Of a stretch of 64,000 nucleotides of DNA, positions 1 to 64,000 are shown in pieces. Position 1 is the first letter of the stretch. Each line of letters begins with the position of its first letter. The DNA comes from Buttiauxella gaviniae (lineage in GTDB: Bacteria > Pseudomonadota > Gammaproteobacteria > Enterobacterales > Enterobacteriaceae): positions 3,472,001 to 3,536,000 of the forward strand of contig NZ_JBFMVT010000002.1 in assembly GCF_040786275.1 (NCBI RefSeq), written 5' to 3'. The notes below the pieces were generated by a model. The model had not been told where the DNA came from and ran no database searches. It worked only from the letters and a program-made list of their open reading frames with translations. Both the position numbers and the translations under genes were made by a program.

Positions 1-30
1 TGACATGGTATCTCTCGCATCCCACGGCAT
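1..30 (-). CDS. IS481-family transposase, N-terminal fragment (partial)
   Basis: Only the first ten codons (MPWDARDTMS) lie in the window. They are identical to the start of the transposase at 39783-40922. The gene runs off the left edge, so whether this copy is intact cannot be judged here. Confidence 0.8.
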   Translation of the reverse strand, partial: MPWDARDTMS

Positions 31-119
31 AAGCGGCTCCTGAAAGAAGTACTCATGCCTTAGTTGTAAGTGTCTACCATGTCCCCGAACAAGTGTTCAC
101 GATGTCCCCGGACTGTACA
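1..119 (-). mobile_element. IS481-family element, right end (cut by window edge)
   Basis: Bases 1-119 match bases 40893-41011 of the complete element further right, as far as can be read by eye. The piece contains the transposase start region and the terminal inverted repeat, whose outer bases read ATGTCCCCGGACTGTACA and end at 119. The rest of the element lies left of the window. The flank from 120 is the same GC-rich palindromic repeat that holds the complete copy, and the orientation is the same. Confidence 0.9.
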
Positions 120-200
120 CCAGGGGAGGGAGCTATTAGCGCCGCCATCTGCAACGTCTTTAACTCCTCCCCCTGGTAAGGGGGAGGCTGGGTGGGGGTC
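120..200. repeat. GC-rich palindromic intergenic repeat, right part
   Basis: The stretch runs from CCAGGGGAGGGAG to GGGAGGCTGGGTGGGGGTC. It is the right part of the repeat seen intact at 26546-26626 and split by an IS at 39706-41073. This copy carries about 20 extra bases in its centre compared with the other two. Its left part is missing because the IS lies there. From 201 to 354 I see only the upstream region of the next gene, with no clear promoter. Confidence 0.75.
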
Positions 201-354
201 ATTTAGTTCCCGGCACTGACAGAGAAAAACCACTCATCCCACCAATCCAACCGCTTAACGCCCAATATGACCACTCACTAAAACTCCCACCTATTGCTTC
301 TCAAACCCATGCCAGCATAGCGCTGAATTTTTTCTCTTTGGCCTGGAGTGGGTT

Positions 355-2154
355 ATGCAACACGCACTAACTTTTGTTATCGCGACTCTGTGTATTCTTG
401 CTATTTGCTATCGCCTTTATGGGGTGTTCTTCGTCCGTAAAGTGCTGAATGCTGATGACTCAGAAATCACACCGTCACATATTCTTGAGGACGGCAAAGA
501 CTACGTCCCGACTAAAAAATGGGTGAACTTCGGCAGTCACTTTGCTGCAATCGCCGCCGCGGGCCCGCTGGTAGGGCCGGTTCTGGCTGCACAATACGGT
601 TATCTGCCAAGTTTCTTATGGCTACTGATTGGTTGTGTTGTCGGCGGGGCGGTGCACGACACCGTGGTGCTGTTTGCCTCCATGAAACATCGCGGTAAGT
701 CGCTCTCAGAAGTGGCAAAAGCGGAACTTGGCCCCGTTGCTGGCTGGTGTACCGGCCTTGCGATGCTGTTTATCATCACTATCACCATGGCAGGTTTGTC
801 GATGGTGGTGGTTCACGCCCTGGAGCGTAACCCGTGGGGCACCTTCGCGGTGTTTATGACTATTCCGGTCGCGATTTGCGTTGGCCTGTGGGAGCGTTAT
901 ACCGGAAGCATGCGCGGAGCGACCTGGGTCGGCATTATCGTGATTTTTGCCTGCGTCATCATCGGCCCGTACATTCAGGAATCTTCTTTCGGTGAATGGC
1001 TGAGCCTGCGCGCCTCAACGGTTAGCCTGGTGCTGCCATTCTATGCGTTCTTCGCAACCGCCCTGCCAGTCTGGATGCTGCTGACTCCGCGCGGTTACCT
1101 TTCCAGCTTTATGAAAATTGGCGTGTTCGGCGCGCTGGTGATTGGCGTGGTGTTCATCAACCCGGAAATCCAGTTCCCGGCGGTGACGCAGTTTATCCAC
1201 GGTAATGGCCCGGTTCTCGCAGGCCCGGTTTGGCCGTTTATCTCCATCACGATTGCCTGTGGCGCGATTTCTGGCTTCCATGCGTTTATCGGTTCCGGCA
1301 CCACGCCGAAGCAAATCGACAAATGGAACGATATTCTGCCGGTCGCGTTTGGCGCTATGCTGGCGGAATGTGTGGTGGGTGTGATGGCGCTGATTGCCGC
1401 CACCGCGCTGCATCCTGCTGACTATTTTGCCATTAACTCCTCGCCGGAAGTGTTTGCCGGCCTGGGGATGAACGTGGTGAATCTGCCGCAGCTCAGCGAG
1501 TCTATCGGCCTCGATCTTTATGGTCGTACCGGTGGAGCGGTGACGCTGGCGGTGGGTATGGCGGACATCTTCACCCGCATTCCATGGTTCAGCCATTTAG
1601 CCTCTTATTTCTTCCAGTTCGTGGTGATGTTTGAAGCGGTGTTTATTCTGACTGCGGTCGATTCCGGCACCCGTGTTGCGCGCTACCTGCTGCAAGATTT
1701 CCTGGGTGACATTTGGGCTCCGCTCAAACGTACTAACTGGATGCCGGGCGCGATTGGTTGCAGCATCGTGGCTTGCCTGCTGTGGGGCTATCTGCTGAAC
1801 TCCGGCGACATCAATTCCGTGTGGGCGTTGTTTGGTGTTTCTAACCAGTTAATGGCATCCATCGGCCTGATGATTGGGGCAACCATCATCCTGCGTATGT
1901 CGGAAAAACGCTGGTATGTGCTGACTTGCCTGGTGCCGCTGTCCTATCTTTATATGACCGTGAACTATGCAGCTTACTGGATGGTGAAAAACGTCTACTT
2001 CAACAGCGCAGCGAAAGGCTTCAACATTTTCAACGGCACGATTTCGATTGTGATGGTCGCGCTGGGGCTGGTGATTATGGTGGCGTCGATTCAACGCTGG
2101 TTTGTACTGTGGCGTGCTCGCGGGAATAACGAGCCGATTGAATTGCTGTCGTAA
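355..2154 (+). CDS. CstA-family carbon starvation/peptide transporter
   Basis: A 599-residue, very hydrophobic protein with about 15 predicted membrane segments. Characteristic CstA-family stretches are visible: HFAAIAAAGPLVGPVLAAQYG near residues 62-82, GGAVHDTVVLFASMKHRG near 97-114, and a C-terminal LFGVSNQLMA near 483. At 599 residues it is shorter than E. coli CstA and BtsT (about 700-716), so it is a third, shorter family type, not an orthologue of either. CstA-family members import peptides or pyruvate across the inner membrane; the substrate here is not known. GGAG stands just before the ATG. The gene appears monocistronic and ends at a rho-independent terminator. Confidence 0.85.
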   Translation: MQHALTFVIATLCILAICYRLYGVFFVRKVLNADDSEITPSHILEDGKDYVPTKKWVNFGSHFAAIAAAGPLVGPVLAAQYGYLPSFLWLLIGCVVGGAVHDTVVLFASMKHRGKSLSEVAKAELGPVAGWCTGLAMLFIITITMAGLSMVVVHALERNPWGTFAVFMTIPVAICVGLWERYTGSMRGATWVGIIVIFACVIIGPYIQESSFGEWLSLRASTVSLVLPFYAFFATALPVWMLLTPRGYLSSFMKIGVFGALVIGVVFINPEIQFPAVTQFIHGNGPVLAGPVWPFISITIACGAISGFHAFIGSGTTPKQIDKWNDILPVAFGAMLAECVVGVMALIAATALHPADYFAINSSPEVFAGLGMNVVNLPQLSESIGLDLYGRTGGAVTLAVGMADIFTRIPWFSHLASYFFQFVVMFEAVFILTAVDSGTRVARYLLQDFLGDIWAPLKRTNWMPGAIGCSIVACLLWGYLLNSGDINSVWALFGVSNQLMASIGLMIGATIILRMSEKRWYVLTCLVPLSYLYMTVNYAAYWMVKNVYFNSAAKGFNIFNGTISIVMVALGLVIMVASIQRWFVLWRARGNNEPIELLS

Positions 2155-2177
2155 ATAAAGAATTAAAAATACCTAAA

Positions 2178-2202
2178 GCCGGTCTTCCATGACCGGTTTT
2201 TT
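2178..2202 (+). terminator. Rho-independent terminator after the CstA-type gene
   Basis: CCGGTC (2179-2184), loop TTCCAT, GACCGG (2191-2196), then a run of six T. It lies 24 bases after the stop codon. The opposite-strand gene stops at 2204, so the hairpin may serve both genes, although the minus-strand T-run is weak. Confidence 0.85.
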
Positions 2203-2203
2203 A

Positions 2204-2701
2204 TCACTGAATAGTGACAGAATTAGCATGATCCGCGCGGTATTGAATCTTCACGCGTTGACCATTCAGGGTGTACTCGGTGTAAGGGTAAACTTCTTTC
2301 CAGCCTGCGGCTTTCAGTTTGCTTTCAACCTGGCTGGTGGTCAGACCCATCAGATCTTTTTTCTCAAGTTTCTTCGCGGCCGTGGTGGTAGCGGTAGTGC
2401 TGCTAACCTGCTGCAAAGCGCCATTTTTGTGAGGTGCAGCCCATTCAGCAGACACTTCGCCGTCGGTGCGGGAGAAGCTCAGGGTGTAACCGGCGCCTTT
2501 CCATTCTGCAAAATCAGGATTGTTAATGGTGCGAGTGGCTTTTTTGCCGTTGATAGTCACCTGGTTGTTTTTCACGGCGACTTTCACGGGTGCGCCCGCG
2601 CCTTGCCAGTTGCCGTTTGACAGATCCAGCGCCATTGCTGCCGGGGATAACACTAAACCGCCCACCAGGGCTGCTGCGATTACGCTGATTTTGTTCATCA
2701 T
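2204..2701 (-). CDS. Unidentified periplasmic protein
   Basis: A 165-residue protein that I do not recognise. It begins with a clear Sec signal peptide (MNKISVIAAALVGGLVLS, probable cleavage after AMA near residue 24). There is no lipobox cysteine, so it is probably soluble in the periplasm. The first half looks like a small beta-rich domain. A Thr/Ala-rich linker (SSTTATTTAAKK, about residues 101-112) leads to a C-terminal domain starting LMGLTTSQVESKLKAAGW, which resembles the opening of PASTA- or BON-like small domains; this is only a resemblance. AGAGAG lies before the start codon. It is alone between a terminator and the mechanosensitive channel gene. Confidence 0.75.
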   Translation of the reverse strand: MMNKISVIAAALVGGLVLSPAAMALDLSNGNWQGAGAPVKVAVKNNQVTINGKKATRTINNPDFAEWKGAGYTLSFSRTDGEVSAEWAAPHKNGALQQVSSTTATTTAAKKLEKKDLMGLTTSQVESKLKAAGWKEVYPYTEYTLNGQRVKIQYRADHANSVTIQ

Positions 2702-2949
2702 TAACTCTCTTGTTGAATAATTAACTTCACATTATTAACCGTAGGTGAATATGCGAAGTGGAATGTCTACGTGGCGAGATAATGCGGCTGACCCGTCCCC
2801 ATGATGTTGACTTAAATCAATTCGCTGAATGAGATAAAGCTGAGTTATTCTTTGTGATTATGCATTTGTGAAGGGATTGTAGCGGGGTTATCTTGCGGCG
2901 CTTACGTATGAAAGGCCACTGACCGATTAACAGCCAGTGGCGCTTCGCT

Positions 2950-5367
2950 TTACTCCTCTGCCACCGCTTTATGCGGCTGTTCAAGGATCATGGTTTGTGT
3001 CTGGCTCAGGCTGATTCCCTCGGCGCGCAGCATTTTGAGGATCTCGTATAGTAGATCGCTGCGCGTTGCGCTCACCATGCGCGGGCTATTCACATAACCC
3101 GTCACGCTCAGCACAATGCCGGTTGGTCCAAGTTCTTTAAAACTTACCGACGGCTGTGGGGTTTCCAGAATGGACTCATGCAAGTTGTAGGCTTCCAGCA
3201 GCAAATTGCGCACCTGTTCCGGGTCGATATCCAACGGGAAAGTGAGCGCAATAGTCGCAACGCCTTGCGCATTGCCCATGGTGGCGTTACGCACGTTCTG
3301 CGAGATAAGCTGCGAATTCGGCACAATCACCGTGGATTTATCGCCTAACTGAATTTCGGTGGCACGCACATTAATGCGGCGAATATCACCTTCAACGCCG
3401 CTGATACTCACCAGATCGCCCACTTTGACCGGACGTTCGGTTAACAGAATCAGCCCGGAAATAAAGTTCTTCACAATTTCCTGTAGACCAAAACCGATGC
3501 CTACCGACAGGGCGCTGACGATCCACGCCAGTTTGTTCCACTCAATGCCGAGCATCGACAGCGTCAGCATGATGATCAGCACATAGCCGACGTTGGTGAA
3601 CAGTGTGACCAGGGAGGCGCGCAGGCCACGATCCATCATGGTTTTTGGCAGGAAATCGTTATCCAGCCAACGGCGAGTCGAACGCAGAACATACCAGCCG
3701 ACGGCCAGGCAGAGCACCGCATTCACGGCGTGTGCCGGAATAATGTTCATGCCTTCGAGGCCTTTTCCGCCCCATATTTCTGCGATTTTAGCCAGTAACT
3801 CTAATGGCGTGGTGGTTCCAAATGTGCCGTTAAGCAGGGCCACCGCCGCCATCAGTATTAACGAGGTTTTCCCTAACGCTGAAAAAAGCGTCGCCGCAAG
3901 CGACAGATGACGGTCGTTCAGGCTGAGCGAACTTTTGAGGATTTTCCCGCTCTGCGTTGACGGTGAAAACACGGCTTCACACAAATCCACCACGAAATGG
4001 ATCAGCAGATACAGGCTACTCACCACCAGGCCAATCCACAGCAGCTCGAAGGTGACAAAACGCGCCAGCGGAATGTAGCCGATCAGTAAAGCCATCAGAA
4101 TAACGAAGGCCGTGACGCTGATAACCAGATGAATCAGCCCGGCAACCGTCGAGCGGGCTTCGGTTTGTTCACCTTCAGCGCGCATTTTGCGCCGCATGCG
4201 ATTGACGCGGATTGGGGCGATCAGGCAGTTGAGTGCGACCAGCAACGCGGAAAGACCGTTCCCAAATAACGTAGCGGCAATACTGGTGCCTACCAACGCA
4301 TTCAACTGCTCGATAATCCCGAAAATAAAGATAAACGTTGCCAGCAGAATAGGGAACGAAGCCAGCGTTTTGGCAAGGGGATCGGCGATGCCCGGCAAGC
4401 GCCAGGAAGGGTGGCTGTTAGACAGCAGGGCGATACCCAGGCCCGCAATGACCGCCGAGAAGTAAGTCAGCTCGACTAACTGATCGGCAAATTCCAGCAC
4501 TAATTGAGACGTGTCTGGCAATCGGGTGAATATATAGCACAGTAGCTGCATGCTGATTCCCAGCGTCAGCGTGGTGCTTAATGTGGTGAAACAGGCGAGG
4601 AAACTGCGACGAAAACGCCCCTGCGGCAACCAGCGTGGCAGGATCCAGTTCATCGGTTTATCCAGCCCGCGGCGGCCAAATAGCCCAATGCCTAAGGCTA
4701 ATATCAGGTAAATGCCGGTGCCCAGGCGCCATTCGTCGCTCCAGGCCTGGCTCCACGCGTTGCTGACCTGAGAGCCAAAATCATCAAAACGCGTGGCGTC
4801 TTTATCACTGGGATCGATGAGCGGCGTCCAGAATTTTTCCCCCAAAATACTCCCGGTATTGAGCGCAATTTGGGTTTTCAGGGCGTCACGACGTAACCCA
4901 GAAATATGGGCCGACAGGGTTTGCGCCCCCAAAGCGATCGCTTTCGCCTGCTCAATTTGCGTGGTGAGAAGCGTTTTGCTGTTATTCAACTGCTTGCGTT
5001 GGCTGACCATCTGCGGGGTTTCAGTCAGCGTGCCGGGCTCTGGGGCAGGGCCGAGGACTTCAAGCTGGGCCTGAACCTGCGTGAGCTGCGGGGCAAGAGC
5101 TACCGCGAGCTTATCGGCATCGCCAATCAGCTTTTGTGCATCATCGGTCAGGCTGGTGAACTGTTTGTCCGCTTTTGCCGTTGAGGCTCGTTGTTTAAGC
5201 GCATCCAGCCGTTTTTGCAACGCGGGTAACTCCGTGTTGGCGTTGACTTTTACGGGTTGCTCGGTAGCTGGCTGCCCGGAGGGCTCGTCCGCGAACGTTT
5301 GGAAGGGCATTGTCATTAAACAAGACAACAATGCCAGCAGCAGCGGCAATCTTAATAATTTTTGCAT
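2950..5367 (-). CDS. MscS-family mechanosensitive channel, large DUF3772-type
   Basis: An 805-residue inner-membrane protein. A signal peptide (about residues 1-26) is followed by a periplasmic region rich in heptad-like helices (about 40-195), then multiple membrane segments (about 215-610). The MscS core is near 600-790 and includes GIGFGLQEIVKNFISGLILL, the pore helix and beta-domain entry, and RPVKVGDLVSISGVEG. It is larger than MscS and organised like the KefA/MscM class, but it does not match E. coli YbiO, YnaI, YjeP or MscK from memory. The family opens under membrane tension to release solutes after hypo-osmotic shock. The N-terminal domain fits DUF3772. It stands alone, transcribed away from the fim operon. 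Confidence 0.85.
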   Translation of the reverse strand: MQKLLRLPLLLALLSCLMTMPFQTFADEPSGQPATEQPVKVNANTELPALQKRLDALKQRASTAKADKQFTSLTDDAQKLIGDADKLAVALAPQLTQVQAQLEVLGPAPEPGTLTETPQMVSQRKQLNNSKTLLTTQIEQAKAIALGAQTLSAHISGLRRDALKTQIALNTGSILGEKFWTPLIDPSDKDATRFDDFGSQVSNAWSQAWSDEWRLGTGIYLILALGIGLFGRRGLDKPMNWILPRWLPQGRFRRSFLACFTTLSTTLTLGISMQLLCYIFTRLPDTSQLVLEFADQLVELTYFSAVIAGLGIALLSNSHPSWRLPGIADPLAKTLASFPILLATFIFIFGIIEQLNALVGTSIAATLFGNGLSALLVALNCLIAPIRVNRMRRKMRAEGEQTEARSTVAGLIHLVISVTAFVILMALLIGYIPLARFVTFELLWIGLVVSSLYLLIHFVVDLCEAVFSPSTQSGKILKSSLSLNDRHLSLAATLFSALGKTSLILMAAVALLNGTFGTTTPLELLAKIAEIWGGKGLEGMNIIPAHAVNAVLCLAVGWYVLRSTRRWLDNDFLPKTMMDRGLRASLVTLFTNVGYVLIIMLTLSMLGIEWNKLAWIVSALSVGIGFGLQEIVKNFISGLILLTERPVKVGDLVSISGVEGDIRRINVRATEIQLGDKSTVIVPNSQLISQNVRNATMGNAQGVATIALTFPLDIDPEQVRNLLLEAYNLHESILETPQPSVSFKELGPTGIVLSVTGYVNSPRMVSATRSDLLYEILKMLRAEGISLSQTQTMILEQPHKAVAEE

Positions 5368-5823
5368 AGTCAGGATCTATCCTGGAAATCAATAAAGTAA
5401 AGGCGTAAGAACAATCGGCTAAGAATACCTGTTATCTACGGTAAGGGTACCAGGTATTATCTGTTTAGATTTGTGTCCGCAGATTTTAACCCTTTCGCCG
5501 GGCAAGTTATAGCCTCGCTCTCATCGTTAACAAACTCGAAGCATGACGGAGAGAACATCCCAGCACTTTCTTAGGGCTTATTAAGACATTGCTTAGGCCA
5601 GATAAAGCCTTCGCATATATTATTCAATTCAGAAAATACTTAAATTGATTAAGTCGAAAACACGTGTTTTGACAAGACGATCTCTTAATCGTTATCGCAA
5701 AGGTAACTTAATATCTCTCCAGGGAGAGGAGAGGGGTAAGATCTGTTCAAGACTCAATTAATTTAGCCGGAATAATGAAGGATGCATTATTCGAAAGCAT
5801 ATTTAAATCCGGAAGGGATGTTT
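5368..5823. other. Intergenic region upstream of fimA
   Basis: About 450 AT-rich bases between the divergent channel gene and fimA. No convincing gene is present. I looked for the short inverted repeats (TTGGGGCCA) that flank the invertible fimS promoter of E. coli and found none. This agrees with control by FimZ/FimY-type activators instead of DNA inversion. A possible promoter is listed separately. Confidence 0.6.
5669..5697 (+). promoter_or_regulatory. Candidate fimA promoter
   Basis: A perfect -35 hexamer TTGACA (5669-5674) is followed, after 17 bases, by TTATCG (5692-5697), a poor -10 match. A good -35 with a weak -10 would suit an activator-dependent promoter. This would give a leader of about 120 bases before the fimA start. 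Assigned from motif matching only. Confidence 0.35.
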
Positions 5824-6375
5824 ATGAAATTCAATAAAATGGCTTTATCTTTGGCTGCGGGAATTGCATTCGCCAGCGGCGCTGCACATGCCGACACAGT
5901 TACAGTCAATGGTGGCACTATTCATTTTAATGGTGAGCTCGTCAACGCAGCTTGCGCGGTAAGTACCCAATCTTCCGATCAGACGGTGAAACTCGGCCAA
6001 TACCGTACCGCGGCGTTCGCTAAAGTAGGTGACACTTCAGCTCAGGTTCCCTTCACCATCGTTTTGAACGACTGTGATACCAGTGTCTCAACTATGGCTT
6101 CTGTCTCTTTCTCCGGCCAGACTGATGCAACTGACCCAACGCTGCTGTCGATTAACTCTGGCGGCAATAGCTCCACCGCAACGGGTGTCGGTATCGAGAT
6201 CCTTGATAGCGCCTCTAAAGTACTGACCCCAGATGGCAGTACGTTCTCTACCAAGAAGACTCTCATTAACGGTACCAACACCCTGCCATTTACCGCGCGT
6301 TATAAATCGACAACAACGACTGCAACAGCAGGCCAGGCTAACGCTGACGCCACATTTGTCATGAAATACGAGTAA
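5824..6375 (+). CDS. fimA: Type 1 fimbrial major subunit FimA
   Basis: A 183-residue pilin. The start is set at the ATG at 5824 because GGAAGGG (5811-5817) lies six bases upstream and the product then begins with a normal signal peptide ([19 protein letters not shown], cleavage after AHA). The mature part has the pilin cysteine pair (NAACAVST and LNDCDT), the FSGQ strand and the C-terminal [11 protein letters not shown], where the penultimate Tyr serves chaperone recognition. The sequence resembles Salmonella FimA more than E. coli FimA. It polymerises into the fimbrial rod by donor-strand exchange. It is first in a five-gene operon. No fimI homologue follows, unlike in Salmonella. Confidence 0.93.
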
Positions 6376-6378
6376 TCG

Positions 6379-6438
6379 AAAGAGACAGGGACGACTCAAG
6401 CCTTACGGATGAGGCTGCCCCAATGAAATTCCTCTTTC
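6379..6438 (+). promoter_or_regulatory. Nested stem-loop between fimA and fimC
   Basis: Outer stem GAAAGAG (6379-6385) pairs with CTCTTTC (6432-6438). Inside it a GGG/CCC pair and an AGCCT/AGGCT stem can form. There is no T-run, so it is not a simple terminator. Such structures after a major pilin gene often stabilise its mRNA or reduce read-through, so that pilin is made in excess over chaperone and usher. The structure is read by eye and not energy-tested. Confidence 0.4.
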
Positions 6439-6575
6439 TTATTGAATAGCGATCGGCAATTAATTATTCCCGAGCACCATCCGCTGACCTCGGAATAATA
6501 ACGCTGATATTGGGACGTCTTTATATGCCCGTGAACGCTGGATATTCATAATGACAATAATGATGGTATCTCGTA

Positions 6576-7271
6576 ATGAATAATTTATTTAAATCAGCAA
6601 TGGCGATAATACTTTGCCTGCTGGTCACCTCTTTTAGTGCGCAAGCGAGTGGGGGAATTGGGTTGGGGGCGACGCGGGTTATTTATCCCGCTGACGCGAA
6701 ACAAATCTCCCTCTCGATTAATAATAGCGACGTAGAGCAACGCTATCTGATTAACTCATGGATTGAGAATAATCTCGGTGTGAAAGATAAGCATTTTATC
6801 GTGACGCCGCCGCTGTTTGTCAGTGAAGGCAAAAGCGAAAACAAGCTGCGAATTATTTATGTCGGGCCGCCGTTGTCATCTGACCGCGAATCCCTTTTCT
6901 GGATGAACGTGAAAGCCATTCCGTCAGTCGACAAAGAGAGTCTCGACGGGGCTAACGTCCTGCAACTGGCGATCCTCTCGCGCATCAAGCTGTTTGTCCG
7001 TCCTAAAAACCTGGAAATGCAGCCGGAAGAGGCGGCTAAACAATTGCGCTTTAGCCGCAGCGGTGGCGCTCTGAACATTCACAACCCTTCTCCGTACTAC
7101 GTGACGGCGGTCAATCTGAAAGTCGGCAGCGAAAAGCTGGCTAACACCATGATTGCGCCAAAGAGCGATGCGAAAGTAGCTGTTCCGGCCGGGGTGAGCG
7201 GGAAGGTCTCTTTCCAGACGGTGAATGATTATGGCGCGCTAACACCTGTGCAAGCAGGGGCGATGTTGTAA
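6576..7271 (+). CDS. fimC: Periplasmic fimbrial chaperone FimC
   Basis: A 231-residue PapD-family chaperone with a signal peptide (about residues 1-24, cleavage after QAS). Family marks are [24 protein letters not shown] in the first immunoglobulin-like strands, FIVTPPLFV near residue 74, KLRIIYVG with the subunit-binding basic residue near 90, and [10 protein letters not shown] in the second domain. It holds pilin subunits in the periplasm by donor-strand complementation and delivers them to the usher. There is a 200-base gap after fimA and only a weak ribosome site before the ATG. Confidence 0.92.
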
Positions 7272-7305
7272 CGCAGGCAAGCTGTAGAAAAAGGATACCT
7301 GGCAG

Positions 7306-9873
7306 ATGATGAACAAGTCGGTCACCCCGCTTGCGGCGATGATTATGGCGGTACTTTGGCCTGGAACGAGCCTCGGAGCAGGCTACTTTAACCCCGGTTT
7401 CTTATCGGCAGATGACACCTCCGTTGCCGACCTGTCGCGTTTTGAAAAAGGCAGCCATCAGGCACCGGGCGTCTACCGCGTCGATATCTGGCGTAATAAC
7501 GAATTTATTGACACCCAGGATATACGTTTTCTCGCAAGCGATAAGGCGACGGGAAAGGCGAAATCAGGCGGCCTTGTGCCGTGTCTGGACGTTGACTGGC
7601 TAAAACGCCTCGGCCTGAACACGGTTGCCTATCCCGCGCTTGCGAAATTTAAGCCCGGAGAATGTGTGCCGATGGCGGAGATGATTCCCGATTCAGAAAC
7701 CACGCTGGATTTTGCCAATCTGCGTCTGGATATCAGCCTGCCGCAGGCCTCGCTGCTTAATATTGCCCGCGGCTATATCCCGCCTGAACTCTGGGATGAA
7801 GGCATTCCGGCCGCGTTGGTCAATTACAACTTTACCGGCAACCGTGGCAGTTACGACGATAACTATTATCTAAGCCTGTTAAGTGGCCTGAACTACGGCC
7901 CGTGGCGGCTGCGCAACAGCGGGGCATGGAACTACACCAGGGGCGATAGTTACCATTCCAGCACCTGGAAAAACATCAGTACCTACGCGCAAAGAACGAT
8001 TATTCCGCTCAAAAGCGAACTGCTGATGGGCGACAGCAACACCGGCAGCGACGTGTTCGATAGCCTTGGTTTTCGCGGGGTGCGACTTTATTCGTCAGAT
8101 AATATGTATCCGGATAGCCTGCAAGGCTACGCGCCAACGGTGCGTGGTATCGCCCGCACCAACGCTAAAATCACCATTCGTCAAAACGGCTTTGTGATTT
8201 ACCAGAGTTATGTGTCGCCGGGGGCGTTTACGATTAACGATCTCAATCCGACCTCTTCAAGCGGCGATCTGGACGTTACGCTGGAAGAGAAAGACGGCAC
8301 GCAGCAAAAATATACGGTGCCGTACTCTACCGTCCCGCTATTGCAGCGTGAAGGGCGGCTGAAATACGACCTGGTTGCCGGGGATTTCCGTAGCGGTAGC
8401 GACCAGCAAGAGACGCCATTCTTCGCACAAGGCACATTGATTGCGGGCTTACCGGACGGTTTCACCGCTTACGGCGGAACGCAGCTTGCGGATCGTTACA
8501 CCGCGATTGCCCTTGGCGCAGGTAAAAACCTGGGTGAATGGGGCGCAATTTCGCTGGATGTCACCTCCGCGCGGAGCAAACTCGCCGATGAGAGTGAACA
8601 CGAAGGCCAGTCGCTCCGTTTTCTGTACGCTAAATCACTCAGCGGCTACGGCACTAACGTCCAGTTGCTCGGCTACCGTTACTCAACGCGCGGTTTCTAC
8701 ACGCTCGATGAAGTGGCATACAAACAAACTGAAGGTTACGAGTACGCCCCAGACGACCCAGGAAATCGCAACCCTGAGCCGGTGATACAGAGCTATCACA
8801 ACCTGAACAACAGCAAGCGGGGGCGTTTCCAAATTAACGTTTCTCAATCGCTTGGCGATTACGGTTCGCTCTACGTTTCAGGCAGCCAACAAACCTATTG
8901 GGACACAAGTGAGAACAACACCTGGTACCAGGCGGGCTATTCCAGCGGCTGGCACGGTATCAGCTACTCGCTATCGATGTCCTGGAGTAAATCGGTCGGT
9001 ATCTCCGAGAGCGATCGCATCGTGGCATTTAACCTTTCGGTACCGTTTAGCACCTTACTGGGCCACGGATATTCACGTAACAGCGCTCTCGACCGCGCTT
9101 ACTCCACGTTTGCCGCAAGTAGCAATTCCGATGGCGACAGTACGCTGCAAACCGGGATTGGCGGCACGCTACTTGACGACCGCAACCTCAGTTACAGCCT
9201 GACCCAAGGGCACAGCGACAGCAATGGTTACACCGGTAGCGCAAACGCAAGCTGGCAGGCGACCTACGGCACGTTGGGGCTGGGTTACAACTACGACCAC
9301 GACCAACATGATTACACCTGGCAGGCGTCTGGCGGCGTGGTCGGGCATGCCGACGGCATCACATTTAGCCAACCGCTGGGAGATACCAACGTGCTCATCA
9401 AAGCGCCCGGTGCGAGTGGCGTTAATGTCGAAAACCAGAGGGGGGTGAAAACCGACTGGCGAGGTTACGCCGTTATGCCGTATGCCTCGGTTTATCGCTA
9501 CAACCGCGTCGCGCTTGATACCAACACCATGAATGACCAGACCGACATCGACAACAACGTCAGCAGCGTGGTGCCGACCAACGGTGCGCTAGTGCGGGCA
9601 GAATTTAAGGCGCGAATCGGCGTGCGGGCCATTATCACCGTGACACATGGCGGACGAGCCGTGCCGTTTGGATCGGTGGTGCGCGAAGAAACCAGTGGGG
9701 CAACCAGCATGGCTGGGGACGACGGGGAAATTTATCTCAGCGGCCTTCCGTTACAGGGAAAACTTCTCGTTCAGTGGGGCAATGGCAAAGATTCACAATG
9801 CCTGGCGCCTTATCAATTACCGCCCCGCAGCCTGACTCAGGCTGTCGTGGTAGCGACCGCCACCTGTTCATAG
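7306..9873 (+). CDS. fimD: Outer-membrane fimbrial usher FimD
   Basis: An 855-residue usher of full family length. A signal peptide is followed by the N-terminal chaperone-binding domain ([16 protein letters not shown]...[12 protein letters not shown]), the 24-strand barrel with a plug, and C-terminal domains ending near [17 protein letters not shown]. The usher-typical cysteine pair near the C terminus is visible (SQCLAPY, TATCS). It sits in the outer membrane, recruits FimC-subunit complexes and exports the growing fibre. It starts 34 bases after fimC and ends 28 bases before the chosen fimH start. Confidence 0.94.
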
Positions 9874-9901
9874 AGTGGCAGCGCGTTTCAGGGATCTTTT
9901 T

Positions 9902-10906
9902 ATGAAATTGATGACATCTTTAATCGGCATAGTGCTATTAAGCTGCGCATTACCGGTAGCAGCAACGGTGTGTAAAAACTCAAATGGCGTGCCTACAGAG
10001 GTCTTTTACGATCTGTCCGATGTGTTTACCAGCGCTAACAACAACGTCGGGCAAATCGTCACCCTTGCTCAAAAATCGGGATGGGTAGGCGTCAATGCAA
10101 CCTGCCCGGCGGGAACCACCGGAAACTCGACGATGCGGAGTTATGTCAGTGCGCTGCCGGTGCAGGAAACCATTGGTGGCTATCAGTACATGCGAATTAA
10201 TGATTATCTGGAAGGGGCCATGAGCATAACGGATAGCTTTGCCGGGCAGTTTTTCCCGCCGAAAAACTATATCCAGATGGGCCTGCATGAAAATGTCTCC
10301 AGACAGCAACCGTTCACGGTCGAGGATTCCCAGCTCATTTTCAAACTCAAAGTGATGCGGCGTTTTATCAACATGGTGCCCATTCCGAAACAGACGATGT
10401 TTACGGTTTATGTCACCACGCATAACACCGATCCCCTCACCACGCCGGTCTATACCATTAGCTACAGTGGCAAAATCGAAGTGCCGCAAAGTTGCGAAAT
10501 TAACGCCGGGCAAATCGTCGAGTTTGATTTTGGCGATATCGGTGCCGCACTTTTTAGCCAGGCTGGGGCGGGGAATCGCCCCCAGGGCGTCACGCCACAA
10601 AGTAAAACGGTGGCTATCAAATGCACCAATGTGGCGGCCCAGGCTTACCTGACGCTGCGTCTGGAGGGGGAAAAAGTTTCCGGCAATATGATGGTTTCTG
10701 ACAATAACGATCTGGGGTTCATTCTCTCCGATAGCAGCGGATTACCCCTCACGCCCAATAACTTGAGCAGTAAAATCCCTTTCCGTCTGGATGATGCCGC
10801 ACAGGCGCAGGTCGGTATCCGAGCCTGGCCGGTGAGTGTCACCGGGAACAAACCCGCAGAGGGGCCGTTTGTTGCGCGAGGTTATTTGCGGGTGGACTAT
10901 GACTAA
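9902..10906 (+). CDS. fimH: Tip adhesin FimH (Salmonella type)
   Basis: A 334-residue two-domain adhesin. An in-frame GTG exists at 9875, but the ATG at 9902 has CAGGGAT upstream and opens a normal signal peptide (MKLMTSLIGIVLLSCALPVA), so it is chosen. The N-terminal lectin domain carries the cysteine pair CKNSNG and NATCPAGTTG. The pilin domain contains VPQSCEINAGQIVEFDFGDI and ends in RGYLRVDYD. The stretches ATVC, YDLSDVFTS and SGWVGVNATCPAGTT strongly resemble Salmonella FimH, which binds mannosides. It overlaps the next gene by eight bases. Confidence 0.9.
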   Translation: MKLMTSLIGIVLLSCALPVAATVCKNSNGVPTEVFYDLSDVFTSANNNVGQIVTLAQKSGWVGVNATCPAGTTGNSTMRSYVSALPVQETIGGYQYMRINDYLEGAMSITDSFAGQFFPPKNYIQMGLHENVSRQQPFTVEDSQLIFKLKVMRRFINMVPIPKQTMFTVYVTTHNTDPLTTPVYTISYSGKIEVPQSCEINAGQIVEFDFGDIGAALFSQAGAGNRPQGVTPQSKTVAIKCTNVAAQAYLTLRLEGEKVSGNMMVSDNNDLGFILSDSSGLPLTPNNLSSKIPFRLDDAAQAQVGIRAWPVSVTGNKPAEGPFVARGYLRVDYD

Positions 10907-11432
10907 ATACTGCTCTAACAAAGCGCTGATGTTTCTGCTATTTGCGTGCATCGTCGTAAATCCGGCGCAGGCTGAGTCGCCCTTGGGTGAAATCAATATT
11001 GAACTGCGCGCAAACGTGGTGGATTTTAGCTGTTACGTCGAAACGGCGGATGAAAATAAAACTGTGCAGCTCGGCACATGGCCAACCAAACAACTGCGTA
11101 CCTCGGGCAGCACCACACAAAGCATGCCATTCACGCTGAAACTCAATGGCTGCCCGCCAGGGTCAGCATCCATCACTTTTTCAGGAAAACAGGCCAGCGG
11201 TAACCCTGGGTTGCTGGCATTAAATAGCAGCAGCGGGGCAACCAATGTAGCCGTAGAGCTGCGAGACAAAGACCAAACGCGGTTGCCGCTCGAACAGGCA
11301 AGCAAGGATGTGGCTGTTGATGCGAACGGGAATGCATCATTAACCTTTTTTGCCAACTACATTGCCCTGGCGGATAACCCGCAGCCCGGGAAGGCGAATG
11401 CCGATGCTACGTTTATGATTAATTACTATTAA
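10899..11432 (+). CDS. fimF: Minor fimbrial subunit FimF
   Basis: A 177-residue pilin-like protein. An upstream in-frame ATG at 10836 would place 21 non-signal residues before the true signal peptide, so the ATG at 10899, overlapping the end of fimH, is preferred. After the signal peptide come SPLGEINIELRANVVDFSCYVE with the first pilin cysteine, LNGCPPGSASITFSGK with the second, and the C-terminal NADATFMINYY. It probably forms the tip adaptor between FimH and the FimA rod, as Salmonella FimF does. It is the last gene of the operon, followed by a bidirectional terminator. Confidence 0.88.
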   Translation: MTKYCSNKALMFLLFACIVVNPAQAESPLGEINIELRANVVDFSCYVETADENKTVQLGTWPTKQLRTSGSTTQSMPFTLKLNGCPPGSASITFSGKQASGNPGLLALNSSSGATNVAVELRDKDQTRLPLEQASKDVAVDANGNASLTFFANYIALADNPQPGKANADATFMINYY

Positions 11433-11453
11433 AGGGATCAGATTAATCTCACT

Positions 11454-11495
11454 GAAATATAAAGCCGGGGCATCAGTTCCCGGTTTTATATTTCA
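11454..11495. terminator. Bidirectional terminator between fimF and fimZ
   Basis: A long inverted repeat: GAAATATAAA and CCGGG on the left pair with CCCGG and TTTATATTTC on the right around CATCAGTT. A/T-rich arms outside the GC stem give a T-run on either strand. It separates the plus-strand fim operon from the convergent fimZ. Confidence 0.85.
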
Positions 11496-11510
11496 AATTG
11501 TGATCTTTAC

Positions 11511-12143
11511 CTACAATAATTCTTTCACGCGGGCATAGTTGATGAGTTCCACGATGGAACTGACATGCAGTTTTGAAAATATATTGGACTTATGGGCGCT
11601 GATGGTCTTGTTGCTTAGCAAAAGGTGTTCGGCGATCTCTTTATTAGAAAGACCGTTAGCGAGATGCCGTAATACCGTTATTTCCCGATTAGACAATGGC
11701 GTGTCGTCCGTTGCACCTTTGCGCGAAGCCGGGTGGCTGATAAATTCTAGTGTTTCAGAAGGAAAGAATGAATATCCTGAAAGCAGCATTTCCACAGCTT
11801 TATAGATATCCTCCTGTTCCTTTTTTTTACTCACAAAGCCATTGGCACCGGCCTGAATGGCGCGGCCAGCGTAAAACCTTTCTGATTTAGAAGATAAAAA
11901 AAGTATTCGCGTATCTTCCTGTATGCTTTTGATTCTTTTGAGTAAAGTAAACCCATCGATGGTCGGTAATTCAATATCCAGAATCACTAAGTCGACGGTA
12001 TGGGCGCGCAGGTAGTTAATGACTTCATGGCTATCGTCAGTTTTCAAAACAACATGAATATTTTTATTTTTCTGGAGCAGTACTTCGATAGACATTCTGA
12101 CAATAGGGTGTTCGTCCATAATAATTACGGATGCAGGTTTCAT
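11511..12143 (-). CDS. fimZ: FimZ, NarL-family fimbrial response regulator
   Basis: A 210-residue two-domain regulator. The receiver domain (about residues 4-120) has the acidic pair near D10/E11, the phospho-acceptor Asp in LVILDIELP (residue 56) and Lys in FVSKKK. The C-terminal LuxR-type HTH (about 147-205) reads LSNREITVLRHLANGLSNKE and ends in INYARVKELL. The opening KPASVIIMDEHPIVRMSIEV matches FimZ of Salmonella and E. coli. In Salmonella FimZ activates fimA together with FimY and also influences motility. It is convergent to fimF, as in the Salmonella cluster. No cognate sensor kinase is nearby. Confidence 0.9.
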   Translation of the reverse strand: MKPASVIIMDEHPIVRMSIEVLLQKNKNIHVVLKTDDSHEVINYLRAHTVDLVILDIELPTIDGFTLLKRIKSIQEDTRILFLSSKSERFYAGRAIQAGANGFVSKKKEQEDIYKAVEMLLSGYSFFPSETLEFISHPASRKGATDDTPLSNREITVLRHLANGLSNKEIAEHLLLSNKTISAHKSNIFSKLHVSSIVELINYARVKELL

Positions 12144-12728
12144 ATTTTTTCCTCATACTTCAAGAAACACATCGCATGACACAGTAAGAGAATGTGAATT
12201 GATAAAATAATTAGCTGGCTACTATTTTATCACCCATGACGATGCTCCCTTTAAATTAAAGTCGTCCTTTAAATGATCTGTTTTTTAATATTTGAAATAT
12301 GCAACAGATTATTCATTTCATTAGGTAAGAGAATGTTTATTATTTGTTTAATGGAAGGTTTGATTATACAGCCATATTATTTCAGAGAAAGGCTAGTGAT
12401 ATCGCCAGCCTATAATTCTGCGATCAAATTCTGATTGAGTAGGTTAATTATTTGTTATTTGGATAATGCATCCATGTTAAGTTAAATCTTTGGACAGAAA
12501 GTTTTTTTTAAAGATAAAAAACAGTGGAAAGTCGTAAATGTGTATTATTTGTTACTTGTGGTTAGAACTAAATGCAACCATTATAATGGTAAAGTGGTGT
12601 GTCTGGTGGAAATGGCGTTTCCCAGGAATAATTGTAATTGTTAATAACATGATCTAATTTAACAAAAAACAAATATTGAAAATAAGTAGTTTCCTAATTT
12701 TCATTCGAAAGTCGGCCAGTTAGTGTCA
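12144..12728. other. AT-rich intergenic region between fimZ and fimY-like gene
   Basis: About 585 bases without a supportable gene. The stretch is markedly AT-rich with many short A and T runs, typical of silenced regulatory DNA in enterobacterial accessory regions. It should hold the fimZ promoter on the minus strand and possibly a long untranslated leader. I could not identify a specific operator or small RNA. Confidence 0.5.
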
Positions 12729-13487
12729 CTAATCTTTCTCAAAACTGCCCAGGGAAAATTTATTCAGCAGGTGTTTCAGCGATTTGTTGTTGTCCAGGCC
12801 AATTCGGGCATTCACTTTACCTATTGTATAAACGACCTGGTGGTAGGGTTTTCTTAAAGAGGCGGCAATAGTTTTCAGCGAGTCTCCTTTTGCTACATTC
12901 AACAGAATGTTCCATTCCCGGTTAGAAAATGGGGCAGAGGGTAAGGATTGTGCCGGATAAATTTGCTCTGAATGGTGCGGTTTACGCACCAGGAAATCAC
13001 AAAGTTTGTTAACCTCTTGACGCCGATCGACAACCTGAAAGGAAGCTGCCGCTTTTATGAGGTTGACGGTTTGAACACATCTGGAAGCGGTGAGCAGGGT
13101 GATGTTGATGAATGGCCAGCTTTTTTGCCACCGCCGCGTGGCATCAAGTATCCGAATAATGGAATCGTTAACGCAATCAAGATCGATAAGCACTCTCGGT
13201 AAAGGGCTTTGTTTAAGCAAATTATCCACCTCATCAACCGTTGCACAAACCTGCGTATGTAGGTGCTTAAAAAGACTTTGGTTAAGCCCCATAGACAGAT
13301 AGCGATCGCAGGTTAGCAGAACAATATCCAGTGGCTCATGTAGCTGCTTTGCCAGAATTTTCTGTTGCAAAGACTCAAGGCGGTCGAAGACAATCGGCAC
13401 CGTTGCGCTAAGTGCGTCGGCTGCATCACCATTGCTGATGCGGCGATATCTTCTTTTACGTGCGGCAATATGCAAATGCTTACTCAC
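12729..13487 (-). CDS. fimY: LuxR-type HTH regulator, probable FimY
   Basis: A 252-residue protein with a basic N terminus (ARKRRYRRISNGD). A degenerate receiver-like region (about residues 50-165) has LIDLDCVN in the phospho-acceptor region. The C-terminal LuxR-family HTH (about 185-240) reads FSNREWNILLNVAKGDSLKTI. The size, the HTH type, the minus-strand orientation and the place next to fimZ match fimY of the Salmonella fim cluster, where FimY and FimZ jointly activate fimA. The name rests mainly on position and architecture; I could not align it to FimY. An unrelated LuxR-like regulator (BglJ/YjjQ class) is the alternative. Confidence 0.55.
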   Translation of the reverse strand: MSKHLHIAARKRRYRRISNGDAADALSATVPIVFDRLESLQQKILAKQLHEPLDIVLLTCDRYLSMGLNQSLFKHLHTQVCATVDEVDNLLKQSPLPRVLIDLDCVNDSIIRILDATRRWQKSWPFINITLLTASRCVQTVNLIKAAASFQVVDRRQEVNKLCDFLVRKPHHSEQIYPAQSLPSAPFSNREWNILLNVAKGDSLKTIAASLRKPYHQVVYTIGKVNARIGLDNNKSLKHLLNKFSLGSFEKD

Positions 13488-13939
13488 CCGTTAGACAAAT
13501 AAAAGAAGGGCTCGCTTTTACCAGGTTTTGAATCAAATTTGAATCAGTTGAGACATTCATATTTTCACTGAAAGTATCATTGAATACGGGAAATAGAAGT
13601 CCTGCAAAATCAAACTTAACACGAAGGTTAATATTCACAGTCTCGGCTTAGCCAGGAAGGAGGTATACTGACAGGGAATAACGATAGTGGGTATGAGTAA
13701 TGACTTAATAAGGCATAAGCCAATTCTTAATAAATTTTTTTATTTCGGAAGGCTACTTATAAAAAACAGGTTGGTGCGAATTTGAATATAAAGACTAATT
13801 GTTTATACGCGTTTTGAAAATCACAGTGTGCTATCCCGGAGGGAAATATCAAAAAGCCTTTTTCCAGTAGTAAAAAAGAAAGGCGCTGATAAACAACGCC
13901 CCGGACATCAAAAAGATAATCACTCCCTCTGAGGGGGGG
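13488..13939. other. Intergenic region upstream of the fimY-like gene
   Basis: About 450 bases. It should contain the fimY-like promoter at its left end. The right end holds the terminator of the diguanylate cyclase gene, listed separately. A GTG-initiated 24-codon hydrophobic frame at 13849-13923 overlaps that terminator and was rejected as a gene. Confidence 0.5.
13872..13900 (-). terminator. Terminator of the diguanylate cyclase gene
   Basis: On the minus strand GGCGTTG, loop TTTAT, CAGCGCC (13882-13900) is followed by TTTCTTTTTT. The stem has one mismatch. It lies about 40 bases after the stop codon of the gene ending at 13940. Confidence 0.8.
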
Positions 13940-15379
13940 TCAGGTTACCGAAGGCGTAAAGTCTGGCATCGGGCTGACATTTTCGACTTGAAGGTATTCC
14001 CGGCATTGATTTCGGCCATTATTTTTTGCCTGGTAGAGCACCTGATCGGCATATTTAAACAACGTCTCGTATTTTTGCCCAGCAACTTTTTTCACAATAC
14101 CTGCGCTGATTGTCAGCGGAAAAGGTTCATTATCAATAATGAGTGGCGTTCGGGCGATTTCCTTGACAATTAACTCGGCTAACTCTCGATTATATTTATC
14201 TGAAGCCGTTGAAAGTAGCAGGGCAAACTCCTCCCCACCCACGCGGGCAAAAAGTTGATTGTCAGGAATGATTTTTTCGACCCGTCGACAAAATTCGATC
14301 AGAACTTTGTCACCTTTCTGATGGCCCCATTCATCATTGATTCTTTTAAAGAAATCAATATCCATTAAAACCAGTGTACAAAAATGGTTATCTTTAAGGG
14401 ATGAAATAGCGGCTTCAGCAGCTTTGGTAAAGGCGCGACGATTGAGAATTCCGGTCAAATCATCATGATCTGCGAGTTTGGACAACTTAGAAAAAAGTTT
14501 ATCTCTCTCGGAAATCGCCACCGCAATGGTGAGCGCGCAAAGAGCCAATACGGTTACGATGGTTCTTACAACGGATAAGTAGATGTTTTCTGTAAAGGGC
14601 AGGTGCCTGTGTGACGCATGAATGATCCATATAAAGAAGAACGCGCCATTCAGACTGATGCCAAATGTAGTCAGAAATAAATTACCCGAGAGCGCGAGCC
14701 AGATTAAGGTCGGGATAATTAATATGGCGGCCATCAAAAAATAGACTTCACTTTTAATAAAAATGAAGGCGAAGAGTAATAGAGCAGAAGGCAAAAAATG
14801 TCGCAACGTACTTAAAAAATGGTCGTCTGACGATCTCGACGTTTTAGGGAACGTTAAAATGACAGGTAAAAAGACAATAAAATTAAGGGATTCGTTAAGA
14901 TACCAAAAAACCGCGGTAGGCAAAAAAGGCTTACCAAAAATGGCTGATAACCCACCGGCTCCTAATAAAGCGCTTCCAATTAATGCAGGTTGGCAAAGTA
15001 AAAGCCACTGCGGAACACTGTATAATGTGCATAACCATTCATTCTCTTCAGACCGCGAGGCGAAACGATTTAAGCAATTATAGGCAAGCCAAATGGTGAT
15101 GATATTCACCGATGTCATAATAACAATCTGATGGGCGTCTGTGCCCGCTAAATAATCGGGTATCAGCATTCCCAGGGTACAAACTAAAAAATGACGCCAG
15201 TTCACGTGCTGATAAAAGCGCAATAACAAACCAATTGAGATAGCGTTTGTCAGCCAGACAAGGGAAAATGGCCCATTAACTCTCTCTAATATACCGACAA
15301 TTGTCGTCAGTATAGTGATGATAAGTAACGTTATCATTGGATAACGTTTATAAGAGGTCTGTGGAAGAGACAGTATCAT
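13940..15379 (-). CDS. Membrane diguanylate cyclase (MASE1-like + GGDEF)
   Basis: A 479-residue protein with an N-terminal region of about eight membrane segments (residues 15-295) of the MASE1 sensory type (SLVWLTNAISIGLLLRF). The GGDEF domain (about 305-465) has DHDDLTGILNRRAF and an intact GGEEF active site at 381-385. Asp in VLMDIDFFKRIND provides metal binding. It should make c-di-GMP from two GTP. The RxxD inhibitory site expected five residues before GGEEF is absent (the segment reads IPDNQ), so product feedback may be lacking. It lies beside the fim regulators and a phosphodiesterase gene on the same strand. No clear ribosome site precedes the ATG. Confidence 0.88.
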   Translation of the reverse strand: MILSLPQTSYKRYPMITLLIITILTTIVGILERVNGPFSLVWLTNAISIGLLLRFYQHVNWRHFLVCTLGMLIPDYLAGTDAHQIVIMTSVNIITIWLAYNCLNRFASRSEENEWLCTLYSVPQWLLLCQPALIGSALLGAGGLSAIFGKPFLPTAVFWYLNESLNFIVFLPVILTFPKTSRSSDDHFLSTLRHFLPSALLLFAFIFIKSEVYFLMAAILIIPTLIWLALSGNLFLTTFGISLNGAFFFIWIIHASHRHLPFTENIYLSVVRTIVTVLALCALTIAVAISERDKLFSKLSKLADHDDLTGILNRRAFTKAAEAAISSLKDNHFCTLVLMDIDFFKRINDEWGHQKGDKVLIEFCRRVEKIIPDNQLFARVGGEEFALLLSTASDKYNRELAELIVKEIARTPLIIDNEPFPLTISAGIVKKVAGQKYETLFKYADQVLYQAKNNGRNQCREYLQVENVSPMPDFTPSVT

Positions 15380-15491
15380 AATAAGTCATTTTCTAATGGA
15401 ACTATTAATGTTGTACAGTTATTAGTGAATGCAAATTTATTTACATTCAGGAATGACTGCACCCACAACTCTTGTCACGAAAAGAGAGTCA

Positions 15492-17804
15492 TCATTTCCG
15501 TAGCAACTCAACAGGAACAGGTTTTCCCGTATGATAACCCTGGAGCCAGTCTACATTCATTGATATTAACATCTGTTTTATCTCTTCGCTTTCAACAAAT
15601 TCGGCGACAACTTCCAGCTTTTTAAATTGCGCAGCTTCACAAAATGATTTAACAATAAAGTGGTCGAATTTTTCATTAACAACATTTCGAATGAAAGAGC
15701 CGTCAATTTTAAGTATATCAGCCTCTAAATTTTTCAGGCGTGAATAACTGGATGCGCCGGTTCCGAAGTCATCAATCGCAATCTTACAACCGAGATTGCG
15801 AAGCTCTCGCAGAACTTTAGAGGCATTAATATTATCAATAATATCTGATTCAATAATTTCAAAGATAATGCGCTCTGGGCTGATGCCATAATTTTTAAAC
15901 AAAAAGTACAATCTCTTCTGAAAGTCAGTTTTGATCAGCGACTGCGGCGTCAGATTTATTGAAAAGCGGCTGTTATCCTGCGAGGGATCGAGCGATTGCA
16001 TGAAACGAAATGCCTGCTCAATGACCGTCATATCAACTTCCGCCAGCAGCCCTGCTTCTTCGGCAAGCGGCAAGAAAGTATTCGGGAAGAAGATTTTATT
16101 ATTTGAAGCTTTTATTCGAATGAGAATTTCATGGTATTGATCGTCACCTTTCGCGGATACGATAGGTTGAGCCACCAGCATGAAGGATTTCTCATCCAAT
16201 GCTTTCTGCAAAAAATGGCGCACTTCACCTGGGCCCGCAGCATCATTATCTTGCTGCTGCATATTCAAAACCTGTGGTTTCCCCTGCTGAAGAGAGACAA
16301 AAGTGCTGGCGTAAAGCTGACCGACAATATATGACAAATTACTGATGCAATTTTCGTAAACCATATAGGCGATCCCAAAATTCAGGCCTAATTCCATTTC
16401 TTCCCATGAAAAACGGAACGAGGACATCGCTTTGTAATAAGGATCTATCAGTGTTTCATCGACCTGATTCAGACGTAATAAAATCCCATACCCTGGGCTG
16501 TAATAGATACTTTCATTCTCTTTCAGCAGGGGGGCTATGTAACCGGCAACCGCTTTAACAAACTCAAAACGAAAGGTAATGCCGTGGGTTTGTGTCAGAG
16601 AGTTTAATTCCGGGCACTGGATGCTGCACAATCCAGCGCGGGGGTTAAGAATAATATCGTCTTTCAAGGCGCGTAGATTGGGTAAACCGGTGTGAGGTTC
16701 AGACAAAGAGACTCTTTTAAGATGCCCGATGTACCTTACAATTCTGGTGGCTAATACACCCACAATAACAATGGTCAATGAGAAGATAAATATCATTGAA
16801 GAGATAAGGGCCAGGTGGTTTGTATAATGCTCAAAATGAAATGCGTTAGTCACTGAGATATAATTATCAATATAATTTCCCAGTAGGATGAGCATGAAAA
16901 CCCATATCGGGTTAATTAAAGCATGACCGAGGCATATCGAACCCCACAGCATAATAGGTAAGAGCCATATTATGGTGTAGTCCGTAAATATCAAAATGTC
17001 TTTATTGGTGGACGCCAGGCAATAAATAATCCCGGCTAACAGCGCTATCCACGAAATTTGATAGATTGCGCGCGGGCCATAAACTATCAGGTCTTTAACC
17101 TGCCGCAAAAAGTTGAAAAACCAGGCCGGCTTGTAGAAGGCTCTCAGAATGAGGTAACAGAATGGCGTGCCGGTCAGGCATGAGGTGAGCATCCACTGAA
17201 TATTCAGCAGGGTAGTGATGCTGAAAATATTGGCATCAGACGCAGTGATGAAATGAAATTTCAGCAGTAACCATTGGTGGAACAGGATGAAAAGGAAAGT
17301 ATTAAAGCAGATAAGCCAGCAAATTCGTTGCAAACTCAGTTGGCTGCGGCCAAAGCTGACCGCCCCGTATTTACCCGTTGCACAAAAATAGAGTTTGCTG
17401 CTCACCAGGGCTGCGACGAGTTGAGCCGCAATACCCAGAAATTCATTCAGCGGGTGCGAATAAAAACTACAAACCGCAAACAAAGCAAGGGTAGGAAGGG
17501 CGCGCAGATTGTATAAGATTAGCAGGGCCGAAATCACCGGCAGCGTCAGGTCATACAGTCTGAGAGGGGTACCCGCAATATCAATACTGTTGCTAAGACG
17601 GCTTGCTAAGGCATACAAAATAAAAAATGATCCACAAAGAACAATGTGTTTTTTTAGACCATCAGAAAATCCCATTTTCCCCAGCGGAAATAGCCAAAAC
17701 TGGCTTATAAAGGACTGTTGCCCTGAATTATGATTTTTTTTACTCGGTTTAAATGCTGAAATCTCTCGAGTAGCTGATTTTGAAAGCAAGCCCCTAAACT
17801 TCAT
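15492..17804 (-). CDS. PdeF (YfgF)-like c-di-GMP phosphodiesterase
   Basis: A 770-residue protein. A cytoplasmic N terminus is followed by about eight to ten membrane segments (residues 55-360), then a degenerate GGDEF domain (about 370-500; the active-site loop reads YYSPGYGILLRL) and an EAL domain (about 515-765). EAL catalytic features are largely present: HEILIRIK (EIL in place of EAL, as in E. coli PdeF from memory), NLTPQSL, FEIIESD, IDDFGTG, KIDGSFI, VVAEFVE and QGYHTGKP. It is therefore likely an active phosphodiesterase degrading c-di-GMP. Overall order and many stretches resemble E. coli PdeF. In Salmonella an EAL-protein gene also lies in the fim cluster next to fimY. Confidence 0.85.
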   Translation of the reverse strand: MKFRGLLSKSATREISAFKPSKKNHNSGQQSFISQFWLFPLGKMGFSDGLKKHIVLCGSFFILYALASRLSNSIDIAGTPLRLYDLTLPVISALLILYNLRALPTLALFAVCSFYSHPLNEFLGIAAQLVAALVSSKLYFCATGKYGAVSFGRSQLSLQRICWLICFNTFLFILFHQWLLLKFHFITASDANIFSITTLLNIQWMLTSCLTGTPFCYLILRAFYKPAWFFNFLRQVKDLIVYGPRAIYQISWIALLAGIIYCLASTNKDILIFTDYTIIWLLPIMLWGSICLGHALINPIWVFMLILLGNYIDNYISVTNAFHFEHYTNHLALISSMIFIFSLTIVIVGVLATRIVRYIGHLKRVSLSEPHTGLPNLRALKDDIILNPRAGLCSIQCPELNSLTQTHGITFRFEFVKAVAGYIAPLLKENESIYYSPGYGILLRLNQVDETLIDPYYKAMSSFRFSWEEMELGLNFGIAYMVYENCISNLSYIVGQLYASTFVSLQQGKPQVLNMQQQDNDAAGPGEVRHFLQKALDEKSFMLVAQPIVSAKGDDQYHEILIRIKASNNKIFFPNTFLPLAEEAGLLAEVDMTVIEQAFRFMQSLDPSQDNSRFSINLTPQSLIKTDFQKRLYFLFKNYGISPERIIFEIIESDIIDNINASKVLRELRNLGCKIAIDDFGTGASSYSRLKNLEADILKIDGSFIRNVVNEKFDHFIVKSFCEAAQFKKLEVVAEFVESEEIKQMLISMNVDWLQGYHTGKPVPVELLRK

Positions 17805-18075
17805 TAAACTTTCTCATAATAACATTTTAACTTTTTATTCATTTTTTTTTGCAAGCATCAAGCGTTACAGGCGTATTAATTGGCGTGAAGTATATTGAGA
17901 ATATCAGGGGTTCATTAAACACATTTTCAACTAAAGAGTAATCGCTGATTTCATCTTGAATTTATCTGCGAGTCAAATGGATTGCGCCATCTTGTTAAAA
18001 TCATATGTTGTACTCATGCTGCAAATGTTAGTTGTTGTGGTGGAATGTTCTTATGGCTGTCTATTTAATTACAAA

Positions 18076-18996
18076 CTAATTACTTGAGGCATTTATCTCA
18101 TTACAATTGTCACTTTGCGAGAGGATATGATCCATCTCTTTCGAGAACGGTGTCTGCAAGTTCAGCTTTAAATAAGGCAGAGGGGTATTAAACCAGGTGT
18201 TATGAAGTTTGGCGAAGTCAGGCGAGCGCCGAATTTTACACAGGCTTTGATTGACCAGCGTCTTAAATTCATTGTCATCATGAGGGAGCAGGATGACAAA
18301 AAACTGCGGTTTCCCAACCCCTTTTTCGCTGACGGAAAATGATTTTTCATCGTTTCTTGCTTCGATGATCTCTTTTAGGGAAATGTCATTAATAAAGGCC
18401 GCAGATGCCGTCCCGTCTTGCATCAAATCAAAGGCCTTTTCCATGGTCGGCGTTGAAATGACTAGCATATTCAAACCCAACTCACGGTTTGCCTGATTCA
18501 GCGCAATGGAATCGACAGACCCGGCCGTGACCGTCACGGTATGTCCCGCTAATTGTTCAATGCGGGCGATCTTTTTATCTTTAAGCGTGGCAAATCTTGT
18601 GTAGGAGTAAGTATAGGGAGTGGAGTAATCAGCAATGCTCTTCCATTCAACGACATTCGCATTAACTGAGCAGATCATATCCACTTTTTGTTCACGTAGC
18701 AGCGCATCCCTCTCAGGCAGGTATTTATTATCAATGTAATTAACTTTTAAATCAGGGATGCTCAGGCGTTTACTCATGTCATTAATAATGACATTACATA
18801 AGTCGATAACATAACCAACAACTTTTCCGTTGGCTGTTTTATATGAAAAAGGTGGGGCGTCACGATAAGCGATATTTATTTGATGTGTCTTCGTGATGTT
18901 ATCTATGGTTTTTGATTTTTGCGCTGTTGCCAGGGAGCTAAACAAACAACAAACAAAAAGAACACATGTCGTTAACGGGTTAAATATTTTTGTCAT
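18076..18996 (-). CDS. Orphan family-3 solute-binding protein
   Basis: A 306-residue periplasmic protein with a signal peptide (about residues 1-25, LFVCCLFSSLATAQ). The SBP_bac_3 fold follows: INIAYRDAPPFSYKTANGKVVGY near residue 40, DMICSVNAN, and LAGHTVTVTAGSV. The family binds amino acids or related small molecules for ABC importers or sensor proteins. No permease or ATPase genes accompany it. It could feed a transporter encoded elsewhere, or be a periplasmic ligand receptor for a signalling protein such as the neighbouring membrane c-di-GMP enzymes. The latter is speculation from position only. Confidence 0.8.
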   Translation of the reverse strand: MTKIFNPLTTCVLFVCCLFSSLATAQKSKTIDNITKTHQINIAYRDAPPFSYKTANGKVVGYVIDLCNVIINDMSKRLSIPDLKVNYIDNKYLPERDALLREQKVDMICSVNANVVEWKSIADYSTPYTYSYTRFATLKDKKIARIEQLAGHTVTVTAGSVDSIALNQANRELGLNMLVISTPTMEKAFDLMQDGTASAAFINDISLKEIIEARNDEKSFSVSEKGVGKPQFFVILLPHDDNEFKTLVNQSLCKIRRSPDFAKLHNTWFNTPLPYLKLNLQTPFSKEMDHILSQSDNCNEINASSN

Positions 18997-19369
18997 TCTG
19001 TTTTATCCATGCGTTATTTTGTTTTATATAGTTATGAAACTTGTTGAGTTTATGTGTTTTTAACGGCATTTAACAAAAGTAAATATTTTTAGCTAGTTAT
19101 ACACGTAAAGCTGACGGGTGCCAATTTATTATATCGGCTGAGGCTTTGTTTATGGCTATATAATATTCAGGAGGTGTTATTAGCTTCTGTTGGAAAGTAA
19201 TTAAAAATGTTGTGATTATGTTTTTACTAATTGGTCAAAATAATAATCCTTTAAATATATCACCCCGGCAGATTAGGCGTTTAAACAGCAGTCAGCCATG
19301 AGAGGTTTACAGAACGCAAAGGGGGCTTTATTCTGGACGGCGATTAATCATCTTTATGATTTCTCGATG
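18997..19369. other. Intergenic region before the thi riboswitch
   Basis: About 370 AT-rich bases between the divergent binding-protein gene and the thiM leader. It should carry both promoters. No gene, repeat or clear operator was found. Confidence 0.5.
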
Positions 19370-19495
19370 ACTCGGGGTGCCCTTCTTTGTGAAGGCTGAG
19401 AAATACCCGTACCACCTGATCTGGATAATGCCAGCGTAGGGAAGTCAGATGCCTGCCAGGTCATCCCTTCTTCACGCCGGGCAGGAGCTTTTACG
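19370..19495 (+). promoter_or_regulatory. TPP riboswitch (THI element) of thiMD
   Basis: The aptamer signature is complete. CTCGGGGTGCCC begins at 19371; GGCTGAGAAATACCCG, ACCTGATCTGGATAATGCCA and GCGTAGGGAAG follow, ending near 19446. The order and sequence match the E. coli thiM riboswitch. The rest of the leader to the start codon forms the expression platform and includes the GCAGGAG ribosome site (19481-19487). Thiamine pyrophosphate binding should hide this site and repress thiM and thiD translation. Confidence 0.96.
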
Positions 19496-20284
19496 ATGCA
19501 ACCTGACCTGCTACCCGGCCATCGCGCCGCGACGGTTTTACACGATTTACGACACGCTTCCCCTCTGGTTCACTGCATGACCAACGATGTGGTGCAGACT
19601 TTTACCGCCAACGTTTTGCTTGCCATAGGTGCTGCACCTGCAATGGTGATCGAGCCCGAAGAGGCCGCGCAATTTGCCGCAGTTGCCGGTGCGCTTCTTA
19701 TCAATATCGGTACGCTTACCGCCGAACGCAGCGATGCAATGCTGGTCGCCATTCACGCCGCAAATGAATCCTCCACACCCTGGGTGCTTGATCCGGTTGC
19801 CGTTGGCGGGCTGACATTTCGCACCCGCTTTGCCCTCGACGTGCTGACTCTCAAACCCGCTGCCATTCGCGGTAATGCCTCAGAAATCTTAGCTCTGGCG
19901 GGGGAACAATCCGGTGGTCGTGGCGTGGACAGTACAGACGATGCCTTTTCAGCATTACCCGCGGCACAAAGGCTCGCTCAGTATACCGGGGCGATTGTCG
20001 CCATCACGGGTGAGCGAGATTATGTGACCGATGGCAAAAACACATGGCATGTTGCAGGCGGCGGGGAATTGATGACGCGAGTCGTCGGCACAGGGTGTGC
20101 GCTTTCTGCAGTTGTGGCCGCCTGCTGCGCGTTGCCCGGCTCGCGTTTGGATAATGTGGCTGCGGCCTGCCAGTTTATGAAGCGTGCGGGGGAGCAGGCG
20201 ATTACCGTAAGCCACGGGCCCGGCAGTTTTACCCCGGCGTTTTTGGATGCGCTCTACGCGCTTAATGCGGAGGCGCTGGCATGA
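19496..20284 (+). CDS. thiM: Hydroxyethylthiazole kinase ThiM
   Basis: A 262-residue enzyme that phosphorylates 4-methyl-5-(2-hydroxyethyl)thiazole with ATP to salvage the thiazole part of thiamine. Family marks are [20 protein letters not shown] near residue 22, [11 protein letters not shown] near 97, [18 protein letters not shown] near 121, and the catalytic-loop motif [15 protein letters not shown] near 196 with the GTGC cysteine. Length equals that of E. coli ThiM. It is preceded by the TPP riboswitch and overlaps thiD by ATGA. Confidence 0.96.
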
Positions 20285-21090
20285 AAGGTTTAAAACGCAT
20301 TAACGCGCTGACCATCGCAGGAACTGACCCGAGCGGCGGCGCGGGTATTCAGGCGGATCTGAAAACTTTCTCAGCGCTAGGCGCGTACGGTACCAGCGTG
20401 ATTACCGCCCTGGTCGCGCAGAACACGCGCGGCGTACAGTCGGTTTATCGTATCGAACCTGAGTTTGTTGCCGCTCAGCTTGATTCGGTGCTAAGCGATG
20501 TGCGTATCGATACCATCAAAATCGGCATGCTGGCGGAAACGGATATTGTGGAAGCGGTGGCTGAAAGGCTGGCGTTTTATCAGGCGCAAAACGTGGTGCT
20601 TGATACCGTGATGCTGGCAAAAAGCGGCGACCCGCTGCTGGCGCCTTCCGCCGTTGAAAGTTTGCGTCGTCGATTGTTGCCGCAGGTCGCGTTGATTACG
20701 CCAAATCTGCCCGAAGCCGCAGCCTTGCTGGCTACCTCGCACGCAAAAAACGAGCGTGAAATGAAAGAGCAGGGCGATGCACTGCTAGGGTTGGGCTGCA
20801 AAGCGGTGCTAATGAAAGGCGGGCATCTTGATGATAACGAAAGCCCGGACTGGCTATTCACCCGTAACGGGGCACAGCGTTTTACCGCTCCGCGCGTGCA
20901 AACCCGCCATACCCACGGCACAGGCTGTACATTGTCGGCGGCGTTAGCGGCTCTTCGCCCGCGTTATAGCGATTGGTCACAAACCATTGAGGTAGCGAAA
21001 GCATGGCTATCAAAAGCGTTGGAGCAGGCGGACTCACTGGAAGTCGGGCATGGGATCGGGCCGGTGCATCATTTTCACGCGTGGTGGTGA
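20281..21090 (+). CDS. thiD: Hydroxymethylpyrimidine (phosphate) kinase ThiD
   Basis: A 269-residue ribokinase-fold enzyme that phosphorylates HMP and HMP-phosphate to the diphosphate used by ThiE. The N-terminal [20 protein letters not shown] binds pyrimidine, [15 protein letters not shown] lies near residue 104, and the ATP/anion-hole motif [14 protein letters not shown] is near 212. It is translated from a start overlapping thiM and is under the same TPP riboswitch. A REP element follows. Confidence 0.96.
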
Positions 21091-21095
21091 GTTAA

Positions 21096-21129
21096 TGTCG
21101 GATGGCGCTTGCGCTTATCCGACCTACGA
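21096..21129. repeat. REP (repetitive extragenic palindrome)
   Basis: TGTCGGATGGCGCT, loop, GCGCTTATCCGACCTACGA: a typical enterobacterial REP with stem GTCGGAT/ATCCGAC and the CCTACG tail. It lies six bases after thiD and before yegW, where such elements protect mRNA 3' ends or bind gyrase. Confidence 0.85.
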
Positions 21130-21215
21130 TATCCTCATGGTTTTGACGCGGGAATACCATTGCAAGACCATTGGGTTATACTGCTTTTCACCTAATCTTC
21201 CTGAGCTTACATGAC

Positions 21216-21962
21216 ATGGAACTGGTTCACACTCAGCTAATAGAGCAGCTCACCCGGCGTTTTTCGCAGGCGGATAACATGCCGCTGTATCTGAAATTTG
21301 CGGAAACGGTAAAGTCGGCGGTACGCAGCGGTATTTTGCCCCAGGGTAATATTTTGCCCGGCGAGCGCGATCTCAGCCAGTTGACCGGCGTTTCGCGCAT
21401 CACGGTGCGCAAAGCCATGCAAACGCTGGAAGATGAAGGGGTGGTGACGCGTTCCCGTGGCTATGGCACGCAGATCAACCACACGTTTGAATATTCGCTG
21501 AAAGAAGCGCGTGGCTTTTCCCAACAGGTGGTATTGCGGGGGAAAAAGCCGGATACGTTATGGGTGAATAAGCGCGTGGTGAAATGCTCCCCGGAAGTGG
21601 CAGAGCAGTTGGGTGTGAAGGAAGATAGCGACGTTTTCTTGCTCAAGCGCATTCGCTATGTGGACGAAGATGCGGTTTCGGTGGAAGAGTCCTACGTGCC
21701 TGCGGATCTTATCGCCGATGCTGACGACATCGGCGTTTCGCTGTATGACTACTTCCGCAGCCAGAATATTATCCCGCAGCGTACCCGCAGCCGCGTCAGT
21801 GCCAGAATGCCGGACAGCGAATTTCAGTCGCACATTAAACTGGAAACGCCGGTGCCGGTTCTGGTTATCAAACAGGTGGCGTTTGACCCGCAAAATCGAC
21901 CTATCGAATACAGCATCAGTTACTGCCGCAGCGATTTATACGTCTTTATTTGCGAAGAGTAG
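21216..21962 (+). CDS. yegW: GntR/HutC-family regulator YegW
   Basis: A 248-residue repressor-type regulator. The start at 21216 (MELVHTQLIEQ) is chosen over 21171 because it gives the E. coli YegW length and N terminus. A GntR winged helix (about residues 15-85) reads ILPGERDLSQLTGVSRITVR. The UTRA effector domain (about 100-245) contains LKRIRYVDEDAVSVEESYVP and ends PIEYSISYCRSDLYVFICEE. The ligand is unknown; proximity to yegV-yegU-yegT suggests it controls that cluster. Its 3' end overlaps the convergent yegV by 27 bases. Confidence 0.93.
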   Translation: MELVHTQLIEQLTRRFSQADNMPLYLKFAETVKSAVRSGILPQGNILPGERDLSQLTGVSRITVRKAMQTLEDEGVVTRSRGYGTQINHTFEYSLKEARGFSQQVVLRGKKPDTLWVNKRVVKCSPEVAEQLGVKEDSDVFLLKRIRYVDEDAVSVEESYVPADLIADADDIGVSLYDYFRSQNIIPQRTRSRVSARMPDSEFQSHIKLETPVPVLVIKQVAFDPQNRPIEYSISYCRSDLYVFICEE

Positions 21963-22916
21963 CGCCTCAGTCAGTTGCTCAATGAGCGGCGCACAATCGC
22001 CGCCGCGATGGCTGACCACGTAAGACGCAACCGCATTGCCGAGACAAACCGCATCACCCAGGCTCCAGCCAGCGGCGAGTCCCGCCAGTGTGCCACCGGC
22101 ATGGCTGTCTCCGGCCCCAATCGTATCGACCACCTGCGCCGGGAACGGCGCTGCCAGCGCGATGTCTTCCGCTGAGGCAAACCACGCACCTTGCTTGTCG
22201 AGGCGCACAATCAGTGGCGAAGCGTAGCGCTCAAGCCACGCCCGGCAAATGCCTTCGATATCATCCCCAGCCACGTTCAACCCCTCTGCGGCAATGGCGG
22301 CTTCCTGGCGATTGAGCGACACCAGCGGTTTGCAGGCCATAATTCTTGCCAACAACGGCGCGGGAATATCGGCGATGCGCGGGCCGAAATCGATAAACGC
22401 CGTCACCTCTTTCAGCGATTCCAGCCAGCTCACCAGTAATTCTGCGCATGGGCCTGCGAGCTGATAACCGGAAAGCGAAAGCAGAGTACCTGGCGCAAGC
22501 TGTAACTGATCCAGCCACGTCTGGTTCCACTGATGTTCGACGCCGCGAAACGACATAAACGTTCTTTCACCGTCAGGCTCAACCAGCGCCAGGCACCAGC
22601 CGTTATCCCCGCTATTGGTGTGAATTTCGCTGCGGATGCCCTGTTTTTCAAGACTGGCGCGGATGATGTCGGCCCACGTTCCCTGGCCAATCGGCAGCGC
22701 ATTTTTTGCCGCAATGCCGAGCCGGGAAAGGGTGAGCGCAATATTCAGGGCGCAGCCGCCGATGTTTACGCTTTGCTGTTGCAGTTCGATATCACACCCG
22801 CGCCACGGCAGGGCGTAGGCGTCGGCAATCACATCAATCACCGCCGAACCCAGGACGCAAACCGGGCGTTTTGCTGCGAGTGTCGGGAGCCGGGCGTGAA
22901 GATCACTGGCTTTCAT
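21936..22916 (-). CDS. yegV: PfkB-family sugar/nucleoside kinase YegV
   Basis: A 326-residue ribokinase-family kinase. A longer frame reaches 22994, but the ATG at 22916 has GGGAGG six bases upstream and matches the E. coli length, so it is used. Visible motifs are VCVLGSAVIDVIADAYALP at the N terminus, NIGGCALNIALTLSRLG (substrate-binding di-glycine), and the ATP/catalytic motif VVDTIGAGDSHAGG with the general-base Asp. The substrate is not established; a nucleoside or a sugar released by YegU is a reasonable guess. The start overlaps the end of yegU, showing translational coupling. Confidence 0.92.
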   Translation of the reverse strand: MKASDLHARLPTLAAKRPVCVLGSAVIDVIADAYALPWRGCDIELQQQSVNIGGCALNIALTLSRLGIAAKNALPIGQGTWADIIRASLEKQGIRSEIHTNSGDNGWCLALVEPDGERTFMSFRGVEHQWNQTWLDQLQLAPGTLLSLSGYQLAGPCAELLVSWLESLKEVTAFIDFGPRIADIPAPLLARIMACKPLVSLNRQEAAIAAEGLNVAGDDIEGICRAWLERYASPLIVRLDKQGAWFASAEDIALAAPFPAQVVDTIGAGDSHAGGTLAGLAAGWSLGDAVCLGNAVASYVVSHRGGDCAPLIEQLTEALLFANKDV

Positions 22917-23916
22917 TGCGTGCCTCCCGCTGTTTACGATAGGCCGTAAAGATGCGGCTGTAGCGGGTAAAGTCGAACTGATTAACCTCATCAAGCTGCT
23001 GTTTTAGCGATGCATCGATACTTCCCACGCCGTGGATCGCGCCGCAAATCGCCGTCGCCATCGCGCCAATGGTATCGGTATCGCCGCCCAAATTTGCGCA
23101 CAATATCGCACAGCGATTGGGGTTGGTTTGCGCCAGCTCCACCATCGCAATCGCCGCCGCAACGGACTCAATGGTGCTGGTGCCGGTGCCAATCAACTGA
23201 TAAATCTGCTCCATGCCGGACTCGGTGCCGCGCGCGGTTCGGGCAACGTTTAACGCCAGTTCGATACGTGCGCCGAGTGAGGCATTAAAGGTCGTGACGC
23301 GTTTTTCCTGGGCATGGCGCGCAACTGACGGCAGCTCGTCACAAATACTCTCCCAGCTTACCCCTTCTATGGCCTTCGAAATCGCCCAGGCGATAACCAC
23401 CGCACCCGCAATCGCGAGATCGGATTTATGCGTCGGGCTTGATGCGAGCGCCACTTCATCCACAAACGCATCAAGATTATGCGTCGGCAGCAGGCAACCG
23501 AGCGGGGAGGCACGCATCGCCGCGCCGTTGGTGACGCCGTTGTTTTCAAGCTCGCTCACCGGCGTGCCCTGTTTAATCGCCTTGAGGGCAATTTTGGATG
23601 TCGGGCCGAGCACGTTTTTGTTAAACGCATCGAACCCTTCTGCCCAATGCAAAATATGGCGGCCAATAGCGTCCGGGTTAATTGCGCCTTCATGTTCGAT
23701 AATCGCGTCGGCCAGCGCCAGCGCCATGGAGGTGTCGTCGGTAAACTGCGCGCGGTCGAAATAACAGGCGGCGTTGTTTTCGGCAGGCCCCGGCAGGAAA
23801 CGATCGATCCAGCCGAAGTGCGCTTTTACTCGTGAGCGCGGCCAAAGTTCAGACGGCATGCCCATCGCATCGCCTAACGCCTGGCCGTAAAAGGCCCCGA
23901 GAATACGATTTTCCAT
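22903..23916 (-). CDS. yegU: ADP-ribosylglycohydrolase-family protein YegU
   Basis: A 337-residue all-helical protein of the ARH/DraG family. The N-terminal LGAFYGQALGDAMGMPSE, the metal-binding FTDDTSMALALADA near residue 57, and NLGGDTDTIGAMATAICG near 278 supply the Thr and Asp ligands of the binuclear Mg site. Family members cleave N- or O-glycosidic bonds of ADP-ribose or related nucleosides. It is placed between a nucleoside-type transporter (yegT) and a PfkB kinase (yegV), so hydrolysis of an imported nucleoside-like compound followed by phosphorylation is a plausible pathway. Confidence 0.93.
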   Translation of the reverse strand: MENRILGAFYGQALGDAMGMPSELWPRSRVKAHFGWIDRFLPGPAENNAACYFDRAQFTDDTSMALALADAIIEHEGAINPDAIGRHILHWAEGFDAFNKNVLGPTSKIALKAIKQGTPVSELENNGVTNGAAMRASPLGCLLPTHNLDAFVDEVALASSPTHKSDLAIAGAVVIAWAISKAIEGVSWESICDELPSVARHAQEKRVTTFNASLGARIELALNVARTARGTESGMEQIYQLIGTGTSTIESVAAAIAMVELAQTNPNRCAILCANLGGDTDTIGAMATAICGAIHGVGSIDASLKQQLDEVNQFDFTRYSRIFTAYRKQREARNESQ

Positions 23917-23918
23917 GA

Positions 23919-25196
23919 TTATGCTTCCTTTAACTCTTTTTCAGTTCGGTTGCCAGCAACCGCAATGGTGGTGATCTCTTTGTCCGATTCGCGGAAGAAC
24001 ACCATAAACAGCACGGTGATCACCGCGATCATTACCGCACCAAAACCCCACATTCCCGCCCAGTTGAAGGTCTGGCCGTTTACCGGCGTTGGGTAAGCGA
24101 ACATTTTTTCCATTAACCCTGCGCCGATGCGGTAGCCAAGCAGGCTACCAAAGCCCTGGCAGCAAAGCGTGATCAGCCCCTGAGCGGCGGTGCGCATATG
24201 TACCGGTGCTTTTTTATCAACGTAGATATAAGCGGTGACGTAATAGAAGTCGTAGCTTACGCCGTGCAACAAAATGCCGAGGAACAGCAGGCCGTAAGTA
24301 AAGATGTGGTCGGCACCGCCGTAGACGAAGAAGCCATAACGAATAGCTGCGGTAATAAGACCAAGCAGTAAGACCTTTTTAATGCCAAAGCGTTTAAGGA
24401 AGAATGGCAGCGCCAGCATAAAGAAGATTTCGGAGAACTGGCCGAGCGTCATCCATCCGGTTGCGTTATGCATCCCAACTTCGGTCAGATAACCGTTGGC
24501 GAAGATGTAATAGAACGCAAGCGGCATGGCAAACAGGAAAGAGCAGAAGAAAAAGACCAGGAAGTTTTTGTCTTTCAGTAACACGATAGCGTCCAGGCCA
24601 AGCATTACTTTCAGGCTCATTTTGCCGGTGCTTTTCGGCGGCGTATGCGGCAATACCAGAGCAAAAACCCCCAGTAATGCGGAACTTGCGGCGGTTATTA
24701 GCAGCGGCACGTTGGTGGGTGAAATATCGCTATAGCCGAGCATTTGCGGCAGGAATCCGCACACCAGGCCTGATGCAATCCAGCCGATAGTGCCCATCAC
24801 GCGAATCCGTGGGAAGTCGCGCTCCACATCTTCAACATGGGAAAAAGCGATGCTGTTGGTGAGCGCAATGGTGGGCATGTAAGTCAGGGAATAAGCCAGT
24901 AGCAGCGGGAAGAAATAGATGAACTCGGTCTGCTGGGCGGCCAGATACATCAGCCCTGCGCCGACAAACATCAACAGCGCCAGCATCTTTTGAGCGGCAA
25001 AGAAGCGGTCGGTTAGCGAGCCGACCAGAATCGGCGACAAAATTGCCGCGATGGCGGTACAGGCGTAAGACCAGCCGATTTCCGTGGCGCTAAATCCGCT
25101 TTTACTCAAGAACAGCCAAAGAGGGACGAACCACGCTCCCCAGATAAACCATTCAATAAACATCATGAATGAAAGGCTAAGTGTTGTACGTTTCAT
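23919..25196 (-). CDS. yegT: Nucleoside:H+ symporter-family transporter YegT
   Basis: A 425-residue inner-membrane transporter with 12 predicted segments, of the NupG/XapB type within the major facilitator superfamily. The frame extends to 25211, but the ATG at 25196 (MKRTTLSLSFMMF) gives exactly the E. coli YegT length and N terminus. Family stretches include EWFIWGAWFVPLW, RDFPRIRVMGTIGWI and HGVSYDFYYVTAYIYVD. It probably imports a nucleoside or similar compound with protons. It is first in the yegT-yegU-yegV operon, with two bases between its stop and the yegU start, and is divergent from fbaB. Confidence 0.92.
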   Translation of the reverse strand: MKRTTLSLSFMMFIEWFIWGAWFVPLWLFLSKSGFSATEIGWSYACTAIAAILSPILVGSLTDRFFAAQKMLALLMFVGAGLMYLAAQQTEFIYFFPLLLAYSLTYMPTIALTNSIAFSHVEDVERDFPRIRVMGTIGWIASGLVCGFLPQMLGYSDISPTNVPLLITAASSALLGVFALVLPHTPPKSTGKMSLKVMLGLDAIVLLKDKNFLVFFFCSFLFAMPLAFYYIFANGYLTEVGMHNATGWMTLGQFSEIFFMLALPFFLKRFGIKKVLLLGLITAAIRYGFFVYGGADHIFTYGLLFLGILLHGVSYDFYYVTAYIYVDKKAPVHMRTAAQGLITLCCQGFGSLLGYRIGAGLMEKMFAYPTPVNGQTFNWAGMWGFGAVMIAVITVLFMVFFRESDKEITTIAVAGNRTEKELKEA

Positions 25197-25474
25197 ACGT
25201 TGAACCTTCATGCTTGTGTTGGGTACACCTTGACCATACCAATTAATAATACCTTTTAAATACCTTTGGGTTGCTTTTTTGATCGCTGTTGCAAAAATAA
25301 CCCGCTGGCCGCTCCGCTTTACATCACGGTTTAGGCCGAAAGTGCTCCTGTAAGTGGCGAATACATGGCACCAGTACCAGGCTTACTGCTTGCCCATTGT
25401 TTCCATGGAATCAATGGCTCAGGAATCTTCATCCTCGGCGGGCAGGGGGCTCGCTGAATTTACGGGAGCGTATT

Positions 25475-26527
25475 ATGACTGATATTGCGCAGTTGCTTGG
25501 CAAAGACGCCGACAGCTTGTTACAGCATCGTTGTATGACTATTCCGGCAGACCAGTTGTATCTGCCAGGTTCGGATTATGTAGACCGCGTAATGGTGGAT
25601 AACAATCGCCCACCTGCGGTGCTGCGTAATATGCAGACGCTATATAACACCGGGCGCCTGGCAGGCACGGGTTACCTCTCTATTTTACCGGTTGATCAAG
25701 GCGTGGAACACTCCGCAGGGGCATCGTTTGCGGCAAATCCACTCTATTTTGATCCGAAGAATATTGTTGAGCTTGCGATAGAAGCGGGTTGCAACTGTGT
25801 CGCCTCGACGTACGGCGTGCTGGCTTCGGTTTCGCGTCGTTATGCACACCGCATTCCTTTCCTCGTCAAACTCAATCACAACGAAACGTTGAGTTATCCA
25901 ACCACTTACGACCAGACGTTGTATGCAAGCGTTGAACAAGCCTTCAATATGGGCGCGGTAGCGGTTGGGGCGACGATTTACTTCGGCTCGCCAGAATCGC
26001 GCCGCCAGATAGAGGAGATCTCAAGCGCGTTTGAACGCGCGCATGAACTCGGCCTGGTGACCGTGCTTTGGGCTTATCTACGTAATTCGGACTTTAAAAA
26101 AGACGGGGTGGATTACCACGTGAGCGCCGACCTTACCGGGCAGGCGAACCACCTGGCGGCGACTATCGGGGCCGATATTGTGAAGCAGAAAATGGCGGAA
26201 AATAACGGCGGTTATAAGGCAGTGAACTTTGGGTATACCGACGACCGGGTGTACACCAAATTGACCGGCGATAACCCGATAGATCTGGTACGTTATCAGC
26301 TCGCCAATTGCTACATGGGACGCGCCGGGCTGATTAACTCCGGTGGTGCCGCGGGCGGTGAAACCGATCTTACCGACGCGGTGCGTACGGCGGTGATTAA
26401 CAAACGTGCAGGCGGGATGGGGCTGATCCTCGGTCGCAAAGCGTTCAAAAAATCCATGTCGGAAGGTGTGAAGTTAATCAATGCGGTTCAGGATGTTTAT
26501 CTGAATAGTAAGGTGACGATTGCCTGA
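25475..26527 (+). CDS. fbaB: Fructose-bisphosphate aldolase class I FbaB
   Basis: A 350-residue archaeal/DhnA-type class I aldolase. The start at 25475 ([13 protein letters not shown]) follows GGGAG and matches E. coli FbaB; the open frame upstream to 25397 is not expected to be translated. Motifs include [16 protein letters not shown] near residue 67, [10 protein letters not shown] near 130 and the Schiff-base region [15 protein letters not shown] near 231. It cleaves fructose 1,6-bisphosphate to dihydroxyacetone phosphate and glyceraldehyde 3-phosphate, used mainly during gluconeogenic growth. It is monocistronic and followed by a palindromic repeat. Confidence 0.95.
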
Positions 26528-26545
26528 TTGAACGCCATCTCCCCG

Positions 26546-26626
26546 GCCCCCACCCCAGCCCTCCCCTTTCCAGGGGAGGGAGTTTTAGCTCTTCCCCCTT
26601 AGCAAGGGGGAGGCTGGGTGGGGGTC
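26546..26626. repeat. Intact GC-rich palindromic intergenic repeat
   Basis: The left arm reads CCCCCACCCCAGCC, the right arm reads GGCTGGGTGGGGGTC, with inner palindromes CTCCCCTTTCCAGGGGAG and CTTCCCCCTT/AAGGGGGAG. The same element occurs at 120-200 and 39706-41073, both with an IS inserted. It behaves like a short, non-coding mobile palindrome of enterobacterial intergenic regions. Here it lies just after fbaB. Confidence 0.8.
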
Positions 26627-26677
26627 AGTACACACTTGTTCCCCCTCAGTTACCCCCGTCACAATTCCATAACAATT

Positions 26678-26693
26678 TGTGAAAAGCGTCACG
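26678..26693 (+). promoter_or_regulatory. Candidate CRP-binding site upstream of the enolase-superfamily gene
   Basis: TGTGA, six bases, TCACG, preceded by AATT: nine of ten core positions of the CRP consensus. It is about 200 bases before the start codon of the catabolic cassette. Control by catabolite repression would fit. The 270 bases between the repeat and the gene show no other feature I can support. Confidence 0.45.
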
Positions 26694-26896
26694 CCACCCT
26701 GGACAGATGTCCAAAAAAACGCATGTATTTACGCACCTTTGACCGAGGAAAAGGTCGCTTTTTACGCATACATTGTTTGATGAAACGCTGTTTTAAATCC
26801 GAATATAACCTATCTTTCCCTGACACTCTTTTGCTCTGGCACCAAGTTCGATACTGATTTCTCTCGTATTCGTCGTTAAAAAGGACCATCACGATC

Positions 26897-28051
26897 GTGA
26901 AAATAGAATCCGTAAACGTAACCGTTTTTACCTACCCAACCCGCCGTGTTTCAGACAGCGCAGGCCACTCTCATCCCGGCGCGGAAAGCCTGGCAAAAAT
27001 GGCAATGCTGACCATCACCACCGATGAAGGGGATTGCGGCTATTCGTTCGCGCCGCCGGAAGTGGTGCGCCCATTTGTGGTAAATGCGTTTTTCCGCAAG
27101 GTGCTGGTGGGGCAGGATCCGTTTAACCGCGAGCGCATCTGGCAAGATCTGGTGCACTGGCAGCGCGGGAGCGCACATCAACTCACCGAACGCGCACTTT
27201 CATTTGTCGAACAGGCGCTATGGGATTTAATGGGCCGCAAACTGAAAATGCCGGTCTACAAACTGCTCGGCGGTTTCCGTGACAAAGTTCCGGCCTACGG
27301 CAGCACCATGTGCGGTGACGAACTGGAAGGCGGATTATCCACACCAGACGAGTTTGGTCAGTTCGCTGAAAAGCTGGTTGCTCGCGGGTATAAAGCCATA
27401 AAACTTCATACCTGGATGCCGCCGGTCGCCTTTGCCCCAGATCCTAAAATGGATGTCAAAGCCTGCGCCGCCGTGCGCGAAGCCGTAGGGCCGGACATCG
27501 ACTTAATGCTTGATGGCTACCACTGGTACAGCCGCAGCCAGGCGCTGTATATCGGCAAAGCGCTGGAAAAACTCAACTTTGCCTGGTTTGAAGAGCCGAT
27601 GGAAGAAGAGAGCATGGCGTCCTACGTCTGGCTTTCGCAGAATCTTTCCATCGACGTTGTCGGGCCGGAAAGCTTGGGCGGCAAGCATCACAGCCGCGCG
27701 GACTGGGTGAAAGCTGGCGCGTGCGACATTCTGCGCGCCGGAGCAAACGGCGTGGGCGGCATTTCACCAACCATGAAAGTGGCGGCGCTGGCTGAATCTT
27801 TCGGCATGGATTGCGAAGTTCACGGCAACGGCGCGGCAAGCCTGGCAGTGGTCGGGGCGATCCGCAACTGCCGTTGGTACGAACGCGGTTTACTGCATCC
27901 GTTCCTCGAATATGACGAGCCCGCTGCGTACCTCAACAGCATCGTTGACCCGATGGACGCCGATGGTTTTGTGCATCTGCCGCAGCGTCCGGGCCTCGGT
28001 GAAGACATCAATTTTGACTATATCGAAACGCATACCGTCAGCCGCGACTGA
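26897..28051 (+). CDS. Enolase-superfamily (mandelate racemase subgroup) enzyme, substrate unknown
   Basis: A 384-residue protein starting at GTG. The N-terminal capping domain (about residues 1-125) and C-terminal barrel are complete. Metal ligands appear to be D206 (LMLDGYHW), E232 (WFEEP) and E258 (VGPESLGG). A D277/H309 pair (CDILR, EVHGNG) matches the acid-base dyad of the mandelate racemase subgroup. At the position of the usual KxK motif it has K169-L-H171. Members are mostly acid-sugar dehydratases or racemases. It is the first gene of a run with a five-gene peptide-type ABC transporter, so it probably acts on a compound brought in by that system. Dipeptide epimerases have a different Lys pair and are less likely. 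Confidence 0.85.
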   Translation: MKIESVNVTVFTYPTRRVSDSAGHSHPGAESLAKMAMLTITTDEGDCGYSFAPPEVVRPFVVNAFFRKVLVGQDPFNRERIWQDLVHWQRGSAHQLTERALSFVEQALWDLMGRKLKMPVYKLLGGFRDKVPAYGSTMCGDELEGGLSTPDEFGQFAEKLVARGYKAIKLHTWMPPVAFAPDPKMDVKACAAVREAVGPDIDLMLDGYHWYSRSQALYIGKALEKLNFAWFEEPMEEESMASYVWLSQNLSIDVVGPESLGGKHHSRADWVKAGACDILRAGANGVGGISPTMKVAALAESFGMDCEVHGNGAASLAVVGAIRNCRWYERGLLHPFLEYDEPAAYLNSIVDPMDADGFVHLPQRPGLGEDINFDYIETHTVSRD

Positions 28052-28136
28052 TCCATAGCTGAACAAAGTAGCTGAACAATAATAAGCCCGGCGCACGACG
28101 CTGGGTCATTTCTACCCTACAAAAACGGTATCTATC

Positions 28137-29762
28137 ATGAATCGAAGCTCCCGACGGGGGGCGTGGCTGCTCACGCTCCTTTTCATGCTCGGCAGCGGCC
28201 CGGCGCTGGCAAAAACGCCGCCTGACCAGCTGATCATCGGCATGAATATGAACAACCTGCTGACTCTGGACCCTGCGGCGATGACCGGGAACGAAGTCGT
28301 CGGGCTGGTGGTAAACCTCTATGACTCGCTGGTGGAATTAGACCCGGCAAAACTCACGAATGTGCGCCCCGCGCTGGCAACGTCCTGGGAGATCTCCGAA
28401 GACGGGAATCGCCTGACTTTCCATCTGCGCGACGGGGTGAAATTCCACTCTGGCAACGTTTTGAGCGCCGATGATGTCGTGTGGTCGATGCGCCGCATTT
28501 TGCACCTGAACCTTGCGCAGGCGTCGGTGTGGAAGTCCTACGGCTTCAGTAAAAAGAACGTTGATGAGCATGTTAAAGCCCTGGATGCCGCAACGGTGGA
28601 AATCACGCTGCCGAAAGCCAATGACCCGCAACTGATTATTTATTCCCTGGCAGCACTCGGCAGCGTCGTAGTGCTGGACAGCAAAACCGTGCAGAAGCAC
28701 GTGCAAAATGACGACTGGGGCAACCGCTGGCTAACCACCAACGAAGCGGGTTCCGGGCCGTTCAGCCTTGACGTATGGCAAGCCAAAGACGTGCTGCGCA
28801 TGAAGCGAAACCCAGAATACTGGCGCGGCGCACCGAAGCTGTCGCGCGTGGTGTTCCGTCACTTCCAGGAGTCGCAAACCTTACGCCTGATGATTGCCAA
28901 GGGCGACCTGGATATTGCCAGCAACATGGCGGTATCGGACGTGAATGCCCTGCGAAAAGACCCGGAATTAACCGTCGATGCCGTTAAGAAAGGCACGATT
29001 TATTACGTCGCCATGAGCATGAAAGAGCCGCATTTCGCCAACCCTAAAGTGCGTGAAGCGGTGCGTTACCTGATTGATTATCAGGGCATCAACAAAGCGC
29101 TGATGCCGGGCTACGGCGTGCTGCACCAGCGTCCTATCCAATCTGGAATGCCTGCTACGCTTGCGAATCCTGGTTACACGCTGGATATTCCGCGCGCGAA
29201 AACGCTGCTGGCGGAGGCGGGCTATCCCGACGGGTTTGATACCACCCTGCGCGTGCTGGCTGACCAACCGTTCCTGAACATCGCCATTGCGGTGCAGTCC
29301 ACGCTGATGCAGGCGGGCATTAACGCGAAAATCGTCACCGGAACGGGCAACCAGATCTACGGCGCAATGCGCGAGCGCAAGTTCGACATGCTGGTCGGGC
29401 GCGGTGGCAGCGGTGTGGAGCCGCATCCCCATTCCAGCCTGCGTTCGCTGGTCTACAACCCAGATAACAGCGACGCGGCACGCCTGACTAACTTCCAGGG
29501 CTGGCGGACCAGCTTCTATGACAAAACGCTGAATCAGCAAATCGACCAGGCGCTGGTTGAACGCGACCCGGCGAAACAGCTCGAGGAATACCAGGCGATA
29601 CAGACCCGTTACGACGCGCTGATCCCCGCGCTGTTGCCGCTTTCACAAATGGTGGACTCGGTGGTGGTACGCAAAGAAGTGCAGAACTACCAGCCGCATC
29701 CGTCGGCGACCACTTTCCTGCGTGATGTTTATAAAATGCCTGTTGGGGAGGATAAATCATGA
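28137..29762 (+). CDS. ABC transporter substrate-binding protein, peptide/nickel (DppA/OppA) type
   Basis: A 541-residue periplasmic binding protein of the SBP_bac_5 family. A signal peptide (about residues 1-25) ends in SGPALA-K. Family stretches are NLYDSLVELDPAKL, LATSWEISEDGNRLTFHLRDGVKFHSG near residue 80, NPEYWRGAPKL and VREAVRYLIDYQGINKAL. A short hairpin (CCCGGCG/CGCTGGG) precedes it in the 85-base gap after the enolase-superfamily gene. The family carries di- and oligopeptides but also opines, sugars and other solutes, so the ligand is open. It overlaps the next gene by ATGA. Confidence 0.9.
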   Translation: MNRSSRRGAWLLTLLFMLGSGPALAKTPPDQLIIGMNMNNLLTLDPAAMTGNEVVGLVVNLYDSLVELDPAKLTNVRPALATSWEISEDGNRLTFHLRDGVKFHSGNVLSADDVVWSMRRILHLNLAQASVWKSYGFSKKNVDEHVKALDAATVEITLPKANDPQLIIYSLAALGSVVVLDSKTVQKHVQNDDWGNRWLTTNEAGSGPFSLDVWQAKDVLRMKRNPEYWRGAPKLSRVVFRHFQESQTLRLMIAKGDLDIASNMAVSDVNALRKDPELTVDAVKKGTIYYVAMSMKEPHFANPKVREAVRYLIDYQGINKALMPGYGVLHQRPIQSGMPATLANPGYTLDIPRAKTLLAEAGYPDGFDTTLRVLADQPFLNIAIAVQSTLMQAGINAKIVTGTGNQIYGAMRERKFDMLVGRGGSGVEPHPHSSLRSLVYNPDNSDAARLTNFQGWRTSFYDKTLNQQIDQALVERDPAKQLEEYQAIQTRYDALIPALLPLSQMVDSVVVRKEVQNYQPHPSATTFLRDVYKMPVGEDKS

Positions 29763-30796
29763 GCATGATTTTACTTGCGCCCGGCGGCCGCGCCCGGCGG
29801 TTCTCAAAACGATTAAGCCAGGTGTTGATCACGCTGTTTGGCCTGTTGCTGCTGACCTTTTTTATTGGCCGCGTGATGCCGATCGATCCGGTGCTGGCTA
29901 TCGTCGGCCCGGATGCGGACCAAAGCACTTATCAGCAGGTTTATCACCAACTGGGCTTTGATCAATCTCTGGCAACGCAGTTCTGGATTTATCTTGGCGG
30001 CCTGCTGCACGGGGATTTAGGCAACGCGCTGCTGACCGGTAAACCGGTGGTGGACGATATTCTGCGCGTCTTTCCGGCAACGCTTGAGCTGGCGACGGTG
30101 GCGATTATCGTCGGCGCGGGTCTGGGGATTCCGCTGGGCGTTTGGGCGGCGGCTCGCCGCAACAGCGTGGTGGATTACGCGGTGCGCATTATCAGCCTGG
30201 CCGGTTATTCCACGCCGATTTTCTGGGTGGGCATGATGGGGCTGCTGCTGTTTTACGCCTGGCTTGGTTGGGTGGGCGGCGCAGGGCGCATTGATTTAGG
30301 TCTGGATGGGTTAGTCCCGCGTCGCACAGGGTTGCTGTTGGTCGATTCATTGCTGGCAGGCAACAGCGCGGTATTCTTTAACGCCCTCAATCACCTGATT
30401 TTACCTGCCTGTTTATTGGGCTTCCACTCGCTGGCTTACATCAGCCGTATGACGCGCAGCTTTATGCTGGCGCAGCTCTCGCAGGAATTTATTATCACCG
30501 CGCGGGTAAAAGGGCTGACCGAACGCCAGGTTATCTGGAATCACGCTTTCCGCAACATTCTTGTGCAGTTGCTGACGGTGGTGGCGCTGGCTTACGGCTC
30601 GCTGCTGGAAGGCGCGGTGCTGATTGAAACCGTGTTCTCGTGGCCGGGTTTTGGGTCTTATCTCACCGGCAGCTTGTTGCTGGGCGATATGAATGCGGTG
30701 ATGGGATGCGTGCTGGTAGTGGGGGTGATTTTCGTTCTGCTCAATCTGCTGTCCGACATGCTTTACCAACTTTTTGATCCGAGGACAAAATCATGA
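29759..30796 (+). CDS. ABC transporter permease, DppB type
   Basis: A 345-residue inner-membrane permease with six predicted segments. The N-terminal segment and large periplasmic loop (DPVLAIVGPDADQSTYQQVYHQLGFD) are typical of DppB/OppB. The EAA coupling loop reads EFIITARVKGLTERQVIWNHAFRN near residue 241. It pairs with the following DppC-type permease to form the channel. It overlaps both the binding-protein gene and the next permease by four bases. Confidence 0.92.
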   Translation: MSMILLAPGGRARRFSKRLSQVLITLFGLLLLTFFIGRVMPIDPVLAIVGPDADQSTYQQVYHQLGFDQSLATQFWIYLGGLLHGDLGNALLTGKPVVDDILRVFPATLELATVAIIVGAGLGIPLGVWAAARRNSVVDYAVRIISLAGYSTPIFWVGMMGLLLFYAWLGWVGGAGRIDLGLDGLVPRRTGLLLVDSLLAGNSAVFFNALNHLILPACLLGFHSLAYISRMTRSFMLAQLSQEFIITARVKGLTERQVIWNHAFRNILVQLLTVVALAYGSLLEGAVLIETVFSWPGFGSYLTGSLLLGDMNAVMGCVLVVGVIFVLLNLLSDMLYQLFDPRTKS

Positions 30797-31698
30797 CCGT
30801 CTCCTTTGGAACTCCACAGCTCACCGCCGCCGATGAACGTTCATTGCGCTTTAAGCGCGCCGGTCTGCAGGCGGTTGGGTTTATCGGCAAAATGGCGCGT
30901 AACCCGCTGACGGCGATCGGCGGCGGAATTGTGTTCCTGCTATTGATGGTGGCGATTTTTGCGCCGTGGATAGCGCCGTATAATCCGCTGGTGCAGGATC
31001 TGAATAATGCGTTGACCGCCCCGAATGCGGCGCACTGGTTTGGCACCGACGAGTTTGGCCGCGACATTTTTAGCCGCCTGGTTTACGGTTCGCGCATTAC
31101 GCTCTACATCGTGCTGCTGGTGTCGGTCACCGTTGGCCCGCTGGGTTTGCTGCTTGGCGTCACGGCGGGTTACTTCGGCGGCAAAGTCGATATGGTGCTG
31201 ATGCGCATCACCGATATTTTCATCTCCTTCCCAAGCCTGGTTTTGGCGCTGGCGTTTGTGGCGGCACTCGGCCCCGGCCTCGAGCACGTGGTTATTGCGA
31301 TTACGCTCACCGCCTGGCCGCCGATTGCGCGTCTGGCGCGAGCGGAAACGCTCTCTCTGCGGCAGGCCGATTTTATCTCTGCCGTCCGTTTGCAGGGCGC
31401 CTCACCGGTGCGCGTGCTGTGGCGTCACATTGTGCCGCTGTGCATGCCGTCGGTGATTATCCGTATCACCATGAATATGGCGGGCATCATCCTCACCGCC
31501 GCCGGTCTTGGCTTCTTAGGGCTTGGCGCACAGCCGCCGGAGCCGGAATGGGGGGCGATGATCTCCAGCGGGCGCACTTACATGATGGAGTGCTGGTGGG
31601 TAGTAACGATTCCGGGGCTGGCGATTTTAATCAACAGTCTGGCATTCAATTTCCTGGGAGATGGCTTACGTGACATCCTCGATCCTCGCAGCGAATAA
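30793..31698 (+). CDS. ABC transporter permease, DppC type
   Basis: A 301-residue permease of the DppC/OppC kind. The N-terminal conserved block MARNPLTAIGGGIV precedes the first membrane segment. AHWFGTDEFGRDIFSRLVYGSRITL near residue 77 is diagnostic. The coupling loop DFISAVRLQGASPVRVLWRHIVP is near 193, and the protein ends GDGLRDILDPRSE. Its 3' end overlaps the start of the next ATPase gene. Confidence 0.92.
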   Translation: MTVSFGTPQLTAADERSLRFKRAGLQAVGFIGKMARNPLTAIGGGIVFLLLMVAIFAPWIAPYNPLVQDLNNALTAPNAAHWFGTDEFGRDIFSRLVYGSRITLYIVLLVSVTVGPLGLLLGVTAGYFGGKVDMVLMRITDIFISFPSLVLALAFVAALGPGLEHVVIAITLTAWPPIARLARAETLSLRQADFISAVRLQGASPVRVLWRHIVPLCMPSVIIRITMNMAGIILTAAGLGFLGLGAQPPEPEWGAMISSGRTYMMECWWVVTIPGLAILINSLAFNFLGDGLRDILDPRSE

Positions 31699-32536
31699 TT
31701 CGCCGCAACTGCTTGATGTACGCGACCTGAACGTCACTTTCGTTAACGGTCGCCTGCAAACCCACGCGGTGCGTGGCGTTTCATTCCAGCTCGGACGCGA
31801 GAAGCTGGCGATTGTTGGCGAGTCCGGTTCCGGGAAATCCACCGTAGGGCGCGCGCTGTTACAGCTTCACCCTAAAAAGGCGCAAATCACCGCCGAGCGC
31901 ATGCAGTTTGCCGAGGTGGATTTGCTGAACGCAACGGATGCGCAAATGCGCGACGTGCGCGGCAAGCGCATCTCAATGATTATGCAGGATCCGAAATACT
32001 CGCTAAATCCGGTGATGTGCGTCGGCGATCAAATTGCTGAAGCCTGGCTGACGCACCATCCCGTGGGTCATAAAGAGGCAAAGCAGAAGGTGCTGGAGAT
32101 GCTGGAAGTGGTGCGTATTCGCCAGCCGGAACGCGTCTACAACCTGTATCCGCATGAGGTTTCCGGCGGCCAGGGCCAGCGCATCATGATTGCCATGATG
32201 TTGATCACCGACCCAGAAATGGTGATTGCCGATGAGCCGACCTCTGCGCTGGATGTTTCAGTGCGTTTGCAGGTGCTGGCGCTGCTCGACGATCTCGTGC
32301 AGTCGCGCGGTTTGGGGCTGATCTTTATCAGTCACGACATCAATCTGGTGCGCAGCTTCTGCGACCGCGTGCTGGTGATGTACGCCGGGCGGGTGGTGGA
32401 ATCTATCGCCGCGAAAGATCTCGACAACGCGCAGCATCCTTACACCCAGGGGCTTATCAGCGCGTTGCCGGATATGGACAAACGCCGCGAGCATCTGCCG
32501 GTTCTGCAACGCCAGGCCAGTTGGCTAACTGAATAA
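31670..32536 (+). CDS. ABC transporter ATPase, DppD type
   Basis: A 288-residue ATPase. An ATG exists at 31661, but GGGAG at 31656-31660 is too close to it and fits the GTG at 31670 (MTSSILAANNSP) better, so that start is preferred, with the ATG as alternative. Walker A is GESGSGKST, the signature region reads VSGGQGQRIMIAMML, and Walker B is VIADEPTSALD. One deviation: the signature has V in place of L (VSGGQ), which is common in this family. It energises import with the following partner ATPase. Confidence 0.9.
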   Translation: MTSSILAANNSPQLLDVRDLNVTFVNGRLQTHAVRGVSFQLGREKLAIVGESGSGKSTVGRALLQLHPKKAQITAERMQFAEVDLLNATDAQMRDVRGKRISMIMQDPKYSLNPVMCVGDQIAEAWLTHHPVGHKEAKQKVLEMLEVVRIRQPERVYNLYPHEVSGGQGQRIMIAMMLITDPEMVIADEPTSALDVSVRLQVLALLDDLVQSRGLGLIFISHDINLVRSFCDRVLVMYAGRVVESIAAKDLDNAQHPYTQGLISALPDMDKRREHLPVLQRQASWLTE

Positions 32537-32546
32537 GGAGCAACGC

Positions 32547-33329
32547 ATGTCATCTATGATTGAAGTCAGCCAGCTTAATTTAACCTTCGGCGAAGGGGCG
32601 AAAACCAACCAGGTGCTGTTCGATGTGAATTTTAACGTTGAGGGCGGCGAGATTTTCGGCCTGGTGGGCGAGTCTGGCTCCGGGAAAACCACGGTGCTGA
32701 AATGCCTGGCGGGGCTGTTTACCCACTGGCAGGGAAAGCTGGCGATTGACGGCACGGAACTTGAACACAGCATTAGCCGCGAGCGCTGCCGTATGGTGCA
32801 GATGGTGTTTCAGGACCCGTACGGTTCTTTGCATCCGCGTCACACTATCGGCGACATTCTGGAAGAGCCGCTGCAAATTCAGAATTTCACCGACCGCGAC
32901 CGGCGCATTAACATGATGCTGGATAAAGTCGGCTTAAATCGCGCGTTTCGCACCCGTTTCCCGCATCAGCTTTCTGGCGGGCAGCGCCAGCGTGTCGCGA
33001 TTGCGCGGGCGCTGGTGCTGGAGCCGGAAGTACTGTTGCTTGATGAGCCGACGTCGGCGCTGGATGTTTCGGTGCAGGCAGAAATTCTCAATTTGCTGGC
33101 CGATTTGCAGCAGGAATCGAAACTGACCTACTTAATGGTGACGCATGATTTAGGCGTGATCGCCCACTTATGCCATCGCGTCGGGGTGATGCAGCACGGT
33201 CGTATTCTGGAATCGCTCAGCACCGATGATCTGATCAGCGGTGCTGCACAGGAGCCTTATACGCAGATGTTGGTTAACGCCAGCCGCCAATATAGCCGTG
33301 AAATGGCCCAGCAGGTGGCGAAGTTCTGA
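32547..33329 (+). CDS. ABC transporter ATPase, DppF type
   Basis: A 260-residue ATPase. AAGGAG lies eight bases before the ATG. Walker A is GESGSGKTT, the Q-loop reads MVFQDPYGSLHPRHTI, the signature is LSGGQRQRVAIARAL and Walker B is LLLDEPTSALD. It lacks the C-terminal oligopeptide extension found in many DppF proteins, so it is somewhat short. It completes a five-gene importer. No terminator is obvious before the convergent yegS. Confidence 0.92.
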   Translation: MSSMIEVSQLNLTFGEGAKTNQVLFDVNFNVEGGEIFGLVGESGSGKTTVLKCLAGLFTHWQGKLAIDGTELEHSISRERCRMVQMVFQDPYGSLHPRHTIGDILEEPLQIQNFTDRDRRINMMLDKVGLNRAFRTRFPHQLSGGQRQRVAIARALVLEPEVLLLDEPTSALDVSVQAEILNLLADLQQESKLTYLMVTHDLGVIAHLCHRVGVMQHGRILESLSTDDLISGAAQEPYTQMLVNASRQYSREMAQQVAKF

Positions 33330-33362
33330 CGTTTTTTTGTGCCCCCGAACTGCCTGCTGCGC

Positions 33363-34262
33363 TTAACCGAGCAGCGGGCAATTTGGCGGCAGGCGGCAGT
33401 TCAGCGCACTGGGATGGACATCAATGCGGAATTTCTGGCCGGTCAACGGTTCGCCATCCAGGTTGAAGGTGATGTCGTGCGGGGCGGTTATCTCAAACCA
33501 TGATGAACGTCCATCAATAATATTTGGGCTGTCGTCCGGGCGCGTGAGGGTGTTAAAGATGGCGGGCAGCAGCTCTTCGCCGGTAAAAATTCGCAGCTCC
33601 AGCAGCCCGTCGTTAATCAGCGCCTGGGGGCAAAGTTCTTGCCCACCGCCAGCCTGACGGCCATTACCGATGCCAATCACCAGCGCATCACCTTGCCATT
33701 CGAAACCCTCGCCGCGAATTTCACAGCGATCGGGTTTAAGGGTATCCATGCGAATCAGGCCGTGAACGAAATAGGCGATCCCGCCCAGCGCGGCTTTCAG
33801 TTTTTCCGGTGTTTCGGTGGTAATACGCGTTCCAAAACCGCCGGTCGCCATATTGATAAAGAAGGCGGATTCGTTCACCTGCACAAGATCGATAGCCGTC
33901 CCTTTCCCGACAATCGCGAGCTGCAACGCTTTGTCCAACTCCTGCGGAATACCGACGCTGGTGGCAAAATCGTTGGCGGTGCCTAATGGCAGAATCCCCA
34001 ATACCGGGCGATGTTCAGGAGCAAGTTGCGCCAGCGCGGTTGCCACTTCGTTTATCGTGCCATCTCCGCCGCCTGCCACCACGGTTGCAGCGCCCATCCG
34101 GGAGGCTTCTTCGACATAACGAATCGCATCACCTTTTTCCCAGGTGACACGAATATGTAACGTGTATCCCTCATCACGCATGACGTTAACTGCGCTGCGT
34201 AAGGTTTCATTTTCGGCACCTTTGCCGTTTAGGATGACGAACGTTACCGGAAACTGCTCCAT
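33363..34262 (-). CDS. yegS: Lipid kinase YegS
   Basis: A 299-residue lipid kinase related to diacylglycerol and sphingosine kinases. The nucleotide-binding signature [13 protein letters not shown] is near residue 62, [13 protein letters not shown] near 88, and the C-terminal domain holds the catalytic stretch [13 protein letters not shown]. coli YegS phosphorylates phosphatidylglycerol in vitro; its physiological lipid is unknown. Length and sequence follow E. coli YegS. It stands alone between the ABC transporter operon and cyaR. Confidence 0.94.
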
Positions 34263-34351
34263 GGCACACCTCTGGAAAAATAGTTGAATTCTGAGTGTAC
34301 CGTATGTGCGGGATTTGCGGGTAAGAACAGGCTGAGTCTGCGGGGTGTAGC

Positions 34352-34562
34352 AAAAAAGAAGGCCTGTGAAAGGGAGATTTCACAGGCCAATGAGGTGGTT
34401 CCTGGTACATATCCGTCATACTTCAAATTGCAGATGTGTTGGCTTTCCTCGTTCACCCCCGTCACTTACTTGAGTAAGCTCCCGGGGATTCACTGCGTCG
34501 CCGCTTTTCTACAATGCGAATTATTCGGATACAGCTAGCATTTATGGGTTATGTTTTTCAGC
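34352..34562 (-). ncRNA. cyaR: CyaR small RNA, interrupted by an ERIC element
   Basis: The 5' part begins GCTGAAAAACATAACCCATA at 34562 and reaches CTAGCTG, matching E. coli CyaR. The 3' part resumes with TGTACCAGGAACCACCTC, the region that pairs with ompX, nadE and luxS mRNAs in E. coli. It ends in the terminator hairpin GGCCTGTGAAA/TTTCACAGGCC followed by a T-run ending at 34352. Between the two parts lies a 122-bp ERIC element. Without it the RNA would be 89 nt, against 87 in E. coli; with it, 211 nt. Promoter, seed and terminator all look intact. It lies downstream of yegQ as in E. coli. Confidence 0.88.
34410..34531 (-). repeat. ERIC element inserted in cyaR
   Basis: A 122-bp imperfect palindrome with ends TATCCG (34410-34415) and CGGATA (34526-34531). 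It contains the diagnostic core GTGAATCCCCGGGAGCTTAC and AAGTAAGTGACGGGGGTGAA on the minus strand, the two segments on which the classical ERIC primers are based. ERIC elements insert at TA; TA is present at both junctions here. Confidence 0.9.
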
Positions 34563-34568
34563 CCGGCG

Positions 34569-34611
34569 ATAATAACCGCATCCAGCGAAGCGGTATGTGA
34601 TCGATTTCTAA
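34569..34611 (-). promoter_or_regulatory. cyaR promoter with candidate CRP site
   Basis: On the minus strand TATTAT (34569-34574) stands seven bases before the expected CyaR 5' end at 34562. A CRP-like sequence, with TGTGA at 34596-34600 on the plus strand and a poor second half TCTAA at 34607-34611, is centred 41.5 bases upstream. That is exactly the class II activator position. E. coli cyaR is known to require CRP-cAMP. The second half-site is poor. Confidence 0.6.
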
Positions 34612-34646
34612 GAAATCTCTTACCGTGAAAAAATAACCTAAATGAA

Positions 34647-36008
34647 CTAGTTAGCGTGCGGATCGCGAGAGGTCTGACCGGATAAATTGCGCATCAGCAG
34701 CGCATAATCCAGGGACACATCTTGCGGCACAGGCATCCATACGGTGTGCCCATCGCCCGGCGCTACATCAATCGGCTGCGCTTTACCGTTTTCCAGCACT
34801 TCAAGCGTGAAAGTGACGTTACCTTGCGGAGTCATTAATTCCAGGCTGTCACCCAGCAAGAATTTATTTTTTACTTTCACTGCGGCTAAATCGCCGCGAC
34901 GCTCGCCGGTAAATTCCCCGACAAACTGCTGAGTTTCTGAGACAGAATGACCGTAATCGTAATTCTGATAAGAATCGTGGTTATGGCGACGCAGAAAACC
35001 TTCGGTGTAGCCGCGGTGCGCCAGGCCTTCCAGCGTGGTCAGCAGAGTAGGGTCGAATGGCTTGCCTGCTGCGGCATCTTCAATCGCACGGCGATAAACC
35101 TGAGCGGTACGTGCGCAGTAATAATAGGACTTGGTACGGCCTTCGATTTTCAGCGAGTGCACGCCCATTTTGGTCAGACGTTCTACGTGTTCAATGGCAC
35201 GCAGGTCTTTGGAGTTCATGATGTACGTGCCGTGCTCGTCTTCAAACGCCGTCATGTATTCGCCAGGACGTTTGGCTTCTTCGAGCATAAAGACCTGGTC
35301 GGTCGGTGCGCCCGCACCCAGGGTTGGCTCAATGTTTTTCACCGGAATTGGCTCGTGAAGATGGACGATATTACCGACATCATCTTCTTTGCCTTCTTCA
35401 ACTTTATATTCCCAGCGGCAGGCGTTAGTGCAGGTGCCCTGGTTTGGGTCGCGCTTGTTGATGTAGCCAGAAAGCAGGCAGCGGCCAGAGTAGGCCATGC
35501 ACAGCGCGCCGTGAACGAAGATTTCCAGTTCCATCTCTGGCACTTGTTCGCGCACTTCAGCGATCTCTTCAAGGGAGAGTTCGCGGGAAAGAATCACGCG
35601 AGTCAGGCCCATTTGTTTCCAGAATTTCACGGTCGCCCAGTTTACGGCGTTCGCCTGTACGGACAGGTGAATGTCCATTTCCGGGAAGGCTTCACGAACC
35701 ATCATGATTAAACCAGGGTCGGACATAATCAGCGCGTCCGGGCCCATATCAATTACCGGTTTCAGGTCACGGATAAAGGTTTTCAGCTTCGCGTTGTGCG
35801 GGGCAATGTTAACAACCACATAGAATTTTTTACCCAGCTCATGGGCTTCGTTGATGCCGAGCTGTAAGTTTTCGTGATTGAATTCGTTATTGCGCACGCG
35901 CAGGCTGTAACGCGGTTGGCCTGCGTAGACGGCATCGGCGCCGTAGGCGAAAGCGTAACGCATATTTTTCAGCGTTCCGGCAGGCGACAGGAGTTCTGGT
36001 TTAAACAT
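34647..36008 (-). CDS. yegQ: tRNA 5-hydroxyuridine modification protein YegQ/TrhP (U32 family)
   Basis: A 453-residue member of the U32 'peptidase' family, the same length as E. coli YegQ (TrhP), which takes part in prephenate-dependent formation of 5-hydroxyuridine at position 34 of tRNAs. The N-terminal barrel starts PELLSPAGTLKNMRYAFAYGADAVYAG. The iron-sulfur cysteines appear in HGALCMAYSGRCLLSGY and GTCTNACRWEY near residues 169-198. SLKIEGRTKSYYY is near 285. It is cytosolic. The cyaR gene follows it. Confidence 0.94.
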   Translation of the reverse strand: MFKPELLSPAGTLKNMRYAFAYGADAVYAGQPRYSLRVRNNEFNHENLQLGINEAHELGKKFYVVVNIAPHNAKLKTFIRDLKPVIDMGPDALIMSDPGLIMMVREAFPEMDIHLSVQANAVNWATVKFWKQMGLTRVILSRELSLEEIAEVREQVPEMELEIFVHGALCMAYSGRCLLSGYINKRDPNQGTCTNACRWEYKVEEGKEDDVGNIVHLHEPIPVKNIEPTLGAGAPTDQVFMLEEAKRPGEYMTAFEDEHGTYIMNSKDLRAIEHVERLTKMGVHSLKIEGRTKSYYYCARTAQVYRRAIEDAAAGKPFDPTLLTTLEGLAHRGYTEGFLRRHNHDSYQNYDYGHSVSETQQFVGEFTGERRGDLAAVKVKNKFLLGDSLELMTPQGNVTFTLEVLENGKAQPIDVAPGDGHTVWMPVPQDVSLDYALLMRNLSGQTSRDPHAN

Positions 36009-36127
36009 GATTTTCTCGGTCTGATTTCAGGTCAGAACCACTGCATTTGTGCAATGGTTTATGGCGTGCGGTTAACCCACAATTTAAGGGCGGGGATTGT
36101 AGCGCTTATTGATGCCAGAAACTACCC

Positions 36128-36850
36128 TCACGCAATACGGCAGGCGTCCGCTTCCCAGCGATAACCCACACCGTACACCGCACGAATAAACGATTGTTCT
36201 TCGTCCAGCGATTCCAGTTTGCGGCGCAGGTTTTTAATGTGGCTATCAATCGTCCGGTCAGTGACCACGCGATAGTCATCGTAGAGATGGTTCAGCAGTT
36301 GCTCCCGAGAGAACACTTTGCCCGGTTCGTGGGAAAGGGTTTTTAGCAAACGAAATTCAGCCGGGGTTAAATCCAGCAGTTTGTCACGCCAGCTTGCTTG
36401 AAAACGACCTTCGTCGATAATCAGCGGGCTAATTTCATCAGCAGGAACCGGATCGCGCTGGCGTTTGCAGCGACGCAAAATGGTTTTGACGCGCGCCACC
36501 ACTTCCCGTGGGCTGTAGGGCTTGCAGATGTAATCATCGGCCCCGATCTCCAGCCCCAGCAGGCGGTCGATCTCTTCGATTTTGGCGGTCACCATCACAA
36601 TGGGAATTTCTGAGAAACGACGGATTTCACGGCACAGCGTTAGCCCGTCGGTGCCTGGCAGCATTAAATCGAGCAGAATTAAATCCGGCGGCGTCTGACG
36701 CACGAAAGGCAGCACTTTATCGCCGTGGGTAATCAATTCTGGCGCATAACCCGCAGCGCGCAGGTAATCAATTAATAGCTGTCCGAGCTTGGGCTCGTCC
36801 TCAACAATTAAGATACGCGGTGTGTTTTCGTCAATCGGTAACTCGGTCAT
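36128..36850 (-). CDS. baeR: Envelope-stress response regulator BaeR
   Basis: A 240-residue OmpR-family regulator. The receiver domain has EDEP near residue 18, phospho-acceptor D61 in [13 protein letters not shown] and K110 in ICKPYSPRE. The winged-helix domain (about 135-235) ends [16 protein letters not shown] and [11 protein letters not shown]. With BaeS it activates mdtABC, acrD and spy in response to indole, flavonoids and envelope damage. It overlaps baeS by ATGA. In this strain it is separated from mdtABC by an insertion element. Confidence 0.96.
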
Positions 36851-38244
36851 ACGGCTCTCAATGATTCCGGTTCAATCTTTAACTCTACTGTAATGCTAAC
36901 CCCGCCGAAAGGCGAATGCGAGGCCGAGAGCTTGCCGTTGTGGGCGGCAACAATGTTCTGGCAGATAGACAGGCCAAGGCCCGAACCGCCGCTTGAGCGG
37001 TTGCGTGACCCTTCGGTACGGTAAAATCGCTCAAACAGCATAGTTAACTGCTCGTCGCTCACGCCAGGTGCGCTATCGGCAAAATGCATGATGAAACGCT
37101 GATTCACGACTTCGCCGGAAATCACTAACTGGCCGCCCGCATCGGTGTAACGCAGGCTATTTTCCAGCAGGTTATTGAATAACTGCATTAGCCGGTCGCT
37201 ATCACCAAAAATGGTCACGCTGTCCGGCAGGGCGAGGCTAATGGTTAAGCCGCGTGAATTGAAACGCTCGCGGAATGCGCCCGCCGCGATCTCCAGCAAG
37301 TTTATGATATCAAGAGATTGTTTCTGATAGGCCAACGCGCCTTCGTCGGACATCGACAACTGATGCAGGTCATCCACCAGTTTGGTCAGCGTCGCCACTT
37401 CCATTTGCAATGAGGCCACGGATTCCGGGGTGAATTTGCGCACGCCATCCTGAATCGCTTCCAGCTCGCCGCGTAAAATCGCCAGCGGGGTGCGCAATTC
37501 ATGGGAAATATCCGCCATATAAGCGCGGCGCATATTGTGGTTTTTCTCAAGCGTACTGGCGAGCTGGTTAAAGTCTTGCGCCAGTTTGCCTAGCTCATCC
37601 TGGCTGGTGGAAGCCACACGGGTAGTGAAATCCCCGGCGGCGAGCTGATGTGTGCCTTCTACCAGGCGTTTTACTGGAGCAAGCAAGCCCCGCGCCAGCA
37701 AGAAGGTGGCGGCAGCGGCGAGCAGCGTGGAAAGGGCGACGATAATCCAACTGGTGCGGCGTTGCTGGCGGTCAAAGTTAATATCGGTATTGCGTGTCAA
37801 GCGTTCAACGGGCGAGGCGATAACCCAACCGGCATCACGGCCATTCACCTTAATGGCGCGGCGGGTGCCGTCAGCGGGAACCGGGCCGCGTGGGCCAACC
37901 AGCACTTTATAATCCTGATCGACCACCCAGAACTGCGTGCGCCAGCCGTGCGGCGGCATATCCCGATTACGACCCTCGTCGTCGTGTTCCAGGGATTTCA
38001 GGATCTGAAAAACAAAGCGGTCGTTATTGCGTAAAAACTGCCAGTTGCCGTGCAGGGCGTACTGCTCGCCAAGCGCATCGCCAAGCATTTCCAGGCGCTG
38101 TTCATTACCGCGTTTAATGTAGTCGATAAAACCGTGCTCGAAACTGAGCCGTACACCCCAATGCATGATGGCTAACACCAGCAAGCAGGTGGAGAAAATG
38201 GCGAGGAACAGTTTGCCGGTAATGCCAGGCCGCCAGAGCTTCAT
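36847..38244 (-). CDS. baeS: Envelope-stress sensor kinase BaeS
   Basis: A 465-residue histidine kinase. There are two membrane segments (about residues 11-31 and 165-187) with a periplasmic sensor between them, then HAMP (about 188-240), the dimerisation domain with phospho-accepting H248 in [10 protein letters not shown], and the ATPase domain with [20 protein letters not shown] and GSGLGLSI. Length is close to the E. coli value (467). It overlaps mdtD upstream and baeR downstream by four bases each, so the three genes are translated from one message. Confidence 0.96.
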
Positions 38245-39656
38245 GAGCTCCTCCTTTTGCGTCGTGCAATGACGACATTTTTGGTGGTGTCTTTTGGAAC
38301 GCGAGCGAAAATCAGCGCGGGCAGGGCGATTACCACCGCCATGCTTAACCAGGTGTACATAAAGACGCTATGGACGACGGCGCTGTCAGCCGTCAGTTGA
38401 TGATGCCCATACATGCCGAGGAATAACCCGGCGATAGTGACGCCGATACTCATGGATAGCTGCATCACCATCGACAGCATACTGTTGCCGGAGCTTGCGA
38501 GATCATCGGGTAAATCTTTCAGCGTCAGCGTGTTCATAGAAGAGAAACGGGTGGAGTTCACCATGCCGAGTAAGAACAGCACCACGGGCAGCAAATAGTA
38601 CCAGCCCATTAACGCCGTCCCCATAAAGAGCAGAATCACCAGGGCTAAACCCAGCGTGGTGGCGACCAGCACGTTGCGGTAGCCAAAGCGGTTTACCACC
38701 TGCACCACAATACGTTTCATCCCCATGCTGCCCAATACCATGGGAACCATCATTAAGCCTGCATGGAAGGGGGAAAAACCAAGACCGATTTGCAGAAATA
38801 CCGGCGTCATAAACGGGATCATGCCGCTCCCGATACGGCCGCAAAAACTGCCTAATAGCCCGAGGGAAAAGGTCTGCGTCTTAAATAAATTGAGGTTGAA
38901 CAGGGCGTTGTCATTGGCTTTAGCGTGCCATAAATAGAGCGCCAGGGCCGCGCCACCGCCGCCGACCAGCAGCCAAAGCGTTGACGGGGTAATACCCAAC
39001 CCTTTTGCGCCATCCAGCGCAATCGTCAGCGCCGCCATGCCAAACGCCAGCAGCACAAAACCCATTATGTCGAATTTGCGCGTTTGCATGGTGTAATTCG
39101 GCATCAGCCACAGCGTGGCAATCGCGCCGACAATGCCCACCGGCAGGTTAATCAGGAAGATCCAGTGCCAGGAGGCATATTCCACCAGTACACCGCCCAG
39201 CGCCGGGCCGAGTAACGGGCCGATTTGGCCGGGCAAGGTGACGAAGGTCATCGCCGCCATATATTGTTCGCGCGGCACGATTTTCATCACCGTTAAACGC
39301 CCGACGGGCACCATCATCGCGCCGCCAATCCCTTGTACCACTCGCGCCATCACCAGTTCGTCGAGCGTTGAAGCGCGAGCGCATAACAGTGAACCGATAG
39401 TGAATAATACGATGGCGGTGAAAAAGATATTTCGTACACCAACCCGGTCCGCCAGCCAGCCGCTTGCGGGCAGCATTACCGCCACCGTCAGGACATACGA
39501 CACGATCACCGAGTGCATGTGCAGCGGGCTTTCCCCAAGGCTTGTCGCCATTGAGGGCAGGGCGGTGTTGACGATAGTCGTATCCAGCGACTGCATAAAG
39601 AAGCCGAAGGCGACTATCCAGAGTTGCCAGCGGACGGCTGCGGGCAGTTCGGTCAT
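38241..39656 (-). CDS. mdtD: MFS transporter MdtD
   Basis: A 471-residue, 14-segment transporter of the DHA2 drug/proton antiporter family, the same length as E. coli MdtD. Family motifs are [15 protein letters not shown] near residue 23 (motif D), [14 protein letters not shown] and [17 protein letters not shown] near 108. It is not needed for MdtABC efflux in E. coli and has been connected with citrate-iron export there. An IS481 element lies 73 bases upstream of its start, so it can no longer be read through from mdtC without crossing the element. Confidence 0.93.
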
Positions 39657-39729
39657 TTAATATCCTTCATACATTTTCCCCTCATCTTAATTCTTTGCGG
39701 CTTTTGACCCCACCCCACCCCTCCCCTTT

Positions 39730-41011
39730 TGTACAGTCCGGGGACATGGTAGACAGGTGTTCGGACACATGGTGAACACTTTTTAACATCCTTTACCCAT
39801 CGTGATCGACCTGTTTTTCAGGTCGATCACGCCCACTCTTGTGCTGTACCACCACACTTCATATTGTCCCTCTCCTGTCTCCTTCAACCCGACATGCTCG
39901 CCGATAAACGCCTTGCCCGCCTTCAGTTGCATCCCCTTAATACTGAGTTTTCCGCTTATATCCACCTTCCTGACCATCATCCCGGCATCATACTCTGCCG
40001 CCGCCGGACGGGCCTGATACTGCCGCGATGAGGGCTGGTAGCGTGATGCCGGCACCTGCATTCCCAGGGCCTCATGAGGCCGTTCCAGGTTGTATCTGTC
40101 CCGCCAGCTGTCGAACGTCTGCTGCAGCTGCTCACTGCTGAGGAACCAGCGCCCCTGCAGCAGTTCAGCCTTCAGGCTGCGGTGAAACCGCTCCAGCTTG
40201 CCCTGGGTCTGCGGGTGATAAGGCCGTGAGTGCCCGACGCAGATACCCTGGCGCATCAGCCACAGCTCCAGCGCTGTCCACGTTCCGGTGGTATCTCCCC
40301 AGGGCGCGCCGTTGTCCATGGTCATCCGCTCCGGCAAACCGTAGCGTTCGAAGACCTGCCGCAACTGAGCCTGTACGGTCCCGCGGCGCTCGTCGGCACA
40401 ATGGGCCAGGCACAGGGAGAAACGGGAGTGGTCATCGAGCAGGGTGAGTGGATGGCAGCGACCGGCGGCAAACGGAAAATGCCCTTTAAAATCCATCTGC
40501 CAGAGCTGGTTAGGGGCAGCATGTTCGAAACGCCCGGTGGCAGGAATGCCGGACGGGAGGCCGGGCAACAGCCCATGGCGTGCCATCAGGTTATGGACGG
40601 TGCTGAAGGCAGGCAGGGTGTGGCCCTGGCGCTCGAGTGCGACCTTTATCTTGCGGGCGCCCCATGCCGGATAGCGTGCGTGAGCCTGGCGTAACAGGTC
40701 GACAACAGCCTCAGGCGTGCAGTGGGGAGAATGACGGGGTGTTCGCGGGCGCTCAGTGAGGCCCGCGTGGCCTTCAGCCAGCCAGCGGCGCAGCCACTTG
40801 TAACCTGTGGCAGGCGCAATGTTAAAGCGACGACAGAGCGCCCGGATGTTGGCCCCGTCCTGCGAGGCAAAGTGAACGAACTCGGTACGTAATGACATGG
40901 TATCTCTCGCATCCCACGGCATAAGCGGCTCCTGAAAGAAGTACTCATGCCTTAGTTGTAAGTGTCTACCATGTCCCCGAACAAGTGTTCACGATGTCCC
41001 CGGACTGTACA
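39730..41011 (-). mobile_element. Complete IS481-family insertion sequence
   Basis: A 1282-bp element. Both ends carry TGTACAGTCCGGGGACAT as perfect 18-bp outer inverted repeats, continuing imperfectly to about 35 bp. The flanks are a 5-bp direct repeat CCTTT (39725-39729 and 41012-41016), the expected target duplication. The target is the GC-rich palindromic repeat between mdtC and mdtD. The transposase reads in the same direction as the surrounding operon. The duplication and intact gene indicate a recent, probably active insertion. A second copy enters the window at its left edge. Confidence 0.93.
39783..40922 (-). CDS. IS481-family transposase
   Basis: A 379-residue DDE transposase. The N-terminal helix-turn-helix region reads IRALCRRFNIAPATGYKWLRRW (about residues 27-48). 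The rve catalytic core (about 135-260) has Asp in LWQMDFKGHF, Asp in MTMDNGAPWG and Glu in TQGKLERFHRSLKAEL, giving a complete DDE set. The start at 40922 gives the usual N terminus of this family; an internal ATG at 40898 is the alternative. The frame is uninterrupted. Confidence 0.94.
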   Translation of the reverse strand: MPWDARDTMSLRTEFVHFASQDGANIRALCRRFNIAPATGYKWLRRWLAEGHAGLTERPRTPRHSPHCTPEAVVDLLRQAHARYPAWGARKIKVALERQGHTLPAFSTVHNLMARHGLLPGLPSGIPATGRFEHAAPNQLWQMDFKGHFPFAAGRCHPLTLLDDHSRFSLCLAHCADERRGTVQAQLRQVFERYGLPERMTMDNGAPWGDTTGTWTALELWLMRQGICVGHSRPYHPQTQGKLERFHRSLKAELLQGRWFLSSEQLQQTFDSWRDRYNLERPHEALGMQVPASRYQPSSRQYQARPAAAEYDAGMMVRKVDISGKLSIKGMQLKAGKAFIGEHVGLKETGEGQYEVWWYSTRVGVIDLKNRSITMGKGC

Positions 41012-41075
41012 CCTTTCCAGGGGAGGGAGCCGTTAACTCCTCCCCCTGGCAAGGGGGAGGCTGGGAGGGGGTCTA

Positions 41076-44000
41076 TCACCCTAACTCTCTTTCCGAAGAA
41101 ACGACGGGACGCCTGAACCGCAGGCGCAAACGGTCAAAGAACAGATAAACCACCGGCGTGGTGTACAGCGTCAGCAGTTGGCTGACCACCAAACCGCCTA
41201 CAATAGTTATCCCGAGCGGCTGGCGCAGTTCCGCACCGTCACCGCTGGTGAGCACCAGCGGCAATGCCCCAAACAGCGCCGCCAGCGTGGTCATCATAAT
41301 CGGGCGAAAGCGCAGCAGACAGGCCTGGAAAATCGCCTCTTCAGGCTGCAGGTTCCCGTTACGCTGCGCGTCGATGGCAAAGTCCACCATCATGATGGCG
41401 TTTTTCTTCACAATGCCAATTAACAGCATGATCCCGATAAGCGCAATCAGGCTAAACGGTGCGCCAAATAATTCCAGCGCCAGTAACGCGCCGACGCCCG
41501 CAGAGGGTAGGGTTGAGAGGATCGTCAGCGGGTGAACGTAGCTCTCGTACAAAATCCCCAGCACGATGTAGACGGTAGCAATGGCGGCGATGATTAGTAG
41601 CACCTGGGATTTCATCGTGTCCTGGAACACCTGCGCGGTTCCGGCGTACATGCCGCGCACCGTTGACGGCACGCCGAGCGCGGTCATGGTGCGGTCGATA
41701 GCCTCGCTCGCTTCCGATAACGACACCCCGGTTGGCAGGTTAAAGGAAACGGTGGAGGCTGCCGACAGCCCCTGATGATTGACCGAAAGCGGCGCGTTCG
41801 CCGGTTGCCATTTGGCAAAATATGAAAGCGGAATCGCTTTGCCTTCTTTATTGATAACGAACATCTGATCCAGGGCGCTGATGTCCTGTGTGTAGCGCGG
41901 ATCGACCTGCATGACCACTTTGTACTGGTTAAGCGGCTGATAGATAGTCGAGATTTGTCGTTGTCCAAACGCGTTATTTAGCAGATTGTTGGCATCGCTG
42001 ACGCTAATCCCAAGCCGCGCCATGGTTTCACGGTCATACACCAGATCCATCTCCGCGCCGTTGTTCTGGCTGTCGGAGTTCACATCGGCAAGCTGCGGCA
42101 GCTTAGCAAGCGCCTGGCGGATCTTCGGCTCCCAGGTGCGCAAATCGGCCAGATTATCTGACAGCAACGTGTACTGATAGCTGGCGTTAGCCTGGCGTCC
42201 GCCGACGCGAATATCCTGAACCGCCATCAGGAACAGGCTGGCTCCGGGCTCTTTTGCCAGCGCTTTACGCAGGCGGTCAATAACCTGTTGCGCGGACTCT
42301 TTGCGCTCGGAGAGCGGCTTTAACGAGATGAACATCATGCCGCTGTTGACCCGCGAACCGCCGGTAAACCCTGTCACGTTTTCCACTGCCGGATCTTCAC
42401 GAATGATTTTCATAAAGTCCTGCAATTTGCCGCGCATCGCCTGGAATGAAATGCTCTGGTCGGCCTGAATATTGCCCATCAAACGCCCGGTGTCTTGCTC
42501 CGGGAAGAAGGTTTTCGGGATGGCGATATACAGCCAGATGTTGAGTGCAATGGTCGCTAACAGCACCACGCCCACCAGTCGGGTATGGTTGAGCACCCAT
42601 TTCAGCGAGCGCCCGTAGCCTTGCTGCATCGCCACTAAAAGGCGGCCAAATCCGCGATTGCGGGTCGGCGCGTGCTGCGGTTTATTCTTCAATAGCCAGC
42701 CGCACATCATCGGCGTGAGCGTAATCGACACCAATAGCGAAATGCCGATGGCGACCGACAGCGTGACGGCAAACTCTTTAAATAGTCTTCCCGGTAAACC
42801 GCCCATTAACAGCAGCGGCAGGAAAACGGCGACCAGCGATAAGCTCATCGACAGCACCGTAAAACCCACTTCGCGCACGCCCTGAAGCGCCGCCTGCAAC
42901 GGTTTAACGCCCGCTTCCAGATGGCGAGAAATATTCTCCAGCACCACAATCGCATCATCCACCACAAAGCCGGTGGCGATAGTCAGCGCCATTAACGACA
43001 GATTATTCAGGCTGAAGCCGCACAAATACATGGCGATGAAAGTGCCAATCAGCGAAACTGGCACCGCAACGGCAGGAATCAACGTTGCACGCCCGGATCG
43101 CAGGAACACGAATACCACCAGGATCACCAGCGCGATGGAGATAATCAGCGACTGTTCGACTTCCGCAAGCGAGGCGCGAATGGTTGGCGAGCGATCCTGC
43201 GCAATTTGCAAATCAATCGACGCGGGAATGGTTTCGCGCAGCTCGGGGATTTTCGCCCGAATACGGTCAACCGTCTCGATGATGTTCGCTTCCTGGGATT
43301 TGCGAATCATCAGCAAAATGGCCGGTTTCGCGTTGGTCATCCCGGCGTTGCGTACGTCCTGCACGGAGTCGGTGACGTTAGCCACATCACGCAGATGCAC
43401 TGCGCCCCCGCTATTGTAATGAATAATCAGCGGCTGATATTCCGCCGCGGTTTTCAGCTCGTCGTTGGTTTGCAACTGCCAGCGCTTAGAGTGGTCTTCG
43501 ACGGCACCTTGCGGGCGTCGTACGTTAGCGTTGTCGATAGCCGTGCGCACCGCATCCAGGGAAACGCCCTGGTTAAACAGCGCCTGCGGGTTGAGATCGA
43601 CGCGCACCGCCGGGAGCGAACTTCCGCCGACATCCACATCCCCCACGCCGTCAATTTGCGCGACGGTCTGCGCCAGTTGCGTGGAGGCGAAGTCATACAG
43701 TTGGCCTTGCGAGAGGGTGTCGGAGGTCAGCGTCAGAATAATGATCGGGGCATCTGATGGGTTGGCTTTACGGTAGGTCGGGCGGCTGGGCATTCCGCTT
43801 GGCAACAGGCTTTGAGCGGCGTTAATCGCGGCCTGCACGTCACGCGCGGCACCGTTGATGTCCCGGTCAAAGTTGAATTCCAGAATGATGCGCGTGCTGC
43901 CGAGTGAACTGGATGAGGTCATTTCACTGACGCCCGCGATACGCCCAAGCGCGCGTTCAAGCGGCGTTGCCACCGACGACGCCATGGTTTCAGGTGACGC

Positions 44001-44159
44001 GCCGGGCAGAGAGGCGCTGACCATAATCACCGGGAAATCCACCTGCGGCAGCGGGGCGACCGGCAGCAAACGGAAGCCCAGCACGCCACACAGCGTGAGG
44101 GCCACCGTCAGGAGAATGGTGGCGACGGGCCGATAGATGAACAGTGCAAAGAATTTCAC
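41076..44159 (-). CDS. mdtC: RND multidrug efflux subunit MdtC
   Basis: A 1027-residue inner-membrane RND transporter with 12 membrane segments and two large periplasmic loops. It starts at GTG, overlapping the mdtB stop (GTGA), with the usual [12 protein letters not shown] opening. [21 protein letters not shown] in segment 4 carries the proton-relay Asp pair. MdtB and MdtC form a mixed trimer with MdtA and TolC and export bile salts, novobiocin and other compounds; MdtC is the main drug-binding subunit in E. coli. The stop is followed directly by a repeat fragment and the IS. Confidence 0.95.
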
Positions 44160-47100
44160 AGCACGTCCTCATCACCACGAGCGAAGCGACGACGCACCGC
44201 GTGCGACAGGTTATCAAACAACAGGTAAATAACCGGCGTGGTGAACAGCGTTAACACCTGGCTGACCAACAATCCGCCCACCATCCCGATCCCCAATGGG
44301 CGGCGCAGCTCTGCCCCAACGCCCGTCGAGAGCATCAGCGGCAGCGCCCCAAGCAGGGCGGCAAGGGTTGTCATCAGAATTGGGCGGAAACGCAAAAGGC
44401 AGGCCTGATAAATCGCGTCGTAGGGTTTCATCCCCTGCTCACGTTCAGCCGCCAGCGCGAAGTCGATCATCATGATGGCATTTTTCTTCACGATACCGAT
44501 TAGCAGGATGATGCCGATTATCGCAATCACATCCAGTTCAGCGCCCGCCAACATCAGCGCCAGCAGCGCGCCCACGCCTGCGGTGGGCAGCGTAGAAAGA
44601 ATGGTTATCGGATGAATGAAACTCTCATACAGCACGCCGAGCACAATATACATCGCCACTACGGAGGCTACGATCAACCAGATGGTGCTCCCTAACGCGG
44701 CCTGGAAGGCCAGGGTGCTGCCCTGGAATTGGGTGGTGATATCCGCCGGCATAGCGAGATCTTTTTCTGCCGCCGTTATCGCGTTGACCGCCTCTTCCAG
44801 CGAATAGTTACTGGTGACGTTAAATGAGAAGGTGCTCGACGGGAACTGGTCGAGATGGTTTACCGTCAGCGGGGCTAAGCGCTGCTCGATTTTTGCAATG
44901 GCGCTTAGCGGCACGCTGCCACCCTCGGTGCTGGCAAGACGGATATTATCCAGCGCGCTCAGGCCTGGCGTGGCGCTGGTGTCGTGCTCAAGCACCACGC
45001 GATACTGGTTCGCCTGCGTGTAAATGGTAGAAATCAGGCGCTGACCAAACGCGTTGTACAGCGCGTTATCCACATCTGACATCGAGATCCCCAGGCGGCT
45101 GGCGCTGGCCCGGTCAACGTTGACGTAAGCCACCAGCCCCTGATCCTGCCAGTCGCTGCTGACATCCGCCAGTTGCGGCAAGGTGCGCAATTTTTCTGTC
45201 AATTGCGGAACCCAGGTGCTGAGCTCGTCGAGTGATGTGGCCTGCAGGCTGAACTGATATTGCGTGCGGCTCACGGTGGTATCGATAGTCAGATCTTGCA
45301 CCGGCTGCAGGTAAAGCGCCACGCCAGGGACTTTCGCGACATCACTCTGCAGACGTTCAATCACCACAGGAATGCGGTCGTCACGGTCGCTCAACGGTTT
45401 AAGGTTGATTTGCAAACGCGCGCTGTTCAGCGACGGGTTAGTGCCGTCCACGCCAATAAATGACGTCAGGCTTTCCACCGCCGGATCTTTCATTATCACG
45501 TCTGCAACCTGCTGCTGGCGCTGAGCCATGTTGGCAAATGAGACGGACTGCGGGGCTTGTAGCGTGCCCTGAATAATGCCGTTATCCTGAATCGGGAAGA
45601 AGCCTTTCGGGATGAAAATCCACAGCAAAACGGTGAGCGCCAGGGTACCGAAAGCGACGCCCAGCGTCAGCCACGGGTGATTTAACACGCGCGTTAGCAT
45701 TCGCCCATAACCGGCAATCACACGGTCGAAAAAGCGCTCGCTGGCGCGGGAAAAACGGTTCTGTTTACGCAGCGATTCGTGGCTTAACATGCGGGCGCAC
45801 ATCATTGGCGTCAGCGTCAGCGACACCACCGCAGAAATCAAAATGGCAATCGCCAGCGTGACGGCAAACTCGCGGAACAAGCGTCCCACGATATCGCCCA
45901 TAAACAGCAGCGGGATTAGCACCGCAATCAGCGAGAAGGTCAGTGAAATAATGGTAAAGCCAATCTCGCCCGCGCCTTTTAGCGAGGCGGCAAGCGGCTT
46001 TTCACCTTTTTCGATATAGCGTGAGATGTTTTCGATAACCACAATGGCGTCATCGACCACAAAACCGGTGGCGATGGTTAGCGCCATGAGCGTCAGGTTA
46101 TTTATCGAGAAGTCCAAAAAGACCATCACGGCAAAGGTGCCAATCAACGACAGCGGCACTGCAACCGCCGGAATAATGGTCGCCGGAACATTGCGCAGGA
46201 ACAGATAAATGATCATCACTACCAGCGCGATGGCGAGCATTAATTCGTGCTGCGTATCGGTGACCGAGGCGCGAATATTGGTGGTGCGGTCGCTGAGTAA
46301 TTTGACCTCGACCGATTTGGGCAAACTTTTGGTTAACGCGGGCAACATCGCACGAATGCTGTCGGCGGTATCGATAATGTTGGCCCCCGGCTGGCGCTGG
46401 ACGTTCATCACAATCGCGGGCTGTTTGTTCGCCCAGGCACCGAGCCAGGCATTTTCTGCACCTTGCTCAACGGTTGCCACATCCCCAAGACGAATGGGTG
46501 CCCCGTTCTGATACGCAATAATCAGGTTGCGGTATTCATCGGCAGACTGCATTTGGTCGTTTGCCGAGAGGGTAACGGCGCGTTCCGGGCCATCCAGGCT
46601 GCCCTTTGCCGAGTTGACGTTGGCGCTGGTGATTGCCGTGCGCACCGTTTCGCTGGTTAATCCGAGGGCGGCAATGGCGGGCGCGTTGAGTTTCACGCGC
46701 ACAGCAGGGCGCTGGCCGCCGGAAAGTGTCACCAGACCGACGCCGGAAACCTGCGAAATTTTTTGCGCGACACGCGTCTCTACCATGTCTTCAACTTGCG
46801 TCATTGGCATGGCGGTGGAGGTGACGGCGAGCGTCATAATTGGCGGATCGGCGGGGTTAACTTTGCTGTAAACCGGCGGGTTAGGCAGATCGTTTGGCAG
46901 CAGGTTGGTGGCGGCGTTAATCGCGGCTTGAACTTCCTGCTCGGCAACATCTAATGGCAGCGTAAGCTGGAATTGCAGCGTAATGACCGAGGCACCGCCT
47001 GCACTCTGCGAGGACATCTGTTTCAGGCCGGACATCTGCCCAAACTGGCGCTCAAGCGGCGCGGTAATCGCCGATGTCACCACATCCGGGCTGGCACCCG

Positions 47101-47281
47101 GATAAAGGGTGACGACCTGGATTGTCGGGTAATCCACTTCGGGGAGTGCCGAAACCGGCAGGAAGCGATAACCAATAATCCCGGCAAGCAAAATAGCCAC
47201 CATTAAAAGCGTGGTGGCGACGGGCCGCAGGATAAACAGGCGAGACGGGCCTCCCGTGGCGCTCGGGGGTAACACCTGCAT
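44156..47281 (-). CDS. mdtB: RND multidrug efflux subunit MdtB
   Basis: A 1041-residue RND protein, one residue longer than E. coli MdtB from memory. The N terminus [20 protein letters not shown] enters the first membrane segment. [25 protein letters not shown] holds the proton-relay residues in segment 4. It partners MdtC two-to-one in the mixed pump; proton translocation is assigned mainly to MdtB. It overlaps mdtA and mdtC at its ends. Confidence 0.95.
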
Positions 47282-48531
47282 CAGGAAGCCGCTCCGTTAC
47301 GTTTGTGCTTTTTCTGCGTTTCTGCAGGCACGGAAGGTGTGCTTGCCGTGGCAGATTGCGCCTCGACGACTTCAACTTTTGCGCCTTCGGTCAGGCGGTC
47401 AATCCCGTCGGTGACGACACGGTCGCCAGCAGACAGGCCTGCGGTAATCACTACTTTTTGGCTGTCCTGAATGCCTGTCGTCACGAGGTGTTTGCTGACT
47501 TTATCTTCGCTATTAAGCACCCAGACGAAGTTGCCTTCGTTACCCATTTGCACGGCGGCAGTTGGGATGACGACCGCATTTTGCTGGGTATCCACCAGCA
47601 TGTGCGCATTCACAAACTGATTCGGGAAAAGTGCATCGTCTTCGTTATTAAAACGGGCTTTGAGTTTGATGGTGCCGGTGGTGGCGTCAATCTGGTTATC
47701 CAGGCTTAACAATGAACCGCTGCTGAGTTTCTGCTTGTTGGTGCGATCCCAGGCCTCAACGCTCAGCGTAGCGCCCGCTTTTTGCGCCTTAACGACGGTG
47801 GCGATGTCGCCTTCCGGCAGGGTAAAGATCAGGTCGATAGGGTGAGTTTGCGTCAGAACCACGATCCCGGCGGTGTCGCCGCTGGAAATCTGATTGCCGA
47901 TATCTACCTGTTTAAGCCCCACGCGGCCATCAATGGGCGCGGTGATGCGGCTCCAGTCGAGCTGCAATTGTGCGCTGGCAACGGCGGCTTCATCCGCTTT
48001 GATCGTGCCGACGGACTCATTCACTAACGCTTGTTGAGCATCCATTTCCTGGCGAGAAACCAGATTAGTTTTTACCAGTTGCTGGTAACGCGCCAGATCG
48101 CGACGGGCGTTGGCGAGCGTTGCCTGATCTTTGGCGAGCTGGCCTTGTGCCTGGGCGAGGGCGATTTTGAATTGGCTTGGGTCAATTTCTGCCAGTAAAT
48201 CACCGGCTTTAACCTGTTGCCCTTCCTGGAAGTGAATGGCCTGTAGCTGCCCATCTACACGGCTACGCACGGTAACGGTATTCGCGGCGGTAATCGTCCC
48301 GAGCCCGGTGAGATAACGCGGCACCGATTCACTGGCTGCTGTCGCCGCCTGAACCGGGGCGAGCGCACCACCGCGCATCCCTGGTCGACCACCAGCAGGG
48401 CGTTGCTGCGCTGATTGCGAGCGAGCGTTATCGTTATCGGTAATCGTGCTGCGCCAGTAAAAAACGGCGGCGATAACGACAATAACGGCTACAGCAATCC
48501 ATAACCAACGTGCGGTGAAAGTGCCTTTCAT
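47281..48531 (-). CDS. mdtA: Periplasmic adaptor MdtA of the MdtABC pump
   Basis: A 416-residue membrane fusion protein. An N-terminal anchor (about residues 8-27) is followed by a lipoyl/hairpin region ([32 protein letters not shown] near 87-118), a coiled coil, and the barrel domain [19 protein letters not shown] near 195. It joins MdtB/MdtC to TolC. The start lies under the BaeR-dependent promoter region. It is the first gene of mdtABC. Confidence 0.95.
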
Positions 48532-48607
48532 ATGTGTACTTGTTCTCTTCCTGAAACTATTCGGCCTAATGATACTAGTGTAGTGAGGGAGGAGGGCGGA
48601 AAAATGG

Positions 48608-48625
48608 AGGAATTATGAAGTACTG
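48608..48625 (-). promoter_or_regulatory. Candidate BaeR box upstream of mdtA
   Basis: On the minus strand CTTCATAATTCC aligns with the CTCCATDATTGG core of the published BaeR box; about ten of eighteen positions agree. It lies roughly 80-95 bases before the mdtA start. The match is only moderate and rests on the known BaeR control of mdtA in E. coli. Confidence 0.35.
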
Positions 48626-48732
48626 TATGGATTAGTCCTGGAAGGCGATTTTTTACGAGAAGCCTCGTAGGATTTTGATGAGAAAGTATCCTGACCACGT
48701 TTTTGCCAATAACCTGTGGTTTATATTTTAAA

Positions 48733-48750
48733 TATAAACTATAGTTTATA
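48733..48750. promoter_or_regulatory. Palindromic operator candidate of the toxin-antitoxin pair
   Basis: TATAAACTATAGTTTATA is a perfect 18-bp palindrome ending ten bases before the toxin start codon. Its place and symmetry are what is expected for the site where the antitoxin represses its own operon. AAGGTGATGG next to it supplies the ribosome site. Confidence 0.65.
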
Positions 48751-48760
48751 AGGTGATGGT

Positions 48761-49108
48761 ATGGGATGGATTGTTTACACAACACCACGTTTCGATGAGT
48801 GGTTTGATAGCCAAAGCGAAGAGCTTCAGGATCGTACATTACATGCGTTAGGGAATTTACAATTTTTGGGGCCAGGCTTGTCTCGCCCTTACGCAGATAC
48901 GCTAAAGGGGTCTCGCTTCACCAATATGAAAGAGCTAAGAATTCAACATTGCGGCAGGCCTATTCGTGCATTTTATGCTTTTGATTTTTCCCGAAATGCC
49001 ATCGTGCTTTGTGCGGGAGATAAATCGAAGAGTAAGCGGTTTTACGAAACCATGATGAGTATTGCTGACAAAGAGTTTTTGGCTTGGTTGAAGTCACAGG
49101 AGAAATAG
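48761..49108 (+). CDS. HigB/RelE-type toxin (Gp49-like)
   Basis: A 115-residue protein of the phage-derived Gp49-like/HigB family. Recognisable blocks are WFDSQSEELQDRTLHALGNLQFLGPGLSRPYADTLKG, MKELRIQHCGRPIRAFYAFD and GDKSKSKRFYETMMSIADKEF. Family members are ribosome-dependent mRNA endonucleases. The toxin gene precedes the antitoxin, the order typical of higBA. Only one base separates it from the next gene. The pair interrupts the mdtA-yegD gap and looks acquired. Confidence 0.85.
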   Translation: MGWIVYTTPRFDEWFDSQSEELQDRTLHALGNLQFLGPGLSRPYADTLKGSRFTNMKELRIQHCGRPIRAFYAFDFSRNAIVLCAGDKSKSKRFYETMMSIADKEFLAWLKSQEK

Positions 49109-49109
49109 C

Positions 49110-49427
49110 ATGAAAAGCGACACGAAAGGTTATAGAACACTTGAAGAAATAATTGCCACGCTTTCGCCAGAAAGACAGAAACGAGTCGCTGAAGCTACCG
49201 AGGCACTCATCCTGGAAAGCTGCTTGCATATGATTCGCGAACAAATGGGCTGGTCGCAAAAGCAGTTAGCGGAAGCCATGGGAATCAGCCAGCCTGCGGT
49301 TACCGCGATTGAAAAACGGGGCAATGAAGTTAAGTTAGGGACGTTAAAGCGCTACATAGAGGCGTTGGGCGGCAAATTATCGCTGCAAATTGAATTTCCG
49401 GATGGCGTTAAGCAACTTAACATTTAA
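49110..49427 (+). CDS. HigA-type XRE antitoxin
   Basis: A 105-residue protein with a Cro/C1-type helix-turn-helix (about residues 44-90). GWSQKQLAEAMGISQPAVTAIEK is followed by LGTLKRYIEALGGKLSLQIEFPDG, typical of antitoxins paired with Gp49-like toxins. It should bind and neutralise the upstream toxin and repress the operon at the 18-bp palindrome. The N-terminal 40 residues are helical and may contact the toxin. Confidence 0.87.
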   Translation: MKSDTKGYRTLEEIIATLSPERQKRVAEATEALILESCLHMIREQMGWSQKQLAEAMGISQPAVTAIEKRGNEVKLGTLKRYIEALGGKLSLQIEFPDGVKQLNI

Positions 49428-49456
49428 ACGCCGCAGGTTTACCCGCGGCGTTGTCG

Positions 49457-50815
49457 TTAATCCCGGAACACTACATCTGCCCAACGGGCAAGGCCTGCGG
49501 TAACGGAGCCGAAATCATCGCCTCCTGCAAGTGGAATTCCGGGCAGTTGCTGAGCCAGCGCCTGTTTAAGCAGGGGCGAACGCGCGCTACCGCCGGTAAG
49601 ATAAATCACATCGGGCTTCACTGTGCTGTTTTCCAGCGCCAGGGTGACCTGCTCCAGAATGCGTTGCAGCGGCTGGCTGATGGCGCTTTCCAGCTCCGGC
49701 TGAGTAATCTCGCAGCCCAGTTCTTTGCTGATAAACGGCAGCAGTGTGGCAACGTGTTTGCTATCGGAAAGCGCAATTTTACTCTCTTCAGCCGCGCGCA
49801 CCAGGCGATAGCTCAGACGCTGACGCCAGACTTTTTGCAGGAAGGCCACTTTCTCCGGTTCGCGCGAATCGCGCACCAGTTCATTGAGCATGCGGCCATT
49901 GGCGCTGCTGTAGAAATCGTTTTGCGCTGGAACATCGTTAATGGCAACCGCATTCCACCATGGCAACACCGGCAGAGCGATACCTTTCTCGGTTTGGCCG
50001 CCCATACCCAGTAGAGGGGAAAGCTGCTTAAAGGCCAGCATAATATCGAGATCGTTACCGCCCACGCGGCAACCACTGTGGCCGAGCAGACTCTGTTCAC
50101 GGTCACGACGGGCGCGCCATTGTGGCCCCATCAGCAGTACGGAACAGTCGGTCGTACCACCGCCGATGTCGACAACCAGGACGCGCTTCTCCTCCGTTAA
50201 TGTGGCTTCGAAATCAAGCCCCGCGGCGACCGGCTCAAACTGGAACACCACATCTTTAAAACCGGCACGGTGCGCTGCGCGATCGAGGATCCCTTGCGCC
50301 TGCTGGTTGGCTTCATCTCCACCCAGACCCTGGAAGTTAATCGGGCGGCCAATCACGGCCTGAGTGATCGGTTCGGCGACCTGGCTTTGCGCCTGATTGC
50401 GAATATGCAGCATCATGGCGCAGACTAAATCTTCAAATAGTGCGACCTGTTGGGGTTTCAAACCGCTGGCACCCAGGAAAGATTTTGGCGATTTAACGAA
50501 GTAAACCTCTTCCGGATCTTCCATATACTGACGCAGAGAACTTAGCCCGAACTGCACGCTATTCGGCAAGACATCAATATCTTCTTCGCGATTAAAAGAG
50601 ACCGCGCGACGCAGCAACGCCTGGGTTTCGGTCCCGGTCGCAGGAACATCATGGTGGCGATAGAGCCACTCGCTGACGGATTCACGCGTCGGGGCGCACA
50701 ACATTGACGGAAGCAATGTCGAGCCGTTTTCCATCTCCAGCGCCTGTGGAACGCCATCGCGCATCACTGCTACCGAGCAGTTTGCTGTACCATAATCGAA
50801 GCCTATAAATTGCAT
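49457..50815 (-). CDS. yegD: Hsp70-family chaperone-like protein YegD
   Basis: A 452-residue actin/Hsp70-fold ATPase domain protein lacking the usual C-terminal peptide-binding domain. FIGFDYGTANCSVAVM opens the phosphate-binding region. VLVVDIGGGTTDCSVLL near residue 220 and YLTGGSARSPLL near 408 are the other nucleotide-binding motifs. Its partner and role are unknown in E. coli too. It is divergent from alkA. Confidence 0.93.
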   Translation of the reverse strand: MQFIGFDYGTANCSVAVMRDGVPQALEMENGSTLLPSMLCAPTRESVSEWLYRHHDVPATGTETQALLRRAVSFNREEDIDVLPNSVQFGLSSLRQYMEDPEEVYFVKSPKSFLGASGLKPQQVALFEDLVCAMMLHIRNQAQSQVAEPITQAVIGRPINFQGLGGDEANQQAQGILDRAAHRAGFKDVVFQFEPVAAGLDFEATLTEEKRVLVVDIGGGTTDCSVLLMGPQWRARRDREQSLLGHSGCRVGGNDLDIMLAFKQLSPLLGMGGQTEKGIALPVLPWWNAVAINDVPAQNDFYSSANGRMLNELVRDSREPEKVAFLQKVWRQRLSYRLVRAAEESKIALSDSKHVATLLPFISKELGCEITQPELESAISQPLQRILEQVTLALENSTVKPDVIYLTGGSARSPLLKQALAQQLPGIPLAGGDDFGSVTAGLARWADVVFRD

Positions 50816-50913
50816 AATATCCCCATGCCGGTGAAGAAGGGGGGCGACTTTAGCGGAATGTTAAGCATCGGGCAACTCGAATTATTTGAGCTCGTTAAAG
50901 AGAGGATGGAATC

Positions 50914-51759
50914 ATGTATCAGCTGGACTATATCCCGCCTTATGACTGGAAATGGATGTTTGGTTTTCTGGCGGCTCGTGCGGTCGATGGCATCGAATCG
51001 GTGAGTGAAACGCGTTATTGCCGCAGTTTTGCCATTGACGGTCACCAAGGGTTACTGACGCTGGAACCTGACGAAACCGCCTGCAAGCTAAACGTGACGC
51101 TAAGTGAAGGCTTGCAGCCCGTTGCCCATGAGGTTTTACGCCGCATAAAACAGCTCCTGGATCTGGAATGCCAGCCGAACACTATTCTTGAAAGTCTCGG
51201 TGAATTATCAGCGGCGCGTCCTGGCTTGCGGTTACCGGGATGTATGGACACCTTCGAGCAATCGGTGCGCGCGATTTTAGGCCAGTTGGTTAGCGTGGCG
51301 ATGGCGGCAAAGCTCACTGGTAAGCTTGTACAAAATTTTGGCGAACCGTTGGCTGAAAATCCTGGCTGGCGAGTGTTCCCAACGCCTGAACGGCTGGCAT
51401 CATTGGTTCCGGATCAGTTGAAACAGCTCGGCATGCCCCTTAAACGCGGTGCCGCGATTATTCATCTGGCGCAATTAAGGGTAAAAGGTGAGCTGCCGCT
51501 GCACTGCCCGGCGGACGTAGAACAAGGGGTAAAAGAGCTGATAACTTACCCGGGAATAGGCCGCTGGACGGCAAACTACATCGCGTTACGCGGCTGGCAG
51601 GCAAGCGATGTTTTCTTGCCCGACGATTACCTGATTAAGCAGCGTTTCCCCGATATGACACCCGCGCAAATTCGCTGTTACGCAGAGCGCTGGAAACCCT
51701 GGCGCTCCTATGCGTTGTTGCATATTTGGTACAGTGAAGGTTTGTTGATTAAAGGTTAG
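50914..51759 (+). CDS. alkA: DNA-3-methyladenine glycosylase II AlkA
   Basis: A 281-residue base-excision enzyme that removes 3-methyladenine and other alkylated bases. The N-terminal AlkA_N domain spans about residues 1-112. The helix-hairpin-helix reads ITYPGIGRWTANYIALRG near 210-227. The catalytic Asp is D238 in LPDDYLIKQRF, at the same number as in E. coli. In E. coli it is induced by methylated Ada; I did not find a clear Ada box in the short gap to yegD. Confidence 0.95.
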   Translation: MYQLDYIPPYDWKWMFGFLAARAVDGIESVSETRYCRSFAIDGHQGLLTLEPDETACKLNVTLSEGLQPVAHEVLRRIKQLLDLECQPNTILESLGELSAARPGLRLPGCMDTFEQSVRAILGQLVSVAMAAKLTGKLVQNFGEPLAENPGWRVFPTPERLASLVPDQLKQLGMPLKRGAAIIHLAQLRVKGELPLHCPADVEQGVKELITYPGIGRWTANYIALRGWQASDVFLPDDYLIKQRFPDMTPAQIRCYAERWKPWRSYALLHIWYSEGLLIKG

Positions 51760-51923
51760 ACTAGAATAGTGCCAATATGACTAAAAAGTATTGTTTGAAC
51801 TTGTAACTCAGTTCGGTAAGTACGAAAATCTCCAGTTGCTACTCTAATTAATAGCCATTCATAAGTAGTGATGATTTAAATCATTGATGTTATTTGAAGT
51901 CCTCAAACGAAGAAGGGTAGGCA

Positions 51924-52865
51924 GTGAAAATTCTGGTGACAGGAGCAACTGGGTTTGTAGGTAGTCAGTTACTTAAAGAACTCAAAACTAAACAATACGA
52001 TGTGATCGGCACTTCTCGGCGTTCAGTTCAAGCAGAATCGGATCTTGTTAACATCGGTAATATCTCTGAACAAACAGATTGGTCTACAACATTAGTTGGA
52101 TGTGATGTTGTTGTTCATACCGCTGGGCGAGCGCATATGATGAACGATCAAGCTGATGATAAGTTAGCTGAATTTCGCCGAGTCAACCGAGATGCGACGC
52201 TTAAATTAGCTCGTGATGCGCATGCCGCAGATGTGAAGCATTTTATCTTTATTAGTTCGATAGGGGTAAATGGCAACATTACGAAGAATGAAGCTTTTAC
52301 AGAGGCATCTACCCCAAACCCAACTTCCGATTATGCTATTTCTAAACTAGAGGCTGAATTAGCCTTATGTAACGAATTCAGCAATACCTCTATGGCCATC
52401 ACGGTCATTCGCCCTGCACTCATTTGTGGGGAAAATGCGCCTGGCAATATCCGACGCTTGCTCAGACTTGTTGAAAGTGGAATTCCTTTGCCTTTTAAAG
52501 GGATTAAAAATAAAAGAGGAATGGTTTCACTTAACAATGTTGTGAGTTTTATCATTGCCTGCATAGAAAACCCGTTGTCACAGAATGAGCTTTTCTTGCT
52601 TGCAGACATAGATAAACCAACAACAGAAGGCATTGTTCGCTCATTTGCTGCAGGGATGAATAAACCTGCGCGAATCGTTTGGTTCCCGTCCTCTATTTTA
52701 AAAGCAGGATTAAAAATTATTAAAAAAGAAAGTCTTTATGAGCAGCTCTTTGGCTCACTAGATATTGATGCTAGCAAAGCAACTAACCTTCTAGGCTGGG
52801 TACCCCCAGCAAATATATTTGAAACTATGAAACAAACCTCAGCGTATTATAAGGATGCAAAATAA
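51924..52865 (+). CDS. NAD-dependent epimerase/reductase, WbpV type
   Basis: A 313-residue short-chain dehydrogenase/reductase with GTP..GTG replaced by the classical GATGFVGSQLL cofactor loop near residue 7. Catalytic Ser lies in FISSIGVNG and the YxxxK pair in SDYAISK. It starts at GTG after GGGTAGG. WbpV-type enzymes reduce the 4-keto group of a UDP-6-deoxy-4-keto-HexNAc to give UDP-QuiNAc; related proteins are 4-epimerases. It is the first of four genes, with an end overlapping the next start. Base use is clearly more AT-rich than alkA or yegE, which suggests transfer. Confidence 0.8.
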   Translation: MKILVTGATGFVGSQLLKELKTKQYDVIGTSRRSVQAESDLVNIGNISEQTDWSTTLVGCDVVVHTAGRAHMMNDQADDKLAEFRRVNRDATLKLARDAHAADVKHFIFISSIGVNGNITKNEAFTEASTPNPTSDYAISKLEAELALCNEFSNTSMAITVIRPALICGENAPGNIRRLLRLVESGIPLPFKGIKNKRGMVSLNNVVSFIIACIENPLSQNELFLLADIDKPTTEGIVRSFAAGMNKPARIVWFPSSILKAGLKIIKKESLYEQLFGSLDIDASKATNLLGWVPPANIFETMKQTSAYYKDAK

Positions 52866-53893
52866 TGCAGGTAATGAGTATAGCCGTGGTCATCTTTGTT
52901 TTCTCATTTGTGTTGACCTGGTGTATCCGAATTTATGCGTTAAAGAATAATGTTATCGATATTCCTAACCAGAGAAGCTCACATTCTGTACCGACCCCTC
53001 GCGGCGGCGGGGTCGCTATTGTTGTGGCTTTTTTGATTGGTATCATTGTGTTAAACGTTACAGACACTGTCACTTTTGCACAAATGTTGTCTTTATTTAT
53101 TGCTGGGTTTATTACCGCAGTTGTAGGGTTTCTTGACGATCATGGGCATATCGCCGCGCGTTGGCGTCTATTGATGCATTTCTTGGCCGCCGCCGCAGGG
53201 CTCTTTTTCCTTGCGCAATTCCCCACGATTGACCTTTTTGGTTATCAATTTTCTGCCGGATTGGCGGGAATGATTTTTGGCTTGGTTTATCTGGCATGGA
53301 TGTTAAATCTCTATAATTTTATGGATGGTATAAATGGTCTTGCCAGCATGGAAGCCATTTTCTTTGCCTTAGCCTCTTGTGTCATTATTGTATTTGCTGT
53401 TCCAAATGCAATGGAAACCACTCAGGTCGCAATTTTACCTTTACTGGGCTGTGCCGCACTTGGATTTATTGTTTGGAATTTCCCGAAAGCAAAAATCTTT
53501 ATGGGCGATGCCGGCAGTGGCTTCCTGGGTATTACGATTGGACTTATAGTCCTGCATGTGTCACTGCTTGATAGTAAACTATTTCTTGCTGAAATCTGCC
53601 TGCTAGGTGTGTTTATCGTTGATGCAACGACCACATTACTTCGTAGATTAATTGCCGGAAAGAAAATCTATGAAGCACATGCCAGTCATACCTATCAAAT
53701 TTTTGCTCGTAAATATGGTTCACACAAGCCAGTAACCACAGGGGCTTTTATTATTAATCTCGTGTGGCTGTTCCCTATTGCACTGCTTATCTCTTCTGGA
53801 AAAGTTACTGGCGTAGTCGGTGTGTTTATCGCATGGTTGCCATTACTCATTACGGCGTATCGTAGTGGCGCGGGAGTTAAGGATAAGGTTTAA
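52865..53893 (+). CDS. Undecaprenyl-phosphate sugar-1-phosphate transferase, WbpL/WecA type
   Basis: A 342-residue polytopic enzyme of the MraY/WecA (PNPT) family with about ten membrane segments. Key motifs are SSHSVPTPRGGG near residue 39, AVVGFLDDHG (catalytic Asp pair) near 78, NLYNFMDGINGLAS near 151, GDAGSGFLG near 208 and HASHTYQI near 274. It transfers a HexNAc-1-phosphate from UDP to undecaprenyl phosphate, the first step of a lipid-linked glycan. The SSH/PTPRGG and HASH motifs are closer to WbpL/WbcO than to WecA. Confidence 0.87.
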   Translation: MQVMSIAVVIFVFSFVLTWCIRIYALKNNVIDIPNQRSSHSVPTPRGGGVAIVVAFLIGIIVLNVTDTVTFAQMLSLFIAGFITAVVGFLDDHGHIAARWRLLMHFLAAAAGLFFLAQFPTIDLFGYQFSAGLAGMIFGLVYLAWMLNLYNFMDGINGLASMEAIFFALASCVIIVFAVPNAMETTQVAILPLLGCAALGFIVWNFPKAKIFMGDAGSGFLGITIGLIVLHVSLLDSKLFLAEICLLGVFIVDATTTLLRRLIAGKKIYEAHASHTYQIFARKYGSHKPVTTGAFIINLVWLFPIALLISSGKVTGVVGVFIAWLPLLITAYRSGAGVKDKV

Positions 53894-53899
53894 AGTCAG

Positions 53900-54478
53900 G
53901 TGAAAAAAAATTTACTCATTATTGGTGCGGGTGGACATGGACGCTGTATTGCTGAACTTGCAGCGCTGACAGGTGAGTTTTCGCAGGTTAATTTCCTCGA
54001 TGACGCCTGGCAACCTGAGTTGGCCGCGGAGTCAAAAATTGTTGGGCGAACAGAGCATCTTGCTAAGTATAAACACTCTTTCAGTCATGTTTTTATCGGC
54101 ATTGGCAACAATAGCGTCCGAGAGAAACTCCACGCGCAAGTGCTCGCGCAAGGCATGAGCCTGGCAACGTTAGTTCATCCTACCGCGTTCATCAGCCCCT
54201 CGGCGCAAATTGGTAGAGGTACGGTTGTATTCGCTGGTGTTGTAATAGGGCCAGGTTCACATGTCGGTGATAATGTAATCATTAATTGTAATTCAACAAT
54301 TGATCATGATGGATTCGTGGATGATTTTGCGCACTTAGGCGTCGGGGTGCAATTGGCTGGGAGCTGCCATATTGGTAAAAGCGTGTTCATTCAGGCCGGA
54401 TCGTGTGCTGGTTTTGGAGTAGTTGCTGAGCCCTACGCTGTCTTTGCGCCGGGATCCACATTGAAATCACGAGCATGA
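53900..54478 (+). CDS. Sugar O/N-acetyltransferase, NeuD/PglD type
   Basis: A 192-residue left-handed beta-helix transferase starting at GTG. The N-terminal Rossmann-like part reads LLIIGAGGHGRCIAEL. The hexapeptide repeats follow (ISPSAQIGRGTVVFAGVVIGPGSHVGDNVIINCNS...), with catalytic His in STIDHDGFVDDFAHLG. PglD acetylates the 4-amino group of a UDP-sugar, but the aminotransferase (PglE type) that would make this substrate is not in the window. It may modify another sugar. Confidence 0.83.
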   Translation: MKKNLLIIGAGGHGRCIAELAALTGEFSQVNFLDDAWQPELAAESKIVGRTEHLAKYKHSFSHVFIGIGNNSVREKLHAQVLAQGMSLATLVHPTAFISPSAQIGRGTVVFAGVVIGPGSHVGDNVIINCNSTIDHDGFVDDFAHLGVGVQLAGSCHIGKSVFIQAGSCAGFGVVAEPYAVFAPGSTLKSRA

Positions 54479-54505
54479 TGCTCAGAGGATAATTGGTTAA
54501 AAAAT

Positions 54506-56389
54506 ATGCTTACGTATTTGCTGTCACTGCCAAGACCTTTAAAAAGACTTATCACGCTAGCTATTGATACCGTTCTTTTACTTTGTGCTTTCTGGTTCGC
54601 GTTTTGGGTGCGCATTGACTCAATGACTCCATTGAGCAGTTGGCCACATTGGGGACTCATTCTTTCAATTGTTGCTGTTACCTTAGCCTTCTTTATCAAG
54701 CTTGGTTTATATCGTGCGGTTATTCGCTACATTACAGCGAAAATATTAGTCGCTGTAACTATGGGGATGATTGCTTCAGCTGTTCTTCTCATTATTGCTG
54801 CGTTCTATACTAATATTTTCCTGCCGCGCACAATTCCTTTTATCTATTTCTCATTCGGTTTGTTAATGATTGCTGGTTCTCGCCTTGCGTTAAGGATGAT
54901 CATTAACCGGAGTTTGAAATTGGGCACCAAAATTATCATTTATGGTGCTGGTGCTTCGGGGCGTCAGCTTTTACCTGCGCTAAGCCAGGCTGCTGAATAT
55001 TTCCCAGTTGCATTTGTGGATGATAATCCTCGTTTACAGGGTACGGTAATGCACGGAGTGACCGTCTATCCTCCCGAAAAACTAGCCATGTTGGTTGAAA
55101 AGTTTGAAGTAAAGAAAATCCTTCTTGCTATGCCCAGTGCAAGTCGTTCGCGCAAGAATGCAGTTATTCAGATGCTTGAAGGATTACCCTGTGAAGTTTT
55201 ATCTATACCGGGTATGGTCGACTTAGTTGAAGGGAAAGCGAGAATCGACAGTCTGCGGAAAGTGTCGATTACCGACCTGCTTGGACGAGATCCTGTTGAT
55301 CCTGTTCCTGAGCTTATTGCCCGAAATATCACCGAAAAAGTGGTTATGGTCACTGGTGCTGGTGGTTCGATTGGCTCGGAACTTTGTCGGCAGATTTTAC
55401 AGAACAAACCGAAAGTTCTGGTTCTATATGAGATGTCAGAATTTTCGCTTTATGCTATTGAGCGAGAACTCACCACCTATCTTTCCACTCATTCACTTGA
55501 TGTAGCGCTTTACCCTGTACTTGGGAATGTTCAGGATCAGGAGCATGTTGAACGAGTTTTAAAAAGTTTCCATGTTCAAACCATCTACCATGCTGCGGCT
55601 TACAAACATGTTCCTTTGGTTGAATATAATGTTGCCGATGGAGTGCGTAACAATGTGTTTGGGACATTATCCTGCGCGAAAGCTGCCATTAACTGCCAGG
55701 TTGACAATTTTGTACTGATTTCAACGGATAAAGCTGTACGCCCAACAAATACTATGGGGGCGACGAAACGTATGGCTGAGCTTGTGCTGCAAGCCTTATC
55801 GGCGCAGTGTTCCTCGACGTGTTTTAGTATGGTACGTTTTGGAAATGTTTTAGGGTCCTCAGGTTCGGTTGTGCCTTTGTTTGAAAAGCAAATTGACACC
55901 GGCGGTCCTATTACCCTTACACATCCTGATATCATTCGTTACTTTATGACTATTCCCGAAGCCGCCCAGTTAGTTATCCAGGCAGGCGCTATGGGGAACG
56001 GTGGAGATGTCTTCGTATTGGATATGGGGGAGCCGGTTAAAATTATTGATTTGGCACACCGTATGGTGACATTAAGTGGTTTGACCGTACGAGATGAGCA
56101 TAATGCTGATGGTGACATTGAGATTAAAACCACAGGTTTGCGCCCTGGCGAAAAGCTTTTTGAAGAGTTATTGATCGGCGAAAACGTCTCTGTTACGCAG
56201 CATCCGCGAATTTTAACTGCAAATGAAGTCATGCTTCCGTGGGAAGAGCTTAATGATTACATTGAAGAATTAAATCTTGCCTGTAGTCATTTCGATCAAA
56301 GGCGTATTAGAGAGCTATTGTTGAAAGCACCTACAGGTTTCAAACCGACAGATGAAATCTGCGATGTAATATGGAATCAATCAAGATAA
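54506..56389 (+). CDS. Nucleoside-diphosphate-sugar 4,6-dehydratase, WbpM/CapD type
   Basis: A 627-residue membrane protein. Four to five membrane segments (about residues 12-135) precede two Rossmann-fold domains: a CoA-binding-like one with IYGAGASGRQLLPAL near 150 and the dehydratase domain with VVMVTGAGGSIGSELCRQ near 282. The active-site segment STDKAVRPTNTMGATKR has the Met-Lys pair typical of WbpM in place of Tyr-Lys. It converts UDP-GlcNAc to UDP-4-keto-6-deoxy-HexNAc. It is the last gene of the cassette and ends at a terminator. Confidence 0.88.
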   Translation: MLTYLLSLPRPLKRLITLAIDTVLLLCAFWFAFWVRIDSMTPLSSWPHWGLILSIVAVTLAFFIKLGLYRAVIRYITAKILVAVTMGMIASAVLLIIAAFYTNIFLPRTIPFIYFSFGLLMIAGSRLALRMIINRSLKLGTKIIIYGAGASGRQLLPALSQAAEYFPVAFVDDNPRLQGTVMHGVTVYPPEKLAMLVEKFEVKKILLAMPSASRSRKNAVIQMLEGLPCEVLSIPGMVDLVEGKARIDSLRKVSITDLLGRDPVDPVPELIARNITEKVVMVTGAGGSIGSELCRQILQNKPKVLVLYEMSEFSLYAIERELTTYLSTHSLDVALYPVLGNVQDQEHVERVLKSFHVQTIYHAAAYKHVPLVEYNVADGVRNNVFGTLSCAKAAINCQVDNFVLISTDKAVRPTNTMGATKRMAELVLQALSAQCSSTCFSMVRFGNVLGSSGSVVPLFEKQIDTGGPITLTHPDIIRYFMTIPEAAQLVIQAGAMGNGGDVFVLDMGEPVKIIDLAHRMVTLSGLTVRDEHNADGDIEIKTTGLRPGEKLFEELLIGENVSVTQHPRILTANEVMLPWEELNDYIEELNLACSHFDQRRIRELLLKAPTGFKPTDEICDVIWNQSR

Positions 56390-56401
56390 AGATTACGTAA
56401 T

Positions 56402-56437
56402 GAAAAGCCGGTATGGTAAATCCCCACCGGCTTTTTT
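56402..56437. terminator. Bidirectional terminator between the wbpM-type gene and yegE
   Basis: AAAAGCCGGT and ACCGGCTTTTTT enclose a 12-base loop. T-runs follow the stem on both strands. It serves the plus-strand sugar cassette and the convergent yegE. Confidence 0.88.
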
Positions 56438-56442
56438 AGCGC

Positions 56443-59400
56443 TTAATTAATCGCAAAATAGCTGCTGGTTAACAGCATTTCCAGCGGTGTCGGCGGGCTT
56501 ACGGCTTCGCCATATATCAGGTCGATGCCGATACCGGAAAGCGTGTCCATCACCATTGGCATATCGGCTGGGCCCGCAATAGTTTGCAGCGACTGGCGTT
56601 GGGCGTGGCCGTGAATAATAGTGACCATCATTTCGTCCATCAGATTGCTGTGCACGTTTTGAATCAGCTCTTCATCCACAATAATGTAGCTGAACCAATG
56701 GGGTGTAACGCGCTTAAAGATATCCAGATCGCGCCCGACGTGGCTCAGAATCAATGGGCAGCCGCTGTCGCGCAGCCGTTGCAGGTTTCGGTCAATTTTT
56801 TCATCTTCGTTTTGCAGCGCTTCGCAGGGGATCATCAAATGCAGCAAGCGTGCAGGCAGCGTTCCGTTGGATAAATGTGCCAACAGCTCATCAACGACAT
56901 GATCGTTTGCCAGACCGTGAGAGGAGAGGGTAAGCGCTACGCCAAAGCCTTTATTCGTCACCTGTTGGGCAAACTTAGTGAAGAATTCATTAAAAATCCG
57001 CCGATCGAGCGCGCATTGCAGCTCTTTGTCGGTCACTGCGTCGCGCAACATCGTTTCGTCAATCACCACGCCGTCGCTTCCCCAGAAACGTAGCGACATC
57101 AAATAGAAGCTGGTGGATTCCGGCACGCGCGGCGGGGCAACGCCTCTGGTGATCATCAGAATAGGGTTTTCATGGATGATCCGTTTTTGCTCTTCCAGCG
57201 AGAGGCTTTGGCCGTTTTTACCGATCTCATGTTCTGAAGATTCAAAGACCGTCACTCGCCCACGGCCCCCGTTTTTAGAGGCGTAGCATGCAATATCTGC
57301 CTGAGAAAGCACTTCGGAGGCGACTCGATTATCGGCATCAATTTGGGTGATTCCGGCGCTCGCACCGATGCGGTGTAAACGTCCGTTCCACGTAAAGTGA
57401 TAGTCGTTAATGCTCTGGATAATACGCTCAGAAATATGGCGGGCGTTGTCCGCCGAGCAGTCCGGCAATAGCAGACCAAACTCATCCCCACCCAGACGCG
57501 CCAGGAAATCCCCGGTGCGTAACATACTGAGCATTAATGACGAAAGCTCGCGCAGCAGCGCATCTCCCGCCGCGTGGCCTGCAGTGTCATTCACCGCTTT
57601 GAAGCGGTCGAGATCGATAAACACCAGAGCGTGGCGCTGGCGATTTTCCCCCGCGCTTTGCAACAAACGTTTGAGGTGATTTTCGAAACTGGCACGGTTA
57701 GCCAGATGCGTCAGCCCGTCGTGAGAGGCGCTGTAACTCAGTTGCTTGAGCATTTTGCGCGATTCAGTCACATCCTGAATAACCAGTACTGAGCCAATGC
57801 TTTGCCCGTCGAGCGTGGTTAAAGGCGTAATGCTGTAATGGATGTCGTAGCTGCCGCCGTTGCGGCAATGCAGAACCACATCGTGTTCAATCGTAGTGCG
57901 TGAATAATCGCCGCTGTGAATGTTTTCCATCACGGGCCCTGTGTCGCCGAATGTGATGTGCAAAATCGCCAGAATATGTTGGCCAATTGCCTGCTGTTGC
58001 GGCCAGCCGCTGAGTTTCTCGGCGATAGGATTCATAAAGGTGATATTCATATCAACGTCGGTACAGACGACGGCTTCACCAATCGAATCCAGCGTGATGT
58101 GCAGACGCTCTTTTTCCTGATACAGCGCTTCGTTCAGTTGCTTAACTTCTGTCATATCCATGTTGATGCCAAGCAGGCGCTCAACATCACCATTTTTATT
58201 TAAAACGCGGTTTGCCAGGGAGCGAATATGGCGAATCCCGCCTTTAACATGGATGCGGTACTCCAGTTTAAACGGTACGCGGGCCCGCAAAGCGTCATGT
58301 ACAACTTTCTCAGCGGCCGGGGCGTCGTCTGCGACAAGACGTTCAAGCCAGAGCGCGTAGGTAGGTTTTATATGCGAAGGGACTTCGTAGAGATCAAACA
58401 TCCGTTTGTCCCAGCTAATGACATCGCTGCCCAAATCCCATTCCCAGATGCCAATCCCGCCCGCTTCGTTAGCCAGGGTGATGCGTTCCATCAGGCGTTT
58501 GTTCACCCATTCGGTCTGTTTGAGGTCATTAATATCTTCGATTTGCGCGATTAAATAGAGGGGCGAGCCGTCAATGTCGCGAACGATTGACACCGCCAGC
58601 AGAGCCCACACCACATCACCTTTGCTGGTGTAGTAGCGCTTTTCCATCGAATAACTATTAATGCTGCCGCTGACCAGCATATTGAGCTGCTGCAAATCGG
58701 CATGTAAATCTTCCGGATGCGTGATTTGCTGGAACGTCAGTGAACGGAGTTGTTCTGGCGTATAACCGAGAAATTTACTCAACGATTTATTGACTTGCAG
58801 CCACTGCCCATCGGTTGAAACCAGCGCCATTCCGATAGCGGAATACTCCATTGCATTGCGAAAGCGCGCTTCGCTTTCAGTGATGTGTTTACGTTCTTCA
58901 CGAAACGAATACATCACCATGGTCATCACATTCGCGGGCAAGAGAATCATCAGGAAGGGGAGCCAGGGGGCATTTTCCATGACGGCGGTGTGAGGTTGTA
59001 TGGTGATCGTGTTATGGGTGGCCATCATTAATGAGACAACCATTAGCGTGCCCAAAAATATAACGAAGGCTTCCAGGCGCGGCAGGCGAATTGCGCTCCA
59101 CATCAGGAAAACAATAATAAAGGTAAAGGGCCACGGCATATAACGCAGCGCAAGATAGCTGAGGGTTAAAGTAATAACAAAAGTGAATATTGTTTCCAGA
59201 AATAGTTTCGGGTTTTTATGGCGTAATAAATACTCAGGCTTAAACAATAATGCGGTCGGCACTAATGCCAGGGTGCCAATCGTTTCGGATAACATCCAAA
59301 CGAAAAATATTTTGGTCACGCTGCCGCCATCCGGGCCCGCCAGCCATACCGCCAGCACACCGCCGATAATCGGTGGGATTATCGCACTACAGATGACAAG

Positions 59401-59775
59401 GCTCACCCAATTATTCAGATTTTGTAATGGGTTATGTGAAGGTAGAAAACGCCGCAGTAATGATGCGCCCAGTAATGCTTCGATAATATTGATTGCCGTA
59501 TAGCCGAGATTAATTTCATTTATGGGCAGCAAAACAGCGGAAGCACATAAACTTCCCAGCGCACAAATGACAATGAGCATGGGCCACAGGCGAAGCGGAT
59601 TACGGAATAATGCCACCATCATGATAGAGGTTGGAAACCATAGCGGCGCTAAAACAGTACCCACCAGAGATAATTTCAGTGAGTAATAAGTAAATATAAA
59701 GCTTAAAACCCCCAACCCCACTGGCAGTACGAAGGAAGGCATTGCGATTAACTCTTTTGTGCTTTGTCTGGTCAT
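56443..59775 (-). CDS. dgcE: Diguanylate cyclase DgcE (YegE)
   Basis: An 1110-residue multi-domain protein close to E. coli YegE (1105). Order: MASE1 membrane domain (about residues 10-295, LAPLWFPTSIMMVA), three PAS domains (about 300-670), GGDEF (about 680-820) with intact ARLGGDEFGLLL, and a C-terminal degenerate EAL domain lacking the EAL, DDFGTG and K/E catalytic motifs. In E. coli it makes c-di-GMP at the top of the cascade leading to curli and cellulose. The N-terminal membrane region and PAS domains sense unknown signals, including GTP in E. coli. Confidence 0.95.
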   Translation of the reverse strand: MTRQSTKELIAMPSFVLPVGLGVLSFIFTYYSLKLSLVGTVLAPLWFPTSIMMVALFRNPLRLWPMLIVICALGSLCASAVLLPINEINLGYTAINIIEALLGASLLRRFLPSHNPLQNLNNWVSLVICSAIIPPIIGGVLAVWLAGPDGGSVTKIFFVWMLSETIGTLALVPTALLFKPEYLLRHKNPKLFLETIFTFVITLTLSYLALRYMPWPFTFIIVFLMWSAIRLPRLEAFVIFLGTLMVVSLMMATHNTITIQPHTAVMENAPWLPFLMILLPANVMTMVMYSFREERKHITESEARFRNAMEYSAIGMALVSTDGQWLQVNKSLSKFLGYTPEQLRSLTFQQITHPEDLHADLQQLNMLVSGSINSYSMEKRYYTSKGDVVWALLAVSIVRDIDGSPLYLIAQIEDINDLKQTEWVNKRLMERITLANEAGGIGIWEWDLGSDVISWDKRMFDLYEVPSHIKPTYALWLERLVADDAPAAEKVVHDALRARVPFKLEYRIHVKGGIRHIRSLANRVLNKNGDVERLLGINMDMTEVKQLNEALYQEKERLHITLDSIGEAVVCTDVDMNITFMNPIAEKLSGWPQQQAIGQHILAILHITFGDTGPVMENIHSGDYSRTTIEHDVVLHCRNGGSYDIHYSITPLTTLDGQSIGSVLVIQDVTESRKMLKQLSYSASHDGLTHLANRASFENHLKRLLQSAGENRQRHALVFIDLDRFKAVNDTAGHAAGDALLRELSSLMLSMLRTGDFLARLGGDEFGLLLPDCSADNARHISERIIQSINDYHFTWNGRLHRIGASAGITQIDADNRVASEVLSQADIACYASKNGGRGRVTVFESSEHEIGKNGQSLSLEEQKRIIHENPILMITRGVAPPRVPESTSFYLMSLRFWGSDGVVIDETMLRDAVTDKELQCALDRRIFNEFFTKFAQQVTNKGFGVALTLSSHGLANDHVVDELLAHLSNGTLPARLLHLMIPCEALQNEDEKIDRNLQRLRDSGCPLILSHVGRDLDIFKRVTPHWFSYIIVDEELIQNVHSNLMDEMMVTIIHGHAQRQSLQTIAGPADMPMVMDTLSGIGIDLIYGEAVSPPTPLEMLLTSSYFAIN

Positions 59776-60130
59776 TACCGCAAATCCGTTAAGGCGTGCC
59801 GCCAGGTGCCATGCCCGGATGCAAATAAAAAGATAAGTTTTGGTTTATGCTAGTACAAACAATTTACAATTCCTATGCAGTGCGCTCATAAATTAACATC
59901 AAGAACTCGTAAAAAGTGATATTTGAGATACTTATTTCCTCCTCTTGATAATAGTCATGTTATTGGAAAGGGCATTCCTTCATTTTTACCGGTCAGACAG
60001 GTGACAGGCGAAAATCGCCCGCTCGTGTGCATTACTCTGGTATCAGCGGGCGGAACTCCCTATAATTGCGGCGTTTGACGCAGTAGCGTCGCCCTTCCTC
60101 AACATTTAAGTCAACAAGGCTCGTTACAAC
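59776..60130. other. Divergent promoter region of yegE and udk
   Basis: About 355 bases without a gene. It must hold the yegE promoter on the left and the udk promoter on the right, the latter listed separately. I saw no repeat or operator that I could name. Confidence 0.6.
60038..60066 (+). promoter_or_regulatory. udk promoter
   Basis: A perfect -10 hexamer TATAAT (60061-60066) with TGGTAT (60038-60043) 17 bases upstream as a moderate -35. It would start transcription about 55-60 bases before the udk start codon. Confidence 0.6.
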
Positions 60131-60772
60131 ATGACTGACAAGTCCCATCAATGCGTCATCATCGGGATAGCCGGTGCGTCGGCTTCAGGAAAAAGTCTTA
60201 TTGCCAGCACACTGTATCGTGAACTGCGCGACCAGGTTGGTGATGAACACATTGGTGTCATTCCAGAAGACAGTTACTACAAAGACCAAAGCCATCTTTC
60301 GATGGACGAACGAGTTAAGACTAACTACGACCATCCTAACGCGATGGACCACAACCTGCTGTTCCAGCATTTACAAATGCTTAAAGCTGGCAACCCTATC
60401 GAACTGCCGGTTTACAGCTATGTGGAACACACCCGCACCGGTAACACCGTTCATTTAATGCCGAAGAAAGTCATCATTCTGGAAGGGATTTTGTTGCTGA
60501 CGGATGCCCGTCTGCGCGAAGAGATGAATTTCTCCATTTTTGTTGATACGCCGCTGGATATTTGCCTGATGCGCCGTATGAAACGCGATGTTAATGAGCG
60601 CGGTCGTTCCATGGACTCGGTTATGGCTCAGTACCAGAAAACCGTGCGTCCAATGTTTTTACAGTTCATCGAACCGTCCAAGCAGTATGCTGATATCATC
60701 GTGCCGCGCGGGGGTAAAAACCGCATCGCCATTGATATTCTTAAAGCGAAAATCAGTCAGTTCTTTGAATAA
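60131..60772 (+). CDS. udk: Uridine kinase Udk
   Basis: A 213-residue cytosolic kinase phosphorylating uridine and cytidine with GTP or ATP in pyrimidine salvage. Walker A is [11 protein letters not shown] near residue 13. [11 protein letters not shown] near 45, [12 protein letters not shown] near 66 and [12 protein letters not shown] near 117 match the family. Length is that of E. coli Udk. A GCGAGCG/CGCTCGC inverted repeat (60795-60821) follows without a T-run. Confidence 0.97.
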
Positions 60773-60912
60773 TCACCCGGCATAACCGCCACAGGCGAGC
60801 GCAATATTGACACCCGCTCGCAATTCCCAGTATTTACCCGTCGTAGCGTGGCTATCTCAGCCTCGCTGTGGCAGGGTAGACAAAACTGAGCATGAGATAA
60901 GGAGCATCACTG

Positions 60913-61494
60913 ATGCGTTTGTGTGACCGCGACATAGAAGCCTGGCTTGATGACGGGCGCTTAACGATTACCCCTCGTCCGCCAGTTGAACGCATAAGCG
61001 GTGCTACCGTTGATGTGCGTTTGGGGAACAAATTCCGTACCTTCAGTGGTCATACCGCTCCGTTTATCGATTTAAGCGGCCCGAAAGATGAAGTGAGCGA
61101 AGCCCTGGAGCGCGTGATGAGTGACGAAATCGTCCTCAATGAAGGCGACGCATTTTATCTACATCCGGGCGAGCTGGCTTTGGCCGTCACGCTTGAGTCC
61201 GTTACGATTCCCGCTGATTTAGTCGGTTGGTTAGACGGGCGTTCATCTCTGGCGCGTCTGGGGTTGATGGTTCACGTCACCGCGCACCGTATCGATCCGG
61301 GCTGGCATGGCTGCATTGTGCTTGAGTTCTATAATTCCGGTAAACTGCCACTGGCGTTACGTCCGGGAATGATGATCGGAGCGCTGAGTTTCGAGCCGCT
61401 TTCTGGCCCGGCCGCACGTCCTTATAACAGCCGCCAGGATGCGAAATATCGCGATCAACAAGGCGCTGTTGCAAGTCGTATTGATAAGGACTGA
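60913..61494 (+). CDS. dcd: dCTP deaminase Dcd
   Basis: A 193-residue trimeric enzyme converting dCTP to dUTP and ammonia, the main route to dTTP precursors in enterobacteria. [18 protein letters not shown] opens the protein. The nucleotide-binding and catalytic segment is [27 protein letters not shown] with the family Arg-Ser and the catalytic Glu in IVLEFYNSG near residue 138. AAGGAG stands before the ATG. Length equals E. coli Dcd. Confidence 0.97.
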
Positions 61495-61517
61495 GTTCCC
61501 ATCGATTTGAGGGCAAT

Positions 61518-63362
61518 ATGAAACGATTTTTAACCACGCTGATGATCTTGCTGGTCGTACTGGTTGCCGGTCTTTCAGCGTTGGTGTTGTTGGTTAACCC
61601 CAATGATTTTCGTGCATATATGGTGCGCCAGGTTGAAACGCGCAGCGGCTACCAGCTTAATTTGAGTGGGCCGCTACGCTGGCACGTCTGGCCGCAGCTC
61701 AGTATTTTATCCGGGCGCATGTCGCTGACGGCACCGGGTGCCAGCCAACCGCTGGTCAGCGCGGACAACATGCGCCTCGATGTGGCGTTAATCCCGCTGT
61801 TATCTCACCAGCTTCAGGTTCGTGAGGTGATGCTCAAAGGGGCGGTTATCCAGCTTACGCCGCAAACCGAAGAGCGCCGCCCGAAAGATGCCCCGGTTGG
61901 GCCATCAACTACGATTACCCCTCCTGATGAAGACCGTGGCTGGTCATTTGATATCGGTAAATTAAAAGTGGCGGATAGCGTCCTGGTGTTCCAGCACGCG
62001 GGCGACGAGCAAATTACCGTGCGCAATATCAATCTGCAAATGGAGCAGAATGATAAAAAACAGGCGCACATTGAGCTGAGCAGCCGTATTAATCGTGACC
62101 AGCGAGACCTGAATTTGTCGCTGGTCGCAGACCTTGATGCCAGCGACTATCCGCAGCAACTGAATGCCACAATCTCTAAACTTGATTACCAGCTTCAGGG
62201 GGCCGATCTCCCGGCGACAGGAATTGCCGGTAACGGGACGCTCGTCCTGCGCTGGCTTGAGCAGCAGCGTCGGCTTGAACTGAATCAACTTCAACTAACC
62301 GCTAACGACAGCGATCTGCAAGGTAACGCCAGCGTTGTGCTGGAAGAGAAACCTCAGTGGGTGCTCGATCTTCATGCCAATAAGTTGAATCTGGATGGCC
62401 TTGTTGCCGCCACTGCTGTAACCAGTACCAGGGCGGTGCAACAGGCGCAGCAGCAAAACACGTTACCGCGCCCGATCATCGCCTCCGGTATTGACGACGC
62501 CAGTTACCAGAACCTGCGTGCGTTTAGCGCTCAGGTGAAAATCGCCGCTTCCTCGGTACGCTGGCGCGGCCTGGACTTCACCGATGTGCAATCGGCGATA
62601 ATGAACAAATATGGCCTGCTTACGGTTTCGGAATTAACGGGGAAATTCGGCAAAGGCAGTATGTCGTTCCCCGGCGAGCTTGATGCGCGCCAGAATCACT
62701 CTCAGTTAACCTTCCAGCCTAAGGTTGAGGAAATTGAAATCGGGCCGATTCTGACAGCCTTCAACTACCCGATTGCTTTGTCTGGGGTGCTGTCGATGGA
62801 AGGTGAGTTCAGCGGCGACAAACTTAATGCCGATGCTTTCCGCCGCAGTTGGCAGGGGGATGCGAGCATCACCATGACCAACACCACCATGCAGGGGATG
62901 AACTTCCAACAGTTGATTCAGCAAGCGGTGACCCGCAGTAATGGCGATGTTCAGGCCCAGGAAAACGACGACAACGTTACGAGGCTCGACAGTTTATCCG
63001 CCCAGGCGAGTCTGGATAACGGTGATCTGGTGCTCAATAAAATGAGCGGCAAATCTTCCATGCTGGAGCTGACAGGCCAGGGGACGCTCGATCTCATTAA
63101 AGAGCAGTGCGATGCCCGCTTTAACGTTACGGTGCTCGGCGGTTGGAAAGGGGACAGCAAGCTGATTGATGTCCTGAAAACCACGCCAATTCCACTGCGC
63201 GTTTACGGCCCGTGGCAGAAGATGAACTACTCTTTGCAGGTGGATCAAGTGCTGCGTAAGCAGTTGCAGGGCGAAGCCAAACGCCGTCTGAATGACTGGT
63301 TAGATCGCCACAAAGACAGCAGCAAATCGAAAGATGTGAAGCAACTGCTGGATAATCTGTAA
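61518..63362 (+). CDS. asmA: AsmA, inner-membrane anchored envelope assembly protein
   Basis: A 614-residue protein (E. coli 617). One N-terminal membrane anchor (about residues 7-29) is followed by a long periplasmic region of the AsmA repeated beta-groove type, with the family start NPNDFRAYMVRQVETRSGYQLNLSGPLRWHVWP. The C-terminal AsmA domain contains NTTMQGMNFQQLIQQAV near 458. AsmA-like proteins bridge or modulate phospholipid movement to the outer membrane. It starts 23 bases after dcd and is probably cotranscribed. Confidence 0.95.
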   Translation: MKRFLTTLMILLVVLVAGLSALVLLVNPNDFRAYMVRQVETRSGYQLNLSGPLRWHVWPQLSILSGRMSLTAPGASQPLVSADNMRLDVALIPLLSHQLQVREVMLKGAVIQLTPQTEERRPKDAPVGPSTTITPPDEDRGWSFDIGKLKVADSVLVFQHAGDEQITVRNINLQMEQNDKKQAHIELSSRINRDQRDLNLSLVADLDASDYPQQLNATISKLDYQLQGADLPATGIAGNGTLVLRWLEQQRRLELNQLQLTANDSDLQGNASVVLEEKPQWVLDLHANKLNLDGLVAATAVTSTRAVQQAQQQNTLPRPIIASGIDDASYQNLRAFSAQVKIAASSVRWRGLDFTDVQSAIMNKYGLLTVSELTGKFGKGSMSFPGELDARQNHSQLTFQPKVEEIEIGPILTAFNYPIALSGVLSMEGEFSGDKLNADAFRRSWQGDASITMTNTTMQGMNFQQLIQQAVTRSNGDVQAQENDDNVTRLDSLSAQASLDNGDLVLNKMSGKSSMLELTGQGTLDLIKEQCDARFNVTVLGGWKGDSKLIDVLKTTPIPLRVYGPWQKMNYSLQVDQVLRKQLQGEAKRRLNDWLDRHKDSSKSKDVKQLLDNL

Positions 63363-63373
63363 TCTGCAAGACA

Positions 63374-63401
63374 AGTCAGAGAGAACCCAGGTTCTCTCTG
63401 A
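63374..63401. terminator. Inverted repeat between convergent asmA and yegH
   Basis: GTCAGAGAGAACC and GGTTCTCTCTGAC form a 12- to 13-base perfect stem with a tiny loop, just after the asmA stop. A T-run is lacking on both strands, so termination is likely but not certain. Confidence 0.6.
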
Positions 63402-63410
63402 CTGATTCAC

Positions 63411-64000
63411 TCAAACCTCAAAATCCATCTCTTCATCATTTTCCAGCGGCACAATCTGCACTTTCTGCACGCGATGGCTTTCCACCTGTAACGTTCGCAG
63501 CAGAAAATCGCCGACCTGCACGGCTTCTCCGGTTACCGGAATATGCTGCAAGGCTTCCATTAATAACCCGGCAATGGTGTGGTAGTTGCGCTTTTCATCA
63601 AGCGGCAGCGGCACATACTGGACGAGATCATCGAGCGGCATATGCCCGTTCGCGGTCCACGTTCCGTCCGGATTTTTTTGGATGTCATGCCGGGCATCTA
63701 TCTCTTCCACTTCATTCGGCAAATTACCGGCGATGGTTTCCATCACGTCACTTAATGTCACCACGCCTTCTACTGAGCCAAACTCATCCACTACAAATGC
63801 AAAGTGCGTTCTGGCATTGCGGAATTGTTCCAGAGCCGCAAGCAGAGGCAGCGTTTCCGGGAAAATCAGCGGCTGGCGAATCAGCACGTTAAGATTAAGC
63901 GCTTCGCCTTTAAGCGATTGCTGGAGCAAATCAATAACGTGTACCACGCCTAAAATCTCATCCCCATCGCCGGTAATGACGACGCGGGTATGCTGGTTTT
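63411..64000 (-). CDS. yegH: YegH, TerC-type membrane protein with CBS domains (C-terminal part)
   Basis: The reading frame stays open to the right edge, so this is the C-terminal portion (196 codons plus stop) of a protein that is about 527 residues in E. coli. The visible part holds the end of the first CBS motif (GDGDEILGVVHVIDLLQQ), the second CBS domain (QLIFPETLPLLAALEQFR, FAFVVDEFGSVEGVVTLSDVMETI) and the CorC/HlyC transporter-associated domain (DGTWTANGHMPLDDLVQYV). The membrane TerC domain lies outside. The position next to asmA matches E. coli. Its function is not established. Confidence 0.92.
   Translation of the reverse strand, partial: NQHTRVVITGDGDEILGVVHVIDLLQQSLKGEALNLNVLIRQPLIFPETLPLLAALEQFRNARTHFAFVVDEFGSVEGVVTLSDVMETIAGNLPNEVEEIDARHDIQKNPDGTWTANGHMPLDDLVQYVPLPLDEKRNYHTIAGLLMEALQHIPVTGEAVQVGDFLLRTLQVESHRVQKVQIVPLENDEEMDFEV

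Follow-up and report, generated by a model that had tools for sequence, protein, structure and literature searches.

The window, by which we mean the whole 64,000-nucleotide stretch of Buttiauxella gaviniae DNA analyzed here, contains a single cyaR gene on the minus strand of the yegQ-yegS gap, and this gene is split by a 122-bp ERIC (Table 1). Read along the minus strand, the 5' part of CyaR is followed by the ERIC, a TG dinucleotide, the seed block, the terminator stem and a T run ending at 34352. Scanning the window with the Rfam CyaR model (RF00112) gave 60 bits for the 3' half of the gene at 34431-34356(-), where the gathering score is 47, and a sub-threshold 22.9 bits for the 5' half at 34564-34518(-). 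Sequence and Rfam matches thus agree with the first-pass annotation, which had described a cyaR gene divided by a 122-bp ERIC at this position. Counted from G34562 through the last T of the run, the gene measures 211 nt, the figure given in that annotation, compared with 87 nt for an uninterrupted CyaR. We take G34562 to be +1 by analogy with the start of Escherichia coli CyaR, and the CRP-like 16-mer, a candidate site, is then centered at -41.5. Compared with the CRP consensus, its right half (TCACA) is a good fit and its left half (TTAGA) a poor one. This site, the -10 box, the seed and the 11-pair terminator are all intact, as had been claimed.

Table 1. Features of the interrupted cyaR locus and its flanking genes (window coordinates)
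Feature	Position	Strand	Basis
yegQ-type gene, upstream of cyaR	34647..36008	-	Pfam PF01136, PF16325 (Peptidase_U32)
CRP-like site, 16-mer TTAGAAATCGATCACA	34596..34611	-	Sequence; spacing identical in 12/12 species
-10 region TTATTAT	34569..34575	-	Sequence; present in 12/12 species
CyaR 5' part, 31 nt	34532..34562	-	Sub-threshold Rfam match (22.9 bits); conserved in the genus
ERIC within cyaR, TATCC...GGATA, 122 nt	34410..34531	-	Fold z -5.95; genus-wide family copies; clade with G003 and G006
CyaR seed block CCAGGAACCACCTCATTGG	34387..34405	-	Rfam match (60 bits); 0/19 columns variable in the three full-ERIC species
Seed core ACCACCTC	34399-34392	-	Intact, inside the seed block
CyaR terminator, 11-pair stem and T run	34352..34388	-	Terminator scan (stem 34388-34361); 11/11 pairs in 12/12 species
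yegS-type gene, downstream of cyaR	33363..34262	-	Pfam PF00781, PF19279

The upstream Peptidase_U32 gene is presumably yegQ. A simple sigma-70 scan of 34300-34700 called no promoter and so missed that of cyaR itself; no promoter or terminator newly arising inside the ERIC was called, by the same scan that misses the cyaR promoter. A second intact cyaR elsewhere in the genome, named beforehand in the first-pass annotation as grounds for regarding the locus as a remnant, was looked for and none was found. Elsewhere in the window, a TPP riboswitch lies at 19363-19459 (+), with 72.9 bits.

The name ERIC, that of a dispersed repeat family of enterobacteria, is given to the repeat by its resemblance to the ERIC consensus. 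ERIC-type matches were found in all 12 Buttiauxella genomes, with 44 reported in the window genome. The ERIC stretch has a predicted folding energy of -45.6 kcal/mol (z-score in Table 1), and none of 200 shuffles folded as well. Covariation in the ERIC stem was considered as proof of selection and rejected, since 95.8% of cells pair, yet 161 of 500 shuffles match that value and the comparison holds three sequences.

Distribution of the insert and its origin

Exactly one cyaR above the Rfam cut-off is present in each of the 12 Buttiauxella species examined. The full ERIC, at the same site and in the same orientation, occurs in three of them, namely the window species (G000), G003 and G006, and the interrupted gene measures 211 nt in each. 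One further species, G001, has a net insert of 35 nt (122 versus 87 nt) in which both ERIC ends are kept and the middle is absent; the remainder is predicted to form a hairpin and folds somewhat better than shuffled sequence, a weak signal (z -2.09, with 6 of 200 shuffles as good). The other eight species have no insert. Because two further species share the identical arrangement at the identical site, a chance arrangement can be dismissed. Comparison of the yegQ-yegS gap among relatives, which the first-pass annotation had proposed, recovered the same ERIC site in two more species but also eight of 12 species without it. The suggestion that the element might be a widespread structural part of the RNA across the genus is not supported, with a full copy in 3/12 species, a remnant in 1/12 and none in 8/12: the ERIC is not a genus-wide structural part of CyaR.

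Beyond these genomes, an exact gapped pattern searched in one genome per species, an approach that diverged flanks would escape, matched only B. massiliensis and B. agrestis and nothing outside Buttiauxella. A search for an ERIC in E. coli cyaR found no locus with 80% query coverage in any of 5,426 genomes. In a family-level survey, 251 of 392 genomes gave a CyaR match; when 26 low-scoring matches were re-examined, 25 covered model positions 1-85, and sequence was inspected for 22 of the 26, so that interruptions elsewhere in the family might escape this set. The remaining low scorer, G176 from another genus, has a match limited to model positions 36-85. Judged by eye, its cyaR (L024, L177) is cut directly before the seed by an IS-like insert with a transposase, and four short patterns found no CRP-like site in the 3.1 kb of L177.

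In a tree of 66 ERIC rows, the three copies within cyaR form one clade against 63 other sampled Buttiauxella copies (support 99/90); of the 464 matches tallied, 70 were sampled, chiefly those that matched one cyaR copy best. Letters common to the three occur in just 1, 1, 2 and 4 of the 63 others. The carriers themselves are scattered, requiring four changes on the gyrB+rpoB tree, on gyrB alone and on rpoB alone, and four on each of three flank trees, with three for the full ERIC alone. A single carrier clade is rejected by the AU test on gyrB+rpoB (p-AU 2e-67 for four rows, 0.0016 for three). This scatter would be expected if the identical site were an insertion hotspot that had taken up ERICs separately in several species. 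Such a hotspot concerns the origin only and is compatible with any of the functional readings below. Against it stand the 99/90 clade with its rare shared letters and the sameness of position and orientation. The gyrB and rpoB trees also conflict with each other, which indicates that the genus recombines, so that carrier scatter is weak evidence and AU tests on the joined data need care. We regard repeated entry as very improbable and consider it likely, from the sequence comparisons, that the ERIC entered cyaR once. Given the scattered carriers, one old insertion requires several losses or exchanges, and losses from an ancestral insert, or exchange of short tracts, are possible sources of the pattern. 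The insert is probably old rather than recent, because the three ERIC copies differ at 18 of 122 columns.

The junctions bear on the target site. Those of the G001 remnant read GCTA...TATACC, as a TA target would give, and those in the window, GCTG/TATCC...GGATA/TGTACC, can be read as a TG or TGTA duplication equally as well as TA. The uninterrupted genes of G008 and G009 read GCTATACC, and the left-side A is common to three of the four carriers; the A in the G008 and G009 sequence may be the original target or a trace of loss. Elsewhere in these genomes, ERIC loci with shared flanks are identical across species (L111, L121 and L143 in G006, G001 and G002; L110 and L120 in G006 and G001). Either exchange in recent times or strong conservation could explain these identities, which favor exchange within the genus.

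Constraint, predicted folding and target pairing

Set against the 18 of 122 variable columns in the ERICs of G000, G003 and G006, the promoter pieces, 5' part, seed block and terminator together vary at 6 of 107 (Fisher P 0.019, for regions picked post hoc with the data already seen), and the 19-nt seed block varies at none. The neighboring yegQ sequence shows a mean difference of 13%. All 11 terminator pairs are kept across all alleles, and G001, despite its remnant, retains promoter, seed and terminator. The terminator alleles of the ERIC carriers are found in ERIC-free species too and so cannot date the insert. Conserved cyaR parts beside a diverged ERIC support retained function, at the level of sequence, although they do not prove it; if exchange delivered the insert recently to some species, the conservation would tell less. 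Two of 29 columns in the 5' part vary among the three full-ERIC species, and relaxed constraint there was considered and dropped, as the altered letters are predicted to be able to pair with the 5' end.

The 3' side of the gene varies in its neighbors. Phage-type genes follow the cyaR terminator in G001 (L050), G010 (L042), G004 (L048) and G005 (L049). Immediately 3' of cyaR, G001 and G010 carry an Ogr-like regulator family (phrog_603) and a tail protein (phrog_52), G004 carries a baseplate gene and G005 carries phrog_1651. In the cyaR-yegS gap of G003 (L051), G002 (L047) and G007 (L045) we found an autotransporter-domain protein, a beta-eliminating-lyase protein and a 160-residue ORF. The 3' end of cyaR looks like a hotspot of gene gain. 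In E. coli W, K-12 and B, cyaR is among the listed sites of P2-type prophages (PMC3032704), and prophage integration at cyaR could swap terminator alleles.

In the predicted folds the ERIC closes on itself, and the 5' element, seed and terminator adopt the arrangement of the uninterrupted RNAs. The proposal that a long stem could be tolerated because the 5' element and seed are brought together at its base fits these models. Folding with and without the ERIC, a check proposed at the outset, predicted similar seed opening in carriers and uninterrupted relatives, with a cost for ACCACCUC of 0.93-1.15 kcal/mol with the ERIC, 0.49 with the remnant and 0.42-2.77 in the eight uninterrupted species. 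The ompX gene was located in all 12 species, GAGGTGG precedes its start in every one, and the CyaR seed, with ACCACCTC intact, is complementary to this putative ribosome-binding site. Calculated as a seed-only duplex at 37 °C in 11 of the 12 species (G009 was left out because its cyaR is identical to that of G008), the predicted net pairing with ompX was -9.0 to -10.8 kcal/mol with the ERIC versus -7.5 to -10.6 in seven of the eight uninterrupted species. Totals were positive in 10 of 12 species, ERIC carriers and others alike, in an earlier duplex calculation that let helices bridge long loops. The corresponding pairing in Yersinia is between CyaR ACCACC and ompX GGUGGU (PMC11795201).

The sequence GAGGTGGT, complementary to the CyaR seed, also precedes the starts of two further genes in all five genomes searched, one transporter-like (L148, L149, L152, L156, L163) and one small membrane-protein-like (L151, L158, L160, L162, L164). 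These resemble yajR and yebO, respectively, and are possible further CyaR targets by sequence complementarity.

Function of the interrupted RNA

We favor a reading, to which we assign a probability of about 0.68, in which the Buttiauxella lineage acquired an ERIC within cyaR, most likely in a single event, and the insert, lying between the 5' element and the conserved seed, was tolerated by a modular sRNA that still works. Tolerance would follow if each module (promoter, 5' end, seed, terminator) acts regardless of precisely how far the first 31 nt lie from the seed. CRP-cAMP would drive a 211-nt RNA in which the ERIC folds on itself as a long arm, with the 5' element and the seed joining at its base; the seed would be roughly as accessible as it is in the 87-nt form, the terminator and U tail would be free for Hfq, and the RNA would then pair with the ompX ribosome-binding site.

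An insert of such size usually breaks an RNA gene, and the G176 cyaR, cut by its IS-like insert, could be an instance, so the gene might be dead in the ERIC carriers and persist as a slowly decaying relic. We consider this unlikely, given that the inserts have diverged at 18/122 columns and yet the seed block has not changed and every terminator pair is kept, that the remnant-bearing G001 retains promoter, seed and terminator, and that the window genome has no second cyaR to relieve constraint. It is similarly doubtful, although conceivable, that RNase E or RNase III cuts the ERIC arm to leave a working seed-first 3' fragment of about 55-60 nt including the terminator, in the manner of ArcZ, which RNase E trims to 55-60 nt (PMC11331407). 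The 3' end of the ERIC lies immediately in front of the seed. For Yersinia transcripts, reviews describe that the 3' terminal repeat of an ERIC can present a site for RNase E, in an orientation-dependent manner (PMC2229807, PMC10969869). With as little confidence we entertain recruitment of the arm, either as a long structure that protects or slows the RNA or as a site of processing from which a seed-first fragment is freed; were this true, a core regulatory sRNA would in some species have a mobile element as one of its working domains, and in others that element would have shrunk to a short hairpin or been lost.

Apart from the 122-nt ERIC between 5' part and seed, which makes it 211 rather than 87 nt long, the gene resembles CyaR (RyeE, RF00112) in its CRP-like site, 5' end, seed ACCACCUC, terminator, place after yegQ and complementarity to ompX. 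The 5' region of CyaR varies across E. coli, Salmonella and Yersinia and the seed is conserved (PMC11795201), and this variability between genera makes a tolerated insertion there plausible. Yersinia CyaR likewise has an extra predicted hairpin upstream of an unchanged seed, although, as that source describes it, a short genus-specific sequence (PMC11795201) rather than an ERIC insert as in Buttiauxella. Palindromic elements lie within the tmRNA and RNase P RNA genes of Rickettsia, perhaps neutrally (PMC2229807); they too place a palindromic repeat within an RNA gene, but the element, the RNAs and the phylum class are different, and the passages of PMC2229807 on this case concern no regulatory sRNA. 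The Coxiella sRNAs CbsR3, CbsR13 and CbsR16 are MITE-derived (PMC5896051), and there, as here, a MITE contributes to an sRNA transcript; in Coxiella, however, it creates the sRNA, whereas the Buttiauxella ERIC interrupts an older, conserved one. The Yersinia ERIC transcripts also carry the repeat within a longer RNA, but these are mRNAs, as far as PMC2229807 and PMC10969869 describe them, and not an sRNA gene. Our searches of open-licence PMC papers turned up no description of a known sRNA gene with an ERIC in it.

Related Buttiauxella species hold the same sRNA in three forms, uninterrupted, with a short hairpin or with an arm of 122 nt, and so offer a natural test of modularity. If all forms work, no fixed spacing is needed between the 5' end and the seed; if the long form acts differently from the others, a conserved regulator has been rewired by a mobile repeat.
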